A stretch of 32,098 bases of DNA from an uncultured Acidobacteriia bacterium (GTDB lineage: Bacteria; Acidobacteriota; Terriglobia; Bryobacterales; Bryobacteraceae). The translations under genes were made by a program, and so were the position numbers. The notes under the pieces were generated by a model. The model did no database searches, was not told the origin of the DNA, and saw nothing but the letters and a program-made list of their open reading frames with translations. The DNA lies in contig CAIRXZ010000183.1 in assembly GCA_903882645.1 (NCBI GenBank), positions 1-32,098 of the forward strand. The letters run 5' to 3'. Below, one piece after another: positions 1 to 32,098 of the stretch (its first letter is position 1; each line of letters begins with the position of its first letter).

Positions 1-2
1 CA

Positions 3-131
3 TGGGCTAAGAACAGGATGCCATACTGGGGCCGGTCTGTCAATAGAACTCAATATAGACAGACTCACTTTGGGGACCGCGGATCTCCGCTGGGGGCAAT
101 CGAATCAAAACAAACCGCGGGGAAAATGTAG
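3..131 (+). CDS. Possible C-terminal end of an upstream gene (unidentified)
   Basis: The third forward frame is open from the window edge to a TAG at 129-131. It is followed 9 nt later by a perfect GC-rich palindrome that could be a terminator, which is the spacing expected at the end of a gene. The peptide includes MPYWGRSVNRTQYR and is polar and basic; I do not recognise a family. Frame 1 is also open here, so the assignment is weak. The base composition is lower in GC than the following gene. Confidence 0.2.
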   Translation, partial: WAKNRMPYWGRSVNRTQYRQTHFGDRGSPLGAIESKQTAGKM

Positions 132-140
132 AAACTCCAG

Positions 141-176
141 AAAGCGGCGGCCCGGATCGATCCGGGCCGCCGCTTT
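141..176. terminator. Perfect 36-bp palindrome, probable bidirectional terminator
   Basis: Two 18-nt arms are exact reverse complements (AAAGCGGCGGCCCGGATC and its complement), so either strand can form a very stable hairpin with an A tract on one side and a T tract (CTTT, then GCGTTTG) on the other. It lies 9 nt after a possible stop codon at 129-131 and about 95 nt before the TIR gene. The T tract is short, so intrinsic termination is likely but not certain; a protein-binding palindrome is the alternative. Confidence 0.55.
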
Positions 177-270
177 GCGTTTGAGGCGCGTTGGCGCAGG
201 CTTGCTTCCGACTCCCGACTTCTGTCTTCTCGTTTAGAATGGGTCTTGGCCGCACCGAGGCGCGCAAGTT

Positions 271-1377
271 TTGACTCCTACTCTCTTCCCCTGCCACGCG
301 GCCCCCGACCGGGACTTGGCCGCCGCGCTTGTGGCTTTTCTGGAGCGAAGCGCCGACGTGCGCGTCTTCTTCGGCGAAGGTGAGATGCGCCCCGGCGAGG
401 ACTTGGCCGCTAAAGCCAGGGAGGCGCGCATGGCCGACATCGTCGTGCCGCTGCTGTCCAGGAACTCCGTGCCTGCGCCCTGGCCGCGAGCCCAGTGGGA
501 AGGCGCTTTGATCGGCGAGCCCAAGGCCGAAGGCGTCCGGATTGGCTTCGTCCGATGTGACGAGTACGTCCCGCCGCGTGTGCTCGCGCCGCAATTCGAC
601 TGCCGGTCGCTCGCAGGCCGGCGCGAGCTGAAGCGCTGGATACGAGACCGCGTGGCCTCTTATGTTCCGCCCGAAACTCCACCGTGTCCCGAACTATCGG
701 CGGACCTGGAGGTCCTCGGCATCGCGCTCGCGGACCGCCCGGGCAGCGAGACGGTCGCCAGCGCGAATCTCGCCTTCGCATTTGCGCGCGTCTCGAGCGC
801 GGATTTCGACCAGATTCTACGTCTGAGGTGCGGCGGCCGGACCCTGGCCGCGCTTGCGGGGGATCTGGCCGCGCAGCTTGGATTGCGGTTGGAGGGCGAG
901 TTGGAAAGCAACCTCGAGCGTCTCGGCGATTTCTGCTCCGCGCGGCGCTTCCTGTTGCTCTTGGATGGCGCGCAATCCCCGGCCGCGCACGAGTTTATCT
1001 TCGGCGGACGCTGCTCCACGCTGCTTTGCAGCGAACCCGGTCCTTCCGGCGGACCGCCGGAGGAGGAGCCGGTACAGGACGCGCAGCGCGTCTTGCTTCG
1101 AGCGGCGAGCGCCGATTATCGGGAAGTTTGCCGCCTGGCGCGAATCGGCAGGGGGCTGCTGCGGGACCAGGGCCGCATCGCCGAGCTATACGAGCTCATG
1201 CAGCAGTGGCGCGCCGCCGCCGAAGCGCGCGGGGACCGCGGCGTCCTGGACGAATGCTCCCGCGAGATGGTCTGGATTCTCGAAGGCTGGGGCCGTTTCG
1301 ACGAGGCCCGGCGCCTGGAGTACCACCGCGTTGCGGAATACGGCGCGCAGATGCTGTTACCCCTGGAAGATTCCTGA
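271..1377 (+). CDS. TIR-domain protein with degenerate NB-ARC-like domain and helical C-terminus
   Basis: Residues 1-130 read as a bacterial TIR domain: strand-helix elements, the RVFFGEGEMRPGED box (31-44), a hydrophobic strand with LLSRNS (61-66), and WPRAQWEGAL (71-80), where E77 falls where TIR NADases carry their catalytic glutamate. Residues 148-255 resemble an NB-ARC/STAND nucleotide-binding domain: a P-loop-like stretch DRPGSETVASANLA (155-168) without the GK[TS] core, a Walker-B-like FLLLLDGA (227-234), and a following strand RCSTLLCSEPG (247-257). The C-terminal 90 residues are helical and TPR-like. TIR domains act in NAD+ cleavage or signalling, often in antiphage defence; that role here is inference. 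Start is TTG at 271 (gagg about 10 nt upstream); an in-frame stop at 235-237 and no ATG between exclude a longer form. The 3' end overlaps the convergent toxin remnant by 21 nt. Confidence 0.72.
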   Translation: MTPTLFPCHAAPDRDLAAALVAFLERSADVRVFFGEGEMRPGEDLAAKAREARMADIVVPLLSRNSVPAPWPRAQWEGALIGEPKAEGVRIGFVRCDEYVPPRVLAPQFDCRSLAGRRELKRWIRDRVASYVPPETPPCPELSADLEVLGIALADRPGSETVASANLAFAFARVSSADFDQILRLRCGGRTLAALAGDLAAQLGLRLEGELESNLERLGDFCSARRFLLLLDGAQSPAAHEFIFGGRCSTLLCSEPGPSGGPPEEEPVQDAQRVLLRAASADYREVCRLARIGRGLLRDQGRIAELYELMQQWRAAAEARGDRGVLDECSREMVWILEGWGRFDEARRLEYHRVAEYGAQMLLPLEDS

Positions 1378-1557
1378 TCGGGCGCCGGCAGTACAGCCGC
1401 GTGCGCCGCGAGGGCGCTCCCTGGTCCTGAGTTCCAACGCAACCCATCGGAGAAGGCGCTGGCACCATTTGTCCGGGTCGCGAGAGGTATGAAATACGGC
1501 GTAGATCGTGACCGTTTCCAACTCAGCTTCCGGCGCGATCACCAGCTCAACGGGCAT
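1357..1557 (-). pseudogene. RelE/ParE-family toxin with internal deletion
   Basis: The ATG at 1557 overlaps the stop of the upstream antitoxin gene (11 nt shared, translational coupling), the usual arrangement for this module. The product begins MPVELVIAPEAELE, a normal RelE/ParE toxin start, then runs directly into TIYAVFHTSRDPDKW, the normal last strand and C-terminus of the family. About 60 central residues, including most of the RNase/gyrase-binding fold, are missing without loss of frame. After the usual end the frame continues through about 30 low-complexity Arg-rich residues into the TIR gene. I infer an inactivated toxin. The family is called from memory of toxin sequences, not a search. 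Confidence 0.7.
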
Positions 1558-1765
1558 TGCGGGCACGCAACTTGCACTTCACCTCTTCCCAGGACAGCCC
1601 CGAAGCCGGGTTTTTCAGTAGATTCGCTTTCCGGCGCGCCAGTTCCTGCCTTTGCCAATCGTGGACTGGCACGGCTTCCGGCGCGGCCGCAAGGTCGTCC
1701 CACAGATCTTCGACAAGTTGGAGCTTCTCGGAGGGGCTCAGATCAAAGATCGATGCTGAATTCAT
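1547..1765 (-). CDS. Addiction-module antitoxin (TIGR02574-like)
   Basis: A 72-residue protein with the hallmark of putative addiction-module components: an N-terminal LSPSEKLQLVEDLWDDLAA helix and a C-terminal helix rich in charge with the GLSWEEVK box. These proteins bind and neutralise a RelE/ParE toxin encoded immediately downstream, and usually autoregulate. The ATG at 1765 has GGAG 6 nt upstream and gives the family's normal length; the frame opens further upstream but without family similarity. It looks intact although its toxin partner is deleted internally. It lies between the rhamnosidase gene (stop at 1948) and the TIR gene, and the 180 nt before it show no other gene. Confidence 0.8.
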   Translation of the reverse strand: MNSASIFDLSPSEKLQLVEDLWDDLAAAPEAVPVHDWQRQELARRKANLLKNPASGLSWEEVKCKLRARNAR

Positions 1766-1947
1766 TCGGGTCTCCACTGCCGATGCTCTCAAATTGCCTG
1801 GCCACGTGGCCGCATCACGCCCCACCCGTAGAACTGAACACCCAGAGCTTCAAGGGTTCTGTCCTGAAAGACAGGTCCTTCCCGCGAACCCGCTCTCGAG
1901 TGTTCGCGGCAGGCAGCGGGGCCATTCGCCGCACTCGGCCGCCGCGG

Positions 1948-4668
1948 TCATTTGGCGACCAGTCGAATCGGACCCAGCAGGCCGGAGGCGAGAGGTTGCA
2001 GGTTCGCCATGTCCTGGTCCTGGAAGCGGTCGCCGTACTTCTGAATCAAGGGCCGGTAATCCGGCGGCGGCTGGTGCGAGAGGGTATTGATCGCCAGGTT
2101 CGCCACCACCACGCGAATGTGGTTCTCGCCCGCGCGCAGCAACCCGCTCACTTCGACCTCGTAAGGCGGGCGCCACACCGAGCCGGCCGCCTTGCCGTTC
2201 ACGTAGACCACGGCGGCTTCGCGCACGGGGCTTTCCAGCATCGCGCGCATTCCGCTGCCGGAGCGCCGTTCCTGCGCGGTTACGGGCGTCCCGGCGCCGA
2301 AGTCGAGCCAGACAGCGCGGCCGGAGCTTACGAACGAAGGGCCGAGGGTTACGGTCTTCTCGTAAGTGGCCTGGCCGGAGAAGTACTTGTACGCTTCCAG
2401 ATCGGTCCAGGAAGTCAGGCGATCCATCGCGACCGGCTGCGGCGAGCCGGCGAAGACCGCCGTCCAGCCGGCGCTGATGTCGATGGCCGGGACCGCGGGG
2501 CCAGTCGGTGGACGCGGCGCCGCCACTTGGTCTTTCGAGAAAACGATCACGCGGGACTCGTAGGGCGCGAGGTTCAGATCGATGCGGTTGCCGCCATCGG
2601 CCTTCTCCACTTTGCCGTTGAACGGGTTCCACCACGCGGCTTGCGCTCCCTGTATGCGGAATTCAGCCGCGCCGTGAACCGGTTGGTTGCTCGTGTTGGC
2701 CAGGAAGTAGACATCGGCGAACGCAAGCTTGCGGTGGACGAAGCCGACTTCCGGGGCCTTCGTCAGGTCCGGGGCCAGAGCCGCGCGGAGCGCTTCGCCC
2801 AGCCTGGCTTCGCCGGGGACGAGCTTGCCCTTGGCGGCGGGCGCTTCGAACAGCGCGCGCGAAAGGTCGCGGATCGCGGAAGTATCCGTCTGCGCTTCCA
2901 CCAAGCCCGGAGCGAGCGAGGGCGTGCGGCGAGTGGCAATTGCGATTCCGCCTTTGCGGACATACTCCTCGATCTTTCGGTACGTCGCGAGCGGAATCCG
3001 CTCCACGCCGGGCAGGATCAGGACGGGATAGGGTATGCCGCCGTGGGTGATCGCGCCATCGTCGATCAAATCGAAGTTATAGCCGGCATCGAGAATCTGC
3101 GGGACAATCTGGGGGTCCAGCAGCGTGCCCATCTGCCCATTGACCGACACATTCCCGAGGGTGAAGTGCGCGTACGCATCGTCGGTCGGCAGATAGAGGG
3201 CCACGTCGTTCACCGGCTTCCCCTGGCGCAACAGGAAGCTGATGCGCTGGAGGGAAACGGTGATATCCGGCATCACGAGCCACCACGGGTTGTGCTCGCT
3301 GAACACCGCCGCGGCATAGAAGTGCCATCCCGGCTCGGCGGCTTGCGGCGGCGAATAGGGCCAGCCGTGGCAGATAATCTGGTTGACGCCCTGGAGAAAG
3401 TGCAGGTCGGCTTCGGCCTTCATGTCCAGCGGCGTGGCGCGGAAGACGGGCGAGTGCAGCCAGGTAAAGGTCTCGGAAGACGTGACGGGCCGGTCATAAA
3501 GATGGTTCGCCGAGGAGGCCCAGCGCGTGGTCGAGAAAGCGCGCCAGCGGGAGCCTTCGCCCTCCGGCAGATCGGCCAGCGCCTGGCTCGAGAGATTCAC
3601 CGGCGGGGTCCCGTAGCTCTGCGAGCGGAAGAGCGTTCCGTGCCGCCGCGCCCATTCGCGGACGGGCGTGAGGTAGCGCTCGTTGACAAGTTCCGTGAGA
3701 GTCCGGCCCCAATCGTGGCGGATGGCGGCGGTCTTCTCGCCCGTGTCTCCGGCGAGCGCGGGCAGATCGGGCGTTAGATCGTAGCCGCGGCGGCGCTGGA
3801 ACTCTTCGAGGAAGTCGCCGGTCCAGTCCGAGGCGTTGACTTCCAGGCTGTCGCTGAAAACCGCATAGGGCGGATTCTTGCCGAAGGCCTCCATCAAGCG
3901 GTCGCCGGTGGACTTGAGGTGCTCGTCGATGGCGGCCAAGCTGTAGTGGTCCAGAACGAAGCCTTCGGCCCCGAAAGCAGCCCGCTTGACCGCCATGCGG
4001 GTGCGGCTGGCGATGAAAAAGAGCGCCACGCGGCCGGGTTCCGCCGCCGCCGGAACGCGCGCCACGCTGCCATCCACTCCGGTGAGGCGCTGAATGCCCT
4101 CGCCCGAGAATTGGCGGGCGTCGCCGCGCGCCAGAAACGCCGCGATCAGCTTCTCCCCTTCCCGCACGGCGGCGACGGGTACGGAGACCGCGCCGGCCGG
4201 AACGGGAACGCGCTCCACGCGCAAGCGGGGCGCCGCCAGGTCGATGGACGTATGCGGTCCGCCGTAGGGCCAGCCGCTGCCGAGCGTCAGGTCCACGCGC
4301 AGCCCGAGTTCGCGCGCCTTATCGTTGGCGAAGCGTAGATCCTCGATGAACTCGTCCGAGAGGTAGGGGAAGTTGCGCAGGCCGCGCGCAGGGTCGTCGA
4401 GGGTCACGGGGTAGACCGGCTGAATCTCGACGCCGCCGATGCCGCCTTCCTTCATCTTGCGAAGTTCCCGCTCCAGCTCCGGCTTGACGACCGCCGGGCC
4501 GAACCACCACCAGCGCATCATGATGCGGGCATCGTCGGGAGGACGCTCGAAGGCGCTCTTCAAGGCCGCAATATCCGATGGCGCGGCGGCCCATGCAACG
4601 AGGATGCAGGCCGCAAGGAAGAGAGTCAGAAGGGAGATTCGGGACGCGGTGGAGCGGAAGGGATGCAT
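1948..4668 (-). CDS. Exported glycoside hydrolase, GH106-like alpha-L-rhamnosidase
   Basis: A 906-residue protein with an N-terminal signal peptide (basic MHPFRSTASR, hydrophobic 11-28, AAAP cleavage region; an LAAC at 18-21 lies inside the hydrophobic core, so lipoprotein processing is less likely). The mature part begins with the RIMMRWWWFGP box (49-58), then LTLGSGWPYGGP (127-138) and FSDSLEVNASDW (271-282) followed by FLEEFQRRRGYDLTP, which are characteristic of family GH106. The last 200 residues are a beta-sandwich carbohydrate-binding-like region. GH106 enzymes remove terminal L-rhamnose from plant pectin (RG-I/RG-II) and plant glycosides by inversion; the exact substrate cannot be read here. 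ATG 4668 is preferred over an in-frame ATG 26 codons upstream because it begins the signal peptide. A TATAAT lies 3 nt before it. Confidence 0.85.
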   Translation of the reverse strand: MHPFRSTASRISLLTLFLAACILVAWAAAPSDIAALKSAFERPPDDARIMMRWWWFGPAVVKPELERELRKMKEGGIGGVEIQPVYPVTLDDPARGLRNFPYLSDEFIEDLRFANDKARELGLRVDLTLGSGWPYGGPHTSIDLAAPRLRVERVPVPAGAVSVPVAAVREGEKLIAAFLARGDARQFSGEGIQRLTGVDGSVARVPAAAEPGRVALFFIASRTRMAVKRAAFGAEGFVLDHYSLAAIDEHLKSTGDRLMEAFGKNPPYAVFSDSLEVNASDWTGDFLEEFQRRRGYDLTPDLPALAGDTGEKTAAIRHDWGRTLTELVNERYLTPVREWARRHGTLFRSQSYGTPPVNLSSQALADLPEGEGSRWRAFSTTRWASSANHLYDRPVTSSETFTWLHSPVFRATPLDMKAEADLHFLQGVNQIICHGWPYSPPQAAEPGWHFYAAAVFSEHNPWWLVMPDITVSLQRISFLLRQGKPVNDVALYLPTDDAYAHFTLGNVSVNGQMGTLLDPQIVPQILDAGYNFDLIDDGAITHGGIPYPVLILPGVERIPLATYRKIEEYVRKGGIAIATRRTPSLAPGLVEAQTDTSAIRDLSRALFEAPAAKGKLVPGEARLGEALRAALAPDLTKAPEVGFVHRKLAFADVYFLANTSNQPVHGAAEFRIQGAQAAWWNPFNGKVEKADGGNRIDLNLAPYESRVIVFSKDQVAAPRPPTGPAVPAIDISAGWTAVFAGSPQPVAMDRLTSWTDLEAYKYFSGQATYEKTVTLGPSFVSSGRAVWLDFGAGTPVTAQERRSGSGMRAMLESPVREAAVVYVNGKAAGSVWRPPYEVEVSGLLRAGENHIRVVVANLAINTLSHQPPPDYRPLIQKYGDRFQDQDMANLQPLASGLLGPIRLVAK

Positions 4669-4671
4669 GGG

Positions 4672-4701
4672 ATTATAGTAAGCCAGGTTACGGGGTGTTG
4701 A
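4672..4701 (-). promoter_or_regulatory. Candidate promoter of the rhamnosidase gene, very close to its ATG
   Basis: On the minus strand a perfect TATAAT (4677 to 4672) lies 3 nt before the ATG at 4668, with TCAACA (4/6 match to TTGACA) 18 nt further upstream at 4701-4696. Transcription would begin at or within the start codon, so either the transcript is leaderless or translation starts further in. No Shine-Dalgarno-like sequence is seen before the ATG. Confidence 0.45.
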
Positions 4702-4787
4702 CGAACTGACGCGTTCACCGGTTTTCGAGTGGCGCCACTGCGCCATAATGATCTAAGGGCAATACCGTTCACTTTGCGCGCGCAGCC

Positions 4788-4858
4788 GTGGAGTGGCCTT
4801 TCAGGCTGCCACCTGTGGAGTGGGCCTCTGGCCTGCCATGCCGCCGTCCGTGGCGGCA
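4788..4858 (+). repeat. Two tandem short hairpin repeats (REP-like)
   Basis: Unit one (4788-4812) and unit two (4815-4839) both begin GTGGAGTGG and end TGCCAC or TGCCAT. Their stems differ but pair (GCCT/AGGC around TTC versus GGCC/GGCC around TCT). Unit two runs into a second hairpin, TGCCGCC-gtccgt-GGCGGCA (4839-4858). Related copies occur at 14400, 16748, 25173, 25348 and 30539. They lie between the divergent rhamnosidase and vapB genes. Confidence 0.75.
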
Positions 4859-4915
4859 TTCGGGGCGCGACCGGAACGAGGTGAATAGCATCTCGCTCTA
4901 AGGGGACCCGCTCAA

Positions 4916-5194
4916 ATGAACATCGAAATCCACAAGCCCGAGCTCGAACAACGCGTGAGGGAAGGAATCCAAAGCGGGCGCTTCCACGGCGTTGACGAAC
5001 TTCTCACCAAGGCTCTCGATGCTCTTTCGGAAGAGGATGCGGCCGGTGAAACGGTTACCCGCTCCGAGGCCGGATTCGACAAGGCAAAAGCCCGCCAAGC
5101 CGTGGCGCGCATCCGCGAAATCCGCAAAGGCGTGCGGCTTGACCTGCAAGGCATGTCGATCCGCGAGCTTGCCCACCTGGGGCACAGATACTGA
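4916..5194 (+). CDS. vapB: VapB-like antitoxin of a VapBC module
   Basis: A 92-residue protein. The first 45 residues (MNIEIHKPELEQRVREGIQS and on to the ELLTKALDALSEED helix) resemble a ribbon-helix-helix-type DNA-binding half. The C-terminal ARQAVARIREIRKGVRLD...MSIRELAHLGHRY is the toxin-wrapping tail seen in antitoxins paired with PIN-domain VapC toxins. AAGGGG about 11 nt before the ATG serves as ribosome-binding site. The stop codon shares one base with the ATG of the toxin gene (5194), the usual coupled arrangement. VapB neutralises the VapC RNase and represses the operon; here the toxin is truncated, so the antitoxin may be a relic or may counter a toxin elsewhere. Confidence 0.75.
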   Translation: MNIEIHKPELEQRVREGIQSGRFHGVDELLTKALDALSEEDAAGETVTRSEAGFDKAKARQAVARIREIRKGVRLDLQGMSIRELAHLGHRY

Positions 5195-5388
5195 TGAGAG
5201 CCTTCGTCCTCGACGTGTCGGCTTGCATGCCTTGGTGCTGCGAGGATGAGACGACGCCGAAAGCGGTGGTCTTTACCGACAATCCCGTTTCACAGCCGGA
5301 AAGCTCTTTTGCAGTCCTGGGGTACTGGTCTCTGTTCCGGACGCACCCCTGGATCGCCTGGCGCACGGGTGGAGCACACGAAGCGTGA
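5194..5388 (+). pseudogene. vapC: VapC PIN-domain toxin, truncated after about 22 residues
   Basis: The frame starts MRAFVLDVSACMPWC with CEDETTP following, which is the N-terminus of PIN-domain VapC toxins including the first metal-binding aspartate (D7). From about 5260 the translation (KAVVFTDNPVSQPESS onward) has no PIN character, and none of the remaining acidic residues or the C-terminal fold of the usual roughly 130-residue toxin can be found in the next kilobase. The break coincides with entry into a lower-GC segment. I infer loss of the toxin by insertion or deletion at about 5260. Confidence 0.7.
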
Positions 5389-5409
5389 AATAGGACTAAA
5401 CTGTCTGGA

Positions 5410-6207
5410 GTGGCGAAGCAGGCACGAACCCGCAGGACACGGACTACTCGACCGCCTCCAAGCAAACACCTCGATTCTGGCATCGCGTGGACCATCGTGT
5501 CGCTTGCAGTGGCTATTCTCACAGCAGTGCTTGGGATTGCCAGCGTAATTCCTTTCGGCGCTGCCATTCTGTTCCTTCTTGGATCGCTGGCAGTCATGTC
5601 GTGGGCGATTTGGCGATCTCAATGGCTATCCCACACCGCCAATAGACGCAAGGCTGTTTGGGTCATTGCGCTCGGTCTCGGATATTGCGCGGTAGCAAGT
5701 CCAGCTGTCGAAAAACTGTATCGCCTTGCGTACGGTTATCCGAGCTTCCCCTTCATGCAACCCACAGTTTGGGACCCGGTGGCGAGGCATTGGTACTTCT
5801 TCATCGATCACCGGGGTCCTGATCCGGTTTACAACGTAAGGGCCATTTGTAGTGTTATCGGATCGCACGTTCCCGATATACGGCTTGAGTACGAGGAGGT
5901 AGATGCCCAGCCGATGTTGGGGCCCATGGCCAGGGGACAGTTTCCGCTCGACGCCCCAGATCCGAACCATGGCTATTACGAGGCTGCATTTGCGTACCAT
6001 GGCGGTACAGCGGTTGAAGATCTATTGATTGAAATGATAGGAGGCAAGGTGACAATCGCCTCAAAAGTAATCGACAAGAGTCCCAAGAGCAACAAGGGTA
6101 TCCTACTGCAGTGCAAGGACAAGGGCTTTCCGAAGGACGTAGGCATCGAACAGAACGCTCCATCTTGTTGGCCTGGCTTTGTAGCTCGTGATGGGAGCAA
6201 GTACTGA
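5410..6207 (+). CDS. Hypothetical membrane protein, lower GC than its neighbours
   Basis: A 265-residue protein I do not recognise. It has a basic N-terminus, two or three hydrophobic segments (about 26-68, with GIAWTIVSLAVAILTAVLG, and 82-98), then a soluble domain of about 165 residues with several Tyr, Trp and Cys. The start is taken as GTG 5410, since there is no ATG before residue 115; a GGAG overlaps the start and an AGGA lies about 15 nt upstream, so the start is uncertain. Sampled 60-nt lines of this gene have about 47-53 percent GC against 68 percent in a sampled line of the threonine synthase gene, and codon choice is less GC-biased. It lies directly after the broken vapC, which suggests acquisition from elsewhere. 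It is convergent with thrC. Confidence 0.6.
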   Translation: MAKQARTRRTRTTRPPPSKHLDSGIAWTIVSLAVAILTAVLGIASVIPFGAAILFLLGSLAVMSWAIWRSQWLSHTANRRKAVWVIALGLGYCAVASPAVEKLYRLAYGYPSFPFMQPTVWDPVARHWYFFIDHRGPDPVYNVRAICSVIGSHVPDIRLEYEEVDAQPMLGPMARGQFPLDAPDPNHGYYEAAFAYHGGTAVEDLLIEMIGGKVTIASKVIDKSPKSNKGILLQCKDKGFPKDVGIEQNAPSCWPGFVARDGSKY

Positions 6208-6301
6208 CGCGTTGGCGTCAAATCTATTGTGGTCGTGAGGTTATCGTAGAAAAGACCCGAACGGCGCTCTGGACATTGATGTCGAAAACTCCCTCGCAGG
6301 C

Positions 6302-7525
6302 TTATCGCGGCGTGATCAACCCGCCCAGCTTGTCCTGCTCACCGACGGCGGTTCGCGGAAAGCGCGTGGAGTAGGCCTCGGGGTATTTCAGCCCCGAACC
6401 CGTGTTGTAGAGGACGATGCGGTCGCTGGCGCTCAGGAAGCCAGAGGCCAGCAGTTTCTGAAGGGCGGCCACGCAAGCGGCGCCTTCCGGGGCGGCATAG
6501 ATTCCCTCGACAGACGCCAGCGCGACTCCCGACTCCAACATCTCGTCGTCGCTCACGGCTACCGCCGCGCCGCGGCTTCCGCGCACCGCTTGCAGCACCA
6601 GAAAATCTCCCAGCGGCTTGGGAACGCGCAGGCCCGCCGCCACCGTATGGGCGTCTTCCCAGAAACGGCAGCGCGGCTCGTTCTCCTCGAAGGCGCGCAC
6701 CACGGGCTGGCAGCCTTCGGCCTGCACCGCGATCATCTTCGGGCGCCGCGAGCCGATCCAGCCCAGCTTCTCCATCTCGTCGAAGGCCTTCCACATCCCG
6801 ATCATCCCGACGCCCCCGCCCGTCGGATAGAAGATCGCGTCCGGCAGTTCCCAGTCCAGTTGCTCCGCTACCTCGAAGCCCATGGTCTTCTTGCCTTCGA
6901 TGCGGTACGGCTCTTTGAGCGTGCCAAGGTCGAACCAGCCTTCCGCCGCGCCGCGCTCGACGGCCATGCGGCCGCAATCGGAGATCAAGCCATCGACCAG
7001 CGTCACGGACGCGCCGTACGCTTTGCACTCCAGGTAGTTGGCTTGCGGCGCGTCGCGCGGCATGAAGATGTGCGCTTCGATTCCCGCCGCCGCGGCGTAG
7101 GCCGCCAGGGCGCCGGCCGCGTTCCCGGCCGAGGGCATCGACACCTTGCGGATGCCCAGCTCGGCGCACATCGAGATGGCGCACGCCAGGCCGCGCGCTT
7201 TGAAAGAACCCGTGGGATTGACGCCCTCGTCCTTCACCCAAAGCGACTCCGCGCCGAGGCGCGCCCCCAGGCGGCGCGCGCGAACCAGCGGGGTCCAGCC
7301 TTCTCCCAGCGATACCACGGACTCGTCGGCGGGAGGCAGAAGGGGCGCGTAACGCCACATGCTGGCGGGGCCGCGGCAAACCTCGCGCCTTCGCCAGCGA
7401 TGCCGGATCTTATCCAGGTCGTACCGCACCAGCAGCGGGCCGCCGCAATCGCACAGACCGGCGCTCCGCCCCGCTTCCAGCCTCCGGCCGCACAGGCTGC
7501 ACTCCAAGTGCGTGGCTTTAGACAT
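6302..7525 (-). CDS. thrC: Threonine synthase
   Basis: A 407-residue PLP enzyme that converts O-phospho-L-homoserine to L-threonine in the cytoplasm. The N-terminus has a zinc-ribbon-like quartet (C9, C12, C25, C27), followed by SLGEGWTPL (72-80), the PLP lysine in NPTGSFKARG (K109), SAGNAAGAL (132-140) and the glycine-rich phosphate loop PTGGGVGMIG (233 onward). This is the threonine synthase type of the fold-type II family; length and motifs are complete. ATG 7525 begins MSKATHLECSLCG, typical for this form. It lies 30 nt after the stop of the TonB-dependent receptor gene on the same strand, so co-transcription is possible although the functions are unrelated. Confidence 0.93.
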   Translation of the reverse strand: MSKATHLECSLCGRRLEAGRSAGLCDCGGPLLVRYDLDKIRHRWRRREVCRGPASMWRYAPLLPPADESVVSLGEGWTPLVRARRLGARLGAESLWVKDEGVNPTGSFKARGLACAISMCAELGIRKVSMPSAGNAAGALAAYAAAAGIEAHIFMPRDAPQANYLECKAYGASVTLVDGLISDCGRMAVERGAAEGWFDLGTLKEPYRIEGKKTMGFEVAEQLDWELPDAIFYPTGGGVGMIGMWKAFDEMEKLGWIGSRRPKMIAVQAEGCQPVVRAFEENEPRCRFWEDAHTVAAGLRVPKPLGDFLVLQAVRGSRGAAVAVSDDEMLESGVALASVEGIYAAPEGAACVAALQKLLASGFLSASDRIVLYNTGSGLKYPEAYSTRFPRTAVGEQDKLGGLITPR

Positions 7526-7555
7526 TAAGAAGAAAGTCTAACATCGGGCGCGGGC

Positions 7556-10048
7556 CTATTTCCGCCCCAGCATGCGCAGACGCACGCTGAAGGCGCGAAC
7601 CTGGCCCCGGCCGTAGGTGAGGAACTGCGGCGTGCCGATGACGTTGTTGACGGTATTCGGATTACCGTTGTTCGTGAGATTGTTGTATCCGAAACGCCAC
7701 GCCCAGAGGTAGTGAAAGGCCTGGAATTTGCGCTCGAGATGCAGGTTGATGTTGAAGTAATCGGGAAGGCGCATGGATCCCGGGGCGCCAACCTGAAAGC
7801 CCCGCTCGTCCACCACCGAGAATGGGAAGCCCGTGCGGTATTCGACCAGGTACGCCGCCGTGGTATTCCGCGTGATGAATCGCAGCACGGAGGGGAGACG
7901 GCGATTGGGCAGCGGCAGCCATCCCCACATGTGAAACCGATTCGGCGCGTCCCACGGAAATGGCCCCGGCGCCTGCGCCGCGAAGATAGGATTCTCCAAG
8001 CTGTAGTTCACCGCCTGGTTCGTGCGCGAACTGGAGCGGGTATACCCGGCGAACCACTCGTACTTGCCGGCGAACGTGCGCCGCACGCCTGCGTCGAAAG
8101 CGTCGTAGACATCGCGGCGGGTATTGACGAGATTATAGATCATGCCGTTGGGCAGGGGCCCTCCCAGAGGCGGAACAGGCGGCTCTCCGGCCAGCGGCGC
8201 GAAGGTGAATCCGCGGTCGCCATCGCGCCGCGTGTACTCGGCCTTGAGGTAGAAATCGAAAGGCAGCTTACGTTCCACTCCCGCGCTCGCCGTGCGGAAG
8301 CGCGGCGTTTGAAGCGAGCTGTCATTGACTCGGAACGAAGTCGCCACGGGCCCCTCGGCCGTTCCGTCCGGCAGGTAGAACGTGGAAAGACTGGTCTGAT
8401 CCTGCTCGCTCGATATCAAGGAGAGGCGGATGGAGTCGTGGTAAACGCCCCATCCGGCCGAGAACTTGGTTCCGCCAAGACCGCGCGGCGCCCAGACCAC
8501 GCCCGCCCGCGGCGCCAGCAGCAGATTCCGGACGATCTCGTTCCATTCGGCCCGTAATCCGACTTCCACGGCAAGCCCCTCGAACGGCGTCCAGTGGTCC
8601 TGGACGTATTGCGCGCTTTCGAAATTCTTGCGGGCCTGGAACGGACTTCCCTCGAAGGAAACGTAACGGGCCACGGAACCGTCGTCGCGCAGGACCTCGT
8701 AATCGTGGCGCGTCACCTTCTGATGAAACGCCTCGCGCTCGAAATCGATCCCGAATTTGAACTGGTGCTCGCCGTGGAGGCGGAACGTGGGAAGAAACAG
8801 GTCCGCGATCCACTGCTGGCGGTAAGCGTGTTGATCCGTGCCCGTGAAGTAGTTGCCACGGTTGCCGAAGGGGGTGATTTCGTATACCTGGTCGCCCTGA
8901 GGAATGTCGTGCAGCCGGGTGCGCGTGTCGGCGAAGCCCACCTCAAGCAGCGCGCCGCCGAAATACTGCTGATCGCGAATCGTGCTGACGAAAAGGTCCT
9001 GGCGGTGGGTGCTGGTAGTCTCGGACGGGTTCAAGACGGTGAGGCCATAGCGCGACTGGTCCGCGAAATTGACCAAAAGGCTGGCGGTCAGAATGTTGGA
9101 GGAAATCGGGTTCACCTGAAATCGCGCCAGGTCGCTGATCATGATGCCACGGGTCCGGTTCTGCCCGGCGGGAAGGCCGTGCACGACGTCCATGTTATAG
9201 AAAGCGTCGAACCCATTGTGGAACCAGGCCCGGCCTTTGGCGAGCGGTCCGGAAACCTCCAGCCGCGGGGTCCATTTGTTGACGTGGAAGCCTCCATCGC
9301 TGGATATGCCCGGGACGAAGTTGGTCCCCCCGAAACGCCAGTGGTCGTCTCCCATTTTGGTCTGGAGATCCAAAGCGCCGGCGGACCCCCGCCCATTATC
9401 GGCCGAGAAACGGCTGGTTTCCAGGTTCATGGACTCGATGGTCTCGATGTTGACCCGCGCCTCCAGCCGCCCGGTCACGGGATTGGCGATATTGAAGCCG
9501 TCGAGCGTGTAGCTGGTCTGGTTGACGTCGGCGCCGTTGACGTGCACCCGCCCAGCGCTGTCCTGAAGCACGCCATTCATCAACGGCAGCGCATTCCGAA
9601 AGTCCTGCGGCGCCGGAAACGGAACCGCCTGAACCTCGGTCTTGTCGAGTTCCGCCCGCGCGGCCACCTGCTGAGGATCGACCGGCGGCGCGGAAGACGT
9701 CACGTCGACGCGCTCGGAGAATTCCTGCAAGTGATTCAGCGTGATGGCGAGCTGGCCGGCGCCCTCCTCGAACCGCTGGCCCCGGCTCACATAGAGGAAG
9801 AAACCCTGACGTTCGACGCGAATGGCGTATTCTCCAGGGGCCGGCAGGCTGAGAGTGAAGTTCCCGGCTGGATCCGAAGAGGCGGCGGCGGGGGGCGTTC
9901 CGGGCAGGCTCAGTTCGATGCGCGCGCCCGCCACGGGCGCCCCGGTTTCATCCACCACGCGCCCGGAAATCGAAACCTGAGCCTGCATGACCGCGCACGC
10001 GAACGCGATCGACACGAACAGGCGGGCAGCCAGGGTTATGGACTCCAT
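7556..10048 (-). CDS. TonB-dependent receptor with carboxypeptidase-regulatory domain (Oar-like)
   Basis: An 830-residue outer-membrane protein. A signal peptide (about 1-23, ending MQAQ) precedes a beta-sandwich carboxypeptidase-regulatory-like domain (VSISGRVVDETGAPVAGARI, about 25-110). Next comes a plug-type region with the VHVNGADVNQTSYTLDGFNI stretch, and then a long beta-barrel rich in aromatic residues and alternating strands. Such receptors are numerous in Acidobacteriota and import large or scarce substrates, probably saccharides or peptides; the substrate is not readable. The last residue is Lys (RLRMLGRK), not the usual terminal aromatic. GGTGG about 9 nt before the ATG may be the ribosome-binding site. 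Upstream is mrp (74-nt gap), downstream thrC (30-nt gap), all on the minus strand. Confidence 0.88.
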   Translation of the reverse strand: MESITLAARLFVSIAFACAVMQAQVSISGRVVDETGAPVAGARIELSLPGTPPAAASSDPAGNFTLSLPAPGEYAIRVERQGFFLYVSRGQRFEEGAGQLAITLNHLQEFSERVDVTSSAPPVDPQQVAARAELDKTEVQAVPFPAPQDFRNALPLMNGVLQDSAGRVHVNGADVNQTSYTLDGFNIANPVTGRLEARVNIETIESMNLETSRFSADNGRGSAGALDLQTKMGDDHWRFGGTNFVPGISSDGGFHVNKWTPRLEVSGPLAKGRAWFHNGFDAFYNMDVVHGLPAGQNRTRGIMISDLARFQVNPISSNILTASLLVNFADQSRYGLTVLNPSETTSTHRQDLFVSTIRDQQYFGGALLEVGFADTRTRLHDIPQGDQVYEITPFGNRGNYFTGTDQHAYRQQWIADLFLPTFRLHGEHQFKFGIDFEREAFHQKVTRHDYEVLRDDGSVARYVSFEGSPFQARKNFESAQYVQDHWTPFEGLAVEVGLRAEWNEIVRNLLLAPRAGVVWAPRGLGGTKFSAGWGVYHDSIRLSLISSEQDQTSLSTFYLPDGTAEGPVATSFRVNDSSLQTPRFRTASAGVERKLPFDFYLKAEYTRRDGDRGFTFAPLAGEPPVPPLGGPLPNGMIYNLVNTRRDVYDAFDAGVRRTFAGKYEWFAGYTRSSSRTNQAVNYSLENPIFAAQAPGPFPWDAPNRFHMWGWLPLPNRRLPSVLRFITRNTTAAYLVEYRTGFPFSVVDERGFQVGAPGSMRLPDYFNINLHLERKFQAFHYLWAWRFGYNNLTNNGNPNTVNNVIGTPQFLTYGRGQVRAFSVRLRMLGRK

Positions 10049-10122
10049 CGACGAACCACCGGGCGGAATTACCGGCTAATTTAGCATAACGCCTTACGCC
10101 CGAACAAAAAAGGCAAAACGCG

Positions 10123-10956
10123 CTAATCGCCGATCTCGATCTCCGGCCCTTCGGCTTTCAGCGCTTCTTCGGCCCGCGCCGCGGTGGCGCGCGCCAGATC
10201 TAGGAACGGTTCGCCCTCGCCCTTGCGCAGAACGATGGGGTCGCCTGTGTCGCCGCCGATGCGCACCCGCGGGTCCAGCGGCAGCTCGGCGAGAAAGTAC
10301 ACTTGCATCTCCTCCGCCGTGCGCCGGCCGCCGCCGTGGCTGAACACGTCGATCCGCTGGCTGCAATGGGGGCAATTCAGGAAGCTCATGTTCTCCACCA
10401 GGCCCAGAATCGGCGTCCTCACCTGGCGGAACATGTGAATGGCCTTGCGCGCGTCTTCCAGCGAAACATCCGAGGGCGTCGTCACCACGATCGCGCCCGT
10501 GATGGGGGCGGTCTGGATGAGGGAAAGCTGCACGTCGCCGGTACCCGGCGGCAGATCGATCACAAGGTAGTCGAGGTCCCCCCAATCCACGCCGCGGACG
10601 AATTGTTGCATCACGCTGTGCAGCATGGGGCCGCGCCAGATCAGAGGCTTGTCGCCCGGATTCAGAAAGCCCATCGACATGAGCTTGACGCCGTGCTTCT
10701 CGATTGGCTGGATGCGGTCGCCGTGAGCCATCGGCGTCTGGTTGATTCCCATCATCAGCGGCACGTTGGGACCGTAAACGTCGGCGTCCATGAGTCCCGC
10801 CTTGTAGCCCAGGGATGCCAGACCCACGGCCAGGTTCACCGCCACCGTGGTCTTTCCCACGCCGCCCTTTCCCGAACCGACGGCAATGAGATTCTTCACG
10901 CCTGCAATAGGCGCTTTGGGCTGGGCGCCCGGCTGATTGGGGGTCATTGAACCCAT
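10123..10956 (-). CDS. mrp: Mrp/ApbC-type iron-sulfur cluster carrier ATPase
   Basis: A 277-residue P-loop NTPase of the Mrp/NBP35 family, which binds and delivers Fe-S clusters in the cytoplasm. Visible are the deviant Walker A GKGGVGKTT (29-37), the DADVYGPNVP box, the IDLPPGTGD box (133-141), and the paired cysteines in NCPHC (C195, C198) that bridge a cluster between subunits. The N-terminal DUF59/MIP18 domain found in many longer Mrp proteins is absent. The frame extends 29 codons further upstream, but that part overlaps the higA gene and is not conserved. ATG 10956 (or ATG 10947) is chosen. It starts 28 nt after the higA stop, so the toxin-antitoxin promoter may also drive it. Confidence 0.92.
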   Translation of the reverse strand: MGSMTPNQPGAQPKAPIAGVKNLIAVGSGKGGVGKTTVAVNLAVGLASLGYKAGLMDADVYGPNVPLMMGINQTPMAHGDRIQPIEKHGVKLMSMGFLNPGDKPLIWRGPMLHSVMQQFVRGVDWGDLDYLVIDLPPGTGDVQLSLIQTAPITGAIVVTTPSDVSLEDARKAIHMFRQVRTPILGLVENMSFLNCPHCSQRIDVFSHGGGRRTAEEMQVYFLAELPLDPRVRIGGDTGDPIVLRKGEGEPFLDLARATAARAEEALKAEGPEIEIGD

Positions 10957-10984
10957 GGTAACAGCCGCGTGGGGAAATCCTGAG

Positions 10985-11362
10985 TCAGGCGGCCTTGGGG
11001 TTGTTCCCTGATGGCTGAATGAGCACTTCAGCCGGAATGCCAAAATGCGTGTGAAGCGCGCGAATCATGTTGAGCGACAGCGGCCGCTGGCGGCGCATGA
11101 CCTCGAACACCCGGCTGCGGCTGCCGATCACTCCCACCAGCGCGCGAGCATCTTTCCCTTCCTGGTCGAGCCGGAATTGAATCGCCTCAATCGCATCGGG
11201 AGTGTCGATCGGATAGCGGCGCCGCTCGTACGCGTCAACGAGCGTGGCCAGGACATCCAGTCGATCCCCGTCCGAAGTGCCGTCGGGCGTCCCCCATAGG
11301 CGATCGATCTCTTTTAGCGCCGCTTCGTGATCCTCGTCGGTTCGGATCGGCTTAACTCTCAT
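10985..11362 (-). CDS. higA: HigA-type antitoxin, HTH domain
   Basis: A 125-residue protein. The first part is an acidic helical region (DEDHEAALKEIDRLWGTPDG) typical of HigA proteins that bind a HigB toxin. The second half is a helix-turn-helix of the XRE type, with VIGSRSRVFEVMRRQRPLS and LNMIRALHTHFGIPAEVLI as the recognition region. It neutralises HigB and, with it, represses the operon promoter, which here carries a clear palindrome. Its ATG lies inside the end of higB (11-nt overlap, 11352-11362). The toxin-first gene order is the typical hig arrangement. Length and motifs are complete, unlike the other two toxin-antitoxin loci of this window, whose toxins are broken. Confidence 0.88.
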   Translation of the reverse strand: MRVKPIRTDEDHEAALKEIDRLWGTPDGTSDGDRLDVLATLVDAYERRRYPIDTPDAIEAIQFRLDQEGKDARALVGVIGSRSRVFEVMRRQRPLSLNMIRALHTHFGIPAEVLIQPSGNNPKAA

Positions 11363-11675
11363 ATTTCACCGTCCTCGCGTCTATCAGGTCGTAATCGGCA
11401 TGGCTGCCGACCCATTTGATGAATATGATCTTCCGCCGGTAGTCCACGGCGGCAACCAGGCGGAAGTCGTTTCCTTTGACGTTGAAGACAACCCGATCGG
11501 CGCTTAGGATGCTCGCCGTGGCGTACGAGCGCTTCAAATCCGCGGAGCTTTCCCATGATGCCTGCCGCACCTCATGAAACCAAGCCTCCAGAGCCGCTTT
11601 CACCGCCGCCTGGCCTCTCCGGCCGGCGAGCGAGGCAACGAAGCGCGCCAAAGTACTTCGAGCAATGACCCGCAA
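11352..11675 (-). CDS. higB: HigB-type mRNA interferase toxin
   Basis: A 107-residue toxin of the HigB family, which cleaves mRNA on the ribosome. The N-terminus MRVIARSTLARF, the AWFHEVRQASW helix, the ASILSADRVVFNVKGNDFRLVA strands, and the IIFIKWVGSHADYDLIDA end match the family along its whole length. The start is TTG 11675, supported by alignment of the first residues with the family start. There is no Shine-Dalgarno sequence; instead a TATAAT lies 5 nt upstream. Together with higA it forms an intact type II module, and the only one of three in this window that appears functional. Confidence 0.9.
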   Translation of the reverse strand: MRVIARSTLARFVASLAGRRGQAAVKAALEAWFHEVRQASWESSADLKRSYATASILSADRVVFNVKGNDFRLVAAVDYRRKIIFIKWVGSHADYDLIDARTVKYES

Positions 11676-11680
11676 GGCTA

Positions 11681-11709
11681 ATTATAGCCCGTTCCCGGTT
11701 TGGGAACAA
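11681..11709 (-). promoter_or_regulatory. higBA promoter with overlapping palindromic operator
   Basis: On the minus strand TTGTTC (11709-11704), a 17-nt spacer and TATAAT (11686-11681) form a sigma-70-type promoter. A perfect inverted repeat GTTCCC-aaacc-GGGAAC (11707-11691, read on the minus strand) covers the -35 end and the spacer. This is where a HigA dimer would block RNA polymerase, so I infer autoregulation. The predicted transcription start falls on or near the TTG start codon of higB. Confidence 0.7.
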
Positions 11710-11838
11710 GCGAGGCCACATGGTTCGGCGCTCGGGGATATGCGAATGCTCCCGGAGCCCGCATTTGCCGCGGCAGGACCCGCTCCAAATTCCTCCTTTA
11801 CTTTCAACCCCTTGGAGTGCTAGGCTAAGTATCTGATA

Positions 11839-13143
11839 ATGCGTACAGTTGACTTGATCCAGCGGAAACGCGACGGGGGAGAACTCACTCCTGAAGAGAT
11901 AGAGTTTCTGGTAGAAGGCTACACCAACGGCGACATCCCCGATTACCAGATGTCGGCTTTCCTGATGGCCGTGTACTTCTCGGGCATGACCGACCGCGAA
12001 GTCAGCCGCCTCACCGAATGCATGCTGCAATCGGGCGACACCGTCGATCTTTCGGCCGTTCCCGGCGTGAAGGTGGACAAGCACTCTACCGGTGGAGTCG
12101 GCGACAAGACCAGCTTGATCGTCGCGCCGCTGGCCGCGGCCGCCGGGGTGATCGTGCCCATGATGTCGGGCCGCGCCCTCGGCCACACCGGGGGCACTCT
12201 CGACAAGCTCGAGTCCATTCCGGGCTTCCGTACGGATCTCTCCGCCGAGGAGGTTCAGAGACAGCTTGCCGACATGGGGCTGTGCTTCATCGGCCAGACG
12301 GACCGGCTCGCCCCGGCCGACCGCAAGCTGTACGCGCTGCGCGACGTCACCGCGACCGTGGAATCGATCCCCCTGATTTCCTCCTCGATCATGTCCAAGA
12401 AGCTGGCCGAGGGCGTGGATGCGCTGGTGCTCGACGTCAAGGTGGGCAGCGGCGCCTTCATGAAGAAACAAGTGGATGCCCGCCGCCTGGCCCAGACCAT
12501 GGTGGGCATCGGACGCCGCATGGACAAGAAGGTCCAGGCCCTGATCACCGACATGAGCCAGCCGCTCGGCTACGCCGTGGGCAATGCGCTCGAAGTGATG
12601 GAGGCCTCCCAGACGCTCCAGAACGCCGGCCCGGCCGACCTCACGAAGCTCTCCATCGAGTTGGCCGCGCGCATGATCTACCTGGGCAAGAAGACCGCGT
12701 CGCTCGACGATGCGCGCCGCGCCGCCGAGCAGGCCCTGGTGGACGGATCGGGTTACCGCAAACTCAAGCAGGTGGTGGCGGCGCAAGGCGGCAATCCGCA
12801 GGCGCTGGACAAGTTCGAGCTGCTCCCCAACGCCACCGGCATGCGCGAGGTCGCTTCGCCGCGCGGCGGCTATGTCACTTCGATCGACGCCCAGGACATC
12901 GGCGTGGCCTCGAACCTGATCGGCGCCGGCCGTGACAGGAAAGAGGACGCCATCGACCCCGCCGTGGGCATCATTCTCGAGGTCAAGGCCGGCGAAAAAG
13001 TGGATGCGGGTTCGGTGCTGTGCCGCCTCTACTACACCAAGGAAGACCGCGTGGAAGAAGCCGCGGAGATGGTCGAGGACGCGTTCCGCATCTCCGCGCA
13101 ACGGCCCGACGAGCGTGAGCTGATCCTGGAAGTCGTGGGGTAG
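11839..13143 (+). CDS. pdp: Pyrimidine-nucleoside (thymidine/uridine) phosphorylase
   Basis: A 434-residue enzyme that splits thymidine, deoxyuridine or uridine with phosphate to base and (deoxy)ribose 1-phosphate. The N-terminus MRTVDLIQRKRDGGELTPEE and length are typical. KHSTGGVGDKTS (81-92) is the phosphate-binding loop, and SGRALGHTGGTLDKLE (110-125) is the family signature. The C-terminal domain (VGIILEVKAGEKVDAGSVL) is the alpha/beta lid. It resembles the Gram-positive-type pyrimidine-nucleoside phosphorylase more than DeoA, but the two cannot be separated safely by eye. First gene of a plus-strand salvage operon; the transporter gene starts one base after its stop. Confidence 0.93.
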   Translation: MRTVDLIQRKRDGGELTPEEIEFLVEGYTNGDIPDYQMSAFLMAVYFSGMTDREVSRLTECMLQSGDTVDLSAVPGVKVDKHSTGGVGDKTSLIVAPLAAAAGVIVPMMSGRALGHTGGTLDKLESIPGFRTDLSAEEVQRQLADMGLCFIGQTDRLAPADRKLYALRDVTATVESIPLISSSIMSKKLAEGVDALVLDVKVGSGAFMKKQVDARRLAQTMVGIGRRMDKKVQALITDMSQPLGYAVGNALEVMEASQTLQNAGPADLTKLSIELAARMIYLGKKTASLDDARRAAEQALVDGSGYRKLKQVVAAQGGNPQALDKFELLPNATGMREVASPRGGYVTSIDAQDIGVASNLIGAGRDRKEDAIDPAVGIILEVKAGEKVDAGSVLCRLYYTKEDRVEEAAEMVEDAFRISAQRPDERELILEVVG

Positions 13144-13144
13144 A

Positions 13145-14392
13145 ATGGGCCGCTTCACGGGGTTCCTGGGCCTGGCTGTGATCATGGGCGTCGCTTGGCT
13201 GCTCTCCAGCCACAAGCGATCCATTCGCCTGCGCACCGTCGCCTGGGGGCTCGGCCTTCAGTTCGGGTTCGCGTTGCTGGTTCTGAAGACCCCTTTCAGC
13301 CGCGTCCTCGAAGCCGTTAGCTCGGGTGTGGCGGCGCTGTTCGGATATGCCAACGTGGGCAGCGCCTTCGTGTTCGGGAAGCTGGCGGATAGCGGGGCCG
13401 TGCAGCGCGCTTTCGGAAATCCTCAGGAGAGCGTGGGGGTCATCTTCGCCTTTCAGGTGCTCCCCATCATCATCTTCATCGCCTCGCTCTTCTCGATTCT
13501 GTACTACCTCGGCGTCATGCAGGTTATAGTGCGGGCGATGGCCGTGGCGATGCAGAAAGTGATGGCCGTGAGCGGCGCGGAGTCGCTCAACGTAGCGGCC
13601 AGCATCTTCATGGGTCAGACCGAGGCGCCGCTCACCATCAAGCCGTTCCTCGACGGCATGACGGAATCGGAACTGTTCACCGTGATGACGTGCGGCATGG
13701 CGCATGTTTCCGGGGCCGTGATGGCGGCCTACGTGTTGGTCGGCCACGTGGAGATCCGGCACCTGCTGACGGCCGTGATCATGACCGCGCCTGCCACGAT
13801 CATGCTGGCCAAACTCTTCATCCCCGAGACGGGAAAACCCGCCACCGCGGGCAAGGTCGATATTCAGGTGGAGAAGACCGCGGTGAACGTGATCGACGCG
13901 GCGGCCCAGGGCGCGGGCGACGGGTTGCGCCTGGTGTTGAACATCGGAGCCATGCTCATCGCCTTTCTGGCCCTCATCGCCATGTGCAACGGCATCCTGA
14001 ATTGGGGGCACGTCCATGCCGGCTGGATCCCCGAGTCGCTCGAGAAGATCTTCGGCGCGGTCTTCGCTCCCGTGGCCTGGATCATGGGCGTCCCGTGGAA
14101 GGAAGCCCCGGTGATCGGGGGCCTGCTCGGGACGCGCCTGGTCACCAACGAGATGGTGGCGTTCAATCAGCTCGGGCCGATGCGGGACCATCTCAGCCAG
14201 CACTCCTTCACGATCGCCACGTACGCGCTGTGCGGGTTCGCGAACCTCAGCTCCATCGCCATTCAGATCGGCGGCATCGGCGCGCTGGCGCCAAGCCGCA
14301 AGTCGGACCTCGCCAGGCTGGGAATCCGGGCCGTGATGGCCGGATCGATGGCCAACTTCATGTCGGCCTGCATCGCCGGGATGCTGCTGTGA
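13145..14392 (+). CDS. nupC: Concentrative nucleoside transporter, NupC family
   Basis: A 415-residue inner-membrane protein with about ten hydrophobic segments. It carries the conserved CNT motifs GQTEAPLTIKPF (157-168), TNEMVAFNQL and CGFANLSSIAIQIGG, which line the nucleoside and Na+/H+ sites. It imports nucleosides by cation symport. Its ATG lies one base after the pdp stop, so the two genes are translated as a unit, and its substrates feed the phosphorylases on both sides. A hairpin doublet begins 8 nt after its stop codon. Confidence 0.93.
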   Translation: MGRFTGFLGLAVIMGVAWLLSSHKRSIRLRTVAWGLGLQFGFALLVLKTPFSRVLEAVSSGVAALFGYANVGSAFVFGKLADSGAVQRAFGNPQESVGVIFAFQVLPIIIFIASLFSILYYLGVMQVIVRAMAVAMQKVMAVSGAESLNVAASIFMGQTEAPLTIKPFLDGMTESELFTVMTCGMAHVSGAVMAAYVLVGHVEIRHLLTAVIMTAPATIMLAKLFIPETGKPATAGKVDIQVEKTAVNVIDAAAQGAGDGLRLVLNIGAMLIAFLALIAMCNGILNWGHVHAGWIPESLEKIFGAVFAPVAWIMGVPWKEAPVIGGLLGTRLVTNEMVAFNQLGPMRDHLSQHSFTIATYALCGFANLSSIAIQIGGIGALAPSRKSDLARLGIRAVMAGSMANFMSACIAGMLL

Positions 14393-14399
14393 GAATCTC

Positions 14400-14507
14400 G
14401 TGGAGTGGGCCTCCGGCCTGCCATGCCCGCTTTCTTGCGGGCATCTGCCGGCCATACGGAGGATGCCGCCACGAATGGCGGCATGGCAAGCCGGAGGCTC
14501 GCTCCAC
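14400..14507. repeat. Inverted pair of two-hairpin repeats inside the salvage operon (REPIN-like)
   Basis: A 44-nt unit (14400-14443, plus) and a second (14464-14507, minus) face each other around a 20-nt centre. Each reads GTGGAG..., then a hairpin with a GCC/GGC core around TCC, then TGCCATGCC, then a second hairpin (TGCCCGC/GCGGGCA or TGCCGCC/GGCGGCA). The pair fills the gap between nupC and the purine nucleoside phosphorylase gene, so it would be transcribed and could fold into a large cruciform-like RNA that influences mRNA stability between the two genes. Confidence 0.8.
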
Positions 14508-14537
14508 AGCCGCCAACTTGTGTAGAGACTTGTGGCT

Positions 14538-15356
14538 ATGATCCTAGACGCCAAAGCCTGCATCGAGAGCCGTACCGCGTTGCGCCCAACCATCGGCGTG
14601 GTCTTGGGCAGCGGCCTGGGCGCTTTCGCGGACGAACTCGCCGCGCGCCTGGAGATTCCTTATTCGGAGATCCCCGGCTGGCCCGCCTCCACGGCCGTGG
14701 GTCACGCCGGCAAACTGATTCTTGGCAAGCTCGGGCGTCTTGAGGTCGCCGTGATGGCCGGCCGGGCCCACCTCTACGAGGGCTATTCGCCGGCCCAGGC
14801 CACCTACGGCGTGCGCGTGCTCGGCAGCTTGGGCGTGCGCACTCTTGTGCTCACCAACGCGGCTGGCGGCATCAATCCTTCTCTGAAGCGTGGCGGACTG
14901 GTGCTGATTTCCGACCACATCAACATGCAGGGGTGCAACCCGCTGGCGGGCCCCAATGACGATGCGCTCGGGCCGCGCTTCCCCGACATGTCCGAAGTCT
15001 ACTCGCGGGCATTCCGCGAGAAGGCCAAACAGGTGGCCGCCAGGCTGGGCATCCAGGTCGCCGAGGGCATCTACGCCGCCATGCTCGGCCCGTCCTATGA
15101 AACGCCCGCGGAAATCCGTTACCTGCGGACCATCGGCGCGGACCTCGTGGGCATGTCCACCGTGCCGGAAGCGATCGTGGCCAGCCACATGGGCATCGAG
15201 ACGCTGGGCATCTCCTGCGTCACCAACATGGCCGCGGGCATCCTGCCGCGGAAGATCAATCACGAAGAGGTCCTCGAGACAGGCGCCATGGTGCGGGACA
15301 CCCTGGTGAAGTTCCTCAAGGCTCTGCTGCCCAGCCTGGCTGAGGCGGCGGGATGA
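14538..15356 (+). CDS. punA: Purine nucleoside phosphorylase (trimeric type)
   Basis: A 272-residue enzyme that converts inosine, guanosine and deoxy forms to base plus (deoxy)ribose 1-phosphate. Motifs of the trimeric PNP/MTAP superfamily are GVVLGSGLGAFADEL (phosphate loop), the GHAGKL box, MAGRAHLYEGYSP (usual form G-R-x-H-x-YEGYS), LTNAAGGINP, MLGPSYETPAEIR and VGMSTVPEAIVASH (the purine-site region), and CVTNMAAGI. ATG 14538 is used; a GTG two codons earlier (14532) is an alternative with a better-placed AGAG. Third gene of the salvage operon. Its TGA overlaps the ATG of the following amidohydrolase gene by 4 nt. Confidence 0.93.
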   Translation: MILDAKACIESRTALRPTIGVVLGSGLGAFADELAARLEIPYSEIPGWPASTAVGHAGKLILGKLGRLEVAVMAGRAHLYEGYSPAQATYGVRVLGSLGVRTLVLTNAAGGINPSLKRGGLVLISDHINMQGCNPLAGPNDDALGPRFPDMSEVYSRAFREKAKQVAARLGIQVAEGIYAAMLGPSYETPAEIRYLRTIGADLVGMSTVPEAIVASHMGIETLGISCVTNMAAGILPRKINHEEVLETGAMVRDTLVKFLKALLPSLAEAAG

Positions 15357-16741
15357 CGGTGCGCCCTTCGATGTCTCGTATCTGTAGCTTCTTCCTCTTC
15401 GTCTGCGCGCTCTCGGCCGAGCCGGCCGATTGGATCTGGAGCGCGCGGTACGTCATCACCGAGAACCCGCAGCGGCGCGTCATAGATAACGGCGCGGTCG
15501 CCATCCGCGGCCAGCGCATCGTGGGCGTGGGCGCGAAGTCCGAAATCGACGCGCGCTTTCAGGCGAAACAGCGGCTGGACCGCCCCGACGCCATCCTTGC
15601 GCCCGGACTCATCGACACGCACACCCACGCCGCCATGTCGCTGTTCCGCGGCATCGCCGACGACAAGAACCTCCAGGACTGGCTGAACAAATACATTTTC
15701 CCCGCCGAAGCCAGGAACGTCTCGCCGGAATTCGTCCGCTGGGGCACGCGCCTAGGCTGCCTGGAAATGTTGCTCGGCGGAACCACCACCTTCACCGACA
15801 TGTACTACTTCGAGGACGTGGTGGCCGAAGTGGCCAAGGAGGCGGGCATGCGCGGCGTCCTTGGCGAAACCATCATCGGCTTCCCCGTGCCCGACGCCAA
15901 GACCCCCGCCGACGCGCTGAAGTTCACGGAAGGCTACTTGCGGCGTTTCCGCAACGACCCGCTGGTGGTCCCGGCCGTGGCCCCGCACGCTCTCTATACG
16001 AACTCCGACGAAACCCTCAAGGCCGCCCGCGCGCTCGCCAACAAGTACAACGCCCCGCTCGTGATGCACCTTTCCGAAACGAAGAAGGAGAACGACGACG
16101 AGCAGGCCAAGCGTCACAGGAGCCCCACCCAAACGCTCGACGCGTTGGGCGTGTTCAACGGACGGACCGTGGCCGCCCACTGCGTATGGACGAGCGCGGC
16201 CGACTTGCAGATCCTCAAGACGCGCGGCGTGGGCGTGGCGCATTGCCCTTCGAGCAACATGAAACTCGCGAGCGGCGTGGCGCCGGTTGTGAAAATGCTT
16301 GCCATGGGAATCGCCGTGGGCCTCGGTCCCGACGGTCCCGCCGGCAGCAACAACGACTTCGACATGTTCGAGGAGATGGACCTTGCGGCCAAGCTGCAAA
16401 AAGTAACCACGCTCGACCCGCGGGCGCTGCCGGCCGCCACCGCGCTGGAAATGGCCACCATTCGCGGCGCGCGCGCGCTCGGCATGGAAAAGGAAATCGG
16501 CTCGCTCGAACCTGGCAAGCGCGCCGACATGATTCTGGTGCGCCTGGATCGGCCCAACGCCGTGCCCGTGTACGATGCGATCTCGCAGATGGTCTACGCG
16601 CTCAAGGCCGCCGATGTGCGCGACGTCATGGTGGATGGCAAGCCCGTCGTGCGCGATGCGAGAATCCTGACGCTGAACGAGGACGAGATTCTGCGGAAGG
16701 CCGCGGAGTATGGCGTCAAGGTCAGCGCGTCCTTGAAATAG
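15353..16741 (+). CDS. Amidohydrolase, MTA/SAH deaminase-like, with signal peptide
   Basis: A 462-residue metal-dependent hydrolase. The ligand set is TH-T-H (H90, H92), H239 in MHLSET, H276 in AAHCVW and D327 in GLGPDG. The following GSNNDFDMFEEM is the signature of the 5'-methylthioadenosine/S-adenosylhomocysteine and chlorohydrolase group, which deaminate adenine nucleoside derivatives. Unlike the usual cytoplasmic enzymes, it begins with a hydrophobic leader (MSRICSFFLFVCALSAEPA after ATG 15371, or 6 residues longer from ATG 15353), so it is probably periplasmic. ATG 15353 overlaps the punA stop (ATGA). Last gene of the operon, where it may deaminate nucleosides before import; substrate is inferred, not proven. 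No symbol is given because MtaD identity is uncertain. Confidence 0.82.
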   Translation: MTVRPSMSRICSFFLFVCALSAEPADWIWSARYVITENPQRRVIDNGAVAIRGQRIVGVGAKSEIDARFQAKQRLDRPDAILAPGLIDTHTHAAMSLFRGIADDKNLQDWLNKYIFPAEARNVSPEFVRWGTRLGCLEMLLGGTTTFTDMYYFEDVVAEVAKEAGMRGVLGETIIGFPVPDAKTPADALKFTEGYLRRFRNDPLVVPAVAPHALYTNSDETLKAARALANKYNAPLVMHLSETKKENDDEQAKRHRSPTQTLDALGVFNGRTVAAHCVWTSAADLQILKTRGVGVAHCPSSNMKLASGVAPVVKMLAMGIAVGLGPDGPAGSNNDFDMFEEMDLAAKLQKVTTLDPRALPAATALEMATIRGARALGMEKEIGSLEPGKRADMILVRLDRPNAVPVYDAISQMVYALKAADVRDVMVDGKPVVRDARILTLNEDEILRKAAEYGVKVSASLK

Positions 16742-16747
16742 TGTGGA

Positions 16748-16899
16748 AGTGGGGCGGACCTCCCGGTCTGCCTTCTTGTCGCCCGGCGCTGTCAGATGGC
16801 CGCGACTTGATAATGTAGCGCGCCGGGATTCAGTTGGGTGGCCAGCCTTTCTCATACGGGCGTCGCGGAAAGAAGGCAGACCAGGAGGTCCGCCCCACT
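16748..16899. repeat. 30-bp inverted repeat, each arm itself a hairpin (REPIN-like)
   Basis: Arms 16748-16777 and 16870-16899 are reverse complements at 29 of 30 positions and enclose 92 nt. Each arm starts AGTGGGGC and contains a small hairpin (GGCGGACC, a TCC-type loop, GGTCTGCC). The element begins 6 nt after the stop of the amidohydrolase gene and ends about 120 nt before the ADOP permease gene. The remaining spacer up to 17019 shows no gene; a GGAGAGGGAAG run at 16992-17002 is the only ribosome-binding-like stretch near the permease start. Confidence 0.85.
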
Positions 16900-17019
16900 G
16901 GCCGTCCGCTTTCGAACAGCTTGTCCCGCAATCGCTACGTTACGTCCGCCATCCTTCCGGTCAACCGCAATAGAATCAAGTGAATACCGCTTGGAGAGGG
17001 AAGTGCTGGTTATGCTGGC

Positions 17020-19437
17020 ATGGGTTTCGTGAACGAATTCACGCGCGATCTCCGGCAGGCCGCCCGCGTGCTGCGGAAAAGTCCTGTCGCCACGTGCGTC
17101 GCGATCCTGGCGCTGGCCCTGGGTATCGGCGTGAACGTATCGTCGTTCATCAGGGTCGATGCCATGATCCTGCACCCGCTGCCCTATCCCCGCCTGGAGC
17201 GAATCGCGACGGTATGGGAAACGCTCCCCAAGACCGGCGCCCAGCGAAACGCTTTCGCGCCCGCCGATTTCTTCGATCTCAAGGACCGGAGCCATTCGTT
17301 CGAGGAACTGGCGGCCTGCCGCGACTGGGAAGTCAGTCTGACCGGCGCCGGGAACCCCGAACACGTGCGCGCGGTTCTTGTCTCGCCGGGTTTCTTCACC
17401 GTGCTGGGCATCCAGGCCGCGCTCGGCCGGACGTTTACGTCCGACGACTACCGGATCGCCGGCAAGGATGTCGCCGTTGTGAGCGAAGGCTTCTGGAAGA
17501 GCCGCCTGGCAGCCGCGCCCGATGCGGCCGGCAAATCCATTTCACTTGACGGACGCGCCTACGCCATCGCCGGCATCATGCCCGACGATTTCGATTTCCC
17601 CTTGGGAACGGATGTCTGGGTTCCTCTGGTTCCGGACCCGGCCGGCCGGCATGACCGCGCGTCGCACGGGCTGATGGCCGTTGGCCTGCTGAAGCCGAAC
17701 GTGTCCGCCGCGCGCGCCGGCGCCGAAGCCGCGGTCATCGCCGCCGGTCTCGCGCAACAGTACCCAACCACGAATGAAGGCCGCGGCATGCTTGCCGTGC
17801 CCCTGCGCGACATGGCCGAGGGGGTGACGGGCCGTTTCGTTTGGACGCTGCTGGGCGCGGCCGGCTTCGTGCTGCTCCTGGCCTGCGCGAACGTCGGGAA
17901 CCTCCACATGGCTCGCGCGGCCAACCGGCGGAAGGAGATGGCGGTGCGCGTGGCGCTGGGGGCCGGCCGTCTCCGGATTGCCCGCCAGTTGCTCGCGGAG
18001 AGCGTTTTGATTTCCGCCGCCGCGGGCGTTCTCGGACTCCTGCTGGCAAGCTGGGACAACGACCACATGAAGTCTCAAATCCCCGCGATCGTGTCGAGGT
18101 GGGTTCCCGGCATCCGCAATATGCGAATCGATTCCACCGTGATCCTCTTCACGCTGGCCCTTTCGCTCGCGGCCGGCGTTCTGTGCAGCCTGCCCGCGAT
18201 CCTTCATCTGGCGTGCGGGAAAAGCCGGGCGAATCCGGCCGATGCGCTTCGCGAGCGCGCCGGCAGCGGCCCCGGCGCGGCGGGCAGCCGCATGCGAGCC
18301 GCGCTCATCGTCTCCGAGCTCGCGATGGCGCTCGTGTTGCTGACCGGCGCCGGCTTCATGGTCCAGGTTTTCAACCATCTTCTGGAACGCGATCAGGGCT
18401 ACGATCCCAAGAACGCGCTCACGATGCGCGTGTCTTTACCCCCGGCCGCGTATGGCCAGCCCGCCGGCATCGCATCGTTCTACGGCCGCGCGCTCGATGG
18501 GTTGGCATCGGTCCCCGGCGTGACGGCGGCAGGGCTTTCCTCTTCGTTTGGGCCCGCCGAACGCCTCGGCATCGAAGGAAGGCCCGAGGCCCGGCCCGGC
18601 GACCCGCATCCCGAAGTCATCGCCATCGGCGGCCGGTATCTCGATGCCATGCGAATCCCTCTGCTGGAGGGGCGCTCCATCTCCGAACGCGACAGCCGGG
18701 ACTCGCCCCGCGTCGTGGTCGTCAGTGAAAGCGTGGCTCGCTATTATTGGCCCGGCGCCAGCGCTATCGGCCGGCATATACGGATCGGCGGTGAAACGGA
18801 CTGGCTCACGGTGGCAGGCGTATCGGGAGATATCAAGGACTGGTTCTTCGGCCGGGCTCAACCGGCGGCCTATATCCCGTACGCCCAATCCCCGCCCTCT
18901 TCCGCCACGTTCGTCCTGCGCACCGCGGGCGACCCACACCAGGCCGCCGCGCCCGCTCGGTCCAGGATCGCGGGCATAGACCACGATCTGCCCGTGTATG
19001 AAGTGAAAACCCTGGAAGAGGCCGTCGCGGAAATGCGGTCCGGCGTGCGTGGGGCGGCCATCGCCATGAACACCTACGCGATAATCGCTCTGCTGTTGGC
19101 CATCACGGGCGTGTACGCCGTCATCTCGTATTTCGTCGCCGCGCGCACCCACGACATCGGCATTCGGATGGCGCTCGGGGCGGACCGCGCCGAAGTGCTG
19201 GAGACGATCATGCGCCAGACCGCGCGCCTCACCGCCGCTGCGTTGGCGTGCGGCATCCCGCTCGCCATCGTACTGACCCGCGTCATGGCGAGCGCGCTCT
19301 ATGCCGGCATCCACGCCGGCGCGGGAAGCTTCGCGCTGCTTACCGCCATACTGATCGCCGCCGCTTTCGCCGCCAGCCATTTCCCCGCGCGCCGCGCCAT
19401 GAGCATCGACCCCATGACCGCCCTGCGCGACGAATAG
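17020..19437 (+). CDS. ADOP-family ABC-type permease (TIGR03434-like)
   Basis: An 805-residue inner-membrane protein with two MacB-PCD/FtsX modules in tandem, the layout of acidobacterial duplicated orphan permeases. The first module has a membrane segment near 25-47 (VAILALALGIGVNVSSF), a periplasmic domain, and three segments around FVWTLLGAAGFVLLLACANV, with the coupling motif RRKEMAVRVALGAGRLRI. The second begins at ALIVSELAMALVLLTGAGFM and ends with YAIIALLLAITGVYAVISYF and the matching motif RTHDIGIRMALGADRAEV. No ATPase gene is adjacent, as usual for the family; the substrate is unknown (MacB relatives export peptides or lipoprotein cargo mechanically). ATG 17020 gives MGFVNEFTRDLRQAARVLRK, a typical start. 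Convergent with the VWFA gene. Confidence 0.9.
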   Translation: MGFVNEFTRDLRQAARVLRKSPVATCVAILALALGIGVNVSSFIRVDAMILHPLPYPRLERIATVWETLPKTGAQRNAFAPADFFDLKDRSHSFEELAACRDWEVSLTGAGNPEHVRAVLVSPGFFTVLGIQAALGRTFTSDDYRIAGKDVAVVSEGFWKSRLAAAPDAAGKSISLDGRAYAIAGIMPDDFDFPLGTDVWVPLVPDPAGRHDRASHGLMAVGLLKPNVSAARAGAEAAVIAAGLAQQYPTTNEGRGMLAVPLRDMAEGVTGRFVWTLLGAAGFVLLLACANVGNLHMARAANRRKEMAVRVALGAGRLRIARQLLAESVLISAAAGVLGLLLASWDNDHMKSQIPAIVSRWVPGIRNMRIDSTVILFTLALSLAAGVLCSLPAILHLACGKSRANPADALRERAGSGPGAAGSRMRAALIVSELAMALVLLTGAGFMVQVFNHLLERDQGYDPKNALTMRVSLPPAAYGQPAGIASFYGRALDGLASVPGVTAAGLSSSFGPAERLGIEGRPEARPGDPHPEVIAIGGRYLDAMRIPLLEGRSISERDSRDSPRVVVVSESVARYYWPGASAIGRHIRIGGETDWLTVAGVSGDIKDWFFGRAQPAAYIPYAQSPPSSATFVLRTAGDPHQAAAPARSRIAGIDHDLPVYEVKTLEEAVAEMRSGVRGAAIAMNTYAIIALLLAITGVYAVISYFVAARTHDIGIRMALGADRAEVLETIMRQTARLTAAALACGIPLAIVLTRVMASALYAGIHAGAGSFALLTAILIAAAFAASHFPARRAMSIDPMTALRDE

Positions 19438-19528
19438 AGACGGAGCAGCGGGACGGACCATCGTCGTTTGTGATCGGCCTCTCTTACGCGAGTCTGGAAA
19501 GCCATATCGGGCCTATTTCGGCAGGCGC

Positions 19529-21721
19529 CTACGGGACCAGCAGCACCGGCGCCTGCCAGAACGCCGCCCTCTGCCCCCCGGGATCGAGCACCGTAACCTG
19601 GCAGTTATATCTGCCGGGCTGAAGCTTGTTCAAGGACAAACTGAACCGGAGCGGCGCCGTCTTCAGTTTGTTATCCATGGCTGCGGCCACGGCGAGCGGC
19701 GGCGTCTCGAACGCCTTCGTTTGCCCCCGGTAGAAAGTTACAAACGCGATCAGCGGTTGAGTCGCCGTCGCTCCCCGCTGGTACGCCTGAAGATACACGA
19801 ACAGGTCCCGGCTCTTGCTGAACACCCGGTTCACGCTCGGAATCAGCTTCTGTCCATCCTGGATCAGCGGGTTGGTAGCGCCGGACTTGTCCTTGTCTTT
19901 CGCGCTGAAAACCGCATCCTTGAGGTCCACGCGCTGGCCGCTTAGCACCACCGAGCTGATCGGAATCCGCTGCTGTTCCTTGTTCAAATTCGGGATAACG
20001 AACCTGTTCATGTAGGTTCCGATCCTGCCGGTCTCGTCGTCGCGGGCCAAAAGCTTTAACGTGTACGTCCCGGGCAGGAGCGTAAGGGCCGTGTCGTATT
20101 GAATCGGCTGCCTCGATAACTGGGCCGCGGTTTCGCCGGTCAGCTTGATGTCCACTTTGTCGCGCACGTTGCCGACGGTCACGTTGTACTCGTCCTTCAC
20201 CTCGCCGATGAAGTCGATGAGCGTGTGGTCGGCGCCGCCGCGCCGCGCCAGCGCCAGCTCGCTCCCCGGAATCTTGATCACCATCGGAACGAAGTACTCG
20301 GCCGAGTTCAACTGGAAGTAATCCACCTCCGAGGCGATAGTAAGTTCCGTAATCGGGTCGCCAAGCATCAGCGCTTCCTGGAGCTGTCGTTCCTTCTCGG
20401 CGGTGGTGAACTTACTGAATTGTTTCTTGGCCCAGTAACCCTGGCGAAAATCCAGCTTGGCGGACAAATCGCGGTTGACCGCGATCTTGATCCGGCGATA
20501 GCGCCCGTCCAGGTTCAAATTGGCGGAGTAATATCCGATGATGTAATAGTCGGAGATGGCCTTCTGCGCCTCGACGATCCCCACCGACAGGTCGTTATTG
20601 TCGAGCAGCGCCTTTCCGCCCGTATCCGCTGCCAGCGCGTGCAGCGTATCCTGCGATTTCTGAAAGTTGCCCGTCGCGGCCAGCGCCGATGCGCCCGAAT
20701 ACATGCCCAGTCCGCCAGGCGATCCCCTTGAAGCGTCGCCCAGCGGCGCCATCGCCACCAGGCCGCGCGCGTCGATCGTGAAGAAGGAGACGTTGGCGCG
20801 GATGGCGGCGTTGGTGGTGGCCTGGAATTGCGCCTGGTTGTCCACTCCATTCAGTTGCAGGCCGCTGGCGAAGTAAACCAGGACCTTCTTTTCGTTGAGC
20901 GAACCTAACATCTGCACGGCCGTCTGCAACGCGGCCAACTGGCGGTCGGTGTTGAAAAGGTTGAATTCGCTGTCGTCCTCGCCGAAGGCGGTGCCGTAGT
21001 CCGCGGCGCTGTCGTCGTTGTTCGTCTCGTCGAAACCCTGGCCCTCTCCGATGAACAGCTTGTTGACCGTCTTCTCCAGCTCATCGCGATCGTCGGTGAA
21101 ATCGTCCAGCACGTGGACGCCGTCGGAAAACGACATGATCGACACCAGGTCGGACGGCGTCATTTGCTTCTGAAGGAATTTGAGCGCCGCCGCCTGCGCC
21201 CGCGCCTGGTCCTGGGGCGGCATCGCGCCCATGTCGAAATACAGCACCATCAGGCGGTGGTTCCGGTAGCGTATGTCTCCGGGCCGCTCGGGCGCGATCT
21301 GGTTTCGAGTGACGGGTTCGATCTTGGGCTTCTCAACCGGCGCCGGCCCCGCCGCGGGGGATGGGCCCGCCGGCGGGGCGGCGGGCGCGATGGGAGTCTC
21401 ATCGAGGGTCTGGTATTCGCAGAAGCTCACGGTTTGCGCCACGCCATCCTCGGTCACCGTGAAATCCTTGGCTGTCAAACCCACGATGGGCTTGCCGCTC
21501 TTGTCAGTGACGGAGACCGTCTCGATTACCAAATTCGCATTGGCCTGAAACCGGGCGTTTGCGTCCGCCGCTTGCGGCGGATTCCCGACCGGCGCTTGTT
21601 GCGCCGCCAGGGTGATAGCAAGAAGCGCCGCCCATGCCAGCCTTGTGGGGCCGGCCCTTTTGGGCTGCCGCCGGGCTTCCGCCCGGCGTTCGGCCTGCCA
21701 GGTCGTCTCTATGTTTCGCAT
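19529..21721 (-). CDS. VWFA-related protein (TIGR03436-like), exported
   Basis: A 730-residue protein. A long basic N-terminus and a hydrophobic segment (RLAWAALLAITLAA, 27-40) suggest export. Residues 60-105 (NLVIETVSVTDKSGKPIVGL, then AKDFTVTEDG) are the conserved opening of acidobacterial VWFA-related proteins. A Pro/Ala linker (108-135) leads into a von Willebrand A fold (about 155-400) that includes LVSIMSFSDGVHVLDDF and VLVYFASGLQLNG. The metal site that should read DxSxS is DMGAM (163-167), so metal-dependent adhesion may be lost. The C-terminal half holds beta-rich domains with a Pro-Gly-rich TLLPGTYTLKLLARD stretch. Its ATG lies 3 nt after the stop of the upstream TonB-dependent receptor, so the two are probably made together. 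Confidence 0.82.
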   Translation of the reverse strand: MRNIETTWQAERRAEARRQPKRAGPTRLAWAALLAITLAAQQAPVGNPPQAADANARFQANANLVIETVSVTDKSGKPIVGLTAKDFTVTEDGVAQTVSFCEYQTLDETPIAPAAPPAGPSPAAGPAPVEKPKIEPVTRNQIAPERPGDIRYRNHRLMVLYFDMGAMPPQDQARAQAAALKFLQKQMTPSDLVSIMSFSDGVHVLDDFTDDRDELEKTVNKLFIGEGQGFDETNNDDSAADYGTAFGEDDSEFNLFNTDRQLAALQTAVQMLGSLNEKKVLVYFASGLQLNGVDNQAQFQATTNAAIRANVSFFTIDARGLVAMAPLGDASRGSPGGLGMYSGASALAATGNFQKSQDTLHALAADTGGKALLDNNDLSVGIVEAQKAISDYYIIGYYSANLNLDGRYRRIKIAVNRDLSAKLDFRQGYWAKKQFSKFTTAEKERQLQEALMLGDPITELTIASEVDYFQLNSAEYFVPMVIKIPGSELALARRGGADHTLIDFIGEVKDEYNVTVGNVRDKVDIKLTGETAAQLSRQPIQYDTALTLLPGTYTLKLLARDDETGRIGTYMNRFVIPNLNKEQQRIPISSVVLSGQRVDLKDAVFSAKDKDKSGATNPLIQDGQKLIPSVNRVFSKSRDLFVYLQAYQRGATATQPLIAFVTFYRGQTKAFETPPLAVAAAMDNKLKTAPLRFSLSLNKLQPGRYNCQVTVLDPGGQRAAFWQAPVLLVP

Positions 21722-21724
21722 GGC

Positions 21725-24700
21725 TCAGAACCTCACTCGCAAAGTCGCTTGCAGGCTGCGCATGGCGTTGGCGGTAGTCGGCAGCCCGAACTGCGCGCTG
21801 GTCACGGTCGTGTTCCAGGAGGGATACGTGACGTGGTTCAGCGCGTTGTAGGCGTCAAACCGCAGATCGACCCTGTCGAACGTTCGCGCCATGGAGGCGT
21901 TCAGCCCGAACTGCGCCGGGCCGGCAATCGAGTTTCTCCCGGCATTGCCCCACTGGCCCGCCGCGGGAGCCCGGAACGCGGCCGGATTCAGATAGCGGCC
22001 CGCCCCGGTCGGGTTGAGCGTTACCCCGGTGGCATCCGGCCGGATGGTTCCGGTGACGCCCGTTCCCTGTACCGCTGTGAGATAGACCGGCGTCTCGGGC
22101 AGACCCGTGCCGGCCGTGATCTGTGTGACGAAGGTCCACCCCTTCGCCAGTGCGCCCGTCCAGCCGCGCAGAAGCGTGCCTCCTCCGACTCCCATCCCGG
22201 TGGTGTACTGCCCCTGCACGCTCAACAGGTGGCGCTGGTCGAAGTTCGAAGGCCCCCGTTCGGCGCTCAAGTCGAGCCAGTTCTGCGCGATCAACGAGCC
22301 TCCCTGGCCCCGTCCGCCCAGCGCCGCGTCGTCGAACGATCTCGAGAACGTGTATTGGACGCTCCCGGCGAAACCGTTGTGCATGCGCCGCCGCAACTGG
22401 ATCATCCCGGCCTCGCGCGTCGAATTGCCGTTGGAAGTCAGGTACGCGAATCCCGCCGGACACGTGGGACACGGGTTCGCCGCGCCGATTGGATAAGTAT
22501 TGGGCAGAAATACCTGGGCGCCGCGCGTCCCTTTGATTCCGAGATATGTCAGCGTCATGACCGTGGAGTTAGTCACGTCCTTCTGCACCGACGCCTGCCA
22601 GTTCTGCGAGTAGCCCACCCGGAAACTCGGATCGATGGCGAAGGTGTTGGGCGTGCTTGCGGGAGAAGCGTTGAACCCATTGGCCAGCGTCAGCGGATTC
22701 CCGGGGCTGTTCTGAACGCTCAGGCTCTTCGAGAGCGGGGATTGCTGCGCCATCTGCGGCGCGATCGATTGGTACACCGAAGTGTTGTAGTAGACCCCAT
22801 ACCCGGCGCGGACCACCATCGACGATGCCAGAAATGGGTGCCACGCCAGCGCAATGCGCGGTTCGAAGCCGTGTTTGTCCGGTTGAACCAGGGACGCCGG
22901 ATACTTTTGGCGGGTCAGCGCGCCCGTCGGACTGCTGCCCAGCACCGGCGCCACGGCCGTGAAGCCCGGCGCTATATCCAGGTTCACCAGGCGGCCGTAT
23001 CGTTCGCTAATCGGCGAGCCGTATTCCCAGCGCATCCCCGCGTTCAGGGTCAGCCGCGGACTCACTCTCCAATCGTCCGTGAAAAAGCCGTCCCACATCG
23101 AAGCCCGGAAGTACTTATCGGCGTTGCCGAAAGCGATGGAGCTGGTGTCTGGAATTCCCAGCAGGAAATCGGCGAAGTCGCTGCCGGTTCCGGGCGCCGG
23201 AACCCCGTTCAGGATCGCTTGCGTGGCCGCTCCGGTGAAGGTAAAAGTGCCGCGCGGGTCCTGTTGCGACAAGTAGTTGAATTGCTGCCGCCGGAAATCG
23301 GCGCCAAACGAGAAGTTGTGCGGCCTGGGCATCCACATCCCCGAAAAAGTCAGCGCGCTGGTCTGCGTGCGCGTGAAGGACTGCTGGGCGTCCGAGATCC
23401 CCGCGATGCCGCTCGAAAAGTTGAGAGCCGGCGGGCCCCAATTCAAAGGCTCCTGGTCGTTGCCCGTGATGCCCGCGTCGCCCGAAACGTTAATTCGGTC
23501 CGCGAAGTACGGCGTGGTGCGGTTGGCCGCCCGGCTGTACTGGTAACCCAGGCTTGTGTTCAGCCGCTGCCCGAAAATGTGCCGCCAGGTTCCGCTGGCG
23601 GTCAAACCATTCATGCCGGCGTCGTCCACAAAACCCAGCAGGTTCGGGCTCGTGGTGGTGCTCCTCTGATACGCGAAGTTGCCGTTTACGAAGTTCTTTG
23701 AATTGAGCGTCCGGTTCACGCGCGATTGCACAGCGTCCTGGCTGGTGACGCCGACGATCGGAATCTGGTAGTTGTACGCGCCGCCGCCCCCGAAATTCGG
23801 CTGCGGGTAGAGGCTCAGCAGGGCCTGCGCCTGCGGGCTGATCCGCTGGGCGATCGAATTGCCGGGGATCGGTAACCTCGTCGTGGGGTCGTAAAGCTGC
23901 ACGGGTTGCCCGAGGGGACTGAGAACCTGCGAGAAATCGCCGCCCCGCATCGCAAGCGTTGGCATCAGACCGCTCTGCGTGCTGGCATTGCGGTTCCGCG
24001 TTCCCTGGTAGTTCAGAAAGAACTGGCCGTTGCTGCGCAGCACGTGAGGAATCATTAGCGGGCCTCCGAACGATCCCCCGAAGCGAGCGTGGCTGTAGGC
24101 CGGCTTGAGAGTATCCTGCCCGGTCAACGAGAAGGCGCGCGCATCCAGTGCGGAGTTATCCAGGATGAAACTCACGTCGCCGTTGTACCGGGAGCCAAAG
24201 CCTTTACGCGCATTGCCGATGGCCCGTCTCTCCACCCGGTTGCTCACGCTCCCGTTCACCACCATGGCATCGGCGGCGTTCTGATTGGAATCGCCCGCCG
24301 CCGAGACCAGGCTTGCTTCCTCACTCGCGGCCCCGGCGTCTCCCGATGCGTTCACGTCCGCCCGCTGAAAGCCGGTTTGCGCGTTTGTTGGAGGAGCGGC
24401 CGCGGTCTTTTTCCCGTTTGCTTTCGCGCTGGTGGGCTGCACGGCGCCGGGAGACGCGGCCGTCGCCGGCGCGCTGGCCACAACGGGCCCCGAGGCCGCC
24501 GGCGCCGGTGGCGCCTTCGTCGTGTCGGCCTTCATCGCATCGAGCGGCAGCAGCTTCATTTCCCATTCCGGACTGGGCGCGTTCGGCGCGATTCCCACCT
24601 CCTGTTTGAGCGTGGCGAAGCAGAGCATCTCGACCTGGATCGTCCAGACCCCATCCGCCAAGTCGGGGAAAGAATAGAGGCCCTGCTGGTCGGTGACGGC

Positions 24701-24859
24701 GGTCAGTTTCTTGTCGCCCTGCATCGCCGTCACGGTGGCGCCCGGAACCGGGAGGCCGCCGAATTTCACCTGTCCGTGGTGCTCGGACGCCGCCAGCCCG
24801 AAGACCGCCAGACACGTCAGAATGGAATACCACAGGTACTTACGATTGCGTCTCCACAT
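21725..24859 (-). CDS. TonB-dependent receptor-like outer-membrane protein (Oar type)
   Basis: A 1044-residue protein from ATG 24859 (MWRRNRKYLWYSILTCLAVF, signal peptide); an in-frame TTG 16 codons upstream is a less likely start. A short carboxypeptidase-regulatory-like domain (PVPGATVTAMQGDKKLTAVT) is followed by a long Ala/Pro/Thr-rich linker (about 110-195), then plug-like and barrel regions with FGGSFGGPLMIP, FFLNYQGTRNRN, repeated aromatic-rich strands, and a C-terminal end QATLRVRF with the terminal aromatic residue expected of outer-membrane barrels. A CPTCPAG stretch sits in one loop. It is likely an importer or surface receptor of unknown ligand, made together with the VWFA protein 3 nt downstream, which suggests a joint envelope function. 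Confidence 0.86.
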   Translation of the reverse strand: MWRRNRKYLWYSILTCLAVFGLAASEHHGQVKFGGLPVPGATVTAMQGDKKLTAVTDQQGLYSFPDLADGVWTIQVEMLCFATLKQEVGIAPNAPSPEWEMKLLPLDAMKADTTKAPPAPAASGPVVASAPATAASPGAVQPTSAKANGKKTAAAPPTNAQTGFQRADVNASGDAGAASEEASLVSAAGDSNQNAADAMVVNGSVSNRVERRAIGNARKGFGSRYNGDVSFILDNSALDARAFSLTGQDTLKPAYSHARFGGSFGGPLMIPHVLRSNGQFFLNYQGTRNRNASTQSGLMPTLAMRGGDFSQVLSPLGQPVQLYDPTTRLPIPGNSIAQRISPQAQALLSLYPQPNFGGGGAYNYQIPIVGVTSQDAVQSRVNRTLNSKNFVNGNFAYQRSTTTSPNLLGFVDDAGMNGLTASGTWRHIFGQRLNTSLGYQYSRAANRTTPYFADRINVSGDAGITGNDQEPLNWGPPALNFSSGIAGISDAQQSFTRTQTSALTFSGMWMPRPHNFSFGADFRRQQFNYLSQQDPRGTFTFTGAATQAILNGVPAPGTGSDFADFLLGIPDTSSIAFGNADKYFRASMWDGFFTDDWRVSPRLTLNAGMRWEYGSPISERYGRLVNLDIAPGFTAVAPVLGSSPTGALTRQKYPASLVQPDKHGFEPRIALAWHPFLASSMVVRAGYGVYYNTSVYQSIAPQMAQQSPLSKSLSVQNSPGNPLTLANGFNASPASTPNTFAIDPSFRVGYSQNWQASVQKDVTNSTVMTLTYLGIKGTRGAQVFLPNTYPIGAANPCPTCPAGFAYLTSNGNSTREAGMIQLRRRMHNGFAGSVQYTFSRSFDDAALGGRGQGGSLIAQNWLDLSAERGPSNFDQRHLLSVQGQYTTGMGVGGGTLLRGWTGALAKGWTFVTQITAGTGLPETPVYLTAVQGTGVTGTIRPDATGVTLNPTGAGRYLNPAAFRAPAAGQWGNAGRNSIAGPAQFGLNASMARTFDRVDLRFDAYNALNHVTYPSWNTTVTSAQFGLPTTANAMRSLQATLRVRF

Positions 24860-24941
24860 TAGAACGTCTGTATCCAATCTGCTTTCGTGGCGCCGATCGA
24901 ACCGCAACCGTTGGCAGGTTGCCGAAAAACACTTCTTAGCG

Positions 24942-24988
24942 GCGTGGCGCAGACTCTCAGTCTGCCGCGTCCCGACTCATCGGGACGC
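24942..24988 (+). repeat. Two adjacent short hairpins (REP-like unit)
   Basis: GCAGACT-ctc-AGTCTGC (24949-24965), preceded by GCGTGGC, is followed at once by GCGTCCCGA-ctca-TCGGGACGC (24967-24988), a perfect 9-bp stem. The flank and the two-hairpin order resemble the units at 4815 and 14400, with different stem sequences. Confidence 0.65.
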
Positions 24989-25172
24989 GCTAATGCAAGC
25001 GTTCCGTTTTCCATCGGCGTTCATCGGCGGCCATTCGCCGGCGAGGACAGGCACACTCCGGCGTCCTCCCCTTCCCCTATGAGACGAGATTGCGAAGGAA
25101 TTGTTCCCACCTTCCGTCCAGAATAACAACGATCCCCCGTGCCGAATTGTGACAGCCGTGTCCAAAACTCCC

Positions 25173-25197
25173 GTGGAGTGGCCTTTTAGGCTGCCAC
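25173..25197 (+). repeat. Single REP-like hairpin
   Basis: The 25 nt differ from the copy at 4788-4812 by a single base in the loop (TTT instead of TTC). They start GTGGAGTGGCCT and end AGGCTGCCAC. No partner hairpin of the same sequence lies beside it. Confidence 0.7.
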
Positions 25198-25347
25198 TCC
25201 GCAATACGAGTACGTGCCCTACAACTGCCAGACGCTCGGCGAGACTGATTCGTAGCGGGTTCCCTCTCCACATGGTCGATCACCAGGGCTTTTGGCCATT
25301 TCGCGCAAAATCCAGGATGATGCTACAAAAACAGCAATGGGCGTTCC

Positions 25348-25429
25348 AGTGGCGCAGACGATCCTTTTTCGTCGTCTGCGTCTTGTCCTGCGAGCTGGCA
25401 GGCCACAAAAAACGATGGCCTGCCCCACT
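25348..25429. repeat. Inverted pair of REP-like hairpins
   Basis: The plus-strand unit starts AGTGGCGCAGACGA and has a 9-bp stem (25353-25361 with 25372-25380). The minus-strand unit starts AGTGGGGCAGGCCA at 25429 and has a 9-bp stem (25416-25424 with 25397-25405). Each loop is 10 nt with a T or A tract. The pair ends 16 nt from the stop codon of the neighbouring TIGR03435 gene and could also act as its terminator. Confidence 0.7.
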
Positions 25430-25445
25430 GCCTTGGCGATATCAT

Positions 25446-26189
25446 TCAATTTGCCGAGGGCTTCTCGGCCTTGTCGATGATCAGGACCTCAACCGGCCCT
25501 TTGGCGGTTTCCAGTTTCAGCCCAAGCTGCTCCTGAAGCGCGCTGAAGATGGATGGGCCGGTGTCGGGATTGTTATCGATCGCGTAATCCAGCTTGAAGT
25601 CGTACTCGCCCTTCAGCCCCGTCCGGTCCAGCACGGGACGCGCCTCGATTTCCGCCAACCGGCCGGCCAGCATCGCCATGGAGGCCTTTTGGCCGGTTTG
25701 GGTATAGCTCACACCAGGCAGTTCAGGCGGCGTGTTCCGAAAGAGGCGCATGTAGGAGTCCTGGGCGGTCGATTCCTTGAGCTTGGGCCCGCCCTTCGCG
25801 ACCACCAGCGCGTATACGTCGCCTTCGCGGGTCTCGCGGTGGACCTTCAGTTGGAAGCGTTCGGCCAATAGCGTCCGCAGCATCGCCATCATTTGCTCGC
25901 GGCTGGGGTTGCCATCCGCTTTGGCCTCGATATCGAACCGGTCGCTTTCGAGCCAACGCGGCCCGCCCGAGATTTGATAGTGCTTGACCGTGAAAGCCTC
26001 CCGGATAATCACCTCCAGGGTCAAGTTCGTCATCGTGAGCCTTCCGCCCGGATACGTGCGGAAATCCGCTGCCTCGTTTTGAGGGGCCGGCTTGACCGAG
26101 GCCACCTCGAAAGCCGGCGGAGGCGCGGCGTTCTGTGCGAAAGCGGCGCATACCGCAAAAGCCGCCAAGCCAAGCATTGCCCGGATCAT
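25446..26189 (-). CDS. Secreted TIGR03435-family protein (paralogue 3 of the cluster)
   Basis: A 247-residue protein with a signal peptide (MIRAMLGLAAFAVCAAFAQ) followed by the FEVASVKPA opening shared by all four copies here. Then come the LEVIIREAF and YQISGGPRWLESDRFDIEAK boxes, MMAMLRTLLAERFQLKVHRE, ALVVAKGGPKLKE, VLDRTGLKGEYDFKLDYA and the end VEVLIIDKAEKPSAN. TIGR03435 is a family expanded in Solibacter-like soil bacteria with no established function. ATG 26189 is well supported: GAGGGAGGA lies about 8 nt upstream. Last gene of the minus-strand cluster, 80 nt after the preceding paralogue; the shortest copy, lacking the insert of the other two between the GGPKLKE and DRTGL boxes. Confidence 0.85.
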   Translation of the reverse strand: MIRAMLGLAAFAVCAAFAQNAAPPPAFEVASVKPAPQNEAADFRTYPGGRLTMTNLTLEVIIREAFTVKHYQISGGPRWLESDRFDIEAKADGNPSREQMMAMLRTLLAERFQLKVHRETREGDVYALVVAKGGPKLKESTAQDSYMRLFRNTPPELPGVSYTQTGQKASMAMLAGRLAEIEARPVLDRTGLKGEYDFKLDYAIDNNPDTGPSIFSALQEQLGLKLETAKGPVEVLIIDKAEKPSAN

Positions 26190-26269
26190 GGTTGCGATTC
26201 CTCCCTCATACAGTAAAACGGACGCCTCGGTTGGTTCGTTGATATCATTTCCTTCAGCATCCATTTCAG

Positions 26270-27169
26270 TTAGTTCTCGGTCGGCGTCCTGTTCACCTTG
26301 TCGATAACCAGCACCTCAACCGGGCCTTTCTTGGACTCCAACTTCAGCCCAAGCTGACTCTCTAAGGCGGCGGGGAGAGTCGGAGCGGGGTCGCTCACGG
26401 CGTCCAGCACGCCGGCTTGTCCGGACGGCGGCTCCGGAGCGGCAGGCGGGCCGAAGTAGACCATTTTGGCCGGATCCGGAGCAAAGAAAAGACTGAAGTC
26501 GTAGGTTCCCGTCAGTCCGGTCTTGTCCACCACTTTGCGGCCCATTTGGGGCTCCAGCATATTGAGCAAGCGGGCGACGGTCTGCATCCTGGCCAAAACG
26601 TGCACAGTTCCATCCAGTGGGAATGCCATCATTCTCGGGATGCCGGGCGGCAGCATCGGCAAGCCGTCTTTGTCCCTTGACATCCGGGGGCTTCCGCCGG
26701 CAGCCCGTTCGGCCTGGGCCGGGGACGGCTCGCCGGCTGGGGCCTTTTCGGGATCCTTCAGTTTCGGTCCGCCCTTCGCCACGACCAGCTCGTAGTACGG
26801 GAGGTCTCTCATTTCCCTGTGGACGGCCAGGCCGAAGCGCTCCACCAGCAGGTTCTGGAGCATCGGATTGAACTGCTCCTTCGTGGCGCCTGGCGGCATC
26901 TTCGCGGTGATGTCGTACCTCTCGCCATCGATCGAAGACGGGCCGGCAAGCTGGTCGGATCTGAGGTCGTACGCCCTCAGCAGAAGCGTTTTTAGCGTGA
27001 TGTGGGTGCAACTGAATTGTGCCGGGTCCATCCCGCACCAGAAATCCGGGAGATTCGTGGGCGCGGCCGGCTTGACCGAGGCTACCTCGAACACTGGCGC
27101 GGGCGCGGCGATCTGGGCGAAAGCGGCGCACGCCGCGAAGACCACCAAGCCAGGCATCAATCGAATCAT
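26270..27169 (-). CDS. Secreted TIGR03435-family protein (paralogue 2 of the cluster)
   Basis: A 299-residue protein with signal peptide (MIRLMPGLVVFAACAAFAQ) and the family boxes FEVASVKPA, LKTLLLRAYDLRSDQLAGP, FNPMLQNLLVERFGLAVHRE, YELVVAKGGPKLKDPE, VDKTGLTGTYDFSLFF and the end VEVLVIDKVNRTPTEN. An insert of about 45 residues rich in Pro, Gly and Met follows the GGPKLKD box. A CxxxxxxxC pair in its early part (WCGMDPAQFSC) resembles the CTSCTL region of the M56 fusion protein. ATG 27169 follows GGGAGG by 5 nt. Its leader and first codons are very similar to those of the next paralogue upstream, which points to a tandem duplication. Confidence 0.87.
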   Translation of the reverse strand: MIRLMPGLVVFAACAAFAQIAAPAPVFEVASVKPAAPTNLPDFWCGMDPAQFSCTHITLKTLLLRAYDLRSDQLAGPSSIDGERYDITAKMPPGATKEQFNPMLQNLLVERFGLAVHREMRDLPYYELVVAKGGPKLKDPEKAPAGEPSPAQAERAAGGSPRMSRDKDGLPMLPPGIPRMMAFPLDGTVHVLARMQTVARLLNMLEPQMGRKVVDKTGLTGTYDFSLFFAPDPAKMVYFGPPAAPEPPSGQAGVLDAVSDPAPTLPAALESQLGLKLESKKGPVEVLVIDKVNRTPTEN

Positions 27170-27240
27170 CCGAACCTCCCTGTCCGCCGCGCCCGCCGCG
27201 TTCCACGCATAACGGCGTCCCGTCGCGGCATCCTCTTGCT

Positions 27241-28155
27241 CTAGTTCTCCGTGGGGACTTTGTCTGCACTGTCGATGACCAGCACGTCGACTGGTATACC
27301 CTGCGCTGTCTGCAACTTGAGCCCGAGTTGCTTCTCAACCGCAGTGAAGATGCTCGGAGCCTCGCCCGGGTCACGTGCCACAGGCACCCCCGTTTCTCCA
27401 TCGGCCGGGGCTGAGGGCGGCCTCAGGCCATCAGCGAATTCAAGACGGATCTCGTATATTCCGGTCAGCCCGGTTCTATCGACCACCCTGGCCTGTCGGC
27501 CCTGAAGTGTTCCGTTCGACGAATTGATCATGGCCCCCAACGCCCGGCAGAAAACAGCCATGGAGTCTCTGTAAACAACCCGGAAAACCGGTGAGCCTCC
27601 CGGTGTTAACGCCCTCGAATTCGCGAAAAAAGTGCCGCTTGGAGGCAGCGTTGAAAAACCATTCGCATCACGGCCGGGATGGTAATCCGGGGCATTGGCC
27701 GCGGGAGTCCATTCTTTCAGCTTCGTTCCGCCCGCGGCTACTACGAGTTCATACCCAGGCCGGCTCTGGGTTTCATGATGAAGGCGCACGTGGAATCGTT
27801 CGGCCAACAGGTTCTGCAGCATCATCCGGAACTGCTCCTTGGTCGTATTGGGAGGCATTGTGGCATCGATGGTGTACCGGTACTCTGGACTATTGAGCCA
27901 GTCGGGCCCCGAGACTTGGTCGCCGACCGCGCCGTAGGCTTCCGCCAGCAGGTAGGACAGCGAAGCCCGCGGAAAGGTGACCCGCCCGGGGTCGCCGCTG
28001 CCAGGGCCACCTACCATGCCGCCCGTGGGACTGCCGTCAACGTGCTGGCCGGCCGGCTTGACCGAAGCAACCTCGAAAGCCGACGGAGGCGCGGCGTTCT
28101 GCGCGAAAGCGGCGCACGCCGCTAAAGCCACCAAGCCGGGCGTCAGTCGAATCAT
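27241..28155 (-). CDS. Secreted TIGR03435-family protein (paralogue 1 of the cluster)
   Basis: A 304-residue protein with signal peptide (MIRLTPGLVALAACAAFAQ), FEVASVKPAGQ, a Gly-rich stretch (SPTGGMVGGPGSGDPGRVTF), ASLSYLLAEAYG, FRMMLQNLLAERFHVRLHHE, YELVVAAGGTKLKEW, VDRTGLTGIYEIRLEFADG and the end VDVLVIDSADKVPTEN. ATG 28155 follows GGGAGG by 5 nt; the 18 codons in frame upstream are not conserved. It lies 80 nt after the stop of the M56 fusion gene on the same strand with no terminator seen between, so I infer one operon. Function unknown; a secreted or periplasmic location is predicted. Confidence 0.87.
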   Translation of the reverse strand: MIRLTPGLVALAACAAFAQNAAPPSAFEVASVKPAGQHVDGSPTGGMVGGPGSGDPGRVTFPRASLSYLLAEAYGAVGDQVSGPDWLNSPEYRYTIDATMPPNTTKEQFRMMLQNLLAERFHVRLHHETQSRPGYELVVAAGGTKLKEWTPAANAPDYHPGRDANGFSTLPPSGTFFANSRALTPGGSPVFRVVYRDSMAVFCRALGAMINSSNGTLQGRQARVVDRTGLTGIYEIRLEFADGLRPPSAPADGETGVPVARDPGEAPSIFTAVEKQLGLKLQTAQGIPVDVLVIDSADKVPTEN

Positions 28156-28235
28156 CTGGACCTCCCTGTCCGCGGAGTTTGCCGTTTTCCAAGAATAACG
28201 GCGCTCCACCGCACCATTTTGTAACCACCAAGCCT

Positions 28236-30020
28236 TTAATTCTCGGTCGGGGCCTTCTCAACATGGTCGATCACCAATACATCGGCCGGAACCTTCCTCT
28301 TCGGCTCCAGCTTTAGTCCAAGCTTCTGTAGGGCTTCGGAAAGCGTTGGCAGGGGCGTGCTCGCCACGGGAAGCTCTCCGCCCGGAGCACTGGGCCGCTC
28401 AGGCAACTCCAGCGCCCAATACAGTACGAAATCGTATTTCCCTTTGAGGCCGGTCGCGTCGGCGACGGGTTTCTGCAAGTCTCGCGTCAACTCGCGCGCC
28501 AGTTGTCCCATGGACGCTTTGCCAGCCACAGTGCTAAACAGGGCATCGCCGTTCCTGAAGCTGAATACCCCGTCCGCGGGGTAGCCGGGCGGGACGACCA
28601 CGAAACCATCCCTACCTACAGTGGTCCTCGGGCGGTCGTCTTGCGGTAGGTGCGCCGACTCCGCTGCAACGCCTTCCTTTAGTTTAAAGCCACCCTTCCC
28701 AGCTACCAGGGCATAGCCCGGCATGTCCTTCTTCGCACGGTGGAAGACCAACTTGAACCGCTCCGCCAAGAGGTTCTGAAGCATCAGCCGAAACTGCTCC
28801 TGCGTGGCGCCGTCTGGCACCTTCGCGGTGATTAGGAGTTCCGCGTCCAGCCAAGTGGGGCCCAAAAGCTGATACTGCTCGATGTCGTACGCTTTCAGCA
28901 CGAGGTCCGACAAGGTGCAACTCGTGCACCGGACAAGGCCGGGGGATGACGTTCCAGGGCCGCCCGACAACAGTGTGCGGAGCCTAATTCCGTTGGCAGA
29001 GCCAGGCGGAGAGAGCTTGACGGATGCCGCTTCGAATTCCGGACGGGCCTGCGCCCGGCCCCGCGCCGGATTCAGCAAGCCAACTACAATTGGCACAGCG
29101 ATGACCAGGATCGCCGCCACCGCCAGCGCCATTCTCTTCCCAAAACTCAGCTTGCGCGCAAATTGATTCGCCATGATTCCCTCGATTCTCTTCTTGAGCT
29201 CTCCGCCGGTGACGCCGGCCGCGCAAGCCACGGGCGACGTCAGATAGAACTCGCAGACCTTGAGGATGCTCTCGGCGTAGACTTGCGGCTCACGGCCCAT
29301 CCGCATCACTTCCTCGTCGCAAGCGCGCTCGCGCTCCTCCATCAGCCGCGCCCTGATCCACCACGCCAGCGGATGGAACCAGAAGACGGTTTCCACCAGC
29401 ATGTGAATCGCGGCCGTCAGATTGTCTCGCCGCTGGACATGGCGCAATTCGTGCGCGAGAATCGCCTCCAACTGCGGCGGCGTCAGGCGCTCCGTGATGC
29501 CTTCGGGCAGCAGCAAGACCGGTTTCACGATGCCGACAACGCCCGGTTCCAGACGCGCGCGAGACGACATCACTTGGATAGGCAGGTTCAGATCGAGCGG
29601 CGTCGCCGCGCGCTTCACCGCGCGAAGTTGCCGCCACCACCGCATCCAAAAGACGACGCCGATCGCGATGCCGCAAAGCCAGACTCCGAACAGGATAGCT
29701 GGCAACGGGTTCAGGGCCGGCGCCGCAACCGGCGGCAGAGGCGCTGGGGCGGCGACCGCAAAGGGCTGGCCGATCTCATCCATCGCGAAGGAGAGTTGCC
29801 AGTGCGCGATGGCGGGAGCGGTTCGCCATCCCAGTTGCGCGCCGGCGCTCACCAGCAACGAAAAAGGGATCAGGAACTTCACCGACGCCGCCAGCCAGAT
29901 CCAGTACCGCACGGCCGCGCGGTTCTTCCGCAGCGCCAGCGTCAACAGCCACGCCACGGCGCCGAAAAGAGTCGATTGCCAGAGATGGTTCGCCAAGGGC
30001 GATAGATCGGCAGAAGTCAT
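28236..30020 (-). CDS. BlaR1-like M56 membrane peptidase fused to a TIGR03435 domain
   Basis: A 594-residue protein. Membrane segments lie at about 13-30, 37-57, 107-127 and 297-317. Between the last two is a cytoplasmic M56 zinc-protease domain with HELRH (190-194) and the downstream acidic ACDEEV (233-238), which supplies the third ligand. In BlaR1/MecR1 this protease becomes active when the external C-terminal domain binds beta-lactam, and leads to cleavage of BlaI/MecI. Here the C-terminus (327-594) is not a penicillin-binding domain but a complete TIGR03435 domain: FEAASVKLSPPG, LKAYDIEQYQLLGPTWLDAE, FRLMLQNLLAERFKLVFHR, YALVAGKGGFKLKEG, DATGLKGKYDFVLYW and ADVLVIDHVEKAPTEN. Its ATG overlaps the stop of the BlaI-like gene by 4 nt. 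The ligand is unknown. Confidence 0.9.
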   Translation of the reverse strand: MTSADLSPLANHLWQSTLFGAVAWLLTLALRKNRAAVRYWIWLAASVKFLIPFSLLVSAGAQLGWRTAPAIAHWQLSFAMDEIGQPFAVAAPAPLPPVAAPALNPLPAILFGVWLCGIAIGVVFWMRWWRQLRAVKRAATPLDLNLPIQVMSSRARLEPGVVGIVKPVLLLPEGITERLTPPQLEAILAHELRHVQRRDNLTAAIHMLVETVFWFHPLAWWIRARLMEERERACDEEVMRMGREPQVYAESILKVCEFYLTSPVACAAGVTGGELKKRIEGIMANQFARKLSFGKRMALAVAAILVIAVPIVVGLLNPARGRAQARPEFEAASVKLSPPGSANGIRLRTLLSGGPGTSSPGLVRCTSCTLSDLVLKAYDIEQYQLLGPTWLDAELLITAKVPDGATQEQFRLMLQNLLAERFKLVFHRAKKDMPGYALVAGKGGFKLKEGVAAESAHLPQDDRPRTTVGRDGFVVVPPGYPADGVFSFRNGDALFSTVAGKASMGQLARELTRDLQKPVADATGLKGKYDFVLYWALELPERPSAPGGELPVASTPLPTLSEALQKLGLKLEPKRKVPADVLVIDHVEKAPTEN

Positions 30021-30403
30021 TGCGGTTTATCCTTTCTCGCAGGCTTTCGCAGGGCCTTCTCGGCCTCTTTCACGTCATCCAGCGTGATCTCGCCCGCCTC
30101 GACCAGGTGCGCCATCACCAGCTTGCCTCGGCCGCCGAGCAGCGCCAGCAGTTCGTCGATCAATCGGCGCTGCGCGTCGTTGCGAGAGATCGCGGCCGCG
30201 AAAATATTCGCGTTGCTGATCCGCTTGACGCAGCGGAGGGCCTTCTTCCGTTCCAGGCGATAGACGACAGTCTGCACGGTCGTATAGGCCGGCCTGCCGG
30301 GCTCGGGAAACGTTTCCTGAACCTCTCGAACGGAGCAGGCGCCCTTCTGCCAGAACGCCTCCAGGACTTGCAGTTCCAACTTCGTCAGTTTTGGGAGAGC
30401 CAT
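30017..30403 (-). CDS. BlaI/MecI-family transcriptional repressor
   Basis: A 128-residue protein. The N-terminal winged helix-turn-helix (KLTKLELQVLEAFWQKGACS, then VREVQETFP, and the recognition helix AYTTVQTVVYRLERKKAL) is typical of the BlaI/MecI family; the C-terminal helices form the dimerisation part (DAQRRLIDELLALLGGRGKL). These repressors bind TACTACA-type dyads and are removed by proteolysis when the M56 partner is activated. ATG 30403 (MALPKLTKLELQ) is preferred to the in-frame TTG three codons earlier and has AGG about 9 nt upstream. A dyad resembling the BlaI operator lies in the promoter just upstream. First gene of the five-gene cluster. Confidence 0.93.
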   Translation of the reverse strand: MALPKLTKLELQVLEAFWQKGACSVREVQETFPEPGRPAYTTVQTVVYRLERKKALRCVKRISNANIFAAAISRNDAQRRLIDELLALLGGRGKLVMAHLVEAGEITLDDVKEAEKALRKPARKDKPQ

Positions 30404-30427
30404 GTCAATCAACCTGTGGCAAGATTT

Positions 30428-30456
30428 AGTCTACTACCATGATAGTCAGATTGCAA
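30428..30456 (-). promoter_or_regulatory. Promoter and BlaI-type operator of the blaI-M56-TIGR03435 cluster
   Basis: On the minus strand TTGCAA (30456-30451), a 17-nt spacer and TAGACT (30433-30428) form a plausible sigma-70 promoter about 25 nt before the ATG at 30403. The dyad ACTA-ccatga-TAGT (30433-30446, near-palindromic over 14 nt) fills the spacer and runs into the -10 element; TACTAC at 30432-30437 is identical to the half-site of known BlaI/MecI operators. I infer autorepression. No similar dyad was seen before the three downstream TIGR03435 genes. Confidence 0.6.
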
Positions 30457-30538
30457 GAGGTTTTTGTGGTCTTTTCTTGAGGCTTTTCAGTGTGGGATCG
30501 GGACCGCTCTCTGAGAACCTGCAAGAGAATCCGCGATT

Positions 30539-30628
30539 CGCAGGCGAAACCGCCTGCGCTACCAAGACCAGTCGTGTGTTTGCGTTGGTGGAGCGGGCGG
30601 TTTCGCCTGCTTCGCCCGCTTGCGGGCG
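30539..30628. repeat. Inverted pair of REP-like hairpins upstream of blaI
   Basis: The left unit (minus orientation) is a perfect 8-bp hairpin CGCAGGCG-aaac-CGCCTGCG (30539-30558) next to GCTACC. The right unit (plus) begins GTGGAGCGGGCGG at 30588, has a stem closed by CGCCTGC, and runs into a second hairpin CGCCCGC-tt-GCGGGCG (30613-30628) followed by TTTCTTTTT. This is the same two-hairpin order as at 14400. It lies in the 455-bp gap between the BlaI-like gene (from 30403) and the TIM-barrel gene (stop at 30859), which otherwise holds no gene. Confidence 0.7.
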
Positions 30629-30645
30629 TTTCTTTTTCAGCTTCT

Positions 30646-30698
30646 GACGGTCGCGGCTCTGAATGAGGCGGGCGGCTCCGTTCCGAGCCGCGAACGTC
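30646..30698. repeat. Inverted repeat with GACGGTCGCGGCTC arms
   Basis: The arm GACGGTCGCGGCTC (30646-30659) is matched by GAGCCGCGAACGTC (30685-30698), 13 of 14 complementary. Between them is a second, nested 7-bp hairpin starting at 30672 (GCGGCTC, loop, GAGCCGC). The rest of the gap to 30858 is GC-rich and includes a TCCTCCGCGTCTCTGCG stretch; no reading frame there resembles a protein. Confidence 0.6.
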
Positions 30699-30858
30699 GG
30701 AGAGCGGTTGCGGTGTCGCGTCGCGATCCGCTCGGCCGCGAGACCGGCTCCGAGGTGAGCGATGGCCGCCATGGAGATCGGGCGCGCCGTCGATGACCGG
30801 ATAGCCGGCGCTCCCGTGTTTCCTCCGCGTCTCTGCGCCTCGGCGGTAAACTCCCGTT

Positions 30859-31815
30859 CTACGCCGCAACCGGGGGCACTACCGTCTTGAGAAACTCGTG
30901 CGCCAGGCGGAAGCCGCGCTTGAATTGCTCGGTGAAATCCGCCCCGCTGTAGTTCGGGTAGTAGAACTCGTCTTCGTTCTCTATGTTCATCGCCCCGCTG
31001 TAACCGGCCTCCGCCAGCACGGAGAACAGCCCCTTCCAATCGACCGATCCCTGCCCGGGCAGACGGAAGCGCCACCACCGCGCGTTGTTCACGGGCTGAA
31101 TCCCCGCGCGGCGTACCACGTTCCAGAGAATCTCGGTGTCCTTGAGATGGATGTCGTGGATCTTGTCGATAAACTCGCGAGCCGCCTGCACCGGGTCCAT
31201 GAATTGCCACACTAGGTGCGAAGGGTCGAGCTGCAAGCCCACCCATGGGCTGTCTTTGAACGCCTTGAACAGCGCCTCCCAGCCCACCGGACCGGTGGCG
31301 ATGTTCGGTCCCCCGGCGTAGGGTTCCCAGAGGATGCGCACCTTGTTCTTTTCGCAAACGGAGAAGTACTTCTCCGTGTATACCTTGACGATCTCGTCCA
31401 CCTGTTGCTGCAACGGCTGGCCCTTGATTGTTCCGGACTGGCACCCGATGTTCGGGATTCCCAGCTTGCCGCACAATTCGAGGGTCTTGATGGTCTTCTG
31501 GATCACGCGATCGCGCGCCGCGGGATCCGGATCGATGTGGTTCCCGTCGCAGCCCGCCGCGGAGGCGTAGATGCCGGCCCGCTGGAGCTTGTCCTTCACG
31601 GTAGCGATGGCGGCGTCGTCCAGCCGGTCGGGATTGAGTTGCACTTGCATGCTAGTGAAGCCTTCGGTCTTGACGAACTCGAGATTGGCGTCCGAGTATT
31701 GCCCCAGCACGCCGAGTTTGGGCTTCCAACTCGGAACCCGGTTGCGCTGCGCCTGGGCGGCCGCGGCGGCGGACATGGCAGTCAGGATTGTGCGTCGTGT
31801 GATGGTCACGAACAC
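30859..31815 (-). CDS. Exported sugar phosphate isomerase/epimerase-like TIM-barrel protein
   Basis: A 318-residue protein of the xylose-isomerase-like/AP-endonuclease-2 TIM-barrel superfamily. The N-terminus MFVTITRRTILTAMSAAAAA is a twin-arginine signal (TRRTILT), so it is probably exported folded to the periplasm, as many sugar-modifying members of this superfamily are in soil bacteria. Barrel strands carry expected metal-site residues: LWEPY (Glu), LQLDPSHLVW (Asp, His), HDIHLKDTE (His, Asp) and MNIENEDEF (Glu). Substrate is not readable; such enzymes epimerise or dehydrate sugars or inositols. The start is GTG 31815, or GTG 31809 two codons later; both keep the twin arginines. No partner gene adjoins it. 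Confidence 0.85.
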   Translation of the reverse strand: MFVTITRRTILTAMSAAAAAQAQRNRVPSWKPKLGVLGQYSDANLEFVKTEGFTSMQVQLNPDRLDDAAIATVKDKLQRAGIYASAAGCDGNHIDPDPAARDRVIQKTIKTLELCGKLGIPNIGCQSGTIKGQPLQQQVDEIVKVYTEKYFSVCEKNKVRILWEPYAGGPNIATGPVGWEALFKAFKDSPWVGLQLDPSHLVWQFMDPVQAAREFIDKIHDIHLKDTEILWNVVRRAGIQPVNNARWWRFRLPGQGSVDWKGLFSVLAEAGYSGAMNIENEDEFYYPNYSGADFTEQFKRGFRLAHEFLKTVVPPVAA

Positions 31816-32098
31816 GAAGATAGTGCAGATGGGGGTTCGCGCGCAACCCCGTTCGAGGGCCGGATTCCGTTCACAAGAACTTCAAAAAAAGTTTGCGCCG
31901 TGTTTTCAATAGGTTACAGAGATCTCGGAATCTATCTCTTCCCGCCCGTCTGCTATTTTGGAATTGAAGAGAGGCTTGCGGCCCACTCCCGCAGGCCAAA
32001 CGGTTTTCTTGCTGGCCAGCAAGCGTTGCATTTGGGGTGGTACTGAACTTCTCGTAGGGCCTGAATGAAGCCCTAACGGCGGTCACTGTCAGATGACC
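31816..32098. other. Non-coding end of the window, no gene recognised
   Basis: The 283 bp after the start of the TIM-barrel gene hold no recognisable protein on either strand. The stretch is less GC-rich, with an A7 tract near 31885 and small inverted repeats (GCTGGCCAGC near 32011; AGGGC/GCCCT near 32057-32075). It may include the promoter of the TIM-barrel gene and of a gene beyond the window edge, but no site can be assigned. Confidence 0.4.

Follow-up and report, generated by a model that had tools for sequence, protein, structure and literature searches.

The window analysed here is a stretch of 32,098 nucleotides from an uncultured Acidobacteriia bacterium (assembly GCA_903882645.1, contig CAIRXZ010000183.1, positions 1-32,098 of the forward strand). 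On its minus strand a BlaI gene, a fusion of an M56 protease with a TIGR03435 domain, and three stand-alone TIGR03435 genes are arranged head to tail (Table 1). The BlaI and M56 genes overlap at ATGA, and the gaps before the three stand-alone genes are 80, 71 and 80 nt. An earlier note on this DNA had described the same layout, which is confirmed by the coordinates and domain scores. With 206-254 bits where the TIGR03435 cut-off is 40, and 130-202 bits where that of PF12543 is 22, the four TIGR03435 domains are not chance matches. Their pairwise identity is 43-47%, and they are therefore not recent duplicates. Judged by eye, the N-termini of the stand-alone proteins resemble signal peptides.

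The cluster very probably runs on into the gene for an outer-membrane barrel. The last TIGR03435 gene ends 538 nt before the barrel gene, with a strong stem-loop in between; a joint transcript is therefore not certain. No T run follows the stem-loop, which is possibly a partial terminator or a processing site. A scan of the whole window found a single promoter-like site, where 1.0 would be expected, and 11 terminator-like ones against an expected 7.6 (sd 2.6); none is informative for the structure of the operon.

Table 1. Features of the operon, with positions in the window.
Feature	Position	Strand	Details
BlaI promoter with embedded operator	30428-30456	-	TTGCAA (30456-30451), 17 nt, TAGACT (30433-30428)
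Putative operator	30446-30430	-	ACTATCATGGTAGTAGA; inside BlaI promoter
BlaI/MecI-type repressor (Penicillinase_R, PF03965)	30017-30412	-	Likely start ATG 30403; 79.9 bits, cut-off 22.6
M56 (BlaR1-type) membrane metalloprotease with C-terminal TIGR03435/DUF3738 ectodomain	28236-30020; domain 28239-29042	-	Pfam, NCBIfam
Protease/sensor junction	29042-29052	-	Nucleotide similarity to same-genus homologue L290 stops; blastn match ends at 29047
Stand-alone TIGR03435 protein, apparent signal peptide	27241-28155 (ATG 28155)	-	Profile scores
Stand-alone TIGR03435 protein, apparent signal peptide	26270-27169 (ATG 27169)	-	Profile scores
Stand-alone TIGR03435 protein, apparent signal peptide	25446-26189 (ATG 26189)	-	Profile scores; domain modelled, pLDDT 96
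Strong stem-loop between last TIGR03435 gene and barrel gene	25397-25424	-	-23.3 kcal/mol over 57 nt, z -2.5
Outer-membrane barrel, CarboxypepD_reg + OMP_b-brl_4	21725-24907	-	Likely start ATG 24859; Pfam

The putative operator is a near-palindrome between the -35 and -10 elements of the BlaI promoter. With 8 of 12 consensus matches this promoter lay below the limit of 9 set for the scan, and was absent from its output. Of 29 TIGR03435-type operons, 18 have the word TAGTAGA in the 160 nt preceding BlaI, compared with none of 30 other BlaI-M56 pairs; the 29 include operons in which the word was first spotted. It is present in six of the nine operons fetched after its choice, and the exact word is missing from 11 of the 29. 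The operon class thus appears to have a BlaI operator word of its own.

A trans-regulon of solitary TIGR03435 genes under the same operator was considered and rejected. Most stand-alone TIGR03435 copies are solitary, and upstream of these genes TAGTAGA is at the level of chance (2 of 116, with 2.05 expected by shuffling). A longer operator pattern is found exactly twice in the genome of this bacterium, in this operon and at C93:13158, where about 0.6 is our estimate of the number expected; allowing up to one mismatch gives four matches, compared with two for the reversed control. Given the chance frequency of the word and the few matches in this genome, the solitary copies are not seen to be under the control of this operator. 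The earlier proposal of free and tethered versions of one receptor would consequently apply to the copies within the operon, but not to the majority that lie outside it.

The M56 protein has the sequence HELRH at residue 190 and scores 115 bits against PF05569. Its last hydrophobic segment spans residues 298-316 and is followed by the DUF3738/TIGR03435 domain (221.8 bits). Pfam finds DUF3738 and no penicillin-binding family in the C-terminal part, and the score of the whole protein against NCBIfam blaR1_generic is 88.7 bits, below the cut-off of 400. The M56 parts of the TAGTAGA class form one clade (SH-aLRT 100, 22 rows), in which that of the present locus is included, and the M56 parts of the operon class thus have a common origin. 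TonB_C was found in three of five other M56 proteins scanned from the same genome, and one TIGR03435 frame carries both TonB_C and CarboxypepD_reg (L126:6107-8257). This is a hint that M56 proteins here handle outer-membrane receptors.

The most constant partner of the operon is a single subfamily of CarboxypepD_reg/OMP_b-brl_4 barrels, encoded downstream. A class-wide search starting from the barrel examined 56 loci, 55 with enough sequence, and in 51 of these 55 a TIGR03435 gene lies upstream on the same strand, the two open frames mostly adjoining or overlapping. Among 31 relatives, the barrel orthologues are downstream of TIGR03435 in six of six cases; weaker barrel relatives have a TIGR03435 neighbor in none of 21, several of these loci being cut by contig ends. 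Seven further places with the barrel gave a clear upstream TIGR03435 gene in six, with just a 34-bit remnant in the seventh (L300). TIGR03435 was found in all 20 barrel genomes searched, in ten of which its place beside the barrel was known beforehand, compared with 6 of 42 barrel-less genomes (one or two matches each). Part of this comparison comes from a search of 31 genomes out of a set of 399.

The minimal form of the operon comprises BlaI, M56-TIGR03435 and the barrel (G324/L269). Searched at E up to 1e-20, genome G324 has no TIGR03435 match besides the fusion, and the barrel gene follows it directly; free copies are therefore not required. In Granulicella mallensis X5P3 (L312) the order is three TIGR03435 genes, operator, BlaI, M56-TIGR03435, TIGR03435 and barrel. 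Locus L314 has BlaI, TIGR03435 and barrel with no M56 gene detected, and at L275 and L285 stand-alone TIGR03435 and barrel occur with no M56 gene seen within 6-7 kb. The four barrel orthologues of G349, G367, G555 and G418 lack a TIGR03435 neighbor within 6-7 kb, and in each of these genomes TIGR03435 is present elsewhere. Genome G006 has an M56-TIGR03435 fusion and no barrel, and the genome of L154, whose fusion belongs to the operon-class clade, yielded no match to the barrel at an E limit of 1e-250. Overall, a single M56 clade, operator class and barrel are conserved across several families of the class. A barrel model based on eight sequences (pLDDT 42) was too poor to show a plug, and Pfam found neither a plug family nor an STN domain in the barrels of the window, L105 and L152.

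TIGR03435 genes do tend to neighbor M56 genes, which supports the reading of the earlier note in part. Of 105 places with TIGR03435 in 31 genomes, counting the fused ones, 19 have an M56 gene within 5 kb (about 1.3 expected from uniform placement), and the operon, with its own operator word, recurs in many genera. The copy number of the family is high and variable, with many fragments, reaching tens of copies in some Acidobacteria. No family is common to the neighbors of the solitary copies (89 of 336 ORFs within 3 kb, from the first loci; 25 commonest families), and at the M56-bearing loci none is common except the barrel (66 of 70 chosen ORFs; 25 commonest families).

The TIGR03435 and DUF3738 family entries give no function. 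Structure prediction of the domain alone, as proposed earlier, delivered a confident model (pLDDT 96, pTM 0.86) but no clear fold match: Foldseek against the PDB found nothing at E < 0.3, VIA-align nothing at Z > 3.7, and comparison with viral structures nothing at E < 0.2. The two halves of the domain align end to end with P = 1.9e-4 but a probability of only 23%, so an internal duplication is weakly supported; trimmed halves gave P = 0.024, and control pairs 0.026-0.4. The order of strands and helices had led us to suspect two STN/secretin-like repeats. Kinship with STN found no support: hhalign against a shallow set of 30 STN domains, which we take to be mostly PilQ-like, gave E = 0.35-0.58, and the STN or secretin N-domain fold was not among the Foldseek and VIA-align matches listed.

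The sensor may have a history different from that of the protease. In one close pair, the window and L290, the identity is 87% in the M56 part and 41% in the sensor, whereas the pairs L152/L147 and L283/L277, with 80-85% in M56, still have sensors that are 70-83% identical (over 119 M56 columns for L152/L147). The TIGR03435 parts of the operon-class fusions form no single clade, and are scattered on a domain tree that is weakly resolved, with 64 of 135 branches open. The number of changes between fused and stand-alone labels on this tree is 19, with a mean of 20.8 on shuffling and 60 of 500 shuffles as low; relative to shuffled labels, the fused rows show neither clear clustering nor a clear excess of scatter. 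Over 20 operons the identity of M56 has a weak but nonzero correlation with that of TIGR03435 (rho = 0.22, permutation p = 0.06), and with that of BlaI it correlates with rho = 0.38 (p = 0.005). We raise as a tentative possibility that M56 is inherited vertically with the operator and barrel, and that recombination time and again swaps its ectodomain for one drawn from the secreted and solitary TIGR03435 paralogues of the genome, retuning the response of the circuit. The solitary copies might then be, at least in part, a repertoire of donors. Fast divergence could mimic such an exchange, and the weakly resolved tree, the label shuffling and the nonzero correlation of M56 with TIGR03435 speak against it; the contrast of the window/L290 pair with the other two pairs speaks for it.

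The observed parts, their order and recurrence, the operator word, the co-occurrence of the barrel and the common origin of M56 lead us to favor, with moderate confidence, a self-regulated BlaI/M56 operon for signaling across the envelope, with the TIGR03435 ectodomain sensing a dedicated outer-membrane barrel, either its state or its cargo. BlaI would repress the operon from a TAGTAGA-type operator overlapping the -10 box. The M56 protease would be an inner-membrane protein whose zinc site faces the cytoplasm and whose TIGR03435 domain lies in the periplasm. Tethered and secreted TIGR03435 domains might bind the barrel that the last gene of the operon encodes, at its periplasmic face, or the cargo of that barrel. 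A change in the state of either would cause the tethered domain to activate the protease, leading to removal of BlaI and the production of more TIGR03435 protein and barrel. The membrane topology, protease activation and BlaI cleavage are predicted by analogy with the BlaR1/MecR1 family, while it is genetic linkage that suggests a contact of TIGR03435 with the barrel and the kind of signal. The emphasis of the earlier note on a free ligand had missed the barrel, and the likely signal shifts to the outer membrane.

The recurrent set of BlaI, M56-TIGR03435 and tandem stand-alone copies with apparent signal peptides (by eye) would also suit a domain that binds a soluble ligand, where the tethered copy signals, the secreted ones buffer the ligand, transport it or compete for it, and the barrel is an output gene or an uptake pore. 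We consider this unlikely. It does not readily explain a fusion and barrel without stand-alone copies (G324/L269), nor stand-alone copies and barrel with no M56 gene in 6-7 kb (L275 and L285), and the constant partner is the barrel rather than the number of free copies. Somewhat less probable still is a role in envelope quality control, in which TIGR03435 proteins would serve the barrel in the periplasm as chaperones or assembly factors, with the fused copy signaling the presence of unfolded barrel, making this a stress circuit rather than a receptor. The tight coupling to a single barrel, the periplasmic location implied by the topology and the high copy number in some genomes would agree with this. 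Yet the weaker barrel relatives in the same genomes lack TIGR03435 neighbors (0 of 21), making a general chaperone unlikely, and the solitary copies share no neighbor family within the scope given above.

The BlaI/M56 architecture raises the question of whether TIGR03435 replaces the penicillin-binding domain in the same job, sensing the cell wall or β-lactams, and there are weak Foldseek and VIA-align matches to PBP5-type enzymes (best E = 0.38 and Z near 3, neither significant). This is very improbable. Across 123 aligned domains no serine reaches 90% conservation; the best, Ser7 (at least 90% in an alignment of 20 sequences), lies in the context S-x-K and not S-x-x-K. Moreover, no penicillin-binding or β-lactamase family occurs in the window proteins or the 25 commonest neighbor families. 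We give equally little credence to genomic hitch-hiking, whereby fast-duplicating TIGR03435 copies end up next to or within other genes and the operon has survived by chance. The variable copy number, the fragments and the scatter of the fused domains on the tree would be expected from it, but the M56 clade, operator class and barrel are each single and conserved across several families, and the outcome of the barrel-first search (51 of 55) disfavors it.

On the favored reading, a BlaI/BlaR1 core has apparently been rewired to an outer-membrane barrel. If true, this would give cells a further way to link the outer membrane with gene expression, in addition to surface signaling by sigma and anti-sigma factors. 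The arrangement recurs across the class of these soil Acidobacteria. TIGR03435/DUF3738 gains a genetic context, and its function becomes testable in cultured strains. Neither family name occurs in the open-licence PMC papers searched, from which other print may differ, and a combined-topic search of the same literature returned nothing concerning this operon system.

BlaI/BlaR1 is an antibiotic switch. As in BlaI-BlaR1 and MecI-MecR1, the repressor gene overlaps that of an M56 protein with HEXXH, the sensor is C-terminal, beyond the last membrane segment, and a putative operator lies over the promoter. Here the sensor is TIGR03435/DUF3738 instead of a penicillin-binding domain with an active-site serine in S-x-x-K, and the linked genes encode TIGR03435 proteins and an outer-membrane barrel in a Gram-negative envelope. 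In the SusC/SusD-type pairs of Bacteroidota an outer-membrane barrel gene likewise adjoins that of an exported partner. However, a PDB sequence search with TIGR03435 gave chance matches, none at E < 0.1, its leaders look (by eye) like those of signal peptidase I substrates rather than lipoproteins, and the order of partners and the regulation differ. Cell-surface signaling, as outlined in PMC7593790, employs a TonB-dependent transducer, an anti-sigma and an ECF sigma factor, and shares with our proposal an outer-membrane barrel, an inner-membrane protein and regulated proteolysis leading to transcription. In contrast, BlaI and an M56 protease would stand here in place of the sigma and anti-sigma factors, neither of which (ECF type) is among the 25 commonest of 73 families in 66 neighbor ORFs, and the three barrels scanned with Pfam lack an STN domain. 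Finally, all four domains of the locus, whether fused or stand-alone, are members of the TIGR03435/DUF3738 paralogue family, and the operon subset is set apart from the rest of that family by its regulatory and outer-membrane context.

The gene order proposed in the earlier note was found at the same places on the minus strand: a gene for a BlaI-type repressor, one for an M56 protease fused to TIGR03435 (DUF3738), and three stand-alone TIGR03435 genes. The four TIGR03435 domains share 43-47% pairwise identity. The protease has a HELRH motif, and its last strongly hydrophobic segment lies directly N-terminal to the TIGR03435 domain, a position that fits an external sensor. The model of this domain has high confidence and comprises two similar α/β halves, and no match to a known fold was obtained with Foldseek and the PDB, VIA-align, viral structures or a PDB sequence search. 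Coordinates are collected in the table. The stretch between the last TIGR03435 gene and a barrel gene contains a strong stem-loop (57 nt, -23.3 kcal/mol, z -2.5) with no T run after it.

Features of the operon and of related loci
Feature	Location	Details
BlaI promoter	window	TTGCAA, 17 nt, TAGACT; ACTATCATGGTAGTAGA within promoter; read from sequence
HELRH motif	window M56 protein, residue 190
Last strongly hydrophobic segment	window M56 protein, residues 298-316
M56/TIGR03435 border	window 29042
End of blastn match to L290	window 29047
Stem-loop	window 25397-25424
Barrel gene	window 21725-24907 (-)	CarboxypepD_reg + OMP_b-brl_4
Frame directly after M56 frame	L126:6107-8257	CarboxypepD_reg, TonB_C, DUF3738 in one frame
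Second exact operator match (L170)	G000:C93:13158-13174	own genome
BlaI gene	C93:19290-19577	own genome

The interpretation of these genes as a BlaR1-like switch with a TIGR03435 sensor holds in outline, but it is incomplete without the outer-membrane barrel encoded downstream. A neighbour scan revealed one kind of barrel 3' of TIGR03435 genes, the window copy included; seven aligned barrels are 51-60% identical to that copy, at least two of the seven being partial. The orthologue (at least 1500 bits) is present as a single copy in 6 of 31 relatives, with a same-strand TIGR03435 gene upstream in all six. Across the class, matches with E up to 1e-280 occur in 101 of 399 genomes. Starting from the barrel at 56 loci (54 of the 111 class-wide rows plus two from the search of 31 relatives), a same-strand upstream TIGR03435 gene was found in 51; it is absent in four, and a contig edge intervenes in one. 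At the 51 loci the two open frames mostly adjoin or overlap, and the gene immediately upstream of the barrel is an M56-TIGR03435 fusion in nine. Weaker barrel relatives from the search of 31 relatives had TIGR03435 in the flank in 0/21 cases, several of them cut by contig ends. Eight additional barrel places gave a clear upstream TIGR03435 gene in six, a 34-bit remnant in L300, and none in L308, a weaker barrel relative. In Granulicella mallensis X5P3 (L312) the order is three TIGR03435 genes, operator, BlaI, M56-TIGR03435, TIGR03435 and barrel. The L314 operon comprises the operator word, a BlaI gene, three frames for TIGR03435 and the barrel, with no M56 gene detected.

TIGR03435 occurs in all 20 barrel genomes searched, ten of which were picked after TIGR03435 had been seen beside the barrel; the other ten (six relatives and four exceptions from the barrel-first test) were not chosen in that way. 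It occurs, with one or two matches apiece, in 6 of 42 barrel-less genomes (25 from the 31 relatives and 17 from a later search with a limit of E 1e-20). The genomes counted here are related and do not stand for independent events. The L154 genome and relative G006 each have an M56-TIGR03435 fusion and no barrel match, in the former at E up to 1e-250.

The association with M56 called for by the earlier note is borne out across the 31 relatives, where 19 of 105 TIGR03435 places (after merging of fragments) lie within 5 kb of M56, against about 1.3 expected under uniform placement. Nine of the 31 have TIGR03435, and in genomes having it 12 of 44 M56 places have it nearby; the stand-alone copies are mostly solitary. 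A search of named genomes gave at least 80 loci. Among the 80 examined, all titles are of Acidobacteriota taxa bar one titled just 'bacterium'; an M56 gene is present at 18, and at 15 of these it shares a single open frame with TIGR03435; several of the M56-bearing loci have tandem TIGR03435 genes downstream. The same-genus genome G002 has 61 matches to TIGR03435, of which many are fragments, and this suggests quick gain and decay of paralogues. L098 and L135 encode proteins with two tandem TIGR03435 domains; in L135 they form a double ectodomain on an M56 protease.

The own genome has 21 TIGR03435 matches, 7 M56 genes and 8 BlaI genes. No M56 gene other than that of the window is joined to TIGR03435 or has it as a neighbour, so from this genome alone the system reading would look weak. 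Five of the other six M56 proteins were scanned; three have a C-terminal TonB_C and one (L023) a C-terminal GWxTD domain. The genes for the TonB_C-ending proteases (L024, L025, L027) adjoin BlaI genes. The ectodomains of acidobacterial M56 proteases seem to be of many kinds.

Of 29 distinct M56 + TIGR03435 operons, 18 have the word TAGTAGA, selected from part of the operon sequences tested, in the 160 nt preceding BlaI, compared with 0.55 expected from shuffling and 0/30 for other BlaI-M56 pairs. Among operons fetched after the word was selected, six of nine have it. Solitary TIGR03435 genes showed no upstream enrichment (2/116), and the regulon therefore appears, from sequence, to be the operon alone. 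The sole other exact operator match in the own genome lies at a distance of ~6 kb from a BlaI gene, and its contig has no match to M56.

In a tree built quickly from 61 M56 domains, 21 TAGTAGA-class fusions (a label given for operator or barrel-operon membership, a few members having variant operators) form one clade with L290 at full SH-aLRT support; the upstream region of L290 is cut off by the contig. The remaining six fusions branch at three or more points among M56 proteins lacking TIGR03435, so the domain became attached to M56 proteins on more than one occasion. On their own tree the fused TIGR03435 domains are scattered, requiring 19 changes for 22 rows (nine forced by well-supported branches alone) against a mean of 20.8 with shuffled labels. 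The window fusion and that of same-genus L290 are 87% identical in M56 and 41% in TIGR03435, and their blastn match stops beside the domain border. L143 shows a similar fall against L147 or L152; in two other close fusion pairs identity stays high over M56 and TIGR03435 alike. Exchange of the sensor is the simplest reading of the contrast in identity, and uneven divergence of the two parts might also generate it.

By analogy with BlaR1 (PMC7593790), the external TIGR03435 domain would switch on the M56 protease, leading to removal of BlaI. Given that the barrel is the constant genetic partner, what is sensed is most likely the barrel or its imported cargo. TonB_C-ending M56 proteins and the joining of TonB_C to TIGR03435 in L126 point in the same direction, towards outer-membrane sensing; the L126 frame may be either a TonB-TIGR03435 protein or part of a frameshift-split M56 protein. 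Contact between TIGR03435 and the barrel, the ligand and the direction of the response are inferred here. The operon is of the same kind as known BlaI/M56 systems, but differs in its dedicated outer-membrane component; this variant, with a possibly exchangeable sensor, is what is new.
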